This document shows, in pieces, positions 1 to 64,000 of a stretch of DNA of 64,000 nt. The stretch is from positions 62,001-126,000 of the forward strand of contig NZ_JAHBGF010000019.1 in NCBI RefSeq assembly GCF_018390695.1, read 5' to 3'. Made by a program: the position numbers and the translations under genes. Below the pieces are notes generated by a model that did not search any database, was not told the origin of the DNA, and saw nothing but the letters and a program-made list of their open reading frames with translations. Source of the DNA: Ancylobacter sonchi. Its GTDB lineage: Bacteria > Pseudomonadota > Alphaproteobacteria > Rhizobiales > Xanthobacteraceae. The stretch's first letter is position 1. Each line of letters opens with the position of its first letter.

Positions 1-124
1 CGAAGACCGAGGCGAGGTCGGTGGCGCGCTGGAGCAATTCGTCATGACGCTGCTCGTCCGGCGAACGCAGGGTGCGCGGCGCGGCGAGGGCAGGAGAGAC
101 GAGGGGCGAGGCGGTGTCGGTCAT
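1..124 (-). CDS. N-terminal fragment of an unidentified protein, cut by the window edge
   Basis: Only the first 41 codons are visible, reading MTDTASPLVSPALAA and on to HDELLQRATDLASVF at the edge. A strong ribosome binding site (GAGGGAGGAAG) precedes the ATG at 124, so the start is credible. It begins 11 bases after the stop of the upstream VOC gene and is probably co-transcribed with it. The ELLxRAxxLA pattern resembles the N-terminal helix of acyl-CoA-dehydrogenase-fold flavin monooxygenases, which would suit a neighbouring ring-cleavage-type enzyme. That is a guess from very little sequence. Confidence 0.55.
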   Translation of the reverse strand, partial: MTDTASPLVSPALAAPRTLRSPDEQRHDELLQRATDLASVF

Positions 125-135
125 CGCTTCCTCCC

Positions 136-612
136 TCAGGCGCGCCGGCGGTCGAGGAACAGCGTCGCCTCGAGGTTCTCGCCCACCTGCTCGAAGCGGT
201 CGGCGAGGCGCTTCAGCTCGGGAATGCGGGCGGTGTCGAGGCTGGCAACGTCCGGCCAGTCGACCTCGACGAGGTTGCCGCCGGGATCGCGCAGATAGAG
301 CTGCACCGTGCCGTCCGGCATTTCGTTGACGCCGTTGCCGAAGGTCTTGTGGTCGATGAGGCCGGCGTCGCGGGCGCGCTCATACACGTCCATGAAGTCG
401 TCCACATTGATGGCGAAGTGCTGGTAGTGCGGCGTGGTGTCGGGCAGGCCGAAGACGTGCAGCTGCTGGTCGCCGCAGCGCAGATACTGGGTGCGGAAGC
501 CGAAATTATAGGTCGGGATCACCTCCATGCCGAACATCTCGACATAGAAGCGCACGGAGGCGTCGACGTCCCTGGCGCCGATCGACAGGTGATTGAGGCC
601 GGTGGCTTTCAT
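136..612 (-). CDS. VOC-family protein, extradiol dioxygenase/glyoxalase fold
   Basis: 158 aa, the length of a single-module VOC protein with two beta-alpha-beta-beta-beta repeats. Candidate metal ligands are His8 in the N-terminal NHLSIG motif, a His in the HYQHFAINVDD stretch that opens the second repeat, and the Glu in the C-terminal GNLVEVDW motif. This pattern fits type I extradiol dioxygenases and related metalloenzymes. It is well started, with AGGAGGAACGCC before ATG 612. The gene is divergent from the histidinol-dehydrogenase-like gene. Its promoter region carries operator site A (632-645), 20 bp upstream of the start codon. The substrate cannot be read from sequence. Confidence 0.85.
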   Translation of the reverse strand: MKATGLNHLSIGARDVDASVRFYVEMFGMEVIPTYNFGFRTQYLRCGDQQLHVFGLPDTTPHYQHFAINVDDFMDVYERARDAGLIDHKTFGNGVNEMPDGTVQLYLRDPGGNLVEVDWPDVASLDTARIPELKRLADRFEQVGENLEATLFLDRRRA

Positions 613-631
613 GGCGTTCCTCCTTATTTAA

Positions 632-645
632 TTATCGTTCGATAA
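632..645. promoter_or_regulatory. Operator site A, TTATCG-TT-CGATAA
   Basis: Near-perfect palindrome with 6-base arms and a 2-base centre, immediately upstream of the VOC gene. Flanking TTATTT and AAATAA extend the symmetry with one base of slippage. The same motif occurs at 701, 7414 and 11467, always in promoter regions of this catabolic cluster. The binding factor is unknown and not encoded in the visible part of the cluster. Confidence 0.7.
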
Positions 646-678
646 ATAACCTCAAGGGAGGCGACGGGCAAGGCAGGC

Positions 679-714
679 TTGACACTCTCAGGCGATTTAG
701 TTTTCACTCGATAA
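679..714 (+). promoter_or_regulatory. Candidate promoter overlapped by operator site B
   Basis: A consensus -35 hexamer TTGACA lies at 679-684. About 16-17 bp later, where a -10 element would fall, is a second copy of the cluster palindrome with one weaker arm (TTTTCA-CT-CGATAA, 701-714). A repressor bound there would block RNA polymerase at the promoter of the gene starting at 787. The -10 itself is not obvious. Confidence 0.5.
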
Positions 715-786
715 ATAACAATCGATCGCTAGCGGATGCAAGGTGCATCGAAGCGGGTGCCGCAACGACGGCGCCGGGAGGAAAAC

Positions 787-2103
787 ATGGCCCGCCATCT
801 CAAGACCGCGCGTTCCGTCGAGGAGCGCGCCGATGCCGACGCGCAGGTGCGCGCCACCGTCGAGACCATCCTCAAGGAGATCGAGAGCGGCGGCGACGCG
901 GCGGTGCGGAGCTATTCGGAACGCTTCGACAAGTGGTCGCCGGCGAGCTTCCGCCTGTCCGACCAGGAGATCGAGGCGGCGCTGTCCGGGGTGTCGAAGT
1001 CCGATCTCGACGACATCCGCTTCGCGCAGGCGCAAGTGCGCAACTTTGCCGAGAAGCAGCGTGCCTGCATGCTCGACCTCGAGGTGGAGACGCTGCCGGG
1101 GGTGATCCTCGGCCACAAGAACGTGCCGGTGGAGCGGGTCGGCTGCTATGTGCCGGGCGGCAAATACCCGATGGTCGCCTCGGCGCATATGAGCGTCGTC
1201 ACCGCCAAGGTCGCGGGCGTGAAGAGCGTGGTGGCGGCGGCGCCGCCGTTCCGCAACGGGCCGCACCCGGCCATCGTCGCGGCGATGCATCTCGCCGGCG
1301 CCGACGAAATCCTGGTACTGGGCGGCGTGCAGGCGGTGGCGGCGATGGCATTGGGCACCGAGACCATCGCGCCGGTCGACATGCTGGTGGGGCCGGGAAA
1401 TGCCTTCGTCGCCGAGGCCAAGCGCCAGCTCTATGGCCGCGTCGGCATCGATCTGTTCGCCGGGCCGACCGAGACGCTGGTGATCGCCGACGACACGGTG
1501 GATGCCGAGATCTGCGCCACCGACCTGCTCGGGCAGGCCGAGCATGGGCCGACCTCGCCGGCGGTGCTGCTTACCAATTCGGAGAAGCTCGCGCGTGAGA
1601 CCATGGCCGAGATCGAACGGCTGCTGACCATCCTGCCGACGGCGGAGATCGCCTCCGCGGCATGGCGCGACTTCGGCGAGGTGATCGTCTGCGACAGCCT
1701 CAACGAGATGGTTGTCGAGGCCGACCGCATAGCCTCCGAACATGTGCAGGTGATGACCGCCGACCCGGACCATTTCCTCAACAATATGCGGAACTATGGT
1801 GCGCTGTTTCTCGGGCCGCGAACCAATGTCGCTTACGGCGACAAGGTGATCGGCACCAACCACACGCTGCCGACCAAGAAGGCGGCGCGCTACACTGGCG
1901 GGCTGTGGGTCGGCAAGTTCCTCAAGACCTGCACCTATCAGAAGGTGACAAGCGACGCGGCGAGCGCCGAAGTCGGCGAATATTGCTCGCGGCTGTGCGT
2001 GCTGGAAGGGTTCCTCGGCCATGCCGAGCAGGCCAATGTCCGCGTGCGCCGCTATGGCGGCGGCAATGTCGACTACGCGACGGCGGCGCGGCGGGCGGGG
2101 TGA
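787..2103 (+). CDS. Histidinol-dehydrogenase-family NAD-dependent alcohol dehydrogenase (sulfopropanediol dehydrogenase HpsN-like)
   Basis: 438 aa. ATG 787 is chosen over ATG 736 because GGGAGGA lies just upstream. The HisD fold is complete: zinc ligands in the QAEHG and [10 protein letters not shown] motifs, the catalytic Glu-His pair in ASEHVQ, and the final His in EGFLGHAE. The stretch [16 protein letters not shown] is, from memory, typical of the HpsN branch (3-sulfopropanediol dehydrogenase) rather than true biosynthetic HisD. No his genes are nearby; neighbours are catabolic, so four-electron oxidation of an alcohol to an acid is likely. The exact substrate is inference. It is followed 3 bases later by the deacetylase gene. 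Confidence 0.85.
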
Positions 2104-2106
2104 GCC

Positions 2107-3018
2107 ATGGACGCGCCGTCTAGCACCCCGTCGAAGGCGCTGCTCAGCGCGCGTGCGCCGTATCTTGCCTTCCCGGACCGGCCGCGCCTGCATCTGCCCG
2201 GCAACGCCCGCGTCGCGGTGTGGATCATCGTCAATGTCGAGGAATGGTCCATCGCCCGTGCCATGCCGCGCACCGTGCTGCCGCCGCCGATGGGCCAGCC
2301 GCTGATGCCCGACCTGCCCAACGGGGCGTGGCACGAATACGGCATGCGGGTCGGCTTCTGGCGGCTGCTGAAGGCGATCGAATCGCGTGGTCTGCGCGCC
2401 ACCTTCGCGGTGAACGGCCATGTGTGCCGTTCCTATGAGCGGGTGGCACGGGCGGCGCGCGATGCCGGCTGGGAGTTCATGGGGCACGGCTATGTGCAGC
2501 AGCCGATGCACCATGTGGAGGATCAGCGAAAGGCGATCTTCGATACGGTCGAGACCATCCGCGACTTCACCGGCCGCCCGCCGCCCGGCTGGGAGAGCCC
2601 CGGCCTCACCGAGAACGACCAGACGCTCGACCTCCTGAAGGAGGCCGGCGTCGGCTATGTCGCCAACTGGGTGATCGACGATCTGCCGCTGGAGCTCTCC
2701 ACCGCGCATGGGCCGATGTTGTCGGTGCCCTATTCGGTGGAGACCAACGACATCGTGGTGCACGCCGTGCAGCACCAGCCCTCCGACGCCTTTCTGCACC
2801 GTTGCGCCCTTCAGTTCGACCGGCTGTGGGAGGAGGGGGCGGATAACGCCAAGGTGATGGCGATCAGCACCCACCCCTACCTCACCGGCGTGCCGCACCG
2901 GATCGGCTATTTCGAGGAACTGCTCGACCATGTGCTGGCGCGGCGGCAGGTGGCGATGATGACCGGCGAGGAGGTCGCCGATTGGTATCGCGGCGCGAGC
3001 GGAGCGGGGCCGGGGTAG
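2107..3018 (+). CDS. Polysaccharide deacetylase-family, allantoinase (PuuE)-like hydrolase
   Basis: 303 aa NodB-fold amidohydrolase of the short allantoinase-like branch. Visible marks are the VNVEEWS strand where the family carries its first acidic metal ligand, GYRV-type spacing with GHGY and PMHH motifs, GWESPGLTEN, and ISTHPYLTG near the C-terminus supplying late histidines. Such enzymes open cyclic amides or ureides or remove N-acyl groups. The start 3 bases after the dehydrogenase stop argues for translational coupling. A role as the amide-hydrolysing step of the cluster's pathway is inference. The ATG at 2107 has little ribosome binding site of its own, as usual for coupled genes. Confidence 0.8.
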   Translation: MDAPSSTPSKALLSARAPYLAFPDRPRLHLPGNARVAVWIIVNVEEWSIARAMPRTVLPPPMGQPLMPDLPNGAWHEYGMRVGFWRLLKAIESRGLRATFAVNGHVCRSYERVARAARDAGWEFMGHGYVQQPMHHVEDQRKAIFDTVETIRDFTGRPPPGWESPGLTENDQTLDLLKEAGVGYVANWVIDDLPLELSTAHGPMLSVPYSVETNDIVVHAVQHQPSDAFLHRCALQFDRLWEEGADNAKVMAISTHPYLTGVPHRIGYFEELLDHVLARRQVAMMTGEEVADWYRGASGAGPG

Positions 3019-3027
3019 GGCGCTCGG

Positions 3028-3705
3028 CTAGAAGTCCGGCAGGCGCGGTGCGCCGGGCGCGACGGGGAACACCTCGTCGCGCCAGAAGTCGTTGCCGCGT
3101 TCGCCGAGCAGATCGGCGAAGGCATCCGGTTTCGCGAGGTCGGCGGCGGCCAGTACCGTCACGCCGATCCCGGCGGCGGCAAGGCGCTCGCGACGTCGCC
3201 GTTCGGCGGTCGGCAGCAGCGGCGAGGGGGTGAACAGCACCGCTTCGGCTCGGCCTCCCAGCCAGAAGAACATGTCGACCGGCACAGCGCCGCCACCATC
3301 GTCGAGCGGTAGCAGCGCGCGCGGCAGCGGTAGCGGGGCGGAATAGAGCACGTCCTCCGGCGCGAACAGGCCGGCCATCGGACGGAGCCGCTCGGCGACC
3401 TCCTCGCGATGCGCGGCGATGACGGCGTGGAGATGGGCGACATAGCCGCCGATGAATTGCGCGGCGCTGCGGTTCCAGCCGCCGGCAAGCCGCTTGAGAT
3501 GCTCCGCCAGCCGGAGGTCGGTCGCGACCTTCTCCTGCCCGATCGCCGGCGGCGGCAGGTCGAAGGCTTCGTCGTTCAGGCGCAGGACCTCCCCCGGAAG
3601 CAGGCGCATCCGGAGGAGGTCGTCGAACCGGGACGGATCGGCCGGCGCCCTGTCCACGCCGTAGAAGACGAGGGCCGGCAGCTTCGGCGTCAGGTGCTGC
3701 GTCAT
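3028..3705 (-). CDS. Conserved-looking hypothetical protein, last gene of the ABC operon
   Basis: 225 aa, no family recognised. It starts at ATG 3705, 8 bases after the stop of the permease gene, with a weak ribosome binding site, so it is probably coupled. No signal peptide or membrane helix is seen. The composition is that of a soluble globular protein: a central AQFIGGYVAHLHAVIAAHREEV helix region and a VDMFFWLGGRAEAVLF strand region. Its terminal position in a NitT/TauT-type operon suggests a substrate-processing or accessory role, but nothing in the sequence says which. An open frame continues upstream inside the permease gene in another frame, but codon use there belongs to the permease. 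Confidence 0.7.
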   Translation of the reverse strand: MTQHLTPKLPALVFYGVDRAPADPSRFDDLLRMRLLPGEVLRLNDEAFDLPPPAIGQEKVATDLRLAEHLKRLAGGWNRSAAQFIGGYVAHLHAVIAAHREEVAERLRPMAGLFAPEDVLYSAPLPLPRALLPLDDGGGAVPVDMFFWLGGRAEAVLFTPSPLLPTAERRRRERLAAAGIGVTVLAAADLAKPDAFADLLGERGNDFWRDEVFPVAPGAPRLPDF

Positions 3706-3713
3706 CTGCACCG

Positions 3714-4562
3714 TTACTTGCGGCTTTCGGGGTGCCAGATCAGCAGGCGGCGCCGGACGATCTCGAGGCTCTTCACCACCACGAAGCCGAGGATGATGAT
3801 TTGCACGATGCCGGCGAACACCCCGACCGAGTCGGCGAAGCGCCCGGCCATGATCATCGCGCCGCCCACCCCGCGCCCGCCCATCAGCATCTCCGTGACG
3901 ATGGTGGTGATCATGCCGGTCGGCAGCGCCACCTGCAGCCCGGTGAGGATCTGCGGCATCGCCATCGGCAGATAGACCTCCCACAGGAGCTCCCGTTCCT
4001 TCGCCCCGAAGGAGCGGGCCGACCAGATCGGCCATTTGTCGAGGCTGGAGCAGCCGGCATAGGTCGCCGCCACCACCGGAAAGAAGCAGGAGAACGCCAC
4101 CATGATGATCTTCGAGGTGTCGTAGATGTCGAACCACAGGATGAAGATCGGCAGGAAGGCGATCTTCGGCATCGGGAAGCCGATCGACACCAGCGGATCG
4201 AAGAACCAGCGCACCAGCGCCGAGCGCGCCATCAATATGCCGACGGGAATGCCGATGACGGCGCCGATCGCGAAGCCGGTCAGCGCCCGGTAGAGGGTGA
4301 GCCCGAGATCGACCGGCACGGTGCCGGCGATGAGGTCCTCCCAGATCCGCCCCAGCACCACGCTGAGCGGCGGCAGAAGGAAGGGGTTGAGCGCGCCGAA
4401 GCGGGCGCCGAACTCCCAGAGACCAGCGAGCGCCGCGACCACCGCGACCTGCACGGCGATGTCGACCATCCGCGGGGAGATCGGACGCGACGGTCGCGGG
4501 GCCTTCTGGACCGGCGACTTGCCGGCACCGGCGAGCGGCTTCGCGTCAGCCATGTTCATCAT
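3714..4562 (-). CDS. ABC transporter permease, NitT/TauT (SsuC/TauC) family
   Basis: 282 aa inner-membrane permease with about six hydrophobic helices. The cytoplasmic coupling loop typical of the family is present around residues 185-215 (SARSFGAKERELLWEVYLPMAMPQILTG). A 30-residue cytoplasmic N-terminus precedes helix one. The ATG at 4562 overlaps the stop of the upstream permease as ATGA, so the two permeases are translationally coupled and probably form a heterodimer. Together with the ATPase (5368-6201) and binding protein (6198-7226) it makes a complete importer. Substrates of this family include sulfonates, nitrate, thiamine precursors and aromatic acids. Confidence 0.9.
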   Translation of the reverse strand: MMNMADAKPLAGAGKSPVQKAPRPSRPISPRMVDIAVQVAVVAALAGLWEFGARFGALNPFLLPPLSVVLGRIWEDLIAGTVPVDLGLTLYRALTGFAIGAVIGIPVGILMARSALVRWFFDPLVSIGFPMPKIAFLPIFILWFDIYDTSKIIMVAFSCFFPVVAATYAGCSSLDKWPIWSARSFGAKERELLWEVYLPMAMPQILTGLQVALPTGMITTIVTEMLMGGRGVGGAMIMAGRFADSVGVFAGIVQIIILGFVVVKSLEIVRRRLLIWHPESRK

Positions 4563-5371
4563 GCCTCCCTCCAGCGAAGCAGGCGCCGGGACAGCAGCGC
4601 GTAGAGGCGGTCGGCGGCGAAGCCGATGCCGGCGACGAAGAAGATGGCGGCGAACATGGCCGGGTACTGGCCGCCGTCGCCGAGCGAGGAGATCATGAAG
4701 CCGACGCCGTCGGTGGCGATGACGAATTCCGAACTCACCATCAGGATGAAGGAGAAGGCGAGCGCAGTGCGGCAGCCATTGAGGATGTCCGGCATGGCGC
4801 CGCGCAACACCACCTCCCGCAGCACGTCGAAGCGTGAGGCGCCCAGGCTAGCCGCCGACCAAAGCAGGAACGGGTTCACCCCGCGCGCGCCATTATAGGT
4901 GCCGACGACGACGGGGAGCAGGCAGCCAAGGAAGATCAGCAAAATCTTCGAGGAGTCGCCCAGCCCCAGCCAGATCATCACCACCGGGATCAGCGCCGAT
5001 TTCGGCATCGGGTAGAAGATCTGCACGACCGGGTTGATGAGCAGCCGCACCGGGCGGAACGAGGCCATCAGCAGGCCGGCGGCGATGCCGACCGCCACGG
5101 CGGCGCCGAGGCCGGCGGCGGCGCGGCTGACCGAGCGCATGGTGTTGTAGAGCAGGTCGCCGCCGAACAGCATGTCGGAGAAGGCGGCGAAGATCTCGCC
5201 GAGCCCCGGCAGCATCTGCCGCGACACCAGCCCGCTGAGCCCGAGGAACTCCCAGCCGAGCGCGAGCAGCAGCAGCGGCGCGAAGCGCACCACGGTGTTG
5301 ACGACGGCATAGGACAGCGACGGGCCGACGCGGCCGCGCCCGCGACCGCCGGCGAGGACGTCGCTCATCAA
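4559..5371 (-). CDS. ABC transporter permease, NitT/TauT (SsuC/TauC) family
   Basis: 270 aa, hydrophobic, with the family coupling-helix signature (AASLGASRFDVLREVVLRGAMPDI, roughly residues 175-200) and a conserved PMPKSALIPVVMIWLGLG segment. It overlaps both neighbours by ATGA junctions, giving a tightly coupled operon in the order binding protein, ATPase, permease, permease, hypothetical. Two different permeases in one NitT/TauT operon imply a heterodimeric channel rather than the more usual homodimer. Confidence 0.9.
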   Translation of the reverse strand: MMSDVLAGGRGRGRVGPSLSYAVVNTVVRFAPLLLLALGWEFLGLSGLVSRQMLPGLGEIFAAFSDMLFGGDLLYNTMRSVSRAAAGLGAAVAVGIAAGLLMASFRPVRLLINPVVQIFYPMPKSALIPVVMIWLGLGDSSKILLIFLGCLLPVVVGTYNGARGVNPFLLWSAASLGASRFDVLREVVLRGAMPDILNGCRTALAFSFILMVSSEFVIATDGVGFMISSLGDGGQYPAMFAAIFFVAGIGFAADRLYALLSRRLLRWREA

Positions 5372-6201
5372 TGTGCCCCCCGCGTCGCCGCCACCGCCTG
5401 CTCGCGCACCAGCCGCCAGATGTGCTCGCTGAGGCCGATGAAGTCGCGGTTCTCGAGGATTTCCTCGCCGCGTTCCTTGGGCAGGTCGACGTCGATGACG
5501 TGCTGGATCCGGCCCGGCCGGGCGCTCATGATCGAGATGCGGTCGGCGAGGAACACCGCCTCCTGCACGTCATGGGTGACGAACACCACCGTCTTGCGGC
5601 TGTCGCGCCAGATGGTGCGCAGTTCCTCCTGCATGACGCGCCGGGTCTGCGCGTCGAGCGCGCCGAACGGCTCGTCCATCAGGAGGATACCCGGATCCAC
5701 CGCCAGCGTGCGGGCGATGGCGGCGCGTTGCTGCATACCGCCGGAGAGCTGCGAGGGATAGGCGTTCTCGAAGCCGGTGAGGTGCACCATGTCGATGTAG
5801 CGCTGGGCACGCTGCTCGCGCTCCGGCCCGGCGATGCCGGCTTTCTTCAGGCCGTAGAGCACGTTGTCCTTCACGGTCTTCCACGGGAACAGCGCGAAGT
5901 TCTGGAACACGATGCTGCGATCCGGGCCCGGTGCGGTGACCGGTCCGGCCGATGTGGAGATCACTCCCGCCTGCACCGGGATGAACCCGCCGATCAGATA
6001 GAGCAGGGTGCTCTTGCCGCAGCCGGAGGGGCCGAGCAGGCAATGGAACTCGCCGTCGCCGATGTCGAGGTTGATGCCGTCCAGCGCCAGCATGCCGCCG
6101 GCGGTGCGGGCGCCATAGGTGTGGGAGACGTCGCTGATCGAAATGCTGCTGGCGGCGTGGGCGCGGCTGCGCGAGGACGGAGCGAGATGGGTGACGCTCA
6201 T
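5368..6201 (-). CDS. ABC transporter ATP-binding protein, SsuB/TauB type
   Basis: 277 aa. Walker [10 protein letters not shown] (about residue 57), Q-loop FQNFALFPW, signature LSGGMQQR, Walker B ILLMDEP, D-loop GALDAQT and switch His in VTHDVQEA are all intact, so it should be an active ATPase. The [11 protein letters not shown] and FPWKTV motifs are typical of the nitrate/sulfonate subfamily. The ATG overlaps the binding-protein stop by four bases. It energises the two permeases encoded just downstream. Confidence 0.93.
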
Positions 6202-7226
6202 TGGCTGGCCTCGATCCGCTTCTGCGCTTCCTTGACGAAGCTCAGATCGACATAGTCGGGATCGACCTTGATGCCGCGCGGGGCGAGGCCGAGATCGACG
6301 GCGATGTCGATGCTCTCCTGCAGCGCCTTGACGTTCGGCACCATGAAGGGGTCGCGGAAATAATCCCCCTTGGTGAAGAGGTATTGCAGCGTCTCGGGCG
6401 GCTGCTGCATGAAATTGGCAATGATCTTCACCGCCTCGTCATGGTTCTTCGGATCGGTGAACCAGCGCACCGCGCGCACATGGTCCTCGAAGAAGTCCAT
6501 CAGCGCCGCGCGGTTGTCGTTCAGGAACTTGCCGTTGGCGGCCAGGAACACCAGCTGCGAGGGGCCCATGGCGTCCTCGGAGGTGAACAGCACCTTGTAC
6601 TTGCCGGTGGCGAGCAACTGGTCGGACATCGGCTGCAGCACGGTGCCGAGGTCGATCTTGTGCTCGTCGAGCATGGCGGGGATGTTCGGGAAGGCGACCT
6701 CCACCATGGTGTAGTCGCGCTTGTCCTGCATGTTGCTCTTGCGGAACATCGCCCGCATCGCGGTGTCGGAGGCCGAGCCGATGGCGTTGGTGCCGACCCG
6801 CTTGCCCTTCATGTCCGTCACCTTGCCGATGCCGGAATCGGTGCGGACCAGGAAGGTCTCGCTGTGATAGTCCTCGACGCCGTCCTGGATGATGTCGGCG
6901 ACCGCCTTCACGTCGAGCCGCGCATTGGTGACGGCGAGCGCCAGCACCAGTGGCCCGAAGGCGGCCATGTCGATCTCGCCCGCCGCCATGGCGGTGATCT
7001 GCGGCGAGGAGCCCCGGAAGCGGATCGGCTCCACCGTGTAGCTCTTGCCGTAATATTTGAGGATGTCCGGCTTGCTGTAGAGCACGGGGATCAGGTGCCC
7101 CGGCATGGTCGACCAGCCGATGCGAATCTTCACCGGGTCGGCCTGGGCCGCCGGCATGCCGCCGGGGGCGATGATGAGGGCCGCCAAAGCGGCCGCGAGC
7201 GCCAGCGCGCCGCGTCGTGTTGCCAT
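6198..7226 (-). CDS. Periplasmic substrate-binding protein, NitT/TauT family
   Basis: 342 aa from ATG 7226, with GGGAGAAG upstream and a signal peptide of about 30 residues (MATRRGALALAAALAAL, cleavage near AAQAD). The longer open frame upstream to 7394 is not used: it lacks a signal sequence and would cover the operator region. The mature part begins VKIRIGWSTMPGHL and has the alternating two-lobe pattern of SsuA/TauA-type proteins (LGTVLQPMSDQLL, NFMQQPPETLQYLF). It is the first gene of the operon. Operator site C lies 188 bp upstream of the start. Confidence 0.9.
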   Translation of the reverse strand: MATRRGALALAAALAALIIAPGGMPAAQADPVKIRIGWSTMPGHLIPVLYSKPDILKYYGKSYTVEPIRFRGSSPQITAMAAGEIDMAAFGPLVLALAVTNARLDVKAVADIIQDGVEDYHSETFLVRTDSGIGKVTDMKGKRVGTNAIGSASDTAMRAMFRKSNMQDKRDYTMVEVAFPNIPAMLDEHKIDLGTVLQPMSDQLLATGKYKVLFTSEDAMGPSQLVFLAANGKFLNDNRAALMDFFEDHVRAVRWFTDPKNHDEAVKIIANFMQQPPETLQYLFTKGDYFRDPFMVPNVKALQESIDIAVDLGLAPRGIKVDPDYVDLSFVKEAQKRIEASQ

Positions 7227-7413
7227 GGTCGTCTTCTCCCGATGCCCCCGATCGTTGCCGGGTGGCTTGTTGTTTTCGGTCGTGTCGTCCGGGCTGTTCC
7301 ACGACTCCCGCGCGGGCATCGATGAGCGTCCCGGTCGGCTTGGTATCGTCGGCTTGGTAGCGTCAGCTTGGCGTTGCCCGCCGCTGGTTTTCAACGCGGC
7401 GATGTCTGCTTGT

Positions 7414-7427
7414 TTATCGATTGATAA
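7414..7427. promoter_or_regulatory. Operator site C, TTATCG-AT-TGATAA
   Basis: Third copy of the cluster palindrome, in the 361-base region between the SDR stop (7588) and the binding-protein start (7226). The rest of that region has no gene I can support. Its position upstream of the ABC operon fits control of that operon. The outer bases GTTTATC and GATAATC extend the symmetry slightly. Confidence 0.7.
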
Positions 7428-7508
7428 TCACGTGGATTTTCGATCATGTCAACGATGCAAGATGATTTGCGCTTCGTTCGCAAGCTGAATCCATGCGGCG
7501 CCGCGGCA

Positions 7509-7545
7509 TCCACGCCGCTCCGCGCCGCGGCCTCAGCCGCGTGGA
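7509..7545 (-). terminator. Possible terminator of the SDR/BKACE operon
   Basis: Inverted repeat TCCACGC (7509-7515) and GCGTGGA (7539-7545) with a very GC-rich interior, about 43 bases beyond the stop of the leftward operon ending at 7588. There is no clear T-tract in the leftward direction, so factor-independent termination is uncertain. Confidence 0.35.
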
Positions 7546-7587
7546 CGGAGGCCGCCGCATCATCGAGCCATCACCAGGGAAAACGCC

Positions 7588-8346
7588 TCAGCGCCCGCCG
7601 GCCACCGGCACGATCGCGCCCGTGACATAGGCGCTGGCAGGGGAGGCGAGCCACATCACGATGTCGGCAACTTCCTCCGCCGTGCCCGGGCGCTGCATCG
7701 GGATGGCGGGGGCGAGCCGCTCCAGCCGGTCGGGTGCGCCGGCCCTGGCGTGCAGCTCGGTGGCGATCAGCCCGGGGGCGACGGCGTTGACGCGGATGCC
7801 CTCCGTTGCCACCTCGCGGGCGGGGCCGATGGTGAGGCTGTCCACCGCACCCTTGCTGGCGGCGTAATGCACCCACTCGCCGGCACCGCCGAGCTCGGCG
7901 GCGCGCGAGGACATGTTGACGATGACGCCACCGCGCCCGCCATAACGGGTCGTCATGCGCCTCACCGCCTCGCGGCAGCACAGGAAGCTGCCGATCACAT
8001 TGACCGCCATCACCTCGGCGAGGGTGGCGGCGGTGAGTGCCTCGACGCGGCCGAGCGGGCCGACACCGCCGGCGTTGTTGACCAGCACGTCCGGTGGCCC
8101 GAAGCGGGTATCGACCGCCGCGAACAGCGCGACGACGTCTTCCTCGCGGGACACGTCGGCCCGGACAGCCAGCGCCTCGCTCCCGGCGGCGGCGATGGCG
8201 CCGGCGACCGCCTCGGCCCCGGCCGCATCGCCCTTGTAGCTCAATGCGACGCGGAAGCCGGCACGGCCGGCGGCGCGGGCGATGGCGGCGCCGATGCCGC
8301 GGGAGCCGCCGGTGACGATGAGGGTGCGGGGCGCGGTGTCGGACAT
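7588..8346 (-). CDS. Short-chain dehydrogenase/reductase (SDR)
   Basis: 252 aa from ATG 8346 with GAGGAGAT upstream. Classical SDR: nucleotide motif TGGSRGIG near residue 12, NNAGG structural motif, catalytic Ser in VNMSSR and YAASK as the YxxxK motif, with a C-terminal VAGGR. It is the last gene of a leftward operon with a Gfo/Idh/MocA oxidoreductase, a BKACE enzyme and a cyclase-type hydrolase. It probably oxidises a hydroxy intermediate of the same pathway; a 3-hydroxyacid to 3-ketoacid step feeding the BKACE enzyme is a reasonable guess. Confidence 0.88.
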   Translation of the reverse strand: MSDTAPRTLIVTGGSRGIGAAIARAAGRAGFRVALSYKGDAAGAEAVAGAIAAAGSEALAVRADVSREEDVVALFAAVDTRFGPPDVLVNNAGGVGPLGRVEALTAATLAEVMAVNVIGSFLCCREAVRRMTTRYGGRGGVIVNMSSRAAELGGAGEWVHYAASKGAVDSLTIGPAREVATEGIRVNAVAPGLIATELHARAGAPDRLERLAPAIPMQRPGTAEEVADIVMWLASPASAYVTGAIVPVAGGR

Positions 8347-8356
8347 GCTGATCTCC

Positions 8357-9358
8357 TCAGGCGACGGGGACGAAGCGGTCCTGGCCGACGGCGGCGACGA
8401 TGGCTTCCAGCACCGCGACGCCATGGATCATCTCGGCCGGCGGGATCGGATAGGGCGCCTGCCCGCGCACCGCCCGCGCGAACGCCTCCAGCTCGGCGCG
8501 CAGCGTGTCGAAGCCGGCGAGGGTCTCGTGCGTGGCGGCCGGCGCCGGCTGGCCCGGCGCCGGCGGGGCGGGCTCAAGGCTGAAGACGTTGAGCGTCGGC
8601 GTGGCGATGCTGGCCACGCCCTTCGCGCCATAGGCAACGAAGCGGAACACCGGCGCCGTCGCGGTGAAGGCGAGCAGGGTGCCAGTCTGCCCGCTCGCGA
8701 AGCGCAGCATCACCGAGGTGGTATCCTCAGCGCCCGACGGCGCGACACGGTTGACGCTCTGGCAGGCGACGGCCTCGATCGCGCCGAACAGGTCGATCAT
8801 CGAATCGACGAGATGGATGCCAAGCCCGGTCATGCCGCCGGCCGGCGACTGCTCGGGATCGGTGCGCCATACCCCCTTCGGCAGGAACAGGCCGGTGGGC
8901 GAGCTCAGCTCGGCATGGCAATGCAGGACGGTGCCGAGCTCGCCGCCGCGCACCAGCGCGCGCAGGCGCTGCATGTGCGGATGGAAGCGCCGGTTGTGGC
9001 CGAGCGCCAGCGTGATGCCCGCCGCCCCACTCGCCGCGACCGCCGCCTCGGCGCTCGCCTTGGTCATGGTGAACGGCTTCTCGACGAAGACATGCTTGCC
9101 GGCGCGTGCGGCGGCCTCGATCTGCGCGGCGTGCTGGAGATGCGGCGTCGCCAGCACCACCGCCTCCACGGCGGGATCGGCCAGCACCTCCTCATAGCTG
9201 TCCCTGAGGGCGATGCCGGCGCCGGCGGCGAAGGCTTCCGCCTTGGCCCGGCTGCCGGTCGCGCCGGTGGTGAAGCGCAGCAGGTCGTTCTTTCCCTGCA
9301 CGGAGGCGACGAGGGTCTGGCCCCAGCGGCCCAGCCCGATGATGGCGACGTTCAGCAT
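8357..9358 (-). CDS. Gfo/Idh/MocA-family NAD(P)-dependent oxidoreductase
   Basis: 333 aa. N-terminal Rossmann motif VAIIGLGRWG, the family hallmark EKP (VFVEKPFTMTK, about residue 95) and the substrate-domain GLGIHLVDSMIDLFG motif with its catalytic His. The family oxidises sugars, cyclitols and related polyols. It lies 10 bases upstream of the SDR gene and 33 bases downstream of the BKACE gene in one operon. No obvious secretion signal, so cytoplasmic. Confidence 0.88.
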   Translation of the reverse strand: MLNVAIIGLGRWGQTLVASVQGKNDLLRFTTGATGSRAKAEAFAAGAGIALRDSYEEVLADPAVEAVVLATPHLQHAAQIEAAARAGKHVFVEKPFTMTKASAEAAVAASGAAGITLALGHNRRFHPHMQRLRALVRGGELGTVLHCHAELSSPTGLFLPKGVWRTDPEQSPAGGMTGLGIHLVDSMIDLFGAIEAVACQSVNRVAPSGAEDTTSVMLRFASGQTGTLLAFTATAPVFRFVAYGAKGVASIATPTLNVFSLEPAPPAPGQPAPAATHETLAGFDTLRAELEAFARAVRGQAPYPIPPAEMIHGVAVLEAIVAAVGQDRFVPVA

Positions 9359-9391
9359 GTTCGCGGATCCATTCGATCAGAAGACGGCGTG

Positions 9392-10324
9392 TCAGAAGGC
9401 CACCTGGTCGGCGCCCTTCAGCTCCAGCATGGCACGCGCCTCGTCGGGTGTGGCAAGCTCCAGGCCCATGCCTTCGAGGATCTGCCGCGCCTTGCGCACC
9501 TGCGCGCCGCTCGACGGGGCAAGCTCGCCCGGACCGAGCCACAGCGAATCCTCCAGCCCGACGCGGACATTGGCGCCCATCGAGGCGGCCATCGCCGCGA
9601 CGCGCAGCTGCGAGGCGCCGGCACCGAGCACCGACCAGCGGTACTGGTCGCCGAACAGCCGGTCGGCGGTGCGCTTCATGTGGATGATGTCCTCGGGGTG
9701 CGTGCCGATGCCACCGAGAATGCCGAACACCGACTGCACGAACAGCGGCGGCTTGACGAGGCCGCGGTCGAGGAAATGCTTGAGATTGTAGAGATGCGCA
9801 ATGTCGTAGCACTCGAACTCGAAGCGGGTGCCGTTGCCGTAGCAGGTCTCGAGTATGTACTCGATGTCCTTGAAGGAGTTGCGGAACACGAGGTCGCGGG
9901 TGGCTTCCAGATGCTGGCGCTCCCACTCGAACTTGAAGTCGGTGTAGCGGTCGAGCAGGTGATAGAGGCCGAAATTGATCGAGCCCATGTTGAGCGAGGC
10001 GACCTCCGGCTTGAATTGCGCCGCCGGCAGTACCCGCTCCTCGACCTTCATGTAGGGGCTGCCGCCGGTGGTGATGTTGATGGCGGCGTTGGTCTGCTGC
10101 TTGAGCTGCGGCAGGAAGCGGCCGAACGCCTCGGGCGTCTGGTCCGGCTTGCCGGTTTCCGGGTTGCGGGCGTGCAGATGCAGGATCGCCGCGCCGGCCT
10201 CGGCGGCACCGATGGCGTCGGCGATGATCTCGTCCGGCGTCACCGGGAGATGCGGCGACATGGAGGGGGTGTGGATCGCGCCGGTGCAGGCGCAGGTGAC
10301 GATGACCTTGCGGGCGGCAGCCAT
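9392..10324 (-). CDS. BKACE-family beta-keto acid cleavage enzyme (formerly DUF849)
   Basis: 310 aa from ATG 10324. Strong family match: VIVTCACTGAIHTPSMSPHLPVTPDEI at the N-terminus, AGAAILHLHARNPETGKP with the zinc-binding His-x-His, INITTGG, SLNMGSINFG, and VRVGLEDSL near the C-terminus. BKACE enzymes are zinc-dependent and react a beta-keto acid with acetyl-CoA to give acetoacetate and a CoA thioester, the founding case being 3-keto-5-aminohexanoate in lysine fermentation. Its presence implies that the cluster's pathway passes through a beta-keto acid. Which one cannot be told from sequence. Confidence 0.92.
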   Translation of the reverse strand: MAAARKVIVTCACTGAIHTPSMSPHLPVTPDEIIADAIGAAEAGAAILHLHARNPETGKPDQTPEAFGRFLPQLKQQTNAAINITTGGSPYMKVEERVLPAAQFKPEVASLNMGSINFGLYHLLDRYTDFKFEWERQHLEATRDLVFRNSFKDIEYILETCYGNGTRFEFECYDIAHLYNLKHFLDRGLVKPPLFVQSVFGILGGIGTHPEDIIHMKRTADRLFGDQYRWSVLGAGASQLRVAAMAASMGANVRVGLEDSLWLGPGELAPSSGAQVRKARQILEGMGLELATPDEARAMLELKGADQVAF

Positions 10325-10400
10325 GGTCGGCTCCGAGGATGAGAGCGGCGAGGGACGGCGCATTCCCGCGCCGCCCGGCGAAGTCGTCCGGTGATCGGCG

Positions 10401-11354
10401 CTACTTGATCGCCTGCGGATTGATCGGCGAGCCGGTGCCGCCGGTGATGATCAGCGGCGGGCCGCAGAAGAAGAACTCGTAGACGCCGTCCTTGGCGCAA
10501 TCCTCGGCGAGCTCCTTCAGGTAGAAGATCTCGCCCATGCACAGGCCCATGGCGGGGATCACCACCCAGTGCCAGGGCTGGTTGGCCTCGGTGGTCTCGT
10601 TCGGCCGCACCTCGACGCCCCAGGTGTCGGAGCAGATCGCCGCGACCTCCTTCTCGTGGCACCAGTAGCAGTTCTCGAACTTCACGCCGGGCGCGTCGCC
10701 GCCGGCATAGCCGCCCCATTCGCCCTCCGCGAGGCAGCGCTCCATCTGGCCGGTGCGGACGATGACGAAGTCGGCGCGGCGGATCTCCACGCCCTGCGCC
10801 TTGGCGCAGGCGTCGAGTTCGTCGTTCGAGATGGATTCGCCGTCCTTGAGCCAGTCGACGCCGCGGAAGCGGGCGATGTCGAGCAGCACGCCGCGCCCGT
10901 TCATCTTCGACTTGGAGTGCTCGATGCCGAGCACGTTGAGCCCGCGCGCGTTGATGTGGCGCGGATCGTGGCCGTTATAGGCCTTGTCCTCGTAGAAGAT
11001 GTGGCCGAGCGCGTCCCAGTGGGTGGCGCCCTGCACGCAGAGATTCAGCGTGTCGTCGGCGTAGCGGATCTTGTTCCAGTCCTGCTGGCCGGTGATGGCG
11101 TCGGTGCCGGTGGCGAGCATCTGGTGGATCGGGTTGAAGCGCCCGCCGAACAGGCCGTTCTGCGGCCCCTCGCGGTCGAGCGGGATGCCGAGCGAGAATA
11201 CCCGGCCGGTCTTGATGAGGCCGGCAGCCTCGACGATGTCCTGCGGCGTGACATGGTTGAGCGTGCCGCTATGGTCGTCCTTGCCCCAGCGTCCCCAGTT
11301 GGAGAGCTTGCGCGAGGCCTCTTCGATGGCGGCGAGTCCGACGTTGATATCCAT
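10401..11354 (-). CDS. Cyclase-family metal hydrolase (kynurenine formamidase-like)
   Basis: 317 aa. ATG 11354 is preferred to GTG 11366 because GAGGAAA sits at the right distance for the ATG. The metal motif THWDALGHIFYE (variant of HxGTHxDxPxH) and RGVLLDIARF identify the cyclase family, which includes formamidases, isatin hydrolases and lactone/imide hydrolases. The protein is longer than KynB (about 210 aa) and belongs to the 300-residue branch. It is the first gene of a leftward operon; operator site D lies 113 bp upstream. Confidence 0.87.
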   Translation of the reverse strand: MDINVGLAAIEEASRKLSNWGRWGKDDHSGTLNHVTPQDIVEAAGLIKTGRVFSLGIPLDREGPQNGLFGGRFNPIHQMLATGTDAITGQQDWNKIRYADDTLNLCVQGATHWDALGHIFYEDKAYNGHDPRHINARGLNVLGIEHSKSKMNGRGVLLDIARFRGVDWLKDGESISNDELDACAKAQGVEIRRADFVIVRTGQMERCLAEGEWGGYAGGDAPGVKFENCYWCHEKEVAAICSDTWGVEVRPNETTEANQPWHWVVIPAMGLCMGEIFYLKELAEDCAKDGVYEFFFCGPPLIITGGTGSPINPQAIK

Positions 11355-11466
11355 GGGTTTCCTCACTTTTTTCGATTTTTTGCGCAGCCGGGCGGTTGGC
11401 GGCCGCCGGGTCGGGTGGCGGCTGCCCGCGTGGCTACGACAGGGCTTGCAACCGCATCCGATTTGT

Positions 11467-11480
11467 TTATCGTCTGATAA
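11467..11480. promoter_or_regulatory. Operator site D, TTATCG-TC-TGATAA
   Basis: Fourth copy of the palindrome, in the 347-base divergent region between the cyclase gene (start 11354) and the alpha/beta hydrolase gene (start 11702). One site could serve both promoters. The remaining bases of the region hold no supported gene. Confidence 0.7.
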
Positions 11481-11701
11481 ATATCAGATCGGCGCGCCGG
11501 GTTTGTCAATCGTCCGGCGCGGCAAGAAAGCGGGAGAGGCGCACATCCCGCCCGGGCGAACGCCAACGCCGGGCGGCGATCAGCAATCGTGATCGCGCGG
11601 ATCAGAACATATGGTTTCGCCGCCCGCGCGAGGCGCCTTTAGCGTCGCGACGGGCCGGAGGCGGCAAACGCCCCGCAAAGACAATGGAGAGGAGACACGC
11701 C

Positions 11702-12565
11702 ATGAACGATGTCGAGGGGACGGGCAGCACCAACACTGCCATCACGAACGCCGGCATCACGGAACGCGTCGTCTCGGGCGAGGCGGAACTCGCCGTGCGC
11801 GTGGACGGCGCCGGGCACCTGCCCTGGATCGTGCTGTCGAACTCGCTGGCCGCCGATCTCACCATGTGGGACGACCAGATCCCCTTCCTCACTCGGAGCT
11901 ACCGCGTGCTGCGCTACGACACGCGCGGGCATGGGCGCAGCAGCGCGCCGGCCGGGCCCTACAGCTTCGATTTGCTGGTGGCGGATTTCATCGCGGTGAT
12001 GGACCGTTTCGACATCCGGCAGGCCGACGTGATCGGCCTCTCCATGGGCGGCATGACGGCTCTCGGGGTCGGCCTCGCTCATCCCGAGCGGGTGAACCGG
12101 CTGATCTGCGCCGATGCGCGGGCCGATGCGCCGCCGCCCTTCGTCGCCGGCTGGGACCAGCGCATCGCGGCGGTCGAGGCGGGCGGCATGGGCGCGATAC
12201 TCGCCGGCACCATGGAGCGCTGGTTCACCGCGCCGACGCGACAGGACCGGCCGGAGGTGGTGGATCGCGCCGCCCGCATGGTGCTGGCGACGTCGCCGGT
12301 CGGCTATATCGGCTGCGCCGAGGCGCTGAAGCGGCTCGACTATCTGCGCCACCTGCCGCGCCTCGAACCGGAGGCGTTCTTCATCGGCGGCGCCGAGGAT
12401 GGCGCGGCGCCGGCCGAGGCGATGCGCGCCATGGCGGCGGCGACCCCCGGCGCGACCTATGTCAGCCTGCCCGGCGTCGCGCATATCGCCAATATGGAGG
12501 ACGTCGCCGGCTTCAATGCGCGGGTGGCGGAGTTTTTCGACATTTCCAGGCAAGCGGCGGAGTGA
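11702..12565 (+). CDS. Alpha/beta hydrolase, 3-oxoadipate enol-lactonase-like
   Basis: 287 aa. Start ATG 11702 has GGAGAGGAGA upstream. Nucleophile elbow GLSMGG, oxyanion region SNSLAADLTMWD, and catalytic His in GVAHIANME near the C-terminus; the LRYDTRGHGRS motif is typical of PcaD-like lactonases. The protein probably hydrolyses a lactone or ester intermediate. It opens a rightward operon of four genes. The next gene begins 5 bases beyond its stop. Confidence 0.87.
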   Translation: MNDVEGTGSTNTAITNAGITERVVSGEAELAVRVDGAGHLPWIVLSNSLAADLTMWDDQIPFLTRSYRVLRYDTRGHGRSSAPAGPYSFDLLVADFIAVMDRFDIRQADVIGLSMGGMTALGVGLAHPERVNRLICADARADAPPPFVAGWDQRIAAVEAGGMGAILAGTMERWFTAPTRQDRPEVVDRAARMVLATSPVGYIGCAEALKRLDYLRHLPRLEPEAFFIGGAEDGAAPAEAMRAMAAATPGATYVSLPGVAHIANMEDVAGFNARVAEFFDISRQAAE

Positions 12566-12570
12566 CGCGC

Positions 12571-13482
12571 GTGACGAGTGAGACCAAGGGGACCGTCGGC
12601 ATCATCGGTCTCGGCATCATGGGTTCGGCCTATGCGAAGAACCTGCTGGAAGCCGGGTTCGGCGTCGTCGGCACCGATGTCGCTGAAGAAGCTATGGCGA
12701 CGCTGGCCGGGCAGGGGGGCACGCCGGTCGGCTCGGCGCGCGAGGTCGCCGAGGCCGCCGACATCCTGCTGCTCGCGCTGCCGTCGGTGAAGGCGCTGGA
12801 GGCGGTGACGAAGGAGATCGCCGAGGCACTGCGCCCCGGCGCGGTGGTGTGCGAGATGGGCACGCTGCCCATCGACGCCAAGGAAGCCTGCCGCGCCGCG
12901 CTGGAAGCCAAGGGTGCCGATGTGCTCGATTGCCCGGTGAGCGGCACCGGTGCGCAGGCGGCGAAGCGCGACCTCTCCATCTACGCCAGCGGCGCGGAAC
13001 CAGCGTTCCGCAAGGTGGAGGCGGCCTTCGCCGGCTTTGCCCGCGACGTGCGCTATTGCGGGGCGTTCGGCACCGGCATGAAGCTGAAATACATCGCCAA
13101 CCTGCTGGTGACGATCCACAACCTCTCGACCGCCGAGGCGCTGCTGCTCGCCGAGCGCGCCGGGCTCGACCTCAACCTCGTCTATGACGCCATTCGTCCG
13201 GGCGCGGGCGGCTCGCGCATGTTCGACGTGCGGGCGCCGATGATGATCGAGGAGCGCTACGAGCCGGCCACGATGAAGATGGACATCTACATCAAGGACC
13301 TGCAGCTGATCATGGACTTCGCCCGCGAGATGCGTAGTCCCACTCCGCTGATGGCGGCGAGCCTGCCGTTCTATTTCGCGGCGCTGGCGGAAGGGCGCGG
13401 CAAGGAGGACACCGCCTCGCTGTTCGCGGTGCTCAAGGGCATGACCGGCGGGCGCGGCAAAGACGGCAGCAAGGGGGAGTGA
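12571..13482 (+). CDS. 3-hydroxyisobutyrate dehydrogenase-family NAD(P) oxidoreductase
   Basis: 303 aa from GTG 12571, chosen for the GGCGGAG element eight bases upstream; GTG 12562 in the same frame is an alternative. Rossmann motif GIIGLGIMGSAYAKNL, substrate motif DCPVSGTGAQAAKRD and the catalytic-Lys region GTGMKLKYIANLL are present. The family covers 3-hydroxyisobutyrate, tartronate semialdehyde and L-threonate enzymes. It should oxidise or reduce a short hydroxy acid or semialdehyde. Confidence 0.85.
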   Translation: MTSETKGTVGIIGLGIMGSAYAKNLLEAGFGVVGTDVAEEAMATLAGQGGTPVGSAREVAEAADILLLALPSVKALEAVTKEIAEALRPGAVVCEMGTLPIDAKEACRAALEAKGADVLDCPVSGTGAQAAKRDLSIYASGAEPAFRKVEAAFAGFARDVRYCGAFGTGMKLKYIANLLVTIHNLSTAEALLLAERAGLDLNLVYDAIRPGAGGSRMFDVRAPMMIEERYEPATMKMDIYIKDLQLIMDFAREMRSPTPLMAASLPFYFAALAEGRGKEDTASLFAVLKGMTGGRGKDGSKGE

Positions 13483-13483
13483 G

Positions 13484-13924
13484 ATGGGCGAACTCACCCT
13501 CGACCGGGCCGACACCATTGGCCGCGTGGCGCTGGAGGACGCCCGCACGCGCGGCGCCCAGCCGCTTACCGTGGTGGTGCTCGACGCCGGCGGCCATGTG
13601 AAGCTGGTGCGTCGCGAGGACGGCAGCGGCATTGCCCGCTTCGAGATCGCCTATGGCAAGGCGTGGGGCGCGCTCGGCATGGGCATCTCCTCGCGCGGGC
13701 TGGCGGCGCGGGCGGCGAAGATGGGTGGCTTCTTCACCGCGCTCGCCGCCGCCACCGATGGCCGGGTGGTGCCGGTGCCCGGCGGCGTATTGGTGCGTGA
13801 GCGGCCCGGCGGGCCGATCATCGGCGCGGTCGGAATCAGCGGCGACACGTCCGACCTCGACGAGCTCTGCGCGGTGGCCGGCATCGAGGCGGCCGGCCTC
13901 GTGGCGGACATCGAGGAGCGCTGA
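13484..13924 (+). CDS. GlcG/HbpS-family protein
   Basis: 146 aa, one bp after the preceding stop codon. Typical GlcG/HbpS start with TLVVVLDAGGHV-like strand (PLTVVVLDAGGHVKLVRREDG), then ARAAKMGGFF and VPVPGGVLVRE, ending GAVGISGDTSDLDELCAVAGI. No signal peptide, so cytoplasmic. The family is common in catabolic operons, and some members bind heme or corrinoid, but the molecular role is not established. Confidence 0.82.
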   Translation: MGELTLDRADTIGRVALEDARTRGAQPLTVVVLDAGGHVKLVRREDGSGIARFEIAYGKAWGALGMGISSRGLAARAAKMGGFFTALAAATDGRVVPVPGGVLVRERPGGPIIGAVGISGDTSDLDELCAVAGIEAAGLVADIEER

Positions 13925-13927
13925 ACC

Positions 13928-14650
13928 ATGGCGCGGCTGGACGGAAAGACGGCGCTGGTCACCGGTGCCGGTCGCGGCATCGGCCGGGCGACGGCGCTGG
14001 CCCTGGCGCTGGCGGGCGCGAAGGTGGTCGCGGTCGCCCGCACGCAGGCGGATCTCGACACGCTGGCGGCGGAAGGCGAGGGGCGCATCGAGCCGCTCTC
14101 CGCCGATGTGCGCGACGAGGCGTTCCTCGCCCGCATCGAGGCGATGACCGATCTCGACATTCTCGTGAACAATGCCGGCGGCAACCGGCCGAAAATGATG
14201 GTCGATGTCGACGACGAGACGCTCGACTGGATGATCGACCTCAACATCCGCTCGGTCTATCGCGTCGCGCGGGCGGCGGCGCGGGCGATGGGAGCCGGCG
14301 GCGTTATCGTCAACATGTCCTCGCAGATGGGCCATGTCGGCTCGCCCAGGCGCACCGTCTACTGCATGACCAAGCATGCGGTAGAGGGGCTCACCAAGGC
14401 GATGGCGGTGGAACTGGCACCGCGCGGCATCCGCGTCGTCGCGGTGGCGCCGACCTTCGTGGTGACGCCGATGACGCAGGGCATGTTCGACGATCCCGAG
14501 TTCAAGCGCTTCGTCTACGACATGGTGCCGCTGAACGACCTGCCGGTGCCTGAGGACATCGCCGAGGCGATCCTGTTCCTGGTCTCGTCCGGCGCCCGCT
14601 TCGTCACCGGCGACAGCCTGCGCGTCGATGGCGGCTGGACGGCGCGCTAG
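13928..14650 (+). CDS. Short-chain dehydrogenase/reductase (SDR)
   Basis: 240 aa. TGAGRGIG cofactor motif (about residue 12), NNAGG, catalytic Ser in NMSSQ, YCMTK as YxxxK, and a C-terminal VDGGWT: a complete classical SDR. The DVRD segment suggests NAD(H) or NADP(H) without a clear preference. It is the last gene of the hydrolase operon and converges on the glycan genes, whose last stop is at 14724. Confidence 0.9.
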   Translation: MARLDGKTALVTGAGRGIGRATALALALAGAKVVAVARTQADLDTLAAEGEGRIEPLSADVRDEAFLARIEAMTDLDILVNNAGGNRPKMMVDVDDETLDWMIDLNIRSVYRVARAAARAMGAGGVIVNMSSQMGHVGSPRRTVYCMTKHAVEGLTKAMAVELAPRGIRVVAVAPTFVVTPMTQGMFDDPEFKRFVYDMVPLNDLPVPEDIAEAILFLVSSGARFVTGDSLRVDGGWTAR

Positions 14651-14723
14651 GGACGGGTGCCTCCCCGGCTTGTTGGCCCCGCGTCGTTGCCCGGCACGAT
14701 GGCGGCGCGATGCTTCCCGGTCC

Positions 14724-15623
14724 TCAGAGATAGGGCTGGCGTTCCGCCAACTGCGCCCGCCAGTTGCCGATATGGTCCTGGCTCAGCGGCTTCTTCCGCT
14801 GCAGCGCGGCGGCGATCCAGGTGGCGTCCACCAGCGCGGTTCCCTGGCCGTAGAGCCGCATGGACAAGGCGTGCTCGTTGAGGATCGCCAGTGCCTTGGC
14901 CTCGAAATGGGCCAGCGTCCCGGCGTCGAGCGCGAACCGCGAATGCCATGCCGTCCCCTGTCCGGTGCCCTCGCCGGTCAGCCAGTTGACGATGTGGGCG
15001 CGGAAGTCGGCCGATAGCGGCGCATCGTCCCGAAACGGCGCGTCGGGATTGCCGGAAAACCAGCGGGCTGGATCGCGCAGGCTGGTGATCGGCCCGAGCC
15101 GGCGCAGCGTGGCCGGCGGCATGAACAGGAAGCACGAGCGCAGCCAGGCCTGCGAGGTGCGGCCGAGAAAGCCGACCGGCTGCGGATAGGCGTCGATATG
15201 CCCGATGACGACGTCGCGGCCGCGCAGGGCTGACAGGACCTGCGTGTCGATGCGGTCGATATAGGCGGTGTAGAGCTGGCGATAGGCCGACGTGACGAAG
15301 TGGACATAGTCGTACTGCATCAGCGAGCCATGCAGCGCGTCGAGGCCGGCATCCCACGCCGAGAACTCCCACAGCGCGTTGGAGGCGCCGAGCAGGGCAG
15401 CGCCGCCCGGCAGGGTCTCGACCGAACCCTCCGGCCGGGCATTGTCGATGACGACGAGCGTGCGGGCGACGTTCGGAAGGTGGGCGGCATAATAGGCCTG
15501 CAACGTCTCGAGCGCGTCGGCATAGGTTTCGGCGCCGTGACGCACGAAAAGGTTCAGCACCCTCAGTCCGCTTGTCGTCGTCGGCTTACCGGCGGTTTTT
15601 GAGAAGCGTGCCAAATTCAGCAT
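14724..15623 (-). CDS. Putative glycan-biosynthesis protein (glycosyltransferase-like)
   Basis: 299 aa from ATG 15623; start overlaps the end of the upstream fusion gene by 38 bases. No formal family is certain. The sequence LRVLNLFVRHGAETYADALE, TLVVIDNARPEG and especially ALWEFSAWDAGLDAL resembles the SN..EfsGyDfgaW-type pattern of RgpF/rhamnan-synthesis glycosyltransferases. Its position behind two glycosyltransferase genes on the same strand supports that reading. No signal peptide or membrane helix seen. Confidence 0.6.
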   Translation of the reverse strand: MLNLARFSKTAGKPTTTSGLRVLNLFVRHGAETYADALETLQAYYAAHLPNVARTLVVIDNARPEGSVETLPGGAALLGASNALWEFSAWDAGLDALHGSLMQYDYVHFVTSAYRQLYTAYIDRIDTQVLSALRGRDVVIGHIDAYPQPVGFLGRTSQAWLRSCFLFMPPATLRRLGPITSLRDPARWFSGNPDAPFRDDAPLSADFRAHIVNWLTGEGTGQGTAWHSRFALDAGTLAHFEAKALAILNEHALSMRLYGQGTALVDATWIAAALQRKKPLSQDHIGNWRAQLAERQPYL

Positions 15624-18288
15624 AGACTCGGTCCTGCGAAAGCAGCTCGGCGATCCGGTCGCGCGCTTCGACCAGCCTGGATTGCGCATCCGGCTCGGTC
15701 AGGTCGCGGATCACGCAGCGGGCGAACTCGAACCAGTCGCCGACGCATTGGCAGTAGGCCCGCAACTCGGGCGGCAGTCCGTCGATCCCCGACGGCCAGA
15801 CGACGATCGGCCGCAGCTTTGCCAGCGCTTCGAGCGTCTTGATCTTGAGCCCGGTGCCGGCCACCGCCGGATTCACCGCCAGCCGCGCCTGCCCATAGGC
15901 GTCGTCGAGATTGTCGACGTGACCGAGCCAGCGGACGTTCGGCTCATGGCCGGTCAGGGCTTCGCCGACGGAGCCGACGACATGGAATTCCGCGTCCGGT
16001 ACCGCCTTCAGCACCAGCGGCCAGGCGAAGCGGAGGAAGTCCTTCAGGCCCTTCCGGTTCATGTCGTTCGCCGAAGCGACCATCAAAGCGACGGGACGGC
16101 CGGCAATGCCGGCCTCCACCGGCGGGGGCGGCATGTCGACGCCGACGGTCAGAATGCGGGCTCCGGTGTTCAGCGCCCGCAGTTCCTCCGCCTCGTCGGG
16201 CTGGATCGCCAGCAGGATGTCGGCCGACTGGAGCAGTCGCCGCTCTTCCGCCGACGAAAGGGCGAGAGGGTCGGTGATGCCGAAGCGGACCACCTTGCTC
16301 ATCTTGGTCGAGAACACGTCGTGCGTGTCGACGATCTTGAGCGTGTCCTGCCGCAGGAGCGGAAAAACGCGCGCCATGAAGCCGTAATTGACCTGCACCA
16401 CCGATGGCTTGACGGTCGCGTCGATGGTCCGCAGCGTTTCAAGCAGCACGTCCGGGCAGAAGGTGCGCGTGATCGGCAGAAGCCGCGCGGCTTCCTCCTC
16501 CCTGTCCTCGCCGAGGCTCTGGGCGAAGTCTTCGACTTTCACGCCGTCCAGTGTGGCGAGGGCCGCCGCCAGATCGGAACGTGACAGGTGATGGCGCAGC
16601 TCGCCGTCTCGTCCGACCACGACGACGTTACGGTAGCGCTCGGCGAGCGCAATCGACTGCGCCTCCGACAGCCCGCCGCCCGGCAACGGGCAGACCAGCA
16701 GCGCGACGTCCCAGCCGATCGACTCGATCCAGGCGAGCAGCCGCTGGATGCGGTACTCGTTGCCCGCGCGCGGCGGATAGGGCGCGACATGGGAAAGGCA
16801 CACGAGCAGCGGACGCGTGCTCGGGGCCGGGGCCGGCGCGGCACTGCGCAGCGGCTTCAGGCGGATCACCGCGCCGACCACCGCATCGTGGTCCTCGATA
16901 GTGGGCAGCGGAGCTGTGCCCGGCGTGGCGATGCTCTCGGCGCCGGTCCCTTTTTCCGGCCGTTGGCGCTTCAGCTTTCGTCGGTATTTCTCGACGTGCC
17001 GGTTGTCCCGCAGCTTGGCCCGAATGGAGGCACCGATCCACTTGAACAGGTTGGATGCCCTGGTCCACGCCGATTCGTCCTTCGCACCCCTGAGGCGGGC
17101 GAGGGCGGCGAGCAACCCCTGACGCCAGTCCTGGCTCTGCCGACGGTGCTCGCGCTCCACCGCGAGATCGTGGAGGGCGGCGGCCAGTTCGGAATGCTGC
17201 TCGGCGATGAGCGTCTCGAGTTGAGCCCTGTGCTGCTCGTCCTCCACCCGGCTCCGGATGATGTCGTCCCTTTGCGCTTCGGCGGCCTGGCGCGCGGCAA
17301 TCTCGCGCTGGAGCCCCTCTCGCAGGACGTCGATCTCGTCGAGCCGCGCCCGGTGCTCAACGGCATTCACGACGGTGCCCCCGCCCTTGGCGGCGGCGCC
17401 GGTCCGCAGGATCTCGTCGAAATATTGCGGCTTCTGCAGCAGGCCGTAGGCGAGGTCGTCGAGCGTCGCCAGCTCGAACAACTGCCAGGCGGGATCCACC
17501 AGCGCCTTCACCTTGTCGGCAAGCTCCGGCGGAACCGCGATCAGGCCGGCTTCGCGGGCATTGCCGAAAATGTTCCGGTCGGCGTGCTCGAAGTTGTCGG
17601 GGTTGAAGGCATCGACCACGTGCAGGAAGAGCGAATAGCCGAAGGAGGTCAGCAGCGCGAAGCTGCGCGCAGCATCCGACAGGCTGTTGCACTCCGCATA
17701 GATGACGGGCTTCAGCCGGGCGATCGTGTCCCTCGCGCCATCGAGGGCGGAGTCCTCGGCGCCCTCCACATCGAGCTTGATGAAGTCGCAGCGGCCGAGC
17801 TCCAAGGAGTCGATGGTCACGACCGTCGCTACGTCGACTTCCCCCGAGGTGCCGGTTCCGCCCTCATAGATGGTGAGGGAGCCGAAATTGATCGGAGCGC
17901 CCACATTCATCGGCGCCAACTGGATGTCCCCGAGACGGGAACCCACGGCCGCGTTGTGGATCCGGACATTGATCCGATGATTGTGGCGAACATTCTCCTC
18001 GAGCAGCGCAAAGGAGGCGGCTTGCGGTTCGAAGGAGAGGACGTGGCCGTCCGGCCCGACCATCTCCGAGAACGCCAGCGCATGGGTGCCGATGAAGCCG
18101 CCGACATCGAGCACCGTGCCGCCGGACGGTATGAAGTGGTGGAAGAGACGCAGCTCGTTCTCGGCCCACTCGCCATAGAGGCGCAGCGCGGCGCCGATCA
18201 CCGTGTCGTTGGCGAAGAAGCGCATCGTCCCGTGGCGGCCATGGACGCTCTCGGTGAATATGTCGTGCCGATCCGGGTCGACCATCAT
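15586..18288 (-). CDS. FkbM-type methyltransferase fused through a coiled coil to a GT4-like glycosyltransferase
   Basis: 900 aa. Residues about 45-230 form an FkbM SAM methyltransferase (GGTVLDVGGFIGTHALAF, FEPQAASFALLEEN, DFIKLDVEGAE). About 305-390 is a charged, Ala/Glu/Arg-rich probable coiled coil. About 480-900 is a GT-B glycosyltransferase (CLSHVAPYPPRAGNEYRI at the N-domain, then MVASANDMNRKGL, VRWLGHVDNL, and AGTGLKIKTLEALA of the donor domain). It would both methylate and extend a surface glycan in the cytoplasm. It lies between two other glycan genes transcribed in the same direction. No strong ribosome binding site; ATG 18285 is an alternative start. Confidence 0.82.
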   Translation of the reverse strand: MMVDPDRHDIFTESVHGRHGTMRFFANDTVIGAALRLYGEWAENELRLFHHFIPSGGTVLDVGGFIGTHALAFSEMVGPDGHVLSFEPQAASFALLEENVRHNHRINVRIHNAAVGSRLGDIQLAPMNVGAPINFGSLTIYEGGTGTSGEVDVATVVTIDSLELGRCDFIKLDVEGAEDSALDGARDTIARLKPVIYAECNSLSDAARSFALLTSFGYSLFLHVVDAFNPDNFEHADRNIFGNAREAGLIAVPPELADKVKALVDPAWQLFELATLDDLAYGLLQKPQYFDEILRTGAAAKGGGTVVNAVEHRARLDEIDVLREGLQREIAARQAAEAQRDDIIRSRVEDEQHRAQLETLIAEQHSELAAALHDLAVEREHRRQSQDWRQGLLAALARLRGAKDESAWTRASNLFKWIGASIRAKLRDNRHVEKYRRKLKRQRPEKGTGAESIATPGTAPLPTIEDHDAVVGAVIRLKPLRSAAPAPAPSTRPLLVCLSHVAPYPPRAGNEYRIQRLLAWIESIGWDVALLVCPLPGGGLSEAQSIALAERYRNVVVVGRDGELRHHLSRSDLAAALATLDGVKVEDFAQSLGEDREEEAARLLPITRTFCPDVLLETLRTIDATVKPSVVQVNYGFMARVFPLLRQDTLKIVDTHDVFSTKMSKVVRFGITDPLALSSAEERRLLQSADILLAIQPDEAEELRALNTGARILTVGVDMPPPPVEAGIAGRPVALMVASANDMNRKGLKDFLRFAWPLVLKAVPDAEFHVVGSVGEALTGHEPNVRWLGHVDNLDDAYGQARLAVNPAVAGTGLKIKTLEALAKLRPIVVWPSGIDGLPPELRAYCQCVGDWFEFARCVIRDLTEPDAQSRLVEARDRIAELLSQDRVYAEFGTLLKNRR

Positions 18289-18311
18289 TTCGTTCCGACT
18301 TTTGCGACGGT

Positions 18312-20174
18312 TCAGCGGGTCAGCAGGGCATCGCGTGCCAGCCAGCGCCGGCCGTCAAACGCTGCCATCATCTGCTGCGTCGCGTCGAGCATCTTGCGGG
18401 CGCAATCCTTCCAGTCCGGCTCGATGCCGCCCTCCGTCGATTGCGGCTTGGCCGGCGCGGTGGGCCGGCTGTCGTGCAGGGCCTCGCCGACCGCCGCGAC
18501 CAGTTCGGTGTCGAGACGGAAGGAGCGGATCAGTTCCGGCCGCGATGTCAGTTGGGCGAGCTCCGACCACAACGGGCAGTCCCGCACGATGACAGTCTTG
18601 CCATAGGCGAGCGCCTCCGCAACCGGCAGGCCGAACCCTTCATAGTGCGAGGGAAACACGATCGCGGTGGCGTCGGCGAACAGCGCCGCCATCCGGCCGG
18701 CCGAGATATGGCCGCTTTCCATCGCACGGACATTGCGTGCCGGCACCTCCTTCACGCCGACCGAGACGATCTGCGTGTAGGGGAAGGCCTCGGCCAGCGT
18801 CGCCAGCGTCGGGACGATGTCCTTGTGGTCGTAATCGTTGCCGATCACCGCCAGATAGGGCTCGCCGGCTCGCTCCGACGGGTCGGGCTCGCGCACGATG
18901 TCGGCCGGGGCCATGCTGTGATGCGTGACCACCAGCGGGATGCGGGGATCCGGATCGAACCGGAACACGTAACGGTCGCGGCTGTAGGCCGAGTTGAAGA
19001 AGATGGTGTCGGCCATCTGGCCCAGCACCCTCCAGGTCCGGTCGAGGCCAGGGAGAGCGGCGTAGATGATGTCCCAGGCGATCGTGTCGAGCATGTTGAA
19101 CATGACGAGCCCCGCCGCCGCGTGCAGATCGCGGACGGCATCGACCGACCAGGGCTGGTTCAGCAGGATGGCCGCCAGGAACCCGTCCTTGGGGGCATCG
19201 TGCTGGATCTCGAATTGGGGGAACGTCGCCGCCAGCTTGTGAAAGGCGGCGGCGCGTGCCGACGCCAGCACGGTGATGGCGAACCCGGTATCGCCCAATT
19301 GCTGGAAGCCGCGCAGGAAGCCCAGCACGCAGGCCGCCGTTCCGTTGAACGAGGGCGGCATTCCCCGGCAATCCAGCAGGAGGCGGGGGCGGCCTTCCGG
19401 CGAAAAGGCCGTCGACAGGAGCAATTCGAGCCGGCGTTCCGGCATGCCGCGCAACATGTCGCGCCGCCGGTCGCCGTCGGAGCGCGGCACCGGCCCGGCA
19501 TATGTCTCGGCGAGGGGCGGATAGAGCTCGGCCGCCGTGGACGGCCACGGCACCACGATCCGATTGCAGATCAGATTGCGGAAGCCACGCCGGCGAAGCC
19601 CCCGCAACAGCTCGGCATAGGCGTCGTCCAGCGTCGCGGCCGTCAGGCCGGGTGCGGCGGCCGCGCCGCGCGGCGTCAGCAGGAAAAGCGCCGAAAGACA
19701 TTCCGGCGCGACATAGTAGTCGGGAACGAAGCCGGCGACCGGCACCGGCAGGGAGGAGTCGCTTCCGCCCGGCAGCTCGAACAGGATGCGCGACCTGGCG
19801 TCGGAAAAGCGCGGCTGCACCATGCCGATCATCGGGTCGCGCTCGGCCTGCTCGACCAGCGCGCAGAGGCTCTGGTTGCGCCACGGCCAGTCGCCGATGA
19901 TGACGGCGAGCGCCCGTCCGCTCGCGGCGGCGTCGGCGATGGCCGCGGCAAGCGCCTGCACCGGCTCGCGGAAGGTGCGCGCCGGCGCGAGGTCGTGGCC
20001 CGACACATTCTGTGGCAGGGCCAGCGTCACGCGCCGATCCGCGCCGAACAGGCCTTCCTCGCGTTCCAGCTGGCGCAGACGCGCGGCAAAATCGACGTCT
20101 TTCCGACCGACCCCGGTGAGGTCCATGAAGATGTCGAACGACGGCGTCTGTTTCATCTGGCGATCGGTATGCAT
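18312..20174 (-). CDS. Large glycosyltransferase with C-terminal GT4 domain
   Basis: 620 aa if started at ATG 20174; ATG 20156 and ATG 20297 are alternatives and none has a good ribosome binding site. The N-terminal 270 residues (FDIFMDLTGVGRKDVDFAAR, GDWPWRNQSLCALVEQAE) are unlike the C-terminal part. They may be a second, degenerate transferase or binding domain. The C-terminal 350 residues are a GT4-like fold with FNSAYSRDRY, AVIGNDYDHKDIVP and the donor-site motif FPSHYEGFGLPVAEALAYGK. It is the first gene of the three-gene glycan set. Confidence 0.78.
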   Translation of the reverse strand: MHTDRQMKQTPSFDIFMDLTGVGRKDVDFAARLRQLEREEGLFGADRRVTLALPQNVSGHDLAPARTFREPVQALAAAIADAAASGRALAVIIGDWPWRNQSLCALVEQAERDPMIGMVQPRFSDARSRILFELPGGSDSSLPVPVAGFVPDYYVAPECLSALFLLTPRGAAAAPGLTAATLDDAYAELLRGLRRRGFRNLICNRIVVPWPSTAAELYPPLAETYAGPVPRSDGDRRRDMLRGMPERRLELLLSTAFSPEGRPRLLLDCRGMPPSFNGTAACVLGFLRGFQQLGDTGFAITVLASARAAAFHKLAATFPQFEIQHDAPKDGFLAAILLNQPWSVDAVRDLHAAAGLVMFNMLDTIAWDIIYAALPGLDRTWRVLGQMADTIFFNSAYSRDRYVFRFDPDPRIPLVVTHHSMAPADIVREPDPSERAGEPYLAVIGNDYDHKDIVPTLATLAEAFPYTQIVSVGVKEVPARNVRAMESGHISAGRMAALFADATAIVFPSHYEGFGLPVAEALAYGKTVIVRDCPLWSELAQLTSRPELIRSFRLDTELVAAVGEALHDSRPTAPAKPQSTEGGIEPDWKDCARKMLDATQQMMAAFDGRRWLARDALLTR

Positions 20175-20340
20175 GGGAGAGCCATGTCGAGCCACGCGCC
20201 GGACCGGCGAGGTCTCCGCTTCTGTGCGGGAAAGGGGCGATGCGACGCTGACCCGCTCTGCGCTCGTCGAAACACGTTCGGGGATGAGACTCTTCATCTC
20301 CGCCGCGAACACGCTCGGTTGCCGCGCCCGCAACGATGAT

Positions 20341-20507
20341 CTGGCAGTCCAACGGAAGGTGTAGCTTCCGTGATCAGTCGCTCGTGCCGGCCATTCGGCG
20401 AGTACATCATCTCGAAACTTTATCCTGCCTCTAAAGCCGACTCAATGACAGGGCGGATAGCTCCACGTTTGCCGAGCCTTATGAGGAGTATTCTAATTGT
20501 TCTCAAG
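20341..20507. other. Intergenic region without a supported gene
   Basis: Together with bases back to 20175 this is the upstream region of the glycan genes. It is less GC-rich than its surroundings (runs such as ACTTTATCC and TATTCTAATTG) and presumably contains their promoter. I could not assign a clear -35/-10 pair. Confidence 0.4.
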
Positions 20508-20539
20508 AGGCATCAGGGAAAGGGTTTTTCCGGATGCCT
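20508..20539 (-). terminator. Hairpin downstream of the small membrane protein gene
   Basis: AGGCATC (20508-20514) pairs with GATGCCT (20533-20539), and GGAAA pairs with TTTCC inside, giving about 12 base pairs with a small internal bulge. It lies about 11 bases beyond the stop of the leftward gene at 20550. No clear T-tract follows in the leftward direction. Confidence 0.5.
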
Positions 20540-20549
20540 GTCCACGTCG

Positions 20550-20738
20550 CTATTCCCGCATGATCGGCGCGACGCCGGGCCCGACGGCGATCTCGTCGCT
20601 GACGAAGCCGAGTACGGCGAGCACCAGCAGCACGATCACCAGCACGCCGATGAGGCCACGCAGCCCATAGGCCCGGTGCCCGGCATAGCCCCCGCCCAGC
20701 AGTATCAGGATCAGGATCAGCACGATGATCGTCAGCAT
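20550..20738 (-). CDS. Small two-helix membrane protein, DUF3309-like
   Basis: 62 aa from ATG 20738 with GGAGGG just upstream; the longer frame to 20792 would bury its promoter. Two hydrophobic helices (LTIIVLILILILLGGG and GLIGVLVIVLLVLAVLGFV) flank a short basic loop GHRAYGLRG. The arrangement resembles DUF3309 proteins, small membrane proteins widespread in alphaproteobacteria. A good EcfG-type promoter candidate sits at the right distance upstream. Confidence 0.75.
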   Translation of the reverse strand: MLTIIVLILILILLGGGYAGHRAYGLRGLIGVLVIVLLVLAVLGFVSDEIAVGPGVAPIMRE

Positions 20739-20763
20739 GGCAGCCCTCCGCCTCTCGTCTGTG

Positions 20764-20789
20764 AATGCCGGATGGCAGGGGTGGGTTCC
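20764..20789 (-). promoter_or_regulatory. Candidate EcfG-type stress promoter, GGAAC-N17-CATT
   Basis: Reading leftward, GGAAC (20789-20785) is followed after 17 bases by CATT (20767-20764), one mismatch from the alphaproteobacterial EcfG consensus GGAAC-N16/17-CGTT. Predicted transcription would start near 20757, giving a leader of about 19 bases containing the ribosome binding site of the gene at 20738. Confidence 0.5.
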
Positions 20790-20891
20790 CACTCATTCTG
20801 GCCGTTGCGAAGCCGGCCGATTGCGCGGATAGTCCCGCCCGGCGTCGTCCGGCGCCTTCCCGATCAAGCGCAGTACGGTGGTATCGCGGGC

Positions 20892-22061
20892 ATGGTGGAC
20901 CAGAATGCGGCCATTCTGGTGGTCGACGACGTGGCTGAGAATCGCGACCTGCTGGCCCGTCGCCTGCGCCGGCTCGGCTTGAGCCGCATCGACGAGGCCG
21001 CCAATGGCCACGAGGCGCTGGCGGCCATCGCCAAGACGCCCTACGACCTCGTGCTGCTCGACATCATGATGCCGGAGCTCGACGGTTTCGGCGTTCTGGA
21101 GGCGTTGCGCCGCGACGGCCGGTTGAACGAGCTGCCGGTGATCGTGGTCTCCGCGCTCAACGAGCTCGACCCGGTGGTGCGCTGCATCGAGCTCGGCGCC
21201 GACGACTTCATCTTCAAGCCCTTCAATCCGACGCTGCTGCGGGCCCGCGTGCTCGCCACGCTGGAGAAGAAGGTGCTGCGCGACCGCACCCGCGACGAGC
21301 TCAAGCGCAAGCAGGCCGAGCTGAACGAGGCGCGCACGCTGCAGCTCGCCCTGGTGCCGCCGCCCTTCGACGGCGAGGCGGCGGGGCGGCAGATCGCCGT
21401 CGCGGCGTTGCTGGAGCCGGCGAAGGAAGTCGGCGGCGATCTCGTCGACTACTTCTTCGTCGGCGACGACCAGATCGTGCTGGCGCTTGGCGACGTCTCC
21501 GACAAGGGAGCCGGCGCGGCGCTGATGATGGCGCGCACCCATGCCCTGTTCCGCGCGCTCGCCGCGCGGCCCGACGCGCCGGAGCTGTTCGCCGATCCGG
21601 CGCGGGCGGTCGGGCTGGTCAACGAGGCGCTGGCGCGCGGCAATGCCAGCTGCATGTTCGTCACCTTCGCGCTGGTCAGCGTCGATCTCGCCACCGGCGC
21701 GCTCGCCTATGTGCGGGCCGGCCATGTGCCGCCTTATCTCGCGCGCACCGACGGCTCGGTCGCGCGCCTCGGCGGCGGAGGCGGGCCGGCGCTGGGCATC
21801 GTCGAGGGCTTCGCCTACCGGGCGGACCATGCCGAGCTTACGCCGGGCGACCGCCTGCTCATCGTGACCGACGGCTTCACCGAGGCGCAGGACCGCGCCG
21901 GCACGCTCTATGGCGAAGCGCCGATCGGCGAGCTGCTGGCCGCCGGCGCGGGCGGGCAGGACTGCCTGCGGTCGCTGGTCGAGGCGGTGCGTGCCTTCGA
22001 GGCCGGCGAGCCGCCATCGGACGACATGGCGGCCATCCTTCTGACGTTCGACGTGATCTAG
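20892..22061 (+). CDS. Response regulator with SpoIIE-type PP2C phosphatase output (RsbU-like)
   Basis: 389 aa from ATG 20892. Residues 8-125 form a receiver (LVVDD, phospho-acceptor Asp in LLDIMMP, Lys in FIFKPF). A short helical linker (RDELKRKQAELNEA) leads to a PP2C SpoIIE domain at about 170-389, with metal-binding motifs EVGGDLVDYF, ALGDVSDKGAGAALMMA, VTDGFTEAQ and PSDDMAAILL. Such proteins dephosphorylate a STAS anti-anti-sigma factor when phosphorylated. The STAS protein at 27190 and the RsbW-like ATPase at 26735 are plausible partners. It is the first gene of a three-gene signalling operon. Confidence 0.9.
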   Translation: MVDQNAAILVVDDVAENRDLLARRLRRLGLSRIDEAANGHEALAAIAKTPYDLVLLDIMMPELDGFGVLEALRRDGRLNELPVIVVSALNELDPVVRCIELGADDFIFKPFNPTLLRARVLATLEKKVLRDRTRDELKRKQAELNEARTLQLALVPPPFDGEAAGRQIAVAALLEPAKEVGGDLVDYFFVGDDQIVLALGDVSDKGAGAALMMARTHALFRALAARPDAPELFADPARAVGLVNEALARGNASCMFVTFALVSVDLATGALAYVRAGHVPPYLARTDGSVARLGGGGGPALGIVEGFAYRADHAELTPGDRLLIVTDGFTEAQDRAGTLYGEAPIGELLAAGAGGQDCLRSLVEAVRAFEAGEPPSDDMAAILLTFDVI

Positions 22062-22114
22062 CCGGAATCGCCATTCGCCTCGGGGCGGCTGGCGCAATGT
22101 GTGGGGGAATGCAG

Positions 22115-24493
<2,379 letters not shown>

Positions 24494-24498
24494 CGGGC

Positions 24499-24870
24499 AT
24501 GGCGACGATTCTCCTCGTCGAGGACAACGAGTTGAACCGCGACATGCTCTCGCGGCGTCTGATGCGCAACGGCTTCGAAGTGCTGCTGGCGGTGGACGGG
24601 CAGCAGGGCGTCGACCTCGCCACCTCCCGCCGGCCCGATCTCATCCTGATGGATATGAGCCTGCCGGTGCTGGATGGCTGGGAGGCGACGCGGCGGGTGA
24701 AGGCCGACCCGCAGACCGCTGCGATTCCCGTTATTGCCCTGACCGCCCACGCGATGGAACAGGACCGGCAGGCGGCGATGGCGGCCGGCTGCGACGATTT
24801 CGACACCAAGCCGGTCGAACTACCGCGGCTGATGGAGAAGATCCGGGCGCTGCTGGCGTCGGCCGGATGA
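24499..24870 (+). CDS. Single-domain response regulator, DivK-like
   Basis: 123 aa, a lone receiver: acidic pocket LLVEDNELNRD, acceptor Asp in LILMDMSLPV, Thr in IALTAHAM and Lys in DTKPVE. The sequence matches DivK-type receivers, which act by binding kinases or other proteins rather than DNA. It begins 5 bases after the hybrid kinase stop. A second phosphate sink or diffusible messenger of that kinase is the likely role; it need not be the cell-cycle DivK itself. Confidence 0.88.
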   Translation: MATILLVEDNELNRDMLSRRLMRNGFEVLLAVDGQQGVDLATSRRPDLILMDMSLPVLDGWEATRRVKADPQTAAIPVIALTAHAMEQDRQAAMAAGCDDFDTKPVELPRLMEKIRALLASAG

Positions 24871-24874
24871 CCTG

Positions 24875-24911
24875 TTGTCGCGAAACTGACCGCTTGTCAT
24901 CAAACTGTCAT
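24875..24911 (+). promoter_or_regulatory. Pho box (tandem PhoB-binding repeats)
   Basis: TTGTCAT (24894-24900), a 4-base spacer CAAA, then CTGTCAT (24905-24911): 7-base direct repeats at an 11-base period, as in the PhoB consensus CTGTCATnnnnCTGTCAT. A weaker copy, TTGTCGC-GAAA-CTGACCG (24875-24892), lies directly upstream. The downstream gene encodes a phosphate transporter, which makes PhoB control very plausible. Confidence 0.75.
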
Positions 24912-24922
24912 TGCGAGCCGCT

Positions 24923-24948
24923 GGAACAGGGCGGCAAGCGCGGGCGTT
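24923..24948 (+). promoter_or_regulatory. Candidate EcfG-type promoter, GGAAC-N17-CGTT
   Basis: GGAAC at 24923-24927 and CGTT at 24945-24948, separated by 17 bases, match the alphaproteobacterial general-stress consensus exactly. It lies between the Pho box and the Na/Pi cotransporter start at 25018. The transcript would have a leader of about 60 bases. Confidence 0.5.
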
Positions 24949-25017
24949 TCGTTAGCCCTGCCGTCCGTCGTCGAGGAAACTGAATGCCTTTCTCTTATCT
25001 GCGGGGTCGCTGAGCGT

Positions 25018-26598
25018 ATGGCGACTCTGGCGCTGCTGCTCAGCGGCCTTGGCCTGTTCTTCATCGGCGTGCGTTCCCTGTCCGCCAATCTGGTGCCGCT
25101 GGTCGGCCGGCGCGGCCGTGCCGCGTTTTCCCGCGCCCTGCGCGGGCCGCTGAGCGTGGCGCTGAGCGGCACCGTCGCCGGCATCATCACCCAGAGCTCG
25201 ACGGCGGTGTCGTGGATCATCGTGTCGTTCGTGCGCGGCGGCGTGCTGCCGGCCGGCCCGGCACTGGGCGCACCGAACTGGGCGAATGTCGGCACCGCGC
25301 TGCTGCCGCTGATCGTCGCCATCGACACCTCGACGGCGGCGGGGGTGGTGATCGGCCTCGGCGGCTTCATCACCTATTTCAAGCTCGCCCGTGGCGACCG
25401 CATGCGCCATGTCGTGGAGGCGGCGCTGGGGGCGGGGCTGCTGCTGTTCGGCATGCACCTGGTCTCGGTCGCGGTAGGGCCGATCCGCGACGAGCTGATG
25501 CACAATCCGTGGTGGGAGGTCGCGCTCGAGCATCCTTTGCTGCTGGCGCTGATCGGCTTCGGTTTCTCGGTGGCGGCGCAATCATCCTCGGTCGCGGCGG
25601 CGATCGCTGTCGCCGCCGTGGGCGGCGGGTTGCTCGACCTCGGCTCGGCGCTGCCGCTGGTCGCCGGCGCCAATGCCGCCGGCATGCTCAACAACGCGCT
25701 GATGGTGCCGGGCGAGACCATGGCCGGGCGGGCGATCTTCGCCATTCAGGTGGTGCAGAAGGGAGCCGGCTCGCTGCTGCTGGCGGCGCTGAGCGTCGCC
25801 GTCGCCGTCTTTCCCGGCGCCTTCGACAGCGTGTTGCCGGCGGATGGCGACACGCGGGCGCAGATCGCGGTGATCTTCCTGCTGGCACAGATCGGCGGCG
25901 CCTTCATCGCCGCGCTGGCGCAGGGCGCGACCTGCCGGCTGCTGGAACGCATGCTGCCGGCCAGCCCGGCCGAGGCACTGGCGCAGCCGGCCTTCCTGCT
26001 GCGGGAATCGCTGTCCGATCCTGCCGCCGCGCTCGACCTGACCGTCCGCGAACTGGCGCGCCTCGCCGACCGGCTGCCGATGATGCTCGACAAGGTGCGC
26101 GAGGAGGCGGATCTGGCGACGCCTCCGCCGGCGACGCTGCGCGTGGCGGGCGTCGCCCTTGCCGGCAGCGTCAAGGCCTATCTCGCTGCCCTGCTGGACG
26201 GCCAGATGAGTCGGCGGCAGGTCGCGGTGGCCCTGCTGCTGGACGATGCGTCGATGAATGTCAGCGCCCTGCACGAGGCGCTGGGCGAGTTCGCCGAGGT
26301 GGCCGGACCGACACAGGCGCTGCCGACCGCCCGCCGGCTCATCGAGGCGCTGCACGCGCTGCTCGGCGCGGTGGCCGAGCATGGCGAAAGCCTCGGCGCC
26401 GATGACCCGGAGCTGGTGCTCAGCCTGCTCGGGCACCGGGACCAGGTGATGGAGGCGCTGCGCCACCGGCTGTCCGAGCAGCATGCGCTCACGCCGACGC
26501 AGCAGGACGCGCTGTTCCGCATGACCATCCTGTTCGAGCGCATCGTCTGGCTGGCGCGCCAGCTGGTGAACAGCCTGACCCAGGCGCACCGGGCCTGA
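25018..26598 (+). CDS. Na/Pi cotransporter family protein with C-terminal PhoU-like domain
   Basis: 526 aa. The N-terminal 320 residues are an inverted-repeat membrane domain with the duplicated family signature: IITQSSTAVSWIIV (about residue 58) and VAAQSSSVAAAIAV (about residue 183). Residues about 340-526 are soluble and helical, matching the PhoU-like (DUF47-type) tail of NptA/YjbB proteins. It should move phosphate across the inner membrane; related proteins can import or export it. The first helix begins right at the start codon, and the ribosome binding site is poor. A Pho box and an EcfG-like promoter lie upstream. Confidence 0.87.
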   Translation: MATLALLLSGLGLFFIGVRSLSANLVPLVGRRGRAAFSRALRGPLSVALSGTVAGIITQSSTAVSWIIVSFVRGGVLPAGPALGAPNWANVGTALLPLIVAIDTSTAAGVVIGLGGFITYFKLARGDRMRHVVEAALGAGLLLFGMHLVSVAVGPIRDELMHNPWWEVALEHPLLLALIGFGFSVAAQSSSVAAAIAVAAVGGGLLDLGSALPLVAGANAAGMLNNALMVPGETMAGRAIFAIQVVQKGAGSLLLAALSVAVAVFPGAFDSVLPADGDTRAQIAVIFLLAQIGGAFIAALAQGATCRLLERMLPASPAEALAQPAFLLRESLSDPAAALDLTVRELARLADRLPMMLDKVREEADLATPPPATLRVAGVALAGSVKAYLAALLDGQMSRRQVAVALLLDDASMNVSALHEALGEFAEVAGPTQALPTARRLIEALHALLGAVAEHGESLGADDPELVLSLLGHRDQVMEALRHRLSEQHALTPTQQDALFRMTILFERIVWLARQLVNSLTQAHRA

Positions 26599-26630
26599 CG
26601 GCCGATCCCGCCGGCGGCCGCGGGCGGCGG

Positions 26631-26676
26631 CCTGGAGCCTTTCCGGTGAACTCCGGTTCGCCGGAAAGGCTCCAGG
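26631..26676. terminator. Perfect 16-bp inverted repeat between convergent genes
   Basis: CCTGGAGCCTTTCCGG (26631-26646) and its exact complement CCGGAAAGGCTCCAGG (26661-26676) enclose 14 bases that themselves fold (GAAC with GTTC). It sits between the convergent transporter and RsbW-like genes, so it is a likely bidirectional terminator. Confidence 0.6.
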
Positions 26677-26689
26677 GTCTTGTTCGGAC

Positions 26690-26733
26690 GCGTTTCCTTC
26701 ACGCGAACCGGATTCCACTTCGCTCGGAAACGC
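26690..26733. repeat. Rhizobiales-type palindromic intergenic repeat
   Basis: GCGTTTCC (26690-26697) pairs with GGAAACGC (26726-26733), and GCGAA (26703-26707) pairs with TTCGC (26719-26723) around CCGGATTCCAC. From memory this matches a short interspersed palindrome common between genes in Rhizobiales genomes. It ends next to the stop of the leftward gene at 26735. I noticed no second copy in the window. Confidence 0.55.
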
Positions 26734-26734
26734 T

Positions 26735-27157
26735 CTAGGCGTCGAGGGTGAAGGCGAGCGCCACCACGTTGCGGCCGTTCTCGCGGCGATAGGCGAAATG
26801 CGCCGCCAGCGTGCGGATGAGATGCACGCCGAGGCCGCCGATGCGCCGATCCTCGATCGGGCTGGTCAGATCCGGCGCCGGCGCGGTGAACGGGTCGAAG
26901 GCGTTGCCGTCGTCGGCAAGCTCGATCTCGACCTGCGTTCCGCGATGGCGGATGGACACCGTGATCTGGCCGGCGCGGCGGTCGGGATAGCCGTAGTCGA
27001 CCGCGTTGTTGACGAGCTCGTCGACCGCCATGGTGAGGCGGTGCGCCACCTTCTCCGGCAGGGCGGACGTCTCGCAGAAGAAGTCGAGCGCCCGGACCAG
27101 AGGCTCGAGTTCCGCAAGGTCATTCTCAAGGCGGAGGTCGAGCTGCGCGATGATCAT
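26735..27157 (-). CDS. RsbW-like anti-sigma/serine kinase ATPase domain protein
   Basis: 140 aa HATPase_c protein. N-box ELVNNAVDYGY, G1 box ADDGNAFDPF and G2 region RRIGGLGVHLI are present, as in anti-sigma factors that phosphorylate STAS partners. GGCGGAAAG precedes ATG 27157. The STAS gene lies just upstream (stop 27190) on the same strand, so the two form the classic switch pair. The SpoIIE-type phosphatase at 20892 would be the third component. Which sigma factor or effector is controlled is not visible. Confidence 0.88.
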   Translation of the reverse strand: MIIAQLDLRLENDLAELEPLVRALDFFCETSALPEKVAHRLTMAVDELVNNAVDYGYPDRRAGQITVSIRHRGTQVEIELADDGNAFDPFTAPAPDLTSPIEDRRIGGLGVHLIRTLAAHFAYRRENGRNVVALAFTLDA

Positions 27158-27189
27158 GAACTTTCCGCCGACCGACTCGGAACGAATGC

Positions 27190-27522
27190 TCAGCCCAGCG
27201 TCGCCAGCGCGGCGTCGCGGTTCGCATGGATCGGGATCAGGGTCGAGAAGCCGCTGACATCGAACACCTCATGCACCGGCGGGATCAGCCCGCATATGGC
27301 GAGGGTGACGCCGGAACCCTTCGCCAGCTTGGCGGCCTTCAGCACCACGCGCAGCCCCGCCGAGGAGATATAGGTGAGCTCGGCGAAATCGAGCAGCAGC
27401 ACGCTGCTGCCATCCGGAATCACCGCCATGAACTCGTCGAGCTTCGGCGAGGTCGAGCTGTCGAGCCGCCCCCTCACCGCGGTGATCACGACGTCCTTTT
27501 CGACAAAGCGGTCGATATGCAT
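27190..27522 (-). CDS. STAS-domain anti-anti-sigma factor (RsbV-like)
   Basis: 110 aa from ATG 27522. Typical STAS order: VVITAVRGRLDSSTSPKLDEF, then VLLLDFAELTYISSAGLRVVL with the phosphorylatable Ser in YISSAGLR, and a C-terminal helix after FDVSGF. In partner switching the unphosphorylated form binds the ATPase encoded 32 bases downstream. The ribosome binding site is weak and the frame is open further upstream to 27573, so the start is moderately sure. Confidence 0.87.
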   Translation of the reverse strand: MHIDRFVEKDVVITAVRGRLDSSTSPKLDEFMAVIPDGSSVLLLDFAELTYISSAGLRVVLKAAKLAKGSGVTLAICGLIPPVHEVFDVSGFSTLIPIHANRDAALATLG

Positions 27523-27640
27523 GGAAGACACGGCTCCGGCTGGGGGTTCGGGCGCGGCGGGACAGAACCGCATCCGGCGGCATCAGAATTATCCGAGATC
27601 GGCGGTCGCCGGCAAGCGGGGCGCTGGGAGGCGCTCCGCC

Positions 27641-29356
27641 TCAATGCTCGAAGCGCAAGGTCAGCATCTGGCGGTCGCCGACCTTGCCGATCACCAGCTT
27701 GTCGGCGCGCTTGCTCAGCATGTAGCCGACGAAACGCGCCACCGCCGCGCTGTCGCCGAGCAGGTCCTCGGGCGAGGGGCGCAGGGTGGGTATTTCGATC
27801 GCCTCACCCTGATAGGCGAGCACGACGTCGAAATTCATCTCGTCGAACTTCGCCCGCATCTCCAGCGTGCCGGGGGCGACGCCGGTGTCGAGCAGCATCT
27901 CCACCGCCTCCGCGACCACCGGAATGGCAGCGGCGACCACGTCGCGCCGCGCGCCCCACACGTCGCCCTGCCGCTCCAGGAACTCGGTGGCGACGGTGAA
28001 CGGGTTGTCCTCGGTGGTCACCGTCACCGCCGCCTCCTGGCGGATGCCGATGCGGAAGAACAGGTTGAGGGCGACGGCCACCGCCGTCGACACCGACAGC
28101 GGCGATTCCAGGATCGGCTGCGCCCAGGTCGGCGCGGCATGGACCAGCTCGGGCAGGATCGCCACCGCGAGGCCGGCCATCACCGCGAGGCCGACGGTGA
28201 AGATGCGCCGGTCGCTGAGCCGGCGGGACAGGATGAGCTCCATGCCGGCGACGATCAGGAACGCCGCACTGTAGACCAGGATGGCGCCGACGACCGGATC
28301 GGGGATCACCGTCAGCGCGCCGATGAGCTTCGGCGAGAAGGCCGCGAGCAGGATCAACACGCCCGAGACGACGCCGATGCGCCAAGCGGTGGCGCCGGTG
28401 GCGAAGGCGACGCCGATGGCCGCCGAGGAAGAGGCGCTGGCGAAGCCGCCGGTGACGGCGGCGCCGGCGTCGCTCAGCGTGTTGGCGCGGATGGCGCGCG
28501 CGGCCTGCCCCATGTCGGCGCGGCGCCAGTCGGAATCGTCCATGCGCTGCATGGAGACCACCGTGCCGAGCATGTCGACGGCGGAGATGATGCCGGTCAG
28601 CACCGCGGCGGGCACCATGGCCCAGGAAAAGGCGAGGCCGGGCCAGCCGAGCTGCGGCAGGTCGACGAAGGCGAGCGCGCCGAGACCGGGTTCCGCCGGC
28701 GCCCGGGCGACCCCGACATAGGCGGCGAGCGCCCAGCCGACGCCGGCGCCGATGGCCACCGCGAACAGCCGCAGCGCGCCGCGCGAGAAGATCGCCAGCA
28801 CGATGATGATCAGGAGAGCGGTGAAGCTCACCAGCGGGTAGCGCAGGTCGAGCAGCGTCGTCGCCTCATGGGCGCTGAGGCCAAACATGCGGCGCAGCGC
28901 CGGCGCCGCGAGCGCGACGCCGAGCATGGTCACCGCCACGCCGCAGATCTCCGGCGGGAACATCGCGCGCATGGCGTTCTGGAACCGGGTCAGCGAGAAC
29001 TGCGAGACCGCCGCGATCAGGCTCATCGCCGCATAGAGCGCGGTGCCGCCGGCCGAGAGCGCCTGCACGGCCAGCGGCAGGTGCGCGGTGTTCGGGATCT
29101 GCACCAGCAGCAGGCCGGCGCCGGATTTCGAGCGCGGCAGGCATTCGAGGATGGTCGCCAACCCCATGAAGATGATGCAGCTGGTGATCAGGATCTGCGT
29201 GTCGGTGAACGACAGGCCGGCCTCGGTGGCGGCGACCAGTGGATAGACGACGAAGAGCAGGGCGAGCGTCGCATGCTGCACGCCGAGGACCAGCAGCGTA
29301 CCGAGCGGCATCTTGTCGTCGGCGGCGTAGACGATGTTGGACGGTTTGCGCGGCAT
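27641..29356 (-). CDS. NCS2-family nucleobase permease with a C-terminal ATPase-like cytosolic domain
   Basis: 571 aa. Residues about 15-440 carry 12 or more hydrophobic helices in the uracil/xanthine permease pattern (PLGTLLVLGVQHATLALLFV, QIPNTAHLPL, and ASASSSAAIGVAFATGATAWRIG in the substrate region). About 450-571 is soluble: helix VVAEAVEMLLDTG, strand LEMRAKFDEMNFDVVLAYQGE, and DSAAVARFVGYMLSKRADKL. This looks like a reduced HATPase_c fold without the N and G boxes. The start ATG 29356 follows the family; the frame stays open to 29449. Lying next to RsbW/RsbV-like genes on the same strand suggests a regulatory tie, which is inference. Confidence 0.8.
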   Translation of the reverse strand: MPRKPSNIVYAADDKMPLGTLLVLGVQHATLALLFVVYPLVAATEAGLSFTDTQILITSCIIFMGLATILECLPRSKSGAGLLLVQIPNTAHLPLAVQALSAGGTALYAAMSLIAAVSQFSLTRFQNAMRAMFPPEICGVAVTMLGVALAAPALRRMFGLSAHEATTLLDLRYPLVSFTALLIIIVLAIFSRGALRLFAVAIGAGVGWALAAYVGVARAPAEPGLGALAFVDLPQLGWPGLAFSWAMVPAAVLTGIISAVDMLGTVVSMQRMDDSDWRRADMGQAARAIRANTLSDAGAAVTGGFASASSSAAIGVAFATGATAWRIGVVSGVLILLAAFSPKLIGALTVIPDPVVGAILVYSAAFLIVAGMELILSRRLSDRRIFTVGLAVMAGLAVAILPELVHAAPTWAQPILESPLSVSTAVAVALNLFFRIGIRQEAAVTVTTEDNPFTVATEFLERQGDVWGARRDVVAAAIPVVAEAVEMLLDTGVAPGTLEMRAKFDEMNFDVVLAYQGEAIEIPTLRPSPEDLLGDSAAVARFVGYMLSKRADKLVIGKVGDRQMLTLRFEH

Positions 29357-29522
29357 GGAGGGAGATACCGGAGGGCTGGAGAGGCAGGAACGGACGTCTC
29401 GCCTCCCTCCGCCCGCCCCGGCCTCGGCCGGGCCACGCGCTGCGGTCATCGATCGGAGAATCCGTTGTGCGGACTATGAAACCTCGACGGTTCCCTCGCA
29501 ACTGCGATCCTTGTCGCGGCGA

Positions 29523-31061
29523 TCAGCGCGTGCCGCCCAGCAGACGTTGCGCGACGAGGGCCGCGGCAAGGGTGATGAGCGCGCAGCTGAGCGCCGCCAG
29601 GCCGAGGCCGCGGGCGAAGGCGGCGTGTGCCGCGTTCATCAGCGCCTCGCCCGCCGGTCCGCCGAGCTGCTGCGCTGCCGTCACCGCGCCGTCGAGGGTG
29701 CGCCGGGCCATGGCGAGCGTCTCGCTGCCGACCTCGGGCAGCGCGAGGCGCTCCATGTCCACCCGGTAGGTCGCCGCCACGACGCTGCCGAGCACGGCGA
29801 TGCCGAGCGCGCCGCCGAACTCGAAGCTGATTTCGGAGATCGCCGAGGCGGCGCCGGCCCGTTCCGCCGGGGCGAAGCGCATCATCAGGTCGGTGGTCAG
29901 CGTGCCGACCGGCGACAGGCCGAGGCAGAACATCACGATCGAGGCGGTCATGATCGGCAGCGGCGCGCGGTCGATCTGGCTCAGCAGCGCGAAGCCGGCG
30001 GCGGACAGGATCAGGCACACGACCAGCAGGCGGACCGGCCGCACCCGGCGCACGATATGCGGCGTCGCCAGCGAGCCGATGGCGAAGCACACGCCGGACG
30101 GCGCGGTCCACAGCCCGGCCTCGAACGGCCCCATGCCGAGCACCAGCTGCAGATATTGCGACAGCGCGAGGAAGATGCCCATGGCGCCGAACATCGCCAT
30201 GATGTTGACGCCGAGCGCCGGGCCGATCATCGGGTGGCGCAGCAGCGCGAGGTCGATCATCGGGTCGGCAAGGCGCTTCTGGCGGGCGATGAAGAAGACG
30301 CCGACGACAAGGCCGAGCGCGACGGCTGCCGCCGCCTGTCCGTCCGGTCCCGCCTCGGCGACGTGCTTCATGCCGTAGATCAGCGCCAGCACCGCGACCA
30401 CTGACTGCACGGCGCTGACGATGTCGAGCCGGCCGGCCTTCTCGTCGCGATACTCCGGCAGCAGCAGCGGGCCGATCAAGAGCAGGCCGAGCATCACCGG
30501 CACCGCGAGCAGGAACACCGCTCCCCACCAGAAATGCGCCAGCACCGCACCGCCGACCAGCGGACCGATGGCCGCTCCCGCCGAGAAGCAGGCGATCCAC
30601 ACGCCGATGGCGAGCGTGCGCTGGCGCTCGTCGAGGAACATGTTGCGGATCAGCGACAGGGTCGAGGGCGCCACCGTCGCGCCGGCGATGCCGAGCAGGG
30701 CGCGGGCGGCAATCAGTTCCTCGGCCGTGCGCGCGAACGCCGCGAGTACCGAGGTCGCGGCGAAGCAGGCCGCGCCGATGAGCAGCAGGCGCCGACGGCC
30801 GATGCGGTCACCGAGCGTGCCCATCAGCATCAGCGTGCCGGCGACCATGAAGCCGTAGATGTCGATGATCCACAGAAGCTGGGTGGCGCTGGGCGACAGA
30901 TGCAAGGCGAGCTGCGGCACCGCGAGGTGCAGCACCGTCAGGTCCATCGCATAGACGAGGCAGGGGATGGCGATGACGGCGAGGCCGATCCATTCCTTGC
31001 GCGTCGCCTGGCGCGTCGCCCGCTGGCCGGGGCCGGTCGGCTCGTCGTGTTCGGCACGCAT
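29523..31061 (-). CDS. MFS transporter, DHA2 family (14-helix drug efflux type)
   Basis: 512 aa from ATG 31061 with GGAGTGCAGG upstream. About 14 hydrophobic segments, MFS motif A GTLGDRIGRRRLL after helix 2, motif C-like GPLVGGAVLAHFWWGAVFL in helix 5, and LDLTVLHLAVPQL-like helix 1 (YAMDLTVLHLAVPQLALHL). These are marks of the EmrB/QacA/SmvA group of proton-driven multidrug exporters. No periplasmic adaptor gene is adjacent and no regulator flanks it, so substrate and control are open. Confidence 0.9.
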   Translation of the reverse strand: MRAEHDEPTGPGQRATRQATRKEWIGLAVIAIPCLVYAMDLTVLHLAVPQLALHLSPSATQLLWIIDIYGFMVAGTLMLMGTLGDRIGRRRLLLIGAACFAATSVLAAFARTAEELIAARALLGIAGATVAPSTLSLIRNMFLDERQRTLAIGVWIACFSAGAAIGPLVGGAVLAHFWWGAVFLLAVPVMLGLLLIGPLLLPEYRDEKAGRLDIVSAVQSVVAVLALIYGMKHVAEAGPDGQAAAAVALGLVVGVFFIARQKRLADPMIDLALLRHPMIGPALGVNIMAMFGAMGIFLALSQYLQLVLGMGPFEAGLWTAPSGVCFAIGSLATPHIVRRVRPVRLLVVCLILSAAGFALLSQIDRAPLPIMTASIVMFCLGLSPVGTLTTDLMMRFAPAERAGAASAISEISFEFGGALGIAVLGSVVAATYRVDMERLALPEVGSETLAMARRTLDGAVTAAQQLGGPAGEALMNAAHAAFARGLGLAALSCALITLAAALVAQRLLGGTR

Positions 31062-31313
31062 GGCCTGCACTCCGCACTCTGCACGGGGCCGCATGGGCCC
31101 GGGCGGTGCTCGATAGCCCATTCCGCCGGCCCTCGCCACTCGCTTTCCGCTTCGGAAAGGGTGCGGCCGGCGGGCGGAGCGTGTCGCGCCCGTCACGAGA
31201 GCCATCATGGGAATGGGCAAGTCCCGCCGATCCGGCGGTGCTAGACTATGCGCAGCGCTTCGAGCGGAACCGGCGGCTGCGCCGGCGATTTCCCAAGGCT
31301 GGGAGGATGTCAG

Positions 31314-31571
31314 ATGAGCCATATTCGCTACGAGATCGTCGAGCATGACGGCGGCTGGGCCTACAAGCTCGGCGATGTGTTTTCCGAAACCCACGCTACC
31401 CATGAGGGGGCGCTGAAGGCCGCCCGCGACGCGGCGGCGCGCCAATCGCTGAGCGGCGAGACCCGGCCGATCCTCTATCAGGATGCCGCCGGCGCCTGGC
31501 ACCAGGAAACCTCCGAGGGCACCGACCGGCCCGAGGCCGATATCGAGGATCGAAAAGCCGGCAAATCCTGA
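31314..31571 (+). CDS. Small DUF2188-like protein
   Basis: 85 aa from ATG 31314 with GGGAGG upstream. The N-terminal half (YEIVEHDGGWAYKLGDVFSETHATHEGALKAARDAA) is the compact beta-beta-beta-alpha pattern of DUF2188-type proteins: a strand, an aromatic GGWAYK turn, and a helix beginning after the F/T-rich strand. The hydrophilic, acidic C-terminus looks disordered. The function of this family is unknown. It is divergent from the MFS gene and may be monocistronic. Confidence 0.75.
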   Translation: MSHIRYEIVEHDGGWAYKLGDVFSETHATHEGALKAARDAAARQSLSGETRPILYQDAAGAWHQETSEGTDRPEADIEDRKAGKS

Positions 31572-31681
31572 CCCTTCGTCGCGGTGTCGCGCCTGCCTCC
31601 CAGGTTCCGATTGGCGGTTGCCGGCGTCGCCGGCACTGCCTAAACACGGGAGCGCAACGCCCGATCCGCGAAGGCTGGCCC

Positions 31682-33460
31682 GTGACGCTCGACCCTGTTT
31701 CGCAACCGCGCTCCCTCGCCGCCCGGCTGCGCTCCATGGTGCGGACCAGCGAGCTGGCGGTGGTCGCGCTGGCCGGTCTGATCGGGGTGCTGGCCGGGGT
31801 CGTGGTGGTCGTGCTCGGCCAGGCGACCCAGTGGCTGCATGTCGCGCTGTTCGGCATCGCGCCGGATGCCCATCTGTCCACGACCATCGGCCTTGCGCCG
31901 CTGGTGCTGGTGCTGGTGCCGACGCTCGGCGGGCTCGCCTTTGGCCTCGCCAGCCTGCTGGCGCGGCGCATCTCCTCCGGCGCGACGGTCGATCCCATCG
32001 AGGCCAACGCGCTGCATGGCGGGCGCATGTCGTTGACCGAAAGTCTCGTCGTCGCCGTCCAGACCATGGCGTCGAGTGGCGTGGGCGCCTCGGTCGGTTT
32101 GGAAGCCGGCTACACGCAGGCTTCCAGCGGCCTCGCCTCCCGTCTCGGGCAGGCGCTACGTCTGCGCCGCGTCGATCTCAGGACGATGGTCGGCTGCGCG
32201 TCCGGCGCGGCGATCGGCGCCGCCTTCGACGCGCCGCTCATGGGCGCCTTCTACGGCTTCGAGCTGATCCTCGGTACCTACGCCATTCCCGCCTTCGCGC
32301 CGATGATGACGGCGAGCTTCACCGCCGCCCTCACGCGCCGGCTGCTGATGCCGGAGGCGGTGCCGGCGCTGCCGGACCTTGCCGCGCCGGCACTCGCCGA
32401 TCTGCCGGCGGTGCTGCTGCTCGGCGCGCTCAGCGCCTTGGTCGGCATCGCGGTGATGCGCGGGGCGACGCTGGTCGAGGCGGGGTTCCGCCGCTCGCCG
32501 GTGCCGGTCTATGCGCGGCCGGTGCTGGGCGGGCTGGCGGTCGGACTGATGGCGCTCGCCACCCCTGCCGTGCTGTCCGCCGGGCATGGCGCGGTCTACC
32601 ATCATATCGGCAGCGACGAATTGCTGGCGCCGCTGGCGCTGCTGCTGCTCGCCAAGGTGGCGGCGTCCTCGGTCTCCATCGGCTCCGGCTTTCGCGGCGG
32701 CCTGTTCTTCGCCTCGCTGCTGATGGGGGTGCTGGCGGGGCGGGTCTATGCCGGTGCGCTGGAGGCGGTGCTGCCCGGCGTCGCCGTTGATCACGCACTT
32801 TACGCGCTGATCGGCATGGCTGCGCTGGCGGTCTCGGTGGTCGGCGGGCCGATGACCATGACGCTGCTGGCGCTGGAGATGACCGGCGACCTGCATCTGA
32901 CGCTGGCGGTGCTGGCGGCGTCGGGCGTTTCCTCGCTGATGACGCGGCGGCTGTTCGGCTTCTCCTTCGCGACCTGGCGCTTCCATTTGCGCGGGGAAAG
33001 CATTCGCGGCGCGCACGACATCGGTTGGCTGCGCGACCTCAAGGTCGGCGAACTGATGCGGATCGAGGTGCCGCAGCTGGCTGCCGACACAACGCTCGAG
33101 GCGGCGCGACGCACCTATCCGCCCGGCTCCACCGCCTATGTCGTCGCGACCGAAGCGGACGGAGCCTATGCCGGCATGGTGCCGCTGGCGGCGCTCTATG
33201 CCGCGGCGGAGGAGGGGGCCGCGCCACCGGCCTCGCTGCGCGCCTTGCTGCGCCTGCCCGATACGGCGCTTCTCCCCGGCATGACCATTCGCGAGGCGCT
33301 GGACGCCTTCGATCACGCCGAGGCGGACGTGCTCGCCGTGGTGGCGGAGGCGCGCGGCCGGCGGCTGGTCGGCGTGCTCAGCGAGACGCACGCCATCCGC
33401 CGCTACAGCGAGGAGATGAGCCGGCGTCTCAGCGAGATCACCGGCGAACGCCCTGATTAA
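31682..33460 (+). CDS. ClC-family chloride channel/transporter with CBS domain, atypical filter
   Basis: 592 aa from GTG 31682. The membrane domain (about 20-430) shows the ClC frame GLEAGYTQASSGLASRLG, AAIGAAFDAPLMGAFYGFELI and GSGFRGGLFFASLLMG. The usual filter motifs are altered: GSGIPE is replaced by SSGATVDPIE, GREGP by GLEAG (gating Glu kept), and GGIFAP by GGLFFA. A CBS pair covers about 445-585 (LKVGELMRIEVPQLAADTTLEAA, then a second repeat). Chloride/proton exchange is the default expectation, but ion preference may differ. The frame stays open upstream; ATG 31736 is an alternative start. Confidence 0.83.
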   Translation: MTLDPVSQPRSLAARLRSMVRTSELAVVALAGLIGVLAGVVVVVLGQATQWLHVALFGIAPDAHLSTTIGLAPLVLVLVPTLGGLAFGLASLLARRISSGATVDPIEANALHGGRMSLTESLVVAVQTMASSGVGASVGLEAGYTQASSGLASRLGQALRLRRVDLRTMVGCASGAAIGAAFDAPLMGAFYGFELILGTYAIPAFAPMMTASFTAALTRRLLMPEAVPALPDLAAPALADLPAVLLLGALSALVGIAVMRGATLVEAGFRRSPVPVYARPVLGGLAVGLMALATPAVLSAGHGAVYHHIGSDELLAPLALLLLAKVAASSVSIGSGFRGGLFFASLLMGVLAGRVYAGALEAVLPGVAVDHALYALIGMAALAVSVVGGPMTMTLLALEMTGDLHLTLAVLAASGVSSLMTRRLFGFSFATWRFHLRGESIRGAHDIGWLRDLKVGELMRIEVPQLAADTTLEAARRTYPPGSTAYVVATEADGAYAGMVPLAALYAAAEEGAAPPASLRALLRLPDTALLPGMTIREALDAFDHAEADVLAVVAEARGRRLVGVLSETHAIRRYSEEMSRRLSEITGERPD

Positions 33461-33471
33461 GCACGCGAATC

Positions 33472-34527
33472 TCAGGCGTCTTCGTGCCAGGCGCGGGCGA
33501 GCACCCGCAGCCAGTTCTCCCGGCACAGCTTGGCGAGCTCGTCAGACGTGAACCCGTCGGCCGCCAGCGCTTCCACCAGCGCCTGCTGCCCGGCCGCGTC
33601 GCCGATGGCGGCGGGGATGGTGGCGCCGTCATAATCCGAGCCGAGCGCCACGCCGTCGATGCCGACGCGCTCCACCAGATGGCGGATATGCGCCACCATG
33701 GCGTCGAGCGGCGTGTCGGCGTTCTCCATGCCGTCCGGCCGCAGCATGGTGGTGGCGTAGTTGAGGCCGACCAGCCCCTCGCTCTCGCGGATGGCGTCGA
33801 GCTGGCGGTCGGTGAGGTTGCGCGCCACCGGGGTCAGCGCGTGGGCGTTGGAATGGCTGGCGACAAGCGGCTGGTCGGTGGTCTTCGCCACGTCCCAGAA
33901 GCCCTTCTCGGTGATGTGGGCGAGATCTATGAGGATTCCCAGACGGTTGCAGGTTCGCACCAGCTCGAAGCCGGCCTCGGTCAGGCCAGGCCCGGTGTCC
34001 GGGCTCATCGGGAAGGCGAAGGGCACGCCGTGGCCGAAGATGTTGTTGCGGCTCCATACCGGCCCGAGCGAGCGCAGGCCGGCGGCGTAGAAGGTCTCCA
34101 GCGCCGCGAGGTCGGCGCCGATCGCCTCGCAGCCCTCCATGTGCAGCACGGCGGCGAAGGTGCCGGCGGCCATGGCCGCGCGGATCTCGGCGGTGGAGCG
34201 GCACAGCTTCCACAGGCCGGCCCTATCGAGCCGGAAGGCGATCGCCGCCATGTCCAGTGCGGTGTCCAGTGAGGACGATCGCTCCAGCGGTTCGGCCAGT
34301 GGGGTTGAATAATGGCCGTTCGCGTCGGGCTGCTTCAGGATCAGCTCGCCGGACGGGATGTAGATGGCGCACAGGCCGCCGGCGAGCCCACCCTTGCGGG
34401 CGCGGGGCGCGTCGATATGGCCCTTGCCGGTGCCCTCGCCGAACTCGCGCACCGGGTCGATGCCCTCCCTGCCGTGCTCCCACAGCCGTAGCAGCACGTC
34501 GTTATGCCCGTCGAAAACCGCTTCCAT
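33472..34527 (-). CDS. Membrane dipeptidase-like zinc hydrolase, peptidase M19 family
   Basis: 351 aa. Zinc ligands are visible in order: HND (residues 8-10) near the N-terminus, Glu in HMEGCEAI, His in LIDLAHI and His in VASHSNAH, with a final GSDYDG motif. This is the complete M19 (renal dipeptidase) set. No signal peptide, so cytoplasmic. Bacterial members cleave dipeptides including D-residue substrates. The preceding gene on the same strand is an isochorismatase-like hydrolase (30 bases apart), suggesting a two-gene operon for an amide-type substrate. Confidence 0.9.
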   Translation of the reverse strand: MEAVFDGHNDVLLRLWEHGREGIDPVREFGEGTGKGHIDAPRARKGGLAGGLCAIYIPSGELILKQPDANGHYSTPLAEPLERSSSLDTALDMAAIAFRLDRAGLWKLCRSTAEIRAAMAAGTFAAVLHMEGCEAIGADLAALETFYAAGLRSLGPVWSRNNIFGHGVPFAFPMSPDTGPGLTEAGFELVRTCNRLGILIDLAHITEKGFWDVAKTTDQPLVASHSNAHALTPVARNLTDRQLDAIRESEGLVGLNYATTMLRPDGMENADTPLDAMVAHIRHLVERVGIDGVALGSDYDGATIPAAIGDAAGQQALVEALAADGFTSDELAKLCRENWLRVLARAWHEDA

Positions 34528-34557
34528 TCCTGTCCGTCCGTTCCGTCCTAAATGAAG

Positions 34558-35238
34558 TCAGCCGCACAGGGCGGCGATCACCGCCGCGCTGCCGGCCACA
34601 GTGCCGAAGATACCGCCTTCGGTCGTGATGGTGTCGATCGCCGCTCGGTGGTTGGCCTCGACGGTGGCGGCGCAGCCATCCTCCACCAAGAGCGGCTCGT
34701 AGCCGCGATCCACCGCCTCGCGCAGGGTCGAATGCACGCACACATCCGTCGTCACGCCGCAGATGACGAGGTGCCGGACGCCGCGCGCCACCAGGATGCG
34801 GTCGAGGTCGGTGGCGTAGAAGGCGGAGAAGCCCGGCTTGTCGATCACCGGCTCGCCCGGCGCGGGGGCGAGCTCGGGCACGATGTCCCAGCCTTCCTCG
34901 CCACGGATCAGCAGGCGCCCCAGCGGGCCGGGGCTGCCGATTTCCGCCCCGGCGAGGCGCGAGCGGAAGCGCTTCTGCGGCGTCAGGTCGGAGAGGTCGG
35001 GGCGGTGGCCCTCGCGGGTGTAGATCACCAGCCCGCCAAACGCCCGCACCGCCTCGCGCAGCGCCGCGATGCGGGGGATGAGCGCCTGCGCCGGGCCGAC
35101 ATCGTAGCCCATGGCGTCGACATAGCCGCCGGGGGCGCAGAAATCGCGCTGCATGTCGATGACGATCAGCGCCGTGGTCGCCGGCGCGAGGTCGCGGCCA
35201 TGCGGCCAGTCATAGGGGCGGGCGGTGACATGGGGCAT
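34558..35238 (-). CDS. Isochorismatase-like cysteine hydrolase (biuret hydrolase/RutB-like)
   Basis: 226 aa. Catalytic triad of the family: Asp in LIVIDMQRDFCAPGG, Lys in VIDKPGFSAFY and Cys in VICGVTTDVCVHST. The DMQRDFC and TREGHRPDLSDL motifs place it with amidases of biuret, ureidoacrylate or carbamoyl-type substrates rather than isochorismate. It heads a two-gene leftward operon with the M19 dipeptidase. The ribosome binding site is weak. RutB partners an LLM oxygenase in pyrimidine breakdown; an LLM oxygenase is encoded 4 kb away, but any link is speculative. Confidence 0.88.
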   Translation of the reverse strand: MPHVTARPYDWPHGRDLAPATTALIVIDMQRDFCAPGGYVDAMGYDVGPAQALIPRIAALREAVRAFGGLVIYTREGHRPDLSDLTPQKRFRSRLAGAEIGSPGPLGRLLIRGEEGWDIVPELAPAPGEPVIDKPGFSAFYATDLDRILVARGVRHLVICGVTTDVCVHSTLREAVDRGYEPLLVEDGCAATVEANHRAAIDTITTEGGIFGTVAGSAAVIAALCG

Positions 35239-35745
35239 GGCGGGGGCTTCGCTGGCGGGCAGGGCGGGACCCGACCATGCCCCAAGCCGCCGCGGCTTCC
35301 AAGATGCCGTTGCGGCGCCGGAGCCGGCCTCCCGGGACCGGCTTGGCCGGCCGGGAGGTCGCCCGGAGCTCCGGTCCGCAATCGTCGAAGCCCCTCAACC
35401 TGCCCGCGCCGTCGGGTCGAGGCGGGGGCGAGACGGCTTCGATGCTTGCCGATGGCGCCGCGTCCCGCCGCCCCGCTGCGCGCAGACCACATCTCCGTCG
35501 AAGCCGGATCTCCCCGCCTACGGCAGACGGAATTGCGAGGCGGGCTCGGGGCACGCTCTTGGGTGCCCACGCCAAACTGCCCGTTCTGAGGCATCTGGCG
35601 TCATCCGGGCGTCGAAGGGGGCTCGTCCGGGCACGCTTTGCCAAGCATCCCTCAAGGCTCGCGGTGCCTGTCCCTGGCCTGTCGGAGGCATGACCTGAGC
35701 GCCCGCCCCGAGGATGGCTACGCTTGCCCGCGTTCGGCCGACCTC
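35239..35745. other. 507-base region with no supported gene
   Basis: Several frames are open on both strands, but all are Arg/Pro/Ala-rich products of high GC, lack ribosome binding sites and disagree with each other. It separates the hydrolase start from the TetR stop. Part of it must hold the promoter of the leftward hydrolase operon. No repeat or clear regulatory motif was found. Confidence 0.45.
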
Positions 35746-36378
35746 TCAGGACGCCTGCGGTGCGTGGACGGTGGCCGCGCCGATCCAGCCGGGCACCACG
35801 TCGGCGAGGTCGCGTATGTCCTGCGCGACTCGGTTGTCGCCGCGGCTGGTCGAGGCGAAGAAGATGCCGTCGAGCATCAGGCCGATGCGGCGCGCGGTGC
35901 GGGAGATGTCATGCGGCCGGAACAGCCCGGCCGCGATGCCGCGCTGCAGGGCGTCTTCCAGCAGTTCCTTCTCGCCGCGGTAGAAGCCGGCGATCAGCGC
36001 CTCCAGCACCTCGTCCTGCATGCCGGAACTCGCATAGTCCGCCATCAGCTTCACCATGCGGACCAGCGTCGGGGCGATCTCGATATGGGTCTCCAGCCAG
36101 GCGAGGATCTCGGCCAGCGGGTCGGGCTGCCGGGTGCGGCGCTCCTCATAGCCGAGCAGCAGCTGCTGGATGGCGTGCTCCAGCGCCCGGCGCACCAGGT
36201 CGTCCTTGCTGTCGAAATAATGGTAGAGCAGCCCGACATTCATGTCGCACACCTGCGCGATGTCGCGGACGGTGACGATCGAGTAATGCCGCTCGGCGAA
36301 CAGGCGCAGCGCCTCGTCGAGGATCATCGCCCGGCGTTCGGCCGGGGGCAGGCGCCGGCGTGCCGCTTTTGCGGTCAT
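35746..36378 (-). CDS. TetR-family transcriptional regulator
   Basis: 210 aa from ATG 36378 with GGAGGAA upstream. The N-terminal DNA-binding domain (residues about 12-60) has the TetR helix-turn-helix pattern ILDEALRLFAERHYSIVTVRDIAQ and VGLLYHYFDSKDDLV. The rest is the helical ligand-binding and dimerisation domain. It is divergent from the ABC/monooxygenase operon, and a strong inverted repeat lies between them. It very probably represses that operon and itself until the transported compound is present. Confidence 0.92.
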   Translation of the reverse strand: MTAKAARRRLPPAERRAMILDEALRLFAERHYSIVTVRDIAQVCDMNVGLLYHYFDSKDDLVRRALEHAIQQLLLGYEERRTRQPDPLAEILAWLETHIEIAPTLVRMVKLMADYASSGMQDEVLEALIAGFYRGEKELLEDALQRGIAAGLFRPHDISRTARRIGLMLDGIFFASTSRGDNRVAQDIRDLADVVPGWIGAATVHAPQAS

Positions 36379-36473
36379 GGTGCGTTCCTCCGTAGAAGTC
36401 CCGATCGTGAAAGCACGGATTTTCCTGAGTTGCCTGCATGCTACGCGTGCTCATTTGTTAGGCTTGCATGCCG

Positions 36474-36493
36474 TATTAAGTCAACGCTTAATA
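36474..36493. promoter_or_regulatory. TetR-type operator, TATTAAG-N6-CTTAATA
   Basis: Perfect 7-base arms (36474-36480 and 36487-36493) around TCAACG, in the divergent region between the TetR gene and the binding-protein gene. Size and symmetry fit a TetR dimer site. It is AT-rich within a very GC-rich context. Confidence 0.75.
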
Positions 36494-36538
36494 GCGAGGT
36501 ATCCCAGCGACGTCCCCCGCGACCCGGAGCCCCGCCCC

Positions 36539-37621
36539 ATGAAGCGTTTCCTGAGAGCCGCCGCGCTTGCCGCCGGCCTCGCCGCCGTCGTCCTCGCCAG
36601 CGCCGACAGTCCGGCGCATGCCGCCCCCAAGAAGAGTTTCAAGGTCGCCTACACGGTCTATATCGGCTTCATGCCGCTGGCCTACATGAAGTCGTCCGGC
36701 ATCATGAAGAAGTGGGCCGACAAGTACGGCATCGATGTCGAGCTGATCCAGGCCAACGACTATGTTGGCTCGGTCAACCAGTTCATCGCCGGCGAGATCG
36801 ACGCGGTCGGCGTCGCCTCGATGGACGGTCTCACCATGCCCGCCGCCGGCGGCGTCGACACCTCGGTGTTCCTGATCACCGACTATTCCAACGGCAACGA
36901 CATCGTGATGTCCAAGACCGCCAAGGACATCAAGGAACTGGCCGGCCAGGACGTCTACCTGCTGCAGTACAGCGTCTCGCACTACCTGCTCAATCGCGGC
37001 CTCCAGCAGGCCGGCGTCACCGATCCGACCGCCACCAAGACGGTGAACATCTCCGACAGCGAGATCTCCGCCGCCTATGTCTCGCAGCCGGACCTGAAGC
37101 ACGCGGTGTCGTGGAAGCCGCTGACCGAGGACATGCTGAAGGTGCCGGGCTCGACCCTGCTGTTCGACAGCTCCAAGATCCCCGGCGAGATCATGGACGT
37201 GTTCGTCGGCAAGACCGAGGTGCTGAAGGACAACCCCGACTTCGCCAAGGCGGTGCTCGGCGCCTGGTATGAGGCGCTCGGCGTGCTGAAGGCCGGCGGC
37301 GCCAAGGGCGACGAGATGCGCGCGGTGATGACCAGCGCCATGGGCACCGATGCCGGTGGCCTGCAGAGCCAGCTCGACACCACCCATTTCTTCTACACCC
37401 CGGCCGAGGCGCTCGCCTTCCTGACCTCCGCCGACAACGCCAAGATCTGGGACAGCATCCGCACCTTCTGCTTCTCGCAGGGCCTGTTCGGCCAGGGCGC
37501 CACCAGCGTCGATTCGATCGGCATCGAGGTCGCCGACGGCACGGTGCTCGGCGACAAGGCCAACATCAAGATGCGGATCAACCCGACCTTCACCAAGCTC
37601 GCCGCCGACGGCAAGCTCTGA
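36539..37621 (+). CDS. Periplasmic substrate-binding protein, urea-carboxylase-region-type NitT/TauT family
   Basis: 360 aa from ATG 36539, with a signal peptide of about 29 residues ending near PAHAAPKK. The mature sequence begins FKVAYTVYIGFMPLAYMKSSGIMKKWADKYGID. Its later motifs (QANDYVGSVNQFIAGEIDAV, PAAGGVDTSVFLITDYSNGND, QYSVSHYLLNRGLQ) resemble, from memory, the binding proteins found beside urea carboxylase genes. No urea carboxylase gene is here; the operon instead carries an LLM monooxygenase. A nitrogen-containing small molecule is a reasonable substrate guess. It is the first gene of a rightward operon under TetR control. Confidence 0.87.
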   Translation: MKRFLRAAALAAGLAAVVLASADSPAHAAPKKSFKVAYTVYIGFMPLAYMKSSGIMKKWADKYGIDVELIQANDYVGSVNQFIAGEIDAVGVASMDGLTMPAAGGVDTSVFLITDYSNGNDIVMSKTAKDIKELAGQDVYLLQYSVSHYLLNRGLQQAGVTDPTATKTVNISDSEISAAYVSQPDLKHAVSWKPLTEDMLKVPGSTLLFDSSKIPGEIMDVFVGKTEVLKDNPDFAKAVLGAWYEALGVLKAGGAKGDEMRAVMTSAMGTDAGGLQSQLDTTHFFYTPAEALAFLTSADNAKIWDSIRTFCFSQGLFGQGATSVDSIGIEVADGTVLGDKANIKMRINPTFTKLAADGKL

Positions 37622-37632
37622 GCCGCGCGACG

Positions 37633-37654
37633 CCGGGCCGGCACGCCGGCCCGG
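37633..37654 (+). terminator. Intra-operon GC hairpin after the binding-protein gene
   Basis: CCGGGCCGGC (37633-37642) and GCCGGCCCGG (37645-37654) form a 10-bp palindrome with a 2-base centre, followed by TTT. It lies 12 bases past the binding-protein stop and before the permease. It probably stabilises the upstream message or terminates part of the transcripts, so that binding protein exceeds membrane components. Confidence 0.6.
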
Positions 37655-37706
37655 TTTCCTCCCCCATTCCGACTTCGCTCACCGTCTCGCAACGGAAGGC
37701 TGATCC

Positions 37707-38525
37707 ATGCGCCGCATCATCAACTATGCGCCGAGCCCTGGCGCGAAGGTGATCCTCGCCATATTGCCGTTCGTGCTGCTGGTGGGCGTCTATTTCCTCG
37801 GCTCCAGCGCCCGGCTCGCCATCGACCCGGCCGACAAGCTGATGCCCGGCTTCGCCTCCTTCTATGCCAGCATGATGCGGCTCGGCACCACCATCGACAT
37901 CGCCACCAAGCAGTACCTGTTGTGGTGGGACACCTGGCTGAGCCTGCAGCGGCTGTTCCTCGGCCTTGGCATCTCCGCGCTGATCGGGCTGGTGCTCGGC
38001 ATCCTCGTCGGCTTCGTGCCCTATCTGCGCGCCACCTTCGAGCCGTTCTTCGCCGCCTTCTCGCTGATCCCGCCGCTTGCCGTGCTGCCGATCCTGTTCA
38101 TCCTGTTCGGGCTCGGCGAATTGTCGAAGATCGTGCTGATCGTGTTCGGCATCGCCCCCTTCATCACCCGCGACGTGATGCTGCGCGTGGCCTCGCTGCC
38201 GACCGAGCAGATCGTCAAGGCGCAGACGCTCGGCGCCTCCACCTGGCAGATGATCACCGGGGTGATCCTGCCGCAGGTGATGCCGCGCCTGCTCGACTCG
38301 GTGCGCCTCTCGCTCGGCGCCGCCTGGCTGTTCGTCATCGCCGCCGAGGCGATCACCGCCGAGGGCGGGCTCGGCTACCGCATCTTCCTGGTGCGGCGCT
38401 ATCTCGCGATGGACGTGATCCTGCCCTATGTCGCCTGGATCACGCTGCTCGCTTTCCTGATGGACTACGCGCTGCGCAAGATCGCCGCCGTCGCCTATCC
38501 CTGGGACCGGATCAAGGCGGCCTGA
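37707..38525 (+). CDS. ABC transporter permease, NitT/TauT family
   Basis: 272 aa from ATG 37707 with GGAAGG upstream. Six or so membrane helices; the coupling segment is EQIVKAQTLGASTWQMITGVILPQVMPRL (about residues 170-198). A periplasmic loop of about 50 residues lies between helix 1 and helix 2. Only one permease is encoded in this operon, so a homodimer is expected, unlike the two-permease system at 3714-5371. The ATPase gene begins directly after its stop codon. Confidence 0.9.
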   Translation: MRRIINYAPSPGAKVILAILPFVLLVGVYFLGSSARLAIDPADKLMPGFASFYASMMRLGTTIDIATKQYLLWWDTWLSLQRLFLGLGISALIGLVLGILVGFVPYLRATFEPFFAAFSLIPPLAVLPILFILFGLGELSKIVLIVFGIAPFITRDVMLRVASLPTEQIVKAQTLGASTWQMITGVILPQVMPRLLDSVRLSLGAAWLFVIAAEAITAEGGLGYRIFLVRRYLAMDVILPYVAWITLLAFLMDYALRKIAAVAYPWDRIKAA

Positions 38526-39311
38526 ATGACCCAGATCATCTTCGACGACGTCTGGAAGGAATATGGCGAGCATATCGTGCTCGAGCGCATCAACCTGACA
38601 CTGGACGACCACGAATTCCTCGCCGTGATCGGCCCCTCCGGCGCCGGCAAGACCACCTTCCTGCGCATGCTGCTCTCGCAGGAGGCCCCGACGCGCGGGC
38701 GCATCCTGATCGACGGCGAGCCGATCGCCCCCGAGCCGACCGCCGATCGCGGCGTGGTGTTCCAGCGCTACTCGGTGTTCCCGCACCGCACCGTGCTGGG
38801 CAACGTCATGATGGGCCCGCAATGGGCGGCGTCGCCGCTGCTCGGCCGGCTGTTCGGCGCCCGCCGCCGGGCGGTGGAGGAGCGCGCCATGGCGCTGCTC
38901 ACCCGCGTCGGCCTCGCCGAGCACGCGGAAAAGTATCCGGCCCAGCTGTCCGGCGGCATGCAGCAGCGCCTTGCGCTGGCGCAGGCGCTGATCATGAAGC
39001 CGAAGGTGCTGCTGCTCGACGAGCCGTTCGGCGCCCTCGACCCCGGCACCCGCAAGCAGATGCACGAGCTGGTCAGCGAGCTGTGGGAAGAGAACGCCAT
39101 GACCATCGTCATGGTCACCCACGATCTGCCCGAGGCGTTCCTGCTCGGCACCCGCGTCATCGCCGTCGAGCGGCCGCGCAAGGATCCGCAGGCGCCGGAG
39201 CGCTTCGGCGCCACCATCGTCTCCGACTACGAGACCAAGTGCCGGATCGTGCGCGACAGCCGCCGCTTCGAGGCGGACCGCGCCAAGGCACGTCTCACTC
39301 TGGTTCCCTGA
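38526..39311 (+). CDS. ABC transporter ATP-binding protein
   Basis: 261 aa; its ATG follows the permease stop with no gap. Walker A GPSGAGKTT (about residue 37), Q-loop FQRYSVFPHRT, signature [12 protein letters not shown], Walker [13 protein letters not shown] and switch His VTHDLPEA are intact. A long insertion after the Q-loop (QWAASPLLGRLFGARRRAVEE) is a feature I associate with ATPases of urea-carboxylase-linked transporters. The partner permease and binding protein are encoded upstream, and the monooxygenase pair is downstream. Confidence 0.92.
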   Translation: MTQIIFDDVWKEYGEHIVLERINLTLDDHEFLAVIGPSGAGKTTFLRMLLSQEAPTRGRILIDGEPIAPEPTADRGVVFQRYSVFPHRTVLGNVMMGPQWAASPLLGRLFGARRRAVEERAMALLTRVGLAEHAEKYPAQLSGGMQQRLALAQALIMKPKVLLLDEPFGALDPGTRKQMHELVSELWEENAMTIVMVTHDLPEAFLLGTRVIAVERPRKDPQAPERFGATIVSDYETKCRIVRDSRRFEADRAKARLTLVP

Positions 39312-39367
39312 TTCTCTCTTATCCGCAGGCGGCACCTCCGCCGCGGTACTGGTGAAGGACTGACAAA

Positions 39368-40681
39368 ATGGCCGACAAGCGCTTCCACCTCGCCTGGTTC
39401 ATGAACTTCACGCCCGACGAATGGCGCGAACCCTTCGGCCAGGGCGGCAATCCGTGGGACGGCCAGTTCTACGTCGAGATGGCGCAGTCGATGGAGCGCG
39501 CCTGCTTCGATCTGATCATGATCGAGGACAAGCTGATGGTGCCGGAGACCTACGGCGCCTCGCGCGACATCTCGCTCGCGCACGCCATGATGGTGCCGAA
39601 GGCCGATCCGGCGCCGCTCGCCGTCGCCATGGGCATGGCCACCAAGCACCTCGGCGTCGTCGCCACCATGTCGACCATGGCCTACCCGCCCTTCATGCTG
39701 GCGCGGCTGTCCTCCACCATCGATAGCCTGACCAAGGGCCGCTTCGGCTGGAACGTCGTCACTTCGGCCGAGGACCTGATGGCGAAGAATTTCGGCATGG
39801 ACAAGCTGCCGGCCCGCGAGGACCGCTACGCCATGGCCGACGAGTACATGGAAGTGGTCGGCAAGCTGTTCGACTCATGGGAACCGGACGCGGTGGTGCT
39901 CGACCGCAAGAACGGCATCTATGCCGACGGCTCCAAGGTGCACACCGTCGATCACGAAGGCCGGTTCTACAAGGTGCGCGGGCCGCTCAACACCGTGCCC
40001 TCGCCGCAGCGCCGCCCGGTCTACCTCCAGGCCGGCGCCTCGCCGCGCGGCCGCGACTTCGCCGCCCAGCATTCCGACGCCATCGTCTCGGTGGCGAACG
40101 GCGTCGAGGGCATGAAGGAGTTCCGCGCCGACATCCGCGCCCGCGCCGAGAAGTTCGGTCGCAACCCGGACGACATCAAGGTGTTCTTCTGCATCTGCCC
40201 GAGCCTCGGCGAGACGGAAGCGGAAGCGCGCGCCCGCTACGACAACGTCACCATGTCCGACAATTTCGTCACCGACGTGCTGATCTCGATCTCCGCCATC
40301 ACCGAGATCGACTTCTCGAAGTACGACCTCGACAAGCCGCTGCCGGAAAAGCTGGTGACCAATGGCGAATCCGGCACGCTCGACAAGTTCCAGCAGTGGG
40401 GCTCCGGCAAGACGCTGCGCCAGCTGGCGGCGTCGGGTGGCGGCGGCCTCGTCTCCTCGCTGGAGCTGATCGGCACGCCGGCGCAGGTGGCGCAGAAGAT
40501 GGGCGAGGCGATGGAGGAGGTCGGCGGCGACGGCTTCCTGATCACCACCCCGGTGCTGCGCGTCTCGCGCCGCTACATCACCGAGATCTGCGACGGGCTG
40601 GTGCCTGAACTGCAGGCGCGCGGGCTTGTGCGCACCGAGTACAAGCACCAGCTCCTGCGCGACAACCTGCGTGAATTCTGA
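39368..40681 (+). CDS. LLM-class FMNH2-dependent monooxygenase, NtaA/SnaA/DszA family
   Basis: 437 aa, the usual length for this branch, with AAGGA upstream. The family pattern FHLAWFMNFTPDEW at the N-terminus, then FDLIMIEDKLMVPETYG, TKGRFGWNVVTS, RPVYLQAGASPRGRDFAAQHSDAI and a C-terminal GGDGFLITTPVL are clear. These enzymes use FMNH2 delivered by a separate reductase to oxidise amines, sulfones or heterocycles, as in nitrilotriacetate or EDTA breakdown. The gene follows the importer by 56 bases and precedes a matching flavin reductase, so the operon appears to import and oxygenate one compound. Confidence 0.9.
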   Translation: MADKRFHLAWFMNFTPDEWREPFGQGGNPWDGQFYVEMAQSMERACFDLIMIEDKLMVPETYGASRDISLAHAMMVPKADPAPLAVAMGMATKHLGVVATMSTMAYPPFMLARLSSTIDSLTKGRFGWNVVTSAEDLMAKNFGMDKLPAREDRYAMADEYMEVVGKLFDSWEPDAVVLDRKNGIYADGSKVHTVDHEGRFYKVRGPLNTVPSPQRRPVYLQAGASPRGRDFAAQHSDAIVSVANGVEGMKEFRADIRARAEKFGRNPDDIKVFFCICPSLGETEAEARARYDNVTMSDNFVTDVLISISAITEIDFSKYDLDKPLPEKLVTNGESGTLDKFQQWGSGKTLRQLAASGGGGLVSSLELIGTPAQVAQKMGEAMEEVGGDGFLITTPVLRVSRRYITEICDGLVPELQARGLVRTEYKHQLLRDNLREF

Positions 40682-40729
40682 GCCGCGGCACCGGCGACGC
40701 AAGCCGGGCGCGGCGAGAGGAGGGCGGCG

Positions 40730-41272
40730 ATGAGCCCCTGCCTGAGGAAGGACCTTGTGCCGGCCGAACCGGAGCTCGCTCCGGTCGGCCGCCAGGAATA
40801 CCGCGACGCCATGGCCCGCCTCGGCGCGGCGGTGAACGTGGTGACTACCGACGGACCCGGCGGGCGGCACGGCTTCACCGCCTCCGCCGTGTGCAGCGTC
40901 ACCGACGACCCGCCGACGCTGCTGGTGTGCCTCAATCGCGGCTCCTCGGCGAGCTCGACCATCCACGCCAACGGGGTGCTGTGCGTCAACACGCTGGCGG
41001 CCGGGCAGCAGGAACTGTCCGACCGCTTCGGCGGCAGGGTGCCGCCGGCCGAGCGCTTCCATGCCGGCGAATGGCGTCCCGGCATCACCGGCGCGCCGGT
41101 GCTGGTCGGGGCGCTGGCGAGCTTCGATTGCCGCATCACCCGCTTCGTCGAGGTCGGCACCCATGACGTGCTGTTCTGCGAGGTCGTCGGGCTCGACGAG
41201 GCCGGTACGCGCGAGGGGCTGATGTATTTCCTGCGCGGCTATCACGCGCTGGGCAAGCCGACGCCGGAATGA
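40730..41272 (+). CDS. NAD(P)H:flavin oxidoreductase, NtaB/HpaC family
   Basis: 180 aa with GGAGG before ATG 40730. The sequence YRDAMARLGAAVNVVTTDGPGGRHGFTASAVCSVTDDPPTLLVCLNRGSS is the standard flavin reductase domain, followed by CVNTLAAGQQELSDRFGG and VGTHDVLFCEV. It supplies reduced FMN to the LLM monooxygenase encoded immediately upstream. The last gene of the operon; the next gene converges on it with 18 bases between stops. Confidence 0.92.
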   Translation: MSPCLRKDLVPAEPELAPVGRQEYRDAMARLGAAVNVVTTDGPGGRHGFTASAVCSVTDDPPTLLVCLNRGSSASSTIHANGVLCVNTLAAGQQELSDRFGGRVPPAERFHAGEWRPGITGAPVLVGALASFDCRITRFVEVGTHDVLFCEVVGLDEAGTREGLMYFLRGYHALGKPTPE

Positions 41273-41290
41273 GCCGGCGCGGCCTCGCCG

Positions 41291-41941
41291 TCATCGGCGG
41301 GCGACGGCGGGAAGCCAGGATTCCACCGTCGGCAGGATGCGCGAGACGATGACCTCGACCCCCGCCGCGTTGGGGTGCATGCCGTCGCGCAGGTTGAGCG
41401 CCGGCATCGCCACCACCCCGGACAGGAAGAAGCGGTAGAGCGGCACGCCGTGCCGGCGGGCGAGCCGCGGATAGATCGCCTGGAAGCGCGCCATATAGGC
41501 GAGCCCCTGGCTCGGCGGCGCCATCATTCCCGCCAGCAGCACGGCGATGCCCCGCGCCCTGAGACGCGACAGGATGGCATCGAGCGCCGCCTCCGTCTCG
41601 GCCGGATCGAGGCCGCGCAGCGCGTCATTGGCGCCGAGTTCGAGAATCACCCCCTGCGTGCCGGGCGGCACCGCCCGGTTGAGCCGGGCCAGCCCGGCGC
41701 CCGCCGTATCGCCGGAGACCCCGGCATTGACGACGGTGACGTCGTGGCCGCGCGCGCGCAGCGCCGCCTGGAGCCGTGCCGGGAAGGCTTCGCCTCCGGC
41801 AAGGCGATAGCCGCTGGTCAGGCTGTCGCCGAGCGCGACGATGCGCAGGGTTTGCGCCTGCGCCCCGAGGGCCGGCAGCAGCAGAACCACCAGCACGAGA
41901 GCGAGCGTTCGAAGCCGGAGCGGCGGCGCGGGTGAACTCAT
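41291..41941 (-). CDS. tesA: Periplasmic arylesterase/lysophospholipase, SGNH (GDSL) hydrolase
   Basis: 216 aa, TesA-like. An N-terminal signal peptide (RTLALVLVVLLLPALGAQAQ) is followed by catalytic Ser in ALGDSLTSGY (block I), Gly in VNAGVSGDTAGAG (block II), Asn in LELGANDALRG (block III) and Asp-His in DGMHPNAAG (block V). All SGNH residues are intact. It hydrolyses small esters or acyl-thioesters in the periplasm. It stands alone and converges on the flavin reductase. Confidence 0.9.
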   Translation of the reverse strand: MSSPAPPLRLRTLALVLVVLLLPALGAQAQTLRIVALGDSLTSGYRLAGGEAFPARLQAALRARGHDVTVVNAGVSGDTAGAGLARLNRAVPPGTQGVILELGANDALRGLDPAETEAALDAILSRLRARGIAVLLAGMMAPPSQGLAYMARFQAIYPRLARRHGVPLYRFFLSGVVAMPALNLRDGMHPNAAGVEVIVSRILPTVESWLPAVARR

Positions 41942-42072
41942 CAGCGTTATATCCGATGTCCGTCCGTCATGATCCAGTCCCGCGGCCCCGACTTCACTTA
42001 CCTCTTATCGGCGAGGCCGCCCTCGGGGGCCGGTCTCCCGCCCGTTGCGGCGCGGATGGCCGTCGCCTGATC

Positions 42073-42097
42073 GGAACCCCCTTTCCGCCGCCGCGTT
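42073..42097 (+). promoter_or_regulatory. EcfG-type general stress promoter, GGAAC-N16-CGTT
   Basis: GGAAC (42073-42077) and CGTT (42094-42097) with a 16-base spacer match the alphaproteobacterial EcfG consensus exactly. The predicted transcript would start near 42104, about 20 bases before ATG 42124, with the GGGGAGA ribosome binding site inside the leader. This is the best-placed of the three EcfG candidates in the window. Confidence 0.65.
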
Positions 42098-42123
42098 GGC
42101 ACCGAAAGCAGGGGAGATGCCGA

Positions 42124-42417
42124 ATGAGGATAGCAAGCACTCTGGCGACGTGTGCCGTGCTGATAGCAGCCGGCTGGCCGGCCGCAGCGCAGGATGCCGG
42201 TGCGCCGACGGGAACGCCTCCGCCTCCGCCGTCGATGTCCCAGCCGCCAGTCGGCGGTCAGGACGCTCCAGCCGTCCGGCCGCCGGACCCGACGCCGGAG
42301 CAGGGATCGGTGGTGCGGCAGCCGCCCCCGGGACCGCCGCCCGAGGGCGCGGCGAAGGAGACGACTCTTCCGGACTGCACCCCACCGAACTGCGGCACGC
42401 CGAAGATCATGGAATGA
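42124..42417 (+). CDS. Small proline-rich secreted protein
   Basis: 97 aa from ATG 42124 with GGGGAGA upstream. A signal peptide (MRIASTLATCAVLIAAGWPAAAQ) precedes a 75-residue low-complexity Pro/Gly-rich chain, ending in LPDCTPPNCGTP with two cysteines that could form a disulfide. No family recognised. The periplasm or cell envelope is the likely location, and the EcfG-type promoter upstream suggests a stress-induced envelope role. The longer open frame upstream is ignored because it lacks a start signal and covers the promoter. Confidence 0.7.
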   Translation: MRIASTLATCAVLIAAGWPAAAQDAGAPTGTPPPPPSMSQPPVGGQDAPAVRPPDPTPEQGSVVRQPPPGPPPEGAAKETTLPDCTPPNCGTPKIME

Positions 42418-42439
42418 ACGGACGCGACGTTCCCGGCCG

Positions 42440-43756
42440 TCACGAGGGCGGCGGGGCTGTCGCCGTCGGGGTGCCGGGCGCCGGGTCGCCGGTGATCAGC
42501 CGGGCGGAGCGCTGGTGGGTCAGGTAGTTCCACAGCCAGCTCAGCGCCACCGCGATCCGGTTGCGGGTGCCGATCAGGAAGTAGACGTGCACCACGCCCC
42601 AGAACGCCCACCCGGTGAACCCCTTCAGCTGCCAGCGTCCGAGCTTCACCACCGCGGCGTTGCGCCCGATGGTAGCGAGGTCGCCGACATGGCGGTAGCG
42701 GAAGGCGCCCGGCGACCGCTTGCCGGCGACCCGCGCCGCGATCACCGCCGCGACGTGGTCGCCCATCTGCTTGGCGGCCGGCGCGATGCCGGGAATCGGC
42801 CGGCCATTGGCCGGCGGAGGGGCCGAGGTGTCGCCGATGACGAAGATATCGGGATCGCCGGGCAAAGTGAGGTCCGCGCCGACGAGGCAGCGTCCCGCGC
42901 GATCGGTCTCGGCGCCGAGCCATTGCGCCGCCGCCGAGGCGCGCACGCCGGCGGCCCAGATCTTGGTCGAGGAGTGGATGCGCTCGCCGCCGGCGAGGTC
43001 GACATGGTCGGGACCGCAATCGATCACCGCGCGGCCGGTCATTACCTCCACGCCCATCTGCTCCAGCTTCTGGCGCGCATAGGCGGAGAGCGGCTCGGGG
43101 AAGCTCGGCAGGATGCGCTCGCCGGCCTCGATCAGCAGGATGCGGGCGGTGCGCGGGTCCACCCGCTTGAAGTCCGGCGCCAGCGCGTGGCGCGCCACCT
43201 CGGCTACCGCCCCGGCGAGCTCGACGCCGGTCGGTCCGCCGCCGATGATGACGAAGGTGAGCAGGCGCCGCCGCAACTCGTCGTCATCGGTCGCCTCGGC
43301 GCGCTCGAAGGAGACGAGGATGCTGCGCCGCAGCCGGGTGGCGTCCTCGATGTCCTTGAGGCCGGGCGCGTCGGCGGCCCAGTCGTCATGGCCGAAATAG
43401 GAATGCGTGGCCCCGGTGGCGAGCACGAGGATGTCGTAGGGAATGCGCCCCTCGCTGGTGACGAGCTCGCGGGCGGCGCGGTCGACGCCCTCGGCGCGGG
43501 CCATCAGCATCGTCACGTTGGACTGCCGTGACAGTACGTGCCGCACCGGCCAGGCGATGTCGGCCGGCGAGAGCACGGCGGTGGCCACCTGATAGAGCAG
43601 CGGCTGGAAGCAATGGTAGTTGTGCCGGTCGATCAGCGTGATGTCGACCGGTGCGCCGGCGAGGCCGCGTGCCGCCTGAAGGCCGCCGAAGCCGGCGCCG
43701 GCGATCACCACGCGGGTTCGGTGAGTTTGGGTGGGTGTCTCGATCTTGCTGTTCAT
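42440..43756 (-). CDS. ndh: Type II NADH:quinone oxidoreductase (NDH-2)
   Basis: 438 aa from ATG 43756. FAD-binding VVIAGAGFGGLQAARGL at the N-terminus, NADH-binding VIIGGGPTGVELAGAVAEVA at about residue 165, and a conserved HNYHCFQPLLYQVATAVLSPADIA segment typical of NDH-2. The C-terminal amphipathic region (GWAFWGVVHVYFLIGTRNRIAVALSWLWNYLT) is the membrane anchor and quinone region. It transfers electrons from NADH to quinone without pumping protons. The ribosome binding site is weak. A 14-bp palindrome lies about 65 bases upstream. Confidence 0.92.
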   Translation of the reverse strand: MNSKIETPTQTHRTRVVIAGAGFGGLQAARGLAGAPVDITLIDRHNYHCFQPLLYQVATAVLSPADIAWPVRHVLSRQSNVTMLMARAEGVDRAARELVTSEGRIPYDILVLATGATHSYFGHDDWAADAPGLKDIEDATRLRRSILVSFERAEATDDDELRRRLLTFVIIGGGPTGVELAGAVAEVARHALAPDFKRVDPRTARILLIEAGERILPSFPEPLSAYARQKLEQMGVEVMTGRAVIDCGPDHVDLAGGERIHSSTKIWAAGVRASAAAQWLGAETDRAGRCLVGADLTLPGDPDIFVIGDTSAPPPANGRPIPGIAPAAKQMGDHVAAVIAARVAGKRSPGAFRYRHVGDLATIGRNAAVVKLGRWQLKGFTGWAFWGVVHVYFLIGTRNRIAVALSWLWNYLTHQRSARLITGDPAPGTPTATAPPPS

Positions 43757-43818
43757 TGCCTGCACACACTGATGTCGTCGTGCCCCCGGCGACCCGCTGT
43801 CATGATGGATGATCCTGT

Positions 43819-43832
43819 GTGGAAAGTTCCAC
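43819..43832. promoter_or_regulatory. Palindrome GTGGAA-AG-TTCCAC upstream of ndh
   Basis: Perfect 6-base arms around a 2-base centre, 63-76 bases upstream of the ndh start. Position and size fit an operator controlling NDH-2 expression, but no known regulator is recognised. Confidence 0.4.
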
Positions 43833-44210
43833 CCCTTGGACGTGCGGCGAACGTGCACTTGGGCAAGCGCGCCGACGGGCAGGCCGGATCGTTAAGGCAG
43901 GCTAACAAATCAGGCTGTCTTTCTAAATGGAACTAACGGACATGCGGTCCTATGGTCAGCTTCGAGCAGCACGACAGATCGCTGCCGCACCGTGAACCGG
44001 GACGTGATCCCGGCTTCGGGGTGGAGGACAAAACGCCGCTTTCGACCCAACCCGCACCGTCCCCGACGCCGGCCCCGTGGCCGCGCGCGTCCGTGAACGA
44101 CGCCTGACGCGCCGCCTCCCGAACAGGAGAGCCGCGCCGGCGCTCCCTCATGGCCCGCGCCGTCCCGGCTCGACCCGAGGGACACCAGGATCGCATCTGA
44201 GGATCGCACG
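43833..44210. other. Divergent intergenic region without a supported gene
   Basis: Lies between ndh and the SAF-domain dehydrogenase operon. Around 43890-43935 there is a less GC-rich stretch (TTAAGGCAGGCTAAC, TTTCTAAATGGAAC) likely to contain promoter elements. Short frames here lack ribosome binding sites and I do not call a gene. Confidence 0.4.
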
Positions 44211-45569
44211 ATGAATCTCTCGACCTTGCTTCAAGCCCGCGCCGCCGCCGGCCGTCCGGTCCGGGCCGGCCTGATCGGCGCCGGCAAATTCGGCTCGATG
44301 GTGCTCGCGCAGGCGCAGCGCATCGAGGGACTGCAGATCGTCGCCGTCGCCGACCTCAATGTCGGCAAGGCGCGGGAATCGCTGGCGCGGGTCGGCTGGC
44401 CGGCGGAACGCTACGCGGCGACCAGCGCCGGCGACGCGGTGAAGACCGGCCGCACCTTCGTCACCGACGACGTGGCGGCGCTGCTGGCCTGCGACGAGAT
44501 CGAATGCGTCATCGAAGCCACCGGCCACCCGATCGCCGGCACCCGCCACGCGCTGGCCGCCATCGACGCCCGCAAGCATGTGGTGATGGTCAATGTCGAG
44601 GCCGACGTCATGGTCGGGCCGATCCTCGCCGAGCGCGCCCGCCGGCAGGGCGTCATCTATTCCATGGCCTATGGCGACCAGCCGGCGCTGATCTGCGAGC
44701 TGGTCGACTGGGCCCGCGCCACCGGCTTCGAGATCACCGCCGCCGGCAAGGGCATGAATTTCGAGCCGCGCTACCGCTATTCCACCCCCGACACCGTCTG
44801 GGGCTTCTTCGGCTGGACCGAGGAGGAGGTGAAGGCCGGCGACTTCAACCCGAAGATGTACAATTCCTTCACCGACGGCACCAAGGCGGCGATCGAGATG
44901 GCGGCGGTCGCCAACGGCACCGGCCTCGACTGCCCCGATGACGGGTTGGCCTTCCCGCCAGCCGGCCTGCACGACCTCGCCAAGGTGTTCCGCCCGGCGG
45001 CGGATGGCGGGCGCATGGCGCGCTCCGGCCTCGTCGACATCGCCGCCAGCCAGGAGCCGGACGGGCGCGAGGTCTACAACAACATCCGCTACGGCGTGTT
45101 CGTCACCTTCAAGGCGCATAACGAATATGCCCGCGCCTGCTTCAAGCAGTACGGCCTCCTGACCGACCCGTCCGGCTGGTACGCCTCGATGTGGCGCCCG
45201 TTCCACATCATCGGGCTGGAGACCTCGGTGAGCGTGCTCTCGGCCTGCCTGCGCGGCGAGCCGACCGGCTGCTCGAAGGAGTTCCGCGGCGACGCGGTCG
45301 CCACCGCCAAGAAGGACATGCAGCCCGGCGAGATGCTGGACGGCGAAGGCGGCTACGCGGTGTGGGCCAACGCCATTCCGGCGACCCGCAGCCTCGACCT
45401 CCGGGCGCTGCCGATCGGCCTCGCCCACAACGTCAAGCTCAAGCGGCCGCTCAAGAAGGACCAGATCGTCTCCTTCGACGATGTCGAGCTGACCGCCGAT
45501 CTCGACGTGGTCCGGCTGCGCCGGGAGATGGAAGACACCTTCCGCCCCGGCACCAGCGTCGCCGCCTGA
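44211..45569 (+). CDS. NAD(P)-binding oxidoreductase with C-terminal SAF domain (homoserine-dehydrogenase-like)
   Basis: 452 aa, GAGGAT before ATG 44211. N-terminal Rossmann domain (RAGLIGAGKFGSMVLAQ, about residue 18), IEATGHPIAGTRHALAAI, then AAGKGMNFEPRYRYSTPDTVWGFFG in the catalytic region. The last 110 residues, from about KKDMQPGEMLDGEGG to LPIGLAHNVKLKRPLKKDQIV, form a SAF-type domain as in sugar-acid dehydratases and antifreeze-like proteins. The family occurs in sugar-acid and tetronate clusters, but its reaction is not settled. It heads the TRAP-transporter operon, so it probably acts on the imported acid. Confidence 0.82.
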   Translation: MNLSTLLQARAAAGRPVRAGLIGAGKFGSMVLAQAQRIEGLQIVAVADLNVGKARESLARVGWPAERYAATSAGDAVKTGRTFVTDDVAALLACDEIECVIEATGHPIAGTRHALAAIDARKHVVMVNVEADVMVGPILAERARRQGVIYSMAYGDQPALICELVDWARATGFEITAAGKGMNFEPRYRYSTPDTVWGFFGWTEEEVKAGDFNPKMYNSFTDGTKAAIEMAAVANGTGLDCPDDGLAFPPAGLHDLAKVFRPAADGGRMARSGLVDIAASQEPDGREVYNNIRYGVFVTFKAHNEYARACFKQYGLLTDPSGWYASMWRPFHIIGLETSVSVLSACLRGEPTGCSKEFRGDAVATAKKDMQPGEMLDGEGGYAVWANAIPATRSLDLRALPIGLAHNVKLKRPLKKDQIVSFDDVELTADLDVVRLRREMEDTFRPGTSVAA

Positions 45570-45578
45570 GGCGCCGGC

Positions 45579-45610
45579 GAGGGCAGGGCGGTTCGCGCCT
45601 CCCTGCCTTC
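45579..45610 (+). terminator. Hairpin after the SAF-domain dehydrogenase gene
   Basis: GAGGGCAGGG (45579-45588) pairs with CCCTGCCTTC (45601-45610), with one G-T wobble and a 12-base loop. It lies 9 bases past the stop and about 40 before the next start. With no T-tract it may attenuate or protect the message rather than end it. Confidence 0.45.
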
Positions 45611-45651
45611 GCACCCCGTCTCCGTAACCTCTGCCTTCCCACAGGACGACC

Positions 45652-45963
45652 ATGACCGCCGCCCCGCACACGCCCTTCGTCGTCATCGCCGAGTTCCGGG
45701 TGAAGCCCGGCGCGCTCGACGCCTTCCTCGCCGCCGCGCAGGATGATGCCCGCCATTCGCTCGCCGACGAGCCGGGCTGCCGACAGTTCGACGTCGTGGT
45801 GCCGGAAGCCGGCGACAGCGTGGTGTTCTACGAGGTCTATGACAGCCGCGCCGCCTTCGACGCGCATCTGGAGACGCCGCATCTCGCCCGGTTCCGGCAG
45901 GCGTTTCCGCCGCTGATCGTCGAGGAACGGCCGGTGCGCTTCGCCGCCCGGCAGCATCCGTGA
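45652..45963 (+). CDS. Antibiotic biosynthesis monooxygenase (ABM)-domain protein
   Basis: 103 aa with AGGA upstream. A single ferredoxin-like ABM module: FVVIAEFRVKPGALDAFLAAAQDDARHSLADEPGCRQFDV, then VVFYEVYDSRAAFDAHLETPHLARF. Related small proteins act as quinol monooxygenases or as isomerases and accessory proteins in sugar-acid catabolism (YgiN/LsrG-like). In this operon a role in handling a reactive carbonyl intermediate is plausible. The next frame (GTG 45960) touches its stop. Confidence 0.82.
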   Translation: MTAAPHTPFVVIAEFRVKPGALDAFLAAAQDDARHSLADEPGCRQFDVVVPEAGDSVVFYEVYDSRAAFDAHLETPHLARFRQAFPPLIVEERPVRFAARQHP

Positions 45964-45986
45964 CGACCGGATCAGGAGACACCGCG

Positions 45987-46907
45987 ATGGCCGATATCCC
46001 TTTGCCCACACCGCTGCGCCGGATCGGCCTCATCGGCACCGGCATCATGGGCGGCCACATGGCGCGACGGCTGGCGCAGGCCGGCTTCGCCGTGCAGGCG
46101 TGGAACCGCACGGCGGCGAAGGCCGAGGGGCTGGTCGCCGATGGCGTCGGCCTCGCCGCCTCCGCCAAGGCGGCGGCCACCGGTGCCGACGCGGTGGTGT
46201 GCATGCTTTCCTCCGGCCCGGTCTGCGACGCCGTGCTCGGTGGGCCGGAAGGGGTGATCGCCGCCATGCGCACCGGCGCGACTTTGGTGGTGATGAGCTC
46301 GATCCCGGTGGAGACCGCCCGCGCCCAGGCCGAGACCTGCGCCCGCCGCGGCCTGCGCTATGTCGATGCGCCGGTGTCCGGCGGCGAGCGCGGCGCCCGC
46401 GAGGGCACGCTCTCCATCATGGCGGGCGGCGAGGCACGCACCATTGCCGATCTCGCGCCGCTGTTCGCGCCGCTCGGGCGCGTCACCCATGTCGGGCCGG
46501 CCGGCTCGGGCGAGCTCGCCAAGCTCGCCAACCAGCTGATCGTCGCCTCGAACATCTGCGCGGTGGCGGAGGCCCTGCTGCTCGCCGAGCGCGGTGGCGC
46601 CGACCCCGAAAAGGTGCGCGAGGCGCTGCTCGGCGGCTTTGCCGACTCGACCGTGCTGCGCCTGCACGGCGAACGCATGGTACGCGGCGACTACGCGCCG
46701 GGCGGCCCGGCCAAGTATCAGGTGAAGGACACCTCGACGGCGCTGCGCTTCGCCCGCTCGCACGGCCTCACTTTGCCGGTCGCCGCCACGGTCGACCTTC
46801 TGTTCCAGAATCTGGTCGAGCACGGCGGCGCCGATCTCGACCACAGCGCCGTGCTCCTCGAGCTGCGGCGCGCCAACCAGCCGGCGGAGGCTTCCGCCGA
46901 CGCCTGA
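45987..46907 (+). CDS. 3-HIBADH-family NAD(P)-dependent dehydrogenase (GarR/LtnD-like)
   Basis: 306 aa. ATG 45987 is preferred over GTG 45960 because AGGAG lies at the right distance before it. Motifs: RIGLIGTGIMGGHMARRL, YVDAPVSGGERGAREGTLSIM and the catalytic-Lys region GSGELAKLANQLIVA. Members include tartronate semialdehyde reductase and L-threonate dehydrogenase, matching a sugar-acid operon. The TRAP transporter genes follow directly, so it probably processes the imported acid or its product. Confidence 0.88.
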   Translation: MADIPLPTPLRRIGLIGTGIMGGHMARRLAQAGFAVQAWNRTAAKAEGLVADGVGLAASAKAAATGADAVVCMLSSGPVCDAVLGGPEGVIAAMRTGATLVVMSSIPVETARAQAETCARRGLRYVDAPVSGGERGAREGTLSIMAGGEARTIADLAPLFAPLGRVTHVGPAGSGELAKLANQLIVASNICAVAEALLLAERGGADPEKVREALLGGFADSTVLRLHGERMVRGDYAPGGPAKYQVKDTSTALRFARSHGLTLPVAATVDLLFQNLVEHGGADLDHSAVLLELRRANQPAEASADA

Positions 46908-46964
46908 CCATGGCAAATAATGCCAGTCAACCGGGACAGAGAATCCCGCTACGGAGGAAACGAC

Positions 46965-47960
46965 ATGAACGCCTTCTCGATCCGCGGCCTCCTGGTCGCT
47001 GCCTCGCTCGCCCTCGCGGTTCCCGCCGGCGCCGAGACGCTCACCCTCTCCACGCCGGATGCCGACACCTCGGAGATCACCCTCGCCGCCAAGCACTTCG
47101 CTGAAGTGGTGAAGCAGAAGACCAATGGCGAACTTGAGATCAAGGTCTTCCCGAACGGTACTCTCTATGGCGGCGACCCCTCGGCCGGGGTGAAGCAGCT
47201 GGCGGGCGGCTCGCTCGACATGCTGCTCAACGCCACCTCGCTCTACGCCACCTTCAACCCGAAATTCACCGCCATCGCGGTGCCCTATCTGTTCGATGGC
47301 ACCGACCAGCTGCGCGCCTATCTCGACAGCGAGCTTGGCGAGGAACTGCGTGGCGACCTGTCGAAGATCGGCATTGTCGGCCTCGATTTGTGGTCGCGCC
47401 CGCTGCGGCAGATCACCAATTCCAAGCGGCCGATCACCTCGCCGGACGATCTGAAGGGCCTGAAGCTGCGGGTGCCGAACAACCCGCTCTGGGTGAAGTT
47501 CTTCGGCGCGATGGGCGCGGCGCCCACCCCGATGGCCTTCGCCGAGGTGTATAATGCGCTCCAGCTCGGCGTGGTGGACGGGCAGGAGAACCCGGTCAAC
47601 GTGCCGGTCAGCGCCCGCCTCTACGAAGTGCAGAAATACCTGACCATCTCCAACCACATCGCCGATGCCTGGGTGCTCGGCATGAATCCGCGCCGCTACC
47701 AGGCGCTGCCGGACAAGTTCAAGACCGCGCTCGCCGAGGCCGCCAAGGAGACCGAGGACTGGAAGGCGAAGGCCGACGCCGCCGACATCGCCGCCTCCAT
47801 CGCCACGCTGGAGAAGAACGGCATGAAGACCAACGAGCTGAGCCCCGAGCAGCGCGCCGGCTTCGTCGCGGTGTCGAAGAGCCTCTACCCGGTGTTCGAG
47901 GCTCTGGTGAAGGACCCGTCCTTCTTCCAGCGCACCACCTCCTTCGCCGGCAAGAGCTGA
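46965..47960 (+). CDS. dctP: TRAP transporter substrate-binding protein, DctP family
   Basis: 331 aa from ATG 46965 with GGAGGAA upstream. Signal peptide (SIRGLLVAASLALAVPAGAE) then mature DctP sequence: LTLSTPDADTSEITLAAKHFAEVVKQKTNGELEIKVFPNGTLYGG, and the substrate-carboxylate signature LKLRVPNNPLWVKFFGAMGAAPTPMAFAEVYNALQLGVVDGQENP with its conserved Arg. It captures an organic acid, probably a sugar acid, in the periplasm. The small and large membrane subunits are encoded next. Confidence 0.93.
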   Translation: MNAFSIRGLLVAASLALAVPAGAETLTLSTPDADTSEITLAAKHFAEVVKQKTNGELEIKVFPNGTLYGGDPSAGVKQLAGGSLDMLLNATSLYATFNPKFTAIAVPYLFDGTDQLRAYLDSELGEELRGDLSKIGIVGLDLWSRPLRQITNSKRPITSPDDLKGLKLRVPNNPLWVKFFGAMGAAPTPMAFAEVYNALQLGVVDGQENPVNVPVSARLYEVQKYLTISNHIADAWVLGMNPRRYQALPDKFKTALAEAAKETEDWKAKADAADIAASIATLEKNGMKTNELSPEQRAGFVAVSKSLYPVFEALVKDPSFFQRTTSFAGKS

Positions 47961-47980
47961 CACGGGCGTGCCGAACCCCG

Positions 47981-48002
47981 GCGGCGGCTCCCGAGCCGCC
48001 GC
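47981..48002 (+). terminator. Intra-operon GC hairpin after the TRAP binding-protein gene
   Basis: GCGGCGGCTC (47981-47990) and GAGCCGCCGC (47993-48002) form perfect 10-base arms with a 2-base centre, 20 bases beyond the dctP stop. Geometry and position mirror the hairpin at 37633-37654. It probably raises binding-protein output relative to the membrane subunits. Confidence 0.6.
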
Positions 48003-48030
48003 TTCCCCCTCGCGGATAGGTGGTGTTCCC

Positions 48031-48639
48031 ATGTCCTCGTCCGACAAATCTTCCCGCGGCTTCTCGCTCGGCCGGCTGGTCGAGGTGGTCGCCGACTACG
48101 CGGCGGGCCTCGCCTGCGGCGGCATCCTGGTGGTGGTGCTGATGCAGGTGATCGGCCGGCTCATCGGCCATCCGCTGCCCTGGACCGAGGAAGCGGTGCG
48201 CTTCCTGTTCATCTGGATGGTGTTCCTCGGCCTCGCCGCCGGCTTCCGCACCGTGGAGAGCGCCCGCGTCGTGGTGTTCCTCGCCATGATGCCGCGCCTG
48301 TCGAAGCACATCGCGGTGCCGATCTATGTCGTGTTCTCGGTCGGCTTCTTCCTGCTGGTCGGCTGGACCGGCATCACCCTGGTCGAGCAGCAGATCATGA
48401 TGAACGAGGAGGCGGCGACGCTGCCGATCCCGATGTGGGTGATCGGCCTCGTCATGCCGGTCTCCTCGGTCATCGCCATCCTCGCCATCGTCGATTCGCT
48501 GCGGCGCCGGCGCGAGCTGATCGCGCTGCCGGAAATGGGCCTGCCGCCGGACGAGATCGTCCATGCCGACATCTCGATGACCGGCGGCCACCACCACGTC
48601 GCCGCCGGCCCCACCGTCACGGGAGCGCACTACCAATGA
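48031..48639 (+). CDS. dctQ: TRAP transporter small membrane subunit, DctQ family
   Basis: 202 aa from ATG 48031. Four hydrophobic helices with the family motif LPWTEEAVRFLFIWMVFLGLAAGFRT in helices 2-3. The C-terminal 35 residues are hydrophilic and His-rich (SMTGGHHHVAAGP). It associates with the DctM subunit in the inner membrane. Its stop overlaps the DctM start as ATGA. Confidence 0.92.
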   Translation: MSSSDKSSRGFSLGRLVEVVADYAAGLACGGILVVVLMQVIGRLIGHPLPWTEEAVRFLFIWMVFLGLAAGFRTVESARVVVFLAMMPRLSKHIAVPIYVVFSVGFFLLVGWTGITLVEQQIMMNEEAATLPIPMWVIGLVMPVSSVIAILAIVDSLRRRRELIALPEMGLPPDEIVHADISMTGGHHHVAAGPTVTGAHYQ

Positions 48640-49919
48640 TGAGCGTCATCCTCTTCGCCCTGTTCTGCGGCCTCAGCGCGCTCGGCGTGCCGCTCGCCAT
48701 CGCCCTCGGCCTCGCCGCGGTGGCCACGCTCCTGATGTTCACGCCGATGCCGCTCGACCTGCTCACCCAGACGATGTTCTCCTCGATGAACTCGTTCCTG
48801 CTGGTGGCGGTGCCGCTGTTCATCCTGGTCGGCGCGGTGATGGAGCGCGGGCGGGTCGCCGAGCGCATCTTCGACTTCGCCGAATCCATGGTCGGCTGGC
48901 TGCCCGGCGGGCTCGGCCATGTGAACGTGCTGTCCTCGGTGATCTTCTCCGGCGTGTCAGGCTCCTCGGTGGCCGACATCGCCTCGGTCGGCGCCATCGA
49001 GATCAAGGCGATGGAGCGGCACGGCTTCCCCAAGGGCTATGCGGTGGGCATGACGCTGTGCACCGCCACGCTGTCCTCGATCATCCCGCCCTCGATCCTG
49101 ATCGTCATCGCCGGCTCGATCGCCAATGTGTCGATCGGCACGCTGCTGGTGGCCGGGCTGGTGCCAGGGCTGTTCATCGCCTTCGCCTTCCTGGTGTTCA
49201 ACCACTTCTATTCGGTGCGCTACGGCTACAATCCGCCCTCGCCGTTCAATTTCCGCATGGTGGTCGTCACCGGGCTGCGCGCCATCCTGCCGATGCTCAC
49301 CCCGCTGATCCTGATCATCGGCATCGCCTCCGGCGTGTTTACGCCCACCGAGGCGGCGGCGATCGCCGTGACCTATGTGCTGGTGCTGGGCGTGCTGGTC
49401 TACCGCACCATCCCGCTCGCCGAGGTGCCGGAGATCCTGGTCTCCACCGCCCGCATCTCCGGCACCATCCTGTTCATCGCCGCCACCTCGCAGATCGCCG
49501 CCTGGGTGTTCACCTATGAGGGGCTGCCGGACAAGCTGACCGCTATCATCGGCGGCATGAGCCTCGGGCCGACCTCCGGCCTGCTGGTGATCTTCGTCTT
49601 CCTGCTGCTCATCGGCATCTTCATGGAGGCGATCCCGGCGATGTTCATCCTGATCCCGGTGCTGATGCCGACGGTGACGGCGCTCGGCATCGACCCGATC
49701 CACTTCCTGATCATCACGGTGATGACGCTGACCCTCGGCCTTGTCACCCCGCCGGTTGGCGTCTGCCTGTTTGCGGCGGCGCAGGTGTCGGGCATGAGCG
49801 TCGACGAGGTGGTGAAGGGCTCGCTGGCGCCGATGACAGTGCTGACGCTGGCGATCTTCGCGCTGGTGCTGTTCCCTGTGCTGACGCTGGGCCCGCTGCA
49901 CCTGCTCGGGCTCTATTGA
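48636..49919 (+). CDS. dctM: TRAP transporter large membrane subunit, DctM family
   Basis: 427 aa from ATG 48636 (ATGA overlap with dctQ). About 12 helices; family motifs ALGVPLAIALGLAAVATLL at the N-terminus, SSVIFSGVSGSSVADIASVGAIEIKAMERHGFPKGYAVGMTLCTATLSSIIPPSI, and VMTLTLGLVTPPVGVCLFAAAQVSGM near the end. It is the sodium- or proton-coupled transport channel. Complete and apparently functional. Confidence 0.94.
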   Translation: MMSVILFALFCGLSALGVPLAIALGLAAVATLLMFTPMPLDLLTQTMFSSMNSFLLVAVPLFILVGAVMERGRVAERIFDFAESMVGWLPGGLGHVNVLSSVIFSGVSGSSVADIASVGAIEIKAMERHGFPKGYAVGMTLCTATLSSIIPPSILIVIAGSIANVSIGTLLVAGLVPGLFIAFAFLVFNHFYSVRYGYNPPSPFNFRMVVVTGLRAILPMLTPLILIIGIASGVFTPTEAAAIAVTYVLVLGVLVYRTIPLAEVPEILVSTARISGTILFIAATSQIAAWVFTYEGLPDKLTAIIGGMSLGPTSGLLVIFVFLLLIGIFMEAIPAMFILIPVLMPTVTALGIDPIHFLIITVMTLTLGLVTPPVGVCLFAAAQVSGMSVDEVVKGSLAPMTVLTLAIFALVLFPVLTLGPLHLLGLY

Positions 49920-49929
49920 GGAGAGGGCC

Positions 49930-50448
49930 ATGGCGGTACCGGACTTCGTGGTGGTGATGGGCGTGGCGGGCGCCGGCAAGAGCACCGTCGCCCAGCAGCT
50001 CGCCGGCGCACTCGGCGCGGCCTTCATCGAGGCCGATGTCCTGCACCCTCCGGAGAATGTCGCCCGCATGCGCCAGGGCATCGGGCTGACCGACGCCATG
50101 CGCTGGCCATGGCTGGAGGCGGTGTGCGCGGCGGCGCGGGCGGAGCCGCGCCGGCCGGTGGTGATCGCCTGCTCGGCGCTGCGGGCCATCTACCGCGACT
50201 TCCTGCGCGAGCGGCTCGCCGGCGTGCGCTTCGTCTATCTGCATGGCCCGCGCGAACTGATCGCCGGGCGGCTGCGCGCCCGGCCCGGCCATTTCGCCGG
50301 CATCACCCTGCTCGACAGCCAGCTGGCGACGCTGGAGCCGCCGCAGCCCGGCGAGGGCGCGGTGGCGGTGTCGCTGACGCTTAGCCCCGAGGCGATGGTC
50401 GCCGAGGCGGTGCGTGGCCTCGGCGCGGCGGAGCGCGTGCCGGGCTGA
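49930..50448 (+). CDS. gntK: Gluconokinase-family sugar-acid kinase
   Basis: 172 aa, GAGGAGAGG before ATG 49930. P-loop GVAGAGKST (about residue 11), then FIEADVLHPPENVARMRQGIGLTDAMRWPWLEAV and the C-terminal motif FAGITLLDSQLATLEPP, all typical of GntK. It phosphorylates gluconate or a related aldonic acid with ATP after import by the TRAP system, the natural entry into Entner-Doudoroff or pentose-phosphate metabolism. The last gene of the operon, it converges with the LysR gene 3 bases away. Confidence 0.9.
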   Translation: MAVPDFVVVMGVAGAGKSTVAQQLAGALGAAFIEADVLHPPENVARMRQGIGLTDAMRWPWLEAVCAAARAEPRRPVVIACSALRAIYRDFLRERLAGVRFVYLHGPRELIAGRLRARPGHFAGITLLDSQLATLEPPQPGEGAVAVSLTLSPEAMVAEAVRGLGAAERVPG

Positions 50449-50451
50449 AGC

Positions 50452-51408
50452 TCAGCCGGCCGGCGCCGGCTTGCGGGCGGCGCGGCGGGCCAGCGCCTCG
50501 CTGGCGGCGCGGGCATTGCGGCGGCGGGCTTCCCAGCCGGCCCGCTCGGCGCGCAGCCAGTCGAGGAACAGCCGCACCTTGCGCTGGCGCAGATGCTCGT
50601 GCGGGCAGACGATCCACTGCGTCACCAGCCGGATCGGCGGCGGCTCGGCCACCGGGCAGATCAGCCGGCCGGTCTCCAGCTCCCGCTCCATCATCAGCGT
50701 GCTTTCCAGCGCGATGCCCATCGCCCCGGCGGCGGCGTCGATCGCCATGTGGCTGCGGTCGAACAGCACCCGCGCCCAGCGCTCCGTCGGCTGCACGCCG
50801 GCAAGCGCGAACCAGCGCGGCCATTGCGCCTGCGACTTCACCGAGTGGATCAGCCGGAAGCGCGGCAGCTCGGCGGCGGTGAGGCTGGCCGCCGGCGCGT
50901 AGTCCGGCGAGCAGGCGGGCAGGAAATCCTCCTCCGCCATGCCCTCGACGAACAGGCCGGGCCAGCGGCCGTCGCCATGGCGGATCTCGACATCGACCAC
51001 CTCGCGCCGGAAGGTCGTCGGCTCGTTGGTGCCGTCGATGCGCACCTCGAGGTCGGGATGGCGGTCGAGAAACGCCCCGAGCCGCGGCAGCAGCCATTTG
51101 TTGGACAGGGTCGGCGTGGCGCGCACGGTCAGCGTCGTCACCGAGCGATAGCCGCGGATCAGGTTGGTGGCCTCGGCGATGCGCTCCACCTCGTCATTGA
51201 TGGAGGCGAAATAGCGCTCGCCGGCCTCGGTGAGCACGACGCGGCGACCGACCTTGCTCATCAGCGTCAGGCCGAGCTGGGTTTCCAGCGCCTGCACCTG
51301 CTGGCTCACCGCCGAGGGAGTGACGGCGAGCTCCTCCGCCGCCTTGGAGATGCTGCCGAGGCGGGCGACGGTGCGGAACACGAAGATGGCGCGGATCGGC
51401 AGCTGCAT
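50452..51408 (-). CDS. LysR-family transcriptional regulator, GcvA-like
   Basis: 318 aa. N-terminal winged helix-turn-helix (residues about 5-64: IRAIFVFRTVARLGSISKAAEELAVTPSAVSQQVQALETQLG), then the effector-binding domain with IDGTNEPTTFRREVVDVEIRHGDGRWPGL and FDRSHMAIDAAAGAMGIAL, as in the GcvA/AmpR subgroup. The C-terminal 40 residues are Arg/Ala-rich. It faces the TRAP operon tail-to-tail and could regulate it from a distance, but no binding site was located and this is inference. Confidence 0.9.
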   Translation of the reverse strand: MQLPIRAIFVFRTVARLGSISKAAEELAVTPSAVSQQVQALETQLGLTLMSKVGRRVVLTEAGERYFASINDEVERIAEATNLIRGYRSVTTLTVRATPTLSNKWLLPRLGAFLDRHPDLEVRIDGTNEPTTFRREVVDVEIRHGDGRWPGLFVEGMAEEDFLPACSPDYAPAASLTAAELPRFRLIHSVKSQAQWPRWFALAGVQPTERWARVLFDRSHMAIDAAAGAMGIALESTLMMERELETGRLICPVAEPPPIRLVTQWIVCPHEHLRQRKVRLFLDWLRAERAGWEARRRNARAASEALARRAARKPAPAG

Positions 51409-51487
51409 CTCTCATGCCCGGTTCGCGGAAGGGAACCGGCATCATAGCGGCCGGCGGCGAGGGCCGGCAATCGGCGCCGCCGCAGCG

Positions 51488-52735
51488 TCAGCCGTAGCGA
51501 CGGCCGGCCTCGATGGCGAGGCCGGTGCCGACCGAGCCGAAGGTGTCGCCCTCGATCACCCGCGCCGCCGGCACGCAGGCGCAGATCGCCGCGCGCACAT
51601 GCGACAGCCGGGTCGAGCCGCCGGTGAGGAACAGCGCGTCGATGGCGTCGGCGGTGAGGCCGGCGTTGGCGAGGCAGGAGCCGACCCGCGCGGCGATGCG
51701 CTCGGCGAGCAGGCCGGTGTGCTGCACGAGATCTGCATGGGCGATGCCCACCGACAGGCCGGCCTCGATGGTGGCGAGGTCGAGCACGGTCTCGCCGGCT
51801 TCCGCCACGCGGATCTTTGCCGTCTCGACGTCGAGGGCGAGGCCGTGGCCGCGCTCGTCCTCCACCGCCCGCGCCAGCCGCGCCACCAGGCCGGGATGCG
51901 CCGCCTCGCGCTCCAGCTCGCGGATCGAGCGGACGGTGCGGCCGTCATAGAGCCGGTTGATGGCCGACCAGGTGGCGAGGTCCTGATAGATCCCCACCGG
52001 CATGGACAGGCCCTTGCGCTTCAGCGGGCTGCCATGGCCGAGCAGCGGCATCACCATGGACAGCGACAGCTGGCGGTCGAAATCGGTGCCGCCGATCCGC
52101 ACGCCCTCATTGGCGAGGATGTCGGAGGAGCGGTCGGCGCGGTCGGCATGGCCGCGGGCGATGCGCACGATGGAGAAGTCCGAGGTGCCGCCGCCGATGT
52201 CGGCGATCAGCGCCAGCTCCTCGCCGGCGACCTGGCGCTCATAGTCGAGGCCGGCGGCGATGGGCTCGAACTGGAAGGAGATCTCGGCAAAGCCGATGCT
52301 GCGGGCGATGTCGCCGAGCGCGTCCTGCGCCCGGGCGTCGCCGGCCGTGTCGCCGTCGACGAAATGCACCGGACGGCCGAGCACCACCTTGTCGAGCGGG
52401 GCGCCGGCGGCTGCCTCGCCGCGCGCCTTCACCTCCTGCAGGAAGGCGCCGATCACCGCGCGGAAGCCGAGCCGCTGGCGGCCGAGCGGCGTGGTCTCGT
52501 CGATCAGCGAGGTGCCGAGCACCGACTTCAGCGAGCGCATCAGCCGGCCCTGCTGGCCCTCGACATAGGCCGCCATGGCGGCGCGGCCGACCAGCGTGTC
52601 GCCGGTGCGGGGAAAGAAGATGGCGCTGGGCAGCGTGTCCGCATCGCCCTCCAGCGGCGCCAGCCGGGGGCCGGTGGAGCCGACGAAGCCGAGCGTGGTG
52701 TTCGAGGTGCCGAAATCGAGGCCGCAGGCGGTCAT
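51488..52735 (-). CDS. Hsp70-like ATPase, YegD family
   Basis: 415 aa. ATG 52735 is chosen: AGGAGGT lies 5 bases before it, too close to the alternative GTG 52741. Actin-fold ATPase motifs CGLDFGTSNTTLGFV (phosphate 1), LIADIGGGTSDFSIVRIA (phosphate 2), ALFLTGGSTRLSHV (adenosine). The Hsp70 peptide-binding domain is absent: at about 415 residues it covers only the nucleotide-binding domain, as in YegD/DnaK-related chaperone-like proteins. The client is unknown. It is divergent from the YdeP-type gene. Confidence 0.9.
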   Translation of the reverse strand: MTACGLDFGTSNTTLGFVGSTGPRLAPLEGDADTLPSAIFFPRTGDTLVGRAAMAAYVEGQQGRLMRSLKSVLGTSLIDETTPLGRQRLGFRAVIGAFLQEVKARGEAAAGAPLDKVVLGRPVHFVDGDTAGDARAQDALGDIARSIGFAEISFQFEPIAAGLDYERQVAGEELALIADIGGGTSDFSIVRIARGHADRADRSSDILANEGVRIGGTDFDRQLSLSMVMPLLGHGSPLKRKGLSMPVGIYQDLATWSAINRLYDGRTVRSIRELEREAAHPGLVARLARAVEDERGHGLALDVETAKIRVAEAGETVLDLATIEAGLSVGIAHADLVQHTGLLAERIAARVGSCLANAGLTADAIDALFLTGGSTRLSHVRAAICACVPAARVIEGDTFGSVGTGLAIEAGRRYG

Positions 52736-52951
52736 GGACACCTCCTAGCAAGATGCGGAACGGGGAAGGGGGCGCTTGCTAGATCACGCGGCGGCGCGGC
52801 GCAAGAGCCATGCCACCTGCGGCAGCGACCGCCGCAGGGCTCGCGCGCTGCGTGCCGTCGTCCGTGAGCCCTCACGGAAGGGATGCCGCAGCGTTGGTGC
52901 GGCGCAGCAATGCTGGCGCTTGTATCTGGAATGCCAGGCTTCGGTTTGCGG

Positions 52952-52978
52952 ATTGATTGATTGAAAAAATCAATCAAT
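52952..52978. promoter_or_regulatory. AT-rich perfect 11-bp hairpin or operator
   Basis: ATTGATTGATT (52952-52962) and AATCAATCAAT (52968-52978) around GAAAA. The repeat sits in the 431-base divergent region between the Hsp70-like and YdeP-type genes, about 190 bp from the latter. Its AT-rich arms contrast sharply with the genome. It could be an operator for a dimeric regulator or a transcribed hairpin. Confidence 0.55.
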
Positions 52979-53026
52979 TTCCTGCGACGCCTCGCCGCAG
53001 CTGCGACAGAGTGCCCGCGACACCTG

Positions 53027-53063
53027 TCTGGAATTGTTTCACGTCGAATCTGGAGTGGTTTCA
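53027..53063 (+). promoter_or_regulatory. Phased direct repeats upstream of the YdeP-type gene
   Basis: TCTGGAATTGTTTCA (53027-53041) and TCTGGAGTGGTTTCA (53049-53063) differ at two of 15 positions and are spaced 22 bases start to start, two helical turns. An additional TCTGGAAT occurs at 52925. This suggests cooperative binding of an activator on one face of the DNA. Confidence 0.55.
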
Positions 53064-53152
53064 GATTCAACCGTTGAAAAATATCGGGTTTTCACCTATC
53101 TCTTTGCTAACGGATCTCGGAATCCAGTCGTGGCGCCGTTTCTGGCATTTTG

Positions 53153-53158
53153 TATAAT
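53153..53158 (+). promoter_or_regulatory. Candidate -10 element giving a leaderless start
   Basis: A consensus TATAAT ends 8 bases before ATG 53167, so transcription from it would begin at or next to the start codon. No ribosome binding site precedes that ATG, consistent with a leaderless message. There is no good -35 at 17 bases, so activation through the upstream repeats would be needed. Confidence 0.4.
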
Positions 53159-53166
53159 GATTGAAA

Positions 53167-55467
53167 ATGTCTATTGACCATACGTCACCATCGCACAAGA
53201 AGTCTCACGCGGCCGGCGGTTGGGGTGCCCTTCGCAGCTGCGGCAAGCACCTGCTGGCCAGCGGCTCCGCGCTGACCGGCGCCAAGACCCTGCTCAAGGC
53301 CAACCAGCCGGACGGATTCGACTGCCCGGGCTGCGCCTGGGGCGATCCCGAGCACGGCTCGTCCTTCGAGTTCTGCGAGAACGGGGTGAAGGCGGTCGCC
53401 TGGGAGTCGACGGAGCGTCGCGCCACGCCGGCCTTCTTCGCCGCCCACACGGTGAGCGAGCTGCAGAACTGGTCCGAATTCAATCTGGAGAACCAGGGTC
53501 GCCTCACCGAGCCGATGGTCTATGACCACGCCACCGATCGCTACCGCGCGGTGTCCTGGGAAGAGGCCTTCGCCGGCATCGCCGCCGAGCTGAACGCGCT
53601 CGCCTCGCCCAGCGAGGCGGAGTTCTACACCTCCGGCCGCGCCTCGAACGAGGCGGCGTTCCTCTACCAGTTGTTCGTGCGGATGTTCGGGACCAACAAT
53701 TTCCCGGACTGCTCCAACATGTGCCACGAGGCCAGCGGCGTCGGGCTGATGCAGTCGGTCGGCGTCGGCAAGGGCACCGTGCTGCTCGAGGATTTCGAGC
53801 ACGCCGACGCCATCATCGTCATCGGCCAGAACCCCGGCACCAACCATCCGCGCATGCTCGGCGACCTGCGCCGGGCCGCCATGCGCGGTGCCCGCGTCGC
53901 GGTGCTCAACCCGGTGCGCGAGCGCGGGCTGGAGCGCTTCGCCGACCCGCAGGACAAGATCGAGATGCTGCGCGGCGGCGCGACCTCGATCGCCAGCCAT
54001 TACTTCCAGCCCAAGCTAGGCGGCGACATGGCGGCGATCCGCGGCGTCGCCAAGGTGGTGTTCGCCCGCGATACCGAGCGGCGTGCCGGCGGCCATCAGA
54101 GCCTGCTCGACCTCGAATTCATCGCTCATCACACTACCGGCATCGACGACTGGCGTGCCGAGGTCGAGGCGACGTCCTGGGACTTCATCGAGGACCAGTC
54201 CGGCCTCGCCCGCGACGAGATCGAGACCCTCGCCGATGTCTATCTCGGCGCCGGGCGCGTCATCGCCACCTGGGCGATGGGCGTCACCCAGCACCGCCAC
54301 TCGGTGGCGACGGTGCGCGAGATCGCCAATCTCCTGCTGCTGCGCGGCCATATCGGCCGCGAGGGCGCCGGCCTGTGCCCGGTGCGCGGCCATTCCAACG
54401 TGCAGGGCGACCGCACGGTGGGCATCAACGAGAACTCGCCGGAGTGGTTCATCGCCGCGCTGGAGAAGGAATTCGACCTCTCGCTGCCGCGCGAGCACGG
54501 CCACAATGTGCTGCACGCCATCGAGGCGATGGTGGAGGGGCGTTCCAAGGCCTTCATCGGCCTCGGCGGCAATTTCGTGCGAGCGACGCCGGACACCGAC
54601 ATCGTGCGGCAGGCGCTGATGAACTGCCGGCTCACCGTGCAGATCGCCACCAAGCCGAACCACAGCCATCTGGCGCCGGGCAAGGTCGCTTACCTGCTGC
54701 CCTGCCTCGGGCGTACCGAGATCGACCGCAACTCCAAGAAGCGGCCGCAGATCGTCACCGTCGAGGATTCGATGAGCATGGTGCACGGCTCGGGCGGCAT
54801 CAACCGCCCGGCGGCGCCGACCCTGCGCTCGGAGATCCAGATCATCGCCGGCATCGCCGCCGCCACCGTCGGGTCGGACAAGGTCCGCTGGGCGGCGATG
54901 GCTGATGATTACGACCTGATCCGCGACCACATCTCCCGCGTGATCCCCGGCTTCGAGGACTACAATGTCCGCGTGCGCAAGCCGCGCGGCTTCCACCTGC
55001 GCAACGCCGCTGCCGAGCGCGAGTGGAACACCGCCTCCGGCCGGGCGCAGTTCTCCGCCGCGCCGCTGCCGCACGAGGTGGAGCACCAGCAGGTGCGCGG
55101 GCGCAAGGACACCTTCGTGCTGCAGACCTTCCGCAGCCACGACCAGTACAACACCACGGTCTACGGCCTCGACGACCGCTATCGCGGCGTCTATGGCGAG
55201 CGCCGGGTGGTGTTCGCCCATCCCGACGACATCGCCGCCATGGGCGTGGAGCCCAATTCGCGCATCGACGTCATCGGCTCCGACGAGGACGGCCGTTCGC
55301 GCATCGCCGAGGATTTCCGCCTCGTCGCCTATGACATCCCGCGCGGCTGCGTCGCCGGCTACTATCCCGAGCTGAACCCGGTCGTGCCGTTCACCAAGGC
55401 CGGCGAGGGCAGCGACACCCCGCTGTCGAAGTCGGTGGTGGTGACCTTCCGTGCGAGGGCGGCATGA
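53167..55467 (+). CDS. FdhF/YdeP-family molybdopterin oxidoreductase
   Basis: 766 aa. Bis-molybdopterin-guanine-dinucleotide fold of the formate dehydrogenase alpha group but of the YdeP branch: instead of a four-Cys cluster motif it has FDCPGCAWGDPEHGSSFEFCENG near residue 50. Later landmarks are EFYTSGRASNEAAFLYQLFVRMFGTNNFPDCSNMCHEAS, IIVIGQNPGTNHPRML, GRVIATWAMGVTQHRHSVATVREIANLLLLRG and a C-terminal dinucleotide-binding domain. The substrate is unknown; YdeP has been linked to acid resistance in Escherichia coli. Downstream coupled gene encodes a small winged-helix-like protein. Confidence 0.9.
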   Translation: MSIDHTSPSHKKSHAAGGWGALRSCGKHLLASGSALTGAKTLLKANQPDGFDCPGCAWGDPEHGSSFEFCENGVKAVAWESTERRATPAFFAAHTVSELQNWSEFNLENQGRLTEPMVYDHATDRYRAVSWEEAFAGIAAELNALASPSEAEFYTSGRASNEAAFLYQLFVRMFGTNNFPDCSNMCHEASGVGLMQSVGVGKGTVLLEDFEHADAIIVIGQNPGTNHPRMLGDLRRAAMRGARVAVLNPVRERGLERFADPQDKIEMLRGGATSIASHYFQPKLGGDMAAIRGVAKVVFARDTERRAGGHQSLLDLEFIAHHTTGIDDWRAEVEATSWDFIEDQSGLARDEIETLADVYLGAGRVIATWAMGVTQHRHSVATVREIANLLLLRGHIGREGAGLCPVRGHSNVQGDRTVGINENSPEWFIAALEKEFDLSLPREHGHNVLHAIEAMVEGRSKAFIGLGGNFVRATPDTDIVRQALMNCRLTVQIATKPNHSHLAPGKVAYLLPCLGRTEIDRNSKKRPQIVTVEDSMSMVHGSGGINRPAAPTLRSEIQIIAGIAAATVGSDKVRWAAMADDYDLIRDHISRVIPGFEDYNVRVRKPRGFHLRNAAAEREWNTASGRAQFSAAPLPHEVEHQQVRGRKDTFVLQTFRSHDQYNTTVYGLDDRYRGVYGERRVVFAHPDDIAAMGVEPNSRIDVIGSDEDGRSRIAEDFRLVAYDIPRGCVAGYYPELNPVVPFTKAGEGSDTPLSKSVVVTFRARAA

Positions 55468-55793
55468 GCGCGCTTCGCGCCGAGGAGCGCGTCCCCTCCG
55501 CAGACGAGGCGTTGCCCGACCTGTTCATGGACGAGGTGAGCGCGCTGGTCGAGGAGCAGCCGGAACTCTCGCCGCTCGATGCCGGCGTGCTGGTGGCGCT
55601 GGAGCACGGCGTCGCCCGCGACACCCGCGCCTTCGCGAAGCTGTTCGGCATTGCCCATGCGCTGGTGCTGCGCGCGGCGAGCGAGCTGGAGGACCGCTTC
55701 GGCCTCGTCGTCGCCGACACGCGCCAGGAGCGCTCGCAGCGGCGGCATCTGTCGCTGACCCCGGCGGGACACCTGCTGCTCGCCGCCCGCTAG
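55464..55793 (+). CDS. Small winged-helix-like protein coupled to the YdeP-type gene
   Basis: 109 aa, starting in an ATGA overlap with the oxidoreductase stop. The sequence is helical at first (LSPLDAGVLVALEHGVARDTRAFAKLFGIAHALVLRAASELEDRFGLVVADTR), then SQRRHLSLTPAGHLLLAAR. That last stretch is the wing and final helix pattern of MarR/PadR-type DNA-binding domains. Translation coupled to the enzyme suggests it senses or assists that enzyme, or autoregulates the operon; no known family name is certain. Confidence 0.7.
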   Translation: MSALRAEERVPSADEALPDLFMDEVSALVEEQPELSPLDAGVLVALEHGVARDTRAFAKLFGIAHALVLRAASELEDRFGLVVADTRQERSQRRHLSLTPAGHLLLAAR

Positions 55794-55808
55794 GGCAGGG
55801 GGTGGGCT

Positions 55809-57233
55809 TCAGCTCGCCTTTTCCAGCGGCGGGGCCTTCCATGGGCCATCAAGGGCGGCGGCCATCGGCCAGTAGAGCCGCAAGGCGAGGAAGAACGGCC
55901 CCTCCGGCGCCGGCAACCAGTTGCTTTCCCTGTCGGCTCCGGGCGATGCGCTCCGGATATCGAGCGTGATCCCGCCATCCGGATCGCGCTGGAGATCGGG
56001 CAGCATCGGCGAATTGATCAGGTAGCGGTCGAGCCGGTTGGCGAATAGCAGGCTCTCGGGAAGCCTGTAGAGCGTCAGCGACCAGAAGGCGTGCACCGGC
56101 GGCAGGCCATCCGGGGCGAAGCGCAGCCTGTAGGCCTGCCTGCCGTCGAGCGGCTGACCGGCGGCATCGACGAAATAGACCGGATACAGCGCTTCCTGCT
56201 TCGAATTGCCGTAGATGCCGAGCACGGCGCCGGCCATGCGCGAGAGATAATCGCCATTGAGGTGCACGCGCGTGCCGAAGCCGTCGGCGCTGGTCTTCTT
56301 TCCGGTGTCCAGCTGGGTGGTCTTGTAGGTGGCGAATTCGCTCCAGGCGTCGGCGATGCCGGCCTCGATCGCCTGGCGGATCTCCGGCGTGGGATCGAAG
56401 CGCCGTCCCGCTCCAACGCCGATCCGGGCGAAGCGGGCCATCAGCTCGGTCTCGACCGGCGGGGGCGGGCAGAACTGGAGGATGAAGTTCAGCTCGCCGA
56501 AGACGTCCGCCGAGGTCTTTTGCGCGGCCGGGGACAGGGGCTTGGGGAACGCGACCGGCGCGGCCGGCGCCGGGACGGGGGTGCCGAGAAAGGCAGACAG
56601 CGTCTCGACCGTATAGCCGGCCTGGATCTTCTCGACGTTCTCGATGTCGTCCGGGCCGAACAGCTGGGTGCGGTAGAGAATGAAGGCGAACTCGGTCTCG
56701 CAGCGGATCACGGCGGTGATCCCGGCCGGCTTGTCGCCCTTCCAGCCCGGTCCGGCCAGCAGGAAGCGACCGGCCTCGTTGCCGGTCGCCCGGCTGCCGA
56801 CATAGGCGAAGTTGAACGTGTACTGGTCGATGAATTGCAGCGAATAGTAGCGCGTCGCCTCGACGCGTGGGACGCCCAGCACCAGCGGCTCGGCGCGGAG
56901 ATCGGCGCCGACATAGGAATAGGGCGTGTCGGAATTCGGCGTCTGGATCGCCTTGTCGTCGGGCGTGTACACCCGGGCATTGTTGAAGATGCGGTTCCAG
57001 CCAGTCTTGAACTCGGGACCGCCCTTGTCGACGAAGTAGGAATGCTGGATCCGGTAATTGTCGACGAGCGGGAAGCCGTAAATATAGGCCTCCCTGGCGA
57101 TGGCGCGGGCTTCCTCCGTGGATGCGCTCTGCGCGGACGAGGTCTGGGCGCGGATGGGCGCCGCCGGGAGGGCCGTGCCGATCCATGTCGCGGCGATGGC
57201 GGCCGAGCCGCGCAGAATGTCCCGCCTGTCCAT
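55809..57233 (-). CDS. Secreted DUF1254/DUF1214-domain protein
   Basis: 474 aa. A twin-arginine-like start (MDRRDILRGSAAIAATWIGTALPAAP) suggests Tat export. DUF1254 follows (REAYIYGFPLVDNYRIQHSYFV, TPDDKAIQTPNSDTPYSYVGADLRAEPLVLGVP), then DUF1214 in the last 130 residues (NGDYLSRMAGAVLGIYGNSKQEALYPVYFVDAAG, FWSLTLYRLPESLLFANRLDRYLI). Proteins of this type are common and poorly characterised. It is monocistronic as far as can be seen. Confidence 0.87.
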   Translation of the reverse strand: MDRRDILRGSAAIAATWIGTALPAAPIRAQTSSAQSASTEEARAIAREAYIYGFPLVDNYRIQHSYFVDKGGPEFKTGWNRIFNNARVYTPDDKAIQTPNSDTPYSYVGADLRAEPLVLGVPRVEATRYYSLQFIDQYTFNFAYVGSRATGNEAGRFLLAGPGWKGDKPAGITAVIRCETEFAFILYRTQLFGPDDIENVEKIQAGYTVETLSAFLGTPVPAPAAPVAFPKPLSPAAQKTSADVFGELNFILQFCPPPPVETELMARFARIGVGAGRRFDPTPEIRQAIEAGIADAWSEFATYKTTQLDTGKKTSADGFGTRVHLNGDYLSRMAGAVLGIYGNSKQEALYPVYFVDAAGQPLDGRQAYRLRFAPDGLPPVHAFWSLTLYRLPESLLFANRLDRYLINSPMLPDLQRDPDGGITLDIRSASPGADRESNWLPAPEGPFFLALRLYWPMAAALDGPWKAPPLEKAS

Positions 57234-57302
57234 GTCCGCCTCGCTTCCTGTCGACCAAGGTCGTGGGCCCGCTGCCGGCGGCGGTGAGGTTACACCCGAT
57301 CG

Positions 57303-58213
57303 CTATCCCGCACGATCCGCCGCCGGTGGCCGCTGCCGCACGATCTCCCCGGCGAGCCGCTCGACGGCGAGCCAGCGCTCCCAGTCGTCGAGGATGCTCC
57401 AGCCGCGCTGGCCGACGCGGGCGAGCGGCAGGCGGTAGTGAAACGCCGGGCGTGGCCGCACCTTGCCGGCGAAGCGCGGCAACGGCTGGTCGGCGGCACG
57501 GTGCAGCAGCAGCGGCAGCAGGTCGAGCGAGCGCTTGCGCGTCGGGTTGGCGGCGAGATAGTCGCGGGCGAAGCCGTCGGGATCCGGCCAATAGTCGTCG
57601 GCGAGCACCCGGCGCACATACTCGTCGGGAAAGGGGGGGGCGCGTAGAAGCGGGCGAGTGGCCCCGCCTCGGTGGCGCGGCGCAGTTCCGGCTCCAGCGT
57701 CAGGAAAGCCTTGAGCGTGGCGACGATGCCCGACGGGTCGTCATCGGGATGCGCGACGTTGAAATGCAGCCCCAGCCCGTCGACCAGCGTGGCGCCGTCG
57801 CCACGGGCGCCCGCTCCCCGCAACGCCGCCACGGCCGCGTCGACCTCCGGCAGGCGGGCCCGGTCGAGCGGGGCGATGATCAGCTCGCGTGGCACCACCG
57901 GCGCCAGCGCATACCCGAGGGCGATGGAGAGAGAGGCCGGCAGGCCGGCCAGCGGGCTGACAGCGCCGCGATGGGGGTGGACATGGCGGATGTCGAGCTC
58001 GACGCGCAGGTCGCCCAGCCGGCTGCCGACGAGGTGGAAGGCCTGCGGGTCCTCCTCGACCATTTGGCCGGCCAGATGGCGTTGCAGCACCTCGGCGGCG
58101 TGGCGCACGCCGAGGCCGATGAACTCGACCTCCACGCCGACCCGCCGTTCCGCACCGCCGGCAGCGATCGGGCGGGAGGGGGAGGGCGGGGGCGGCAGGG
58201 GAGCGACCGGCAT
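57303..58213 (-). pseudogene. Amidoligase-family gene interrupted by a one-base frameshift in a C8 run
   Basis: The first 190 residues (RRVGVEVEFIGLGVRHAAEV, YALAPVVPRELIIAPLDRARLP) match the putative amidoligase enzyme family. At 57633-57640 (G8 on the + strand) the frame shifts: the native continuation FPDEYVRRVLADDYWPD lies in the next frame. It needs nine bases in the run instead of eight. The continuation runs to a stop at 57303 (KRSLDLLPLLLHRAADQPLPRF), giving about 303 aa if repaired. As read, the main frame degenerates into Ser/Arg/Cys-rich sequence. Sequencing error, slippage-mediated phase variation or a true pseudogene are all possible. Neighbours give no partner glutamine amidotransferase. 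Confidence 0.75.
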
Positions 58214-58307
58214 CGCCCATGCTTGGCCCGCCCGTGCCGTTAGGTCAACCTTGCTGGCCGATGTCGCGGCGCACGTCCGCGTGTTGCGCTTTCCGGCGCG
58301 CCCCCGC

Positions 58308-59225
58308 TCACCAGCGCCAGCCGGCCTTCAGCGCCTGAGCGATGTCGTCGACGAACACCCGCACCTTGGCCGGCACCAGCCGGCCAGGCGGCATCACCGC
58401 GTGCACGCCGCCATCGGTCTTGCCCGCCCAGCCCGGCAGGACCTCCACCAGCCGCCCCTCGGCGAGATGCGGGCCGGCGAGCCAGTCCGGAAACAGGCCG
58501 ATGCCCACGCCCTCGAGGGCGGCGAGCAGCAAGGCCTCGGAACTGTCGGAGACAAGCGGACCAGACGGGCGCACCGTCACCCGCTCGCCGTCCCGGACCA
58601 GCGGCCAGTCCGGCCAGGACAGATAGCCCGTGAAGCCCACGCAATCGTGATCCATCAGATCGCCCGGCTGCTGCGGGACGCCCCGCCGCGCGAGATAGCC
58701 GGGCGCGGCGACCAGCCGGTCGCGATAGGTGGCGATCCGACGGGCGATCAGCGAGCTTTCCGGCAGGGTGCCGACCCGGATCGCCACGTCGAAGCCTTCC
58801 TCGATCAGGTCGACATAGCGGTCGGTGGTCCGCAGATCGACGCGGATCTGCGGATGGCGCGCCAGGAAGCCGGGAATCAGCGGCGCGATCCACAGGCGGC
58901 CGAAGCTCATGGGCACCGACACGCGCACCAGCCCCTGCGGGGTCGCGGCCCGCTCGCTGGCGTCGCGGCCGGCGCTGTTCAATTCGTCGAGGACCGACTG
59001 GAGGCGACGGTGGTAGGCGGCGCCGATTTCGGTCAACGCCAACCGCCGCGTGGTGCGCGACAGCAGGCGGACGCCGAGGCGCCGCTCCAGCTTGCCGACC
59101 CGGCGGGAGACGGTGGAGGCGTCGCGCCCCAACCGCTGCGCCGCCAGCACGAAACTGCCGGTATCGGCGACGGCGACGAAGGCGAGCAGATCGTCGAAGC
59201 CGCCCTGATCGAGAAATTCCTGCAT
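58308..59225 (-). CDS. LysR-family transcriptional regulator
   Basis: 305 aa from ATG 59225. The winged helix-turn-helix is at residues about 8-66 (DDLLAFVAVADTGSFVLAAQRLGRDASTVSRRVGKLERRLG), followed by the effector domain (VRVSVPMSFGRLWIAPLIPGFLARHPQIRVDLRTTDRYVDLIEEGFDVAIRVG), typical of the DsdC/CrgA-like group. It is divergent from the SDR gene with 91 bases between the starts, the classic arrangement for a regulator and its target. No T-N11-A site was identified with confidence. Confidence 0.9.
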   Translation of the reverse strand: MQEFLDQGGFDDLLAFVAVADTGSFVLAAQRLGRDASTVSRRVGKLERRLGVRLLSRTTRRLALTEIGAAYHRRLQSVLDELNSAGRDASERAATPQGLVRVSVPMSFGRLWIAPLIPGFLARHPQIRVDLRTTDRYVDLIEEGFDVAIRVGTLPESSLIARRIATYRDRLVAAPGYLARRGVPQQPGDLMDHDCVGFTGYLSWPDWPLVRDGERVTVRPSGPLVSDSSEALLLAALEGVGIGLFPDWLAGPHLAEGRLVEVLPGWAGKTDGGVHAVMPPGRLVPAKVRVFVDDIAQALKAGWRW

Positions 59226-59316
59226 CTGACGCACGAGTGTAATGATCCTGGGCCGGATTACACGAGACGATGCCAGGATTATCCCTGATGCACTCAACCG
59301 TCCAGGAGCATGCATC

Positions 59317-59970
59317 ATGGCAGTCTTCCTCAGTATCGGCACCGGCCCGGGCATTGGCCTCGCCACCGCCGAACGCTTCGCCCGCGAGGGCTTCCACCTC
59401 GTCCTCAGCGCCCGCGACACCGGCAGGGTGACGGCGCTGGCCGCCGAACTCCAGGCCAAGGGCCACAAGGCCGAGGTGCGCGGCGTCGACGTGGCGGATC
59501 CCGCCGCCGTCGCGGCGCTGGTCGCCGGGGTCGAGCGCGACCTCGGCCCGATCGACGTCCTGCACTACAACGCCGCCGCGATACGGCAGGCGACGCTCGC
59601 CGACCAGCCGGCGGAGACCTTCAATGCGGACCTCGCGGTCAGCATCGGCGGCGCGCTGGCGGCGGCGAAGGCGGTGACGCCGGCGATGGCCGCACGCGGC
59701 CGCGGCACGCTGCTGCTGACCGGCGGCGGCTTCGCCCTCGCGCCGCATCCCGACTATCTGACGCTCAGCGTCGGCAAGGCCGGGCTCCGCGCGCTGGCGC
59801 AGGGGCTGTTCGAGGAGATGACGGGCAAGGGCATCCACGTCGCCACCGTCACGGTCGCGGGCTTCGTCTCCGCCGGCTCGCCGCATGTCGCCAATATCGC
59901 CGAGCATTTCTGGCAGTTGCACGCCCAGCCGGCCGGCAGCTGGACGCTGGAGCGCACCTACACGCCGTGA
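59317..59970 (+). CDS. Atypical short-chain dehydrogenase/reductase lacking the catalytic Tyr
   Basis: 217 aa from ATG 59317 with AGGAG upstream. The cofactor motif is GTGPGIG (about residue 8) and the Asp adaptation to NADPH/NADH is in VDVADP. Where classical SDRs have NNAG it has YNAA; the catalytic Ser region reads LLTGGGFAL; and the position of YxxxK reads LSVGK, with Leu replacing Tyr. It may bind NAD(P) without classical dehydrogenase chemistry. It is divergently paired with a LysR regulator. Confidence 0.82.
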   Translation: MAVFLSIGTGPGIGLATAERFAREGFHLVLSARDTGRVTALAAELQAKGHKAEVRGVDVADPAAVAALVAGVERDLGPIDVLHYNAAAIRQATLADQPAETFNADLAVSIGGALAAAKAVTPAMAARGRGTLLLTGGGFALAPHPDYLTLSVGKAGLRALAQGLFEEMTGKGIHVATVTVAGFVSAGSPHVANIAEHFWQLHAQPAGSWTLERTYTP

Positions 59971-60154
59971 GCGGTACGACGCCGTCTCCCGCCTCTTCGG
60001 CCAACCGGGCCTCGCGCGCTTCCCGGCGCGCGGGGCCTTTTGGCGCGTATCGGTCGGCTCGCTGCATTCGGCCGGGTGCGCAACCAAAGACTATTGGACG
60101 GCACGCGACTTTCGACCCATAGAGACGGAAAACGTTCGGGAAGGAATGTCGCCC

Positions 60155-61405
60155 ATGGAACGCCCCGCAGAGGGCCCGCTGGCCGGAATCCGCGTCGTCG
60201 AGCTCGGCAATCTCATCGCCGCGCCGTTCGCCGCGCGGCTGATGGCCGAATTCGGCGCCGAGGTGATCAAGGTCGAGGCGCCCGGTGAGGGCGACCCGTT
60301 GCGCAAATGGCGCAAGCTGCATGAGGGCACCTCGCTCTGGTGGTACCTGCAGTCGCGCAACAAGAAGTCGGTCGCCGTCAATATGCGCCTGCCCGAGGGG
60401 CAGGAGGTGGTGCGCCGCCTCGTGCGCGACGCCGACGTGCTGATCGAGAATTTCCGCCCCGGCACGCTGGAGCGCTGGGGGCTCGGCTGGGAGGCGCTGA
60501 AGGCGATCAACCCCAACCTCGTCATGGTGCGTATCTCCGGCTTCGGCCAGGACGGACCCTATCGCGAGCGCCCCGGTTTCGGCGCGGTGGGCGAGGCGAT
60601 GGGCGGCATGCGCTTCACCACCGGCGAGCCGGACCGGCCGCCGGCGCGCACCGGCATCTCCATCGGCGACTCGCTCGCCGCCCTGCATGCGGTGATGGGC
60701 GCGCTGATGGCGCTGCTCGCCATTAAGTCCGGGCGCGGCGCCGGGCAGGTGGTTGACGTCTCGCTCTATGAGAGCGTGTTCAACATGATGGAGAGCCTGG
60801 TCCCGGAATACGACCTGTTCGACTTCGTGCGCGCCCGCTCGGGCGGCTCGCTGCCCGGCATCGCGCCCTCCAATTCCTATCCCACCGCCGAGGGCAGCTA
60901 TGTCATCGTCGCCGGCAATGGCGACGGCATCTTCAAGCGGCTCATGACGGCGATCGGCCGCGCCGACCTCGCCAGCGACCCGCGCCTCTCTTCCAATGAC
61001 GGGCGGGTGAAGCATGTGGAGGAGATCGACGGCGTCATCGCCGAATGGACCGGCCGGCACTCGCTCGACGAGGTGACGGCGGCGCTTGATGCCGCCGAGG
61101 TGCCGAACGGACGCATCTACTCGGTCGCCGACATCGTCACCGATCCGCAATATCAGTCGCGCGACATGATCCTGCCCTCGACGCTGCCGGATGGCACGCA
61201 GGTGAAGATGCCGGGCATCGTGCCCAAGCTGTCGCAGACGCCGGGCGGGGTGGCCTGGCTCGGGCCGAGGCTCGGCGAGCACACCGCGCCGGTGCTGGCG
61301 TCGCTCGGCTATTCCGCCGACGAGATCGAGGCGCTGGTCGCCGGCGGCGCGGTGGCGCGCGACAAGGTAGGGCGCGACGAGACGGCGGCGGGGGACGCCT
61401 CATGA
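60155..61405 (+). CDS. Family III CoA-transferase (CaiB/Frc type)
   Basis: 416 aa from ATG 60155, chosen over ATG 60146 because GGGAAGGA is at the correct spacing. Motifs: GIRVVELGNLIAAPFAARLMAEFGAEVIKVE at the N-terminus, NKKSVAVNMRLPEGQEVVRRL, DVLIENFRPGTLERWGLG and the catalytic Asp in ISIGDSLAALHAVMGAL. It transfers CoA from a donor thioester to a carboxylic acid. The following gene overlaps it (ATGA) and encodes an HMG-CoA-lyase-like enzyme, so the activated acid is likely cleaved next. Confidence 0.92.
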   Translation: MERPAEGPLAGIRVVELGNLIAAPFAARLMAEFGAEVIKVEAPGEGDPLRKWRKLHEGTSLWWYLQSRNKKSVAVNMRLPEGQEVVRRLVRDADVLIENFRPGTLERWGLGWEALKAINPNLVMVRISGFGQDGPYRERPGFGAVGEAMGGMRFTTGEPDRPPARTGISIGDSLAALHAVMGALMALLAIKSGRGAGQVVDVSLYESVFNMMESLVPEYDLFDFVRARSGGSLPGIAPSNSYPTAEGSYVIVAGNGDGIFKRLMTAIGRADLASDPRLSSNDGRVKHVEEIDGVIAEWTGRHSLDEVTAALDAAEVPNGRIYSVADIVTDPQYQSRDMILPSTLPDGTQVKMPGIVPKLSQTPGGVAWLGPRLGEHTAPVLASLGYSADEIEALVAGGAVARDKVGRDETAAGDAS

Positions 61406-62352
61406 GCTGGGCGGAGGTTCCCGCGCGCGTCCACATCCAGGAAGTGGTGACGCGCGACGGCCTGCAGATCGAGCCGCGCTTCCTGCCTACCGAGGACAAG
61501 ATCGCGCTGATCGACGCGCTGTCCGACACCGGTGTCGCCAAGATCGAGGTGACGTCCTTCGTCTCGCCCAAGGCGGTGCCGAACCTCGCCGATGCCGGTG
61601 AGGTGGCGCGCTCGATCCGCCGCAATCCGGCGGTGACCTATGTGGCGCTGGTGCCCAATCTGCGCGGCGCCGAGGCGGCGCTGGACGCCGGGATGGACGA
61701 GCTCAACCTCGTCATGTCGGTGAGCGAGACCCACAACCTCGCGAATATGCGCATGACGCCGGAGCAGTCGCTGGACGGCTTCCGCGCCATTGTGAGTGCC
61801 GCCGCCGGCAGCCCGGCGCAGCTGAACGGCTCCATCGCGACCGCCTTCGGCTGCCCCTTCGAGGGCGCGCAGCCGGAGGAAAAGGTGCTGGCGCTGGTCG
61901 AGGGCTATCTCGCGCTCGGCCTCCATTCGGTGACGCTGGCCGACACGACCGGCATGGCCAATCCGCGCCAGGTGGGCCGGCTCGTCGCGGCGTTCCGCGC
62001 CCGGTTCGGCGCCGTGCCGCTGACGCTGCACTTCCACAACACGCGCGGCATGGGCCTCGCCAATGCGCTCGCCGCGCTGGAGGCGGGGGCGGAGCGCTTC
62101 GACGCCTCGCTCGGCGGCCTTGGCGGCTGCCCCTTCGCCCCCGGCGCCACCGGCAACATCTCCACCGAGGACCTCGTGCACATGCTGGAGGAGATGGGCG
62201 TGCCGACCGGCGTCGACCTCGCCCGCCTGCTCGATCTGGCGCGCCAGCTGCCGGCGCTCATCGGCCACGACATTCCCGGCCAGGTGGCCAAGGCCGGCCG
62301 CAGCGGCGACCTGCATGCCGCGCCGGCCGGCCTGCGTCGCGCCGCCATCTGA
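61402..62352 (+). CDS. Hydroxymethylglutaryl-CoA lyase-family enzyme
   Basis: 316 aa TIM-barrel. Metal ligands: Asp in VVTRDGLQIEP and the HFHNTRG histidines. The signature with catalytic Cys is GGCPFAPGATGNISTEDLVHM. VMSVSETHNLANM and LADTTGMANPRQVG are also family motifs. It splits 3-hydroxy-3-methylglutaryl-CoA or a similar branched 3-hydroxyacyl-CoA. Coupled to the CoA-transferase, it forms an activate-and-cleave pair for a branched hydroxy acid. The ABC transporter genes follow in the same direction. Confidence 0.92.
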   Translation: MSWAEVPARVHIQEVVTRDGLQIEPRFLPTEDKIALIDALSDTGVAKIEVTSFVSPKAVPNLADAGEVARSIRRNPAVTYVALVPNLRGAEAALDAGMDELNLVMSVSETHNLANMRMTPEQSLDGFRAIVSAAAGSPAQLNGSIATAFGCPFEGAQPEEKVLALVEGYLALGLHSVTLADTTGMANPRQVGRLVAAFRARFGAVPLTLHFHNTRGMGLANALAALEAGAERFDASLGGLGGCPFAPGATGNISTEDLVHMLEEMGVPTGVDLARLLDLARQLPALIGHDIPGQVAKAGRSGDLHAAPAGLRRAAI

Positions 62353-62382
62353 AGGAAGACCCCAGCCATGGGAGGACAGAAC

Positions 62383-63231
62383 ATGCAGACCGCCATGCTG
62401 CGGCCACCCGCCGGGGGAGCGCCCGGTGTCGGCGCCCCGCCGGCGGTGGCGCTGGACGACATCGCCATCAGCTTCGCCATACCCGGCCGCCCGCTGTTCA
62501 AGGCGGTGGCGCCGACCTCGCTGCATGTACGCGAGGGCGAGTTCGTCTCGATCGTCGGGCCTACCGGCTGCGGCAAGTCCACGTTGCTCAACGCCACGGC
62601 CGGGCTGCTGCGCCCGGCCGGCGGCCGGGTGTCGATCTTCGGTGCGCCGCTCGCCGGCCTCAACGCCCAGGCCGGCTATCTCTTCCAGCAGGACGCGCTG
62701 ATGCCCTGGAAGACCGCGCTCGACAATGTGGCGATCGCGCTGGAGATCGGCGGCACCCGCCGCGCCGATGCGCTGGCGCAGGCGCAGGACTGGCTGAAGA
62801 AGGTGGGCCTCGCCCGTTTCGGCGACCGCTACCCGCACCAGCTGTCCGGCGGCCAGAGGAAGCGCGTCGGCCTCGCCCAGGTGCTGGTGCGCGGCCCGAA
62901 GATCCTCTTGATGGACGAGCCGTTCGGTCCGCTCGACGCCCAGACCCGGCAGATCATGGGCACGCTGCTCCTGAACCTGTGGGCGCAGGACCGCAAGGCG
63001 GTGCTGTTCGTCACCCACGACCTCGAGGAGGCCATCGCGCTGTCCGACCGCGTCGTCATCATGTCGGCCGGGCCGGAGGCGCGGATCATTGGGGATTTCC
63101 CGATCGACCTCGCCCGCCCGCGCGACACCGCCGACATCCGCCTCGATCCGCGCTTCCACGAGCTGTACCGCCAGATCTGGAACCAGCTGAAGGCGGAAGT
63201 CGTGAAGACCTATGGGGAGGACGCGCCGTGA
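62383..63231 (+). CDS. ABC transporter ATP-binding protein, SsuB/TauB type
   Basis: 282 aa if started at ATG 62383, which has GGGAGGA six bases upstream; ATG 62368, 5 codons earlier, is an alternative. Walker A GPTGCGKST (about residue 63), Q-loop FQQDALMPWKT, signature LSGGQRKRVGLA, Walker [16 protein letters not shown] and VTHDLEEA are intact. It follows the lyase gene by 30 bases in the same operon. The permease gene starts in a GTGA overlap. The binding protein is not in the window; it is probably just beyond the right edge. Confidence 0.92.
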   Translation: MQTAMLRPPAGGAPGVGAPPAVALDDIAISFAIPGRPLFKAVAPTSLHVREGEFVSIVGPTGCGKSTLLNATAGLLRPAGGRVSIFGAPLAGLNAQAGYLFQQDALMPWKTALDNVAIALEIGGTRRADALAQAQDWLKKVGLARFGDRYPHQLSGGQRKRVGLAQVLVRGPKILLMDEPFGPLDAQTRQIMGTLLLNLWAQDRKAVLFVTHDLEEAIALSDRVVIMSAGPEARIIGDFPIDLARPRDTADIRLDPRFHELYRQIWNQLKAEVVKTYGEDAP

Positions 63232-64000
63232 AGATCCATCCCGGCAGGCTCCTGCTGCTGCAAATACTGGTCGCCGTCGTGGCCATCGGCTTCTGGCAGT
63301 TCGGCGCCACGGTTCCCGTCGGCGGCACCTATCTGCTGCCGGAGTTCTTCTTCTCGACCCCGCTCGACGTGATGAAGCGGGTGGTGCAGCTGTTCGTCTC
63401 CGGCACCATCTGGAAGCATCTGTGGATCACGCTGACCGAGACGGTGCTGGCCTTCGTCATCGGCTCGGCCGCCGGCGTCGCCATCGGCTTCTGGTTTGCG
63501 CGCAAGCCGATCCTGGCGGCGGTGTTCGATCCCTATGTGAAGATGGTCAACGCCCTGCCGCGCGTGGTGCTGGCGCCGATCTTCATGCTGTGGCTCGGCC
63601 TCGGCATCTGGTCGAAAGTGGCGCTCGGCGTCTCGCTGGTGTTCTTCATCGTGTTCTTCAACGTCTATCAGGGCGTGAAGGAGGTGAGCCCGGTGGTGCT
63701 CGCCAATGCCCGCATGATGGGGATGAGCGAGCACCAGCTGTTCCGCAACGTCTACTGGCCCTCGGCGCTGTCCTGGATGTTCTCCTCGCTGCACACCTCG
63801 GTCGGCTTCGCGCTGGTCGGCGCGGTGGTGGGCGAATATCTCGGCGCCTCCGCCGGCCTCGGCTATCTCATCCATCAGGCCGAGGGCGTGTTCGACGTCA
63901 CCGGCGTGTTCGCCGGCATGTTCATCCTCGCCGCCTTCGTGCTGATCATCGACTGGGGCGTCACCCGGATCGAGAACCGGCTGCTGGTCTGGCGGCCGCA
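63228..64000 (+). CDS. ABC transporter permease, NitT/TauT family, truncated by the window end
   Basis: GTG 63228 overlaps the ATPase stop (GTGA) and has GGGGAGGA upstream. 257 codons are visible and no stop is reached. The first helix is LLLLQILVAVVAIGFW. The coupling segment is VVLANARMMGMSEHQLFRNVYWPSALSW (about residue 155), followed by VGAVVGEYLGASAGLGYLIHQA, all typical of SsuC/TauC-type permeases. The visible length is close to the usual total, so little is missing. Confidence 0.9.
   Translation, partial: MKIHPGRLLLLQILVAVVAIGFWQFGATVPVGGTYLLPEFFFSTPLDVMKRVVQLFVSGTIWKHLWITLTETVLAFVIGSAAGVAIGFWFARKPILAAVFDPYVKMVNALPRVVLAPIFMLWLGLGIWSKVALGVSLVFFIVFFNVYQGVKEVSPVVLANARMMGMSEHQLFRNVYWPSALSWMFSSLHTSVGFALVGAVVGEYLGASAGLGYLIHQAEGVFDVTGVFAGMFILAAFVLIIDWGVTRIENRLLVWRP

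Follow-up and report, generated by a model that had tools for sequence, protein, structure and literature searches.

A permease of the NCS2 fold encoded in the 64,000-nucleotide stretch of Ancylobacter sonchi DNA analysed here (the window) ends in a conserved cytoplasmic domain related to the RsbW/SpoIIAB anti-sigma serine kinases, in which the ATP site has been lost. Genes for a single-domain STAS protein and for an intact RsbW-like kinase lie downstream of it on the same strand. We propose, with a probability of about 0.58, that the STAS protein of this partner-switching module docks on the pseudo-RsbW tail of the permease and acts on transport directly. Partner switching is mostly known as a means of sigma-factor control. 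Some Gram-negative modules, RbaVWY among them, have no known target according to the portion of PMC3999984 that deals with them; here the genome itself names a likely target or sensor, a transporter that carries the matching binding fold. If the proposal is true, partner switching gates (or reads) membrane transport without transcription.

The permease gene (27641..29356, minus strand) opens with an ATG at 29356, ends with a stop codon at 27643-27641 and encodes 571 amino acids. Its product is a permease of the NCS2 (7+7 TM) fold. Residues 21-403 (28148..29296, minus strand) form the membrane domain and match Pfam Xan_ur_permease (PF00860) with an E value of 5.5e-35 and 121.2 bits against a cut-off of 27, and the protein also scores 54.5 bits against NCBIfam NF037981 (NCS2_1, purine/pyrimidine permease; cut-off 40 bits) and matches the uracil permease 8omz in the PDB (E 2.7e-9). 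It falls far under the cut-offs of both of its best-matching NCBIfam models, TIGR03173 and TIGR00801 (ncs2), reaching 128.1 bits for the latter, where 291.8 are required. Pfam found no STAS domain within the permease chain; the STAS domain is encoded by the separate gene.

The C-terminal domain comprises residues 436-571 (27644..28051, minus strand). An AlphaFold model of this region, computed from an alignment of 70 tails, had a mean pLDDT of 93.6 and a pTM of 0.88, and its elements follow the order E-H-H-E-E-(h)-H-E-E, which is that of RsbW (GHKL fold). The best 20 PDB matches returned by Foldseek were all SpoIIAB, RsbW, UsfX/anti-sigF or LvrC chains, and a second structure aligner gave Z scores of 13.3 with RsbW 6m37_C (2.6 A over 108 residues), 13.2 with UsfX 8ih8_C and 12.9 with SpoIIAB 1l0o_A. 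The comparison with RsbW and SpoIIAB therefore bears out the preliminary description of this stretch, which had taken the end of the permease for a degenerate HATPase domain. At the sequence level, a profile built from 47 separate RsbW-like ATPases, with no permease included, retrieved the permease tails in collinear register (best E 3.9e-6 among 7902 ORFs); the reverse search with a tail profile retrieved some separate ATPases at E values of about 1e-4, and hhalign aligned the 70 tails with nine neighbouring ATPases over 126 columns at a probability of 97 and an E value of 8.6e-11. A Pfam search of the window's own tail gave no significant match, HATPase_c_2 included. This family matched 15 of the 70 tails at E<=1, and the best of these matches (5.6e-4) is below the cut-off, at about 20 bits, as inferred from another row of equal E value, against a curated 27.4. 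Because PDB sequence searches with the tail profiles returned nothing relevant, the fold assignment rests on profile-profile and structure comparison. The resemblance between the tail and RsbW-type proteins exceeds chance, and we conclude that the tail descends from a kinase of the RsbW/SpoIIAB type, as a pseudo-RsbW with its ATP site lost.

The loss of this site was evaluated from motif positions read in the hhalign register between tails and ATPases, with residues counted over the 70 tails. The ExxxN pattern of the N box is absent from the tails: the position of its Glu is held by Glu in 48 of 70 and by Gln in 21, and the Mg-binding Asn aligns to a variable position at which A, L, M and T are commonest. 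The Asp of the G1 box aligns to Tyr515 of the window permease, a Tyr in 61 of the 70 tails, and GGLG (G2) aligns to ARFV in the window protein, so that the absence of the N and G boxes, also part of the preliminary description, is upheld. Judged from its sequence, a tail without N-box Asn, G1 Asp or GGLG is unlikely to bind ATP in the usual manner or to carry out phosphorylation. Other positions are strictly kept: G464, W467, A469, F504, E506 and G517 are invariant in 70 of 70 tails, D505 and D510 are each found in 69, and H571 in 68. Since the ATP site is gone while residues specific to the tail are invariant, the domain is a conserved pseudo-ATPase and not a product of decay.

The window encodes what appears to be a dedicated set of partner-switching proteins. 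The STAS protein (27190..27522, minus strand; 110 residues; ORF open from 27573, with the ATG at 27522 as likely start) resembles SpoIIAA/RsbV and carries the phospho-serine motif ISSAG, which is of the SSxG type that marks the region of the RsbV phosphorylation site in the section of PMC3999984 on that motif. The second serine of this motif is kept in 18 of 18 linked STAS proteins, and a model of the Ancylobacter tetraedralis orthologue, folded from an alignment from which divergent STAS rows were left out, superimposes on SpoIIAA 1th8_B with a Z score of 19.9. The adjoining gene (26735..27157, minus strand) encodes a predicted RsbW-like serine kinase of 140 residues with an apparently intact N box (DELVNN), G1 (DDG) and G2 (GGLG). 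With the kinase boxes intact and the STAS serine kept, the module can presumably cycle. On the plus strand, Pfam identified an RsbY-like protein composed of a receiver and a SpoIIE (PP2C) phosphatase domain (20793..22061; ORF open from 20370), a hybrid histidine kinase with PAS, HisKA, HATPase_c and two receiver domains (22097..24493), and a single receiver-domain protein (24499..24870) that may have a role in the module. Judged at the sequence level, the STAS protein with its phosphorylatable serine, the HATPase kinase with intact boxes and the receiver-PP2C phosphatase together constitute a set of the RsbVWY type. The STAS protein is probably activated by the receiver-SpoIIE phosphatase, for which the hybrid histidine kinase may serve as an input. 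Of the 17 genus loci with 6-kb flanks, 16 show a SpoIIE match some 5.4 kb past the permease. Pfam also recognised a Na/Pi-cotransporter homologue in the window (25018-26598, plus strand); among the 17 genus loci with wide flanks (L040-L056), 16 have such a gene adjoining the RsbW-like kinase, and another occurs between a tail permease and a kinase in a Falsiroseomonas genome (L291:5399-6970). The cotransporter homologue may belong to the module.

In the mechanism that we propose, the separate RsbW-like kinase would phosphorylate the STAS protein at the ISSAG serine, and the SpoIIE-type phosphatase, driven by its sensor or receiver part, would strip the phosphate again. The tail of the permease would offer unphosphorylated STAS protein an RsbW-type face on which no phosphorylation is possible, and docking there would alter the activity of the permease, the presumed direction being control of transport and not sensing. 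Because the tail has the fold of a kinase without its chemistry, the simplest reading of it is a receptor for unphosphorylated STAS protein. An AlphaFold prediction of the tail and the STAS protein as a single chain had a pTM of 0.80 with 40 of 296 residues in a disordered linker, this being one model without PAE or a negative control. By our own estimate a pTM of about 0.5 would be expected if the mutual placement of the domains were undefined, so the model seems to place the two domains against each other, which is suggestive only.

To determine the distribution of the tail, GTDB genome contigs were scanned with 20 tails, which yielded 84 relatives; 79 distinct loci were retained from these. 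The tail is in frame with membrane-domain sequence in 78 of the 79 loci (the remaining locus, L079, is cut by the contig end), and at L105 the front part of the permease lies in another frame. Hosts among these loci belong to the Proteobacteria (Ancylobacter, Xanthobacter, Azorhizobium, Azospirillum, Rhizobium relatives, Roseomonas, Bordetella, Variovorax and deltaproteobacteria), Firmicutes, Acidobacteria, Armatimonadetes and methanogens, and include Sporomusa, Pelotomaculum and Methanothrix. Within the class to which the window belongs, a tail match (E<=0.001) was obtained in 17 of 385 sampled genomes, a count that includes the window genome and two weak matches. In a membrane-domain tree of 110 rows, from which near-copies and 15 distant tailless genes were excluded, all 88 tailed rows fall on one side of a single branch with a support of 99, and the others are 20 tailless rows and two with a divergent tail; this is a quick tree with some long branches. 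The tail permeases are a conserved family and form a separate clade. Adjacent pairs of them occur in convergent orientation in Aquibaculum (L076:4489-8244) and in tandem in an Aquabacter MAG (L073:2621-6396).

Within the genus, the association with the switch genes is constant for orthologues of the window permease. The STAS and RsbW-like genes (27522-27190 and 27157-26735 in the window, same strand), which the preliminary description had placed beside the permease, were found downstream on the same strand in 25 of 25 orthologues that are 68-100% identical (L001-L020, L035-L039), so that the co-occurrence of the three genes holds throughout this set. Exactly one strong HATPase_c_2 match (E<1e-15) was present in 29 of 30 genus genomes, in each case sharing a contig with the tail permease and no more than about 6 kb from it; the sole genus genome without a tail permease (G003) had neither a strong kinase match nor a STAS match, the STAS search having covered 7 of the 30 genomes. 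In one genome (G020), an additional fragment of the main permease abuts the end of its contig, which hides its neighbours. Four genus genomes carry another tail permease, 34-35% identical, with a kinase about 5 kb off on the same contig, a STAS gene beside the kinase and a SpoIIE gene adjoining the permease (for three of the four, the whole locus was read). At one of these (L288:3012-7728), the gene of a HAMP-SpoIIE phosphatase is preceded by those of two proteins lacking Pfam matches and of a substrate-binding protein (PF04392, tested at this one locus), an arrangement that has the look of a partner-switching sensor in the periplasm. The gene layout is repeated at L289 and L290. Around another seven tail permeases, distributed over six genus genomes (L028-L034), profile searches of the loci of about 10 kb found no STAS, SpoIIE or kinase gene.

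Beyond the genus, STAS and SpoIIE genes accompany tail permeases in Methanothrix/Methanosaeta (three loci), Acidobacteria, Rhizobiales MAGs, Syntrophaceae and other deltaproteobacteria, and a betaproteobacterial MAG has a kinase-STAS-permease arrangement facing a SpoIIE gene. At L292:10136-11923, in a betaproteobacterial MAG, a HAMP-containing Ser/Thr protein kinase is encoded next to a second tail permease and a STAS gene. For a controlled comparison we examined the PF00860 genes of 35 genomes, of which 97 genes from 32 genomes were taken with their flanks; the 109 matches were reduced to this number by removal of five in genus genomes (G000, G005 and G022), five second halves of split matches and two weak matches. 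A partner-switching gene (STAS, SpoIIE or RsbW-like) was located within 3 kb of 17 of 48 tail permeases as against none of 49 permeases without the tail, a contrast for which Fisher's test gives a p value of 1e-6 that is overstated, given the kinship of the rows and the selection of genomes that possess a tail permease. STAS genes were found within this distance at 14 of the 48 tail permeases, SpoIIE at 11 and RsbW-like genes at 6, with at least two kinds at 10. Moving the three permeases with a divergent tail (L204, L229 and L236) to the tailed side gives 17 of 51 against 0 of 46. The state of linkage changes 13 times on the membrane-domain tree, in a count for which ORFs matching the tail profile, including a few true kinases, were excluded from the neighbour-gene search; the 3-kb counts are unchanged when these ORFs are included. 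No partner-switching gene was present within 3 kb of the other 31 of the 48, and profile searches likewise found none in the flanks of the Xanthobacter, Azorhizobium and Aquabacter loci (L057-L075, L090), at two of which the identified neighbours are NUDIX, prephenate dehydratase and cytidylyltransferase genes. The partners of such unlinked permeases may be encoded elsewhere or may have been missed by the profiles.

The substrate of these permeases was considered from the NCS2 signature, which we take to be [QEP]N in TM10 together with a Glu in TM8. In the window protein Ala312-Ala313 and Asp261 stand where these residues are expected. Counted over the rows of the tree, TM10 [QEP]N occurs in 0 of 88 tail permeases and in 17 of 20 rows without the tail; for the TM8 Glu the corresponding counts are also 0 of 88 and 17 of 20. 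The TM8 residue of the tail permeases is Asp in 41, Lys in 20, Arg in 20 and another residue in 7, and the signature Asn of TM10 alone is kept in 28 of the 88. Nucleobase transport was not accepted as the function of these permeases, given that the signature substrate residues are replaced in all 88, and a nucleobase appears doubtful as the substrate. The link between nucleobase transport and partner switching that the preliminary description had suggested is thus sustained for partner switching, through the recurrent linkage, and not for the nucleobase. The large subunit of a molybdopterin hydroxylase of the xanthine dehydrogenase type adjoins one tail permease (L291:1097-3427), which may point to a heterocyclic substrate.

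Gene linkage by itself does not tell which proteins bind, and it also fits a permease that acts as the sensor, in which substrate occupancy would alter the grip of the tail on the STAS protein, which, once freed or captured, would set the action of the kinase on another output. The replacement of the signature residues in every tail permease might be expected of such a protein if transport had been relaxed. Separate inputs exist, however, in the receiver-SpoIIE protein of the window, the HAMP-SpoIIE protein of L288 and a 5TMR-SpoIIE protein at L095, and they point to the phosphatase as the likely entry of the signal; we regard a sensing permease as rather unlikely.

RsbW and SpoIIAB act as dimers, and the tail, having the fold of the kinase, could instead pair with the RsbW-like kinase and hold it at the membrane or block it, the STAS protein not being a direct partner. 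Tail permease and kinase do co-occur across the 30 genus genomes, but STAS and SpoIIE genes with no kinase found in the examined stretch occur at L080, L084, L087, L095, L097 and L103, and the single-chain model of tail and STAS protein also speaks against this pairing, which we consider quite improbable. That the tail is an inherited domain which only stabilises or dimerises the permease, with the neighbouring switch genes serving something else, would suit the 31 of 48 tail permeases that have no switch gene nearby; the complete absence of such genes around the 49 tailless permeases, the all-or-none pattern in the genus and the finding that linkage switches state 13 times over the tree speak for a functional connection, and a purely structural tail is in our judgement very improbable. 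Docking of the STAS protein on the tail remains our preferred reading, and its extension to the whole branch, that NCS2-fold permeases of bacteria and methanogenic archaea have pseudo-RsbW receptor tails and that STAS proteins shuttle from an active kinase to an inactive kinase-like domain carried by a transporter and back, is a proposition to which we would give even odds.

These permeases combine features of several known systems. The tail shares its fold, element order and collinear sequence homology with the anti-sigma serine kinases RsbW, SpoIIAB and UsfX (HATPase_c_2) but differs from them in being fused to a permease and in lacking the N-box Asn, G1 Asp and GGLG. Like UraA and PbuX of the NCS2/NAT (SLC23) family, the permease matches PF00860 above the cut-off; unlike them it has a tail, and the TM8 Glu and TM10 [QEP]N are replaced. 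A passage of PMC6497670 describes SLC23-type transporters as having no carboxy-terminal domain, a remark that a tailed NCS2-fold permease contradicts, and assigns a related 7+7 TM architecture to the SulP/SLC26 transporters. As in SulP/SLC26, the cytoplasmic C-terminal domain comes from the partner-switching toolkit; in SLC26 the transporter bears the STAS side, whereas here the permease bears the kinase-like side and STAS is a separate gene. If our reading is true, tail permeases mirror the STAS-tailed SLC26 transporters and offer a testable parallel to SLC26 STAS domains. The window's set of STAS, HATPase and receiver-PP2C proteins resembles RsbVWY of B. cereus and RbaV/RbaW/RbaY of Rhodobacter capsulatus, the latter presented in part of PMC3999984 as such a set in an alphaproteobacterium, but the words 'permease' and 'transporter' do not occur in the main text of that paper. 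In MlaB-MlaF, as outlined in a portion of PMC7367683, a stand-alone STAS protein is bound to the ATPase subunit of a transporter, which would parallel the STAS action on a transporter proposed here; unlike the tail permease, that system is described there as an ABC transporter and the target as a true ABC ATPase. We found no description of such a tailed NCS2 permease in the literature, most subscription journals and all preprints lying outside the search, and an earlier description is possible.

A second NCS2 subtype with a different, more divergent HATPase-like tail was recognised by eye at L229:3163-4899, L236:3428-5251 and L204:3420-5297. These tails look closer to RsbW, with LACEE and LAAEE in the N-box helix; their profile scores are weak, with none for L204.
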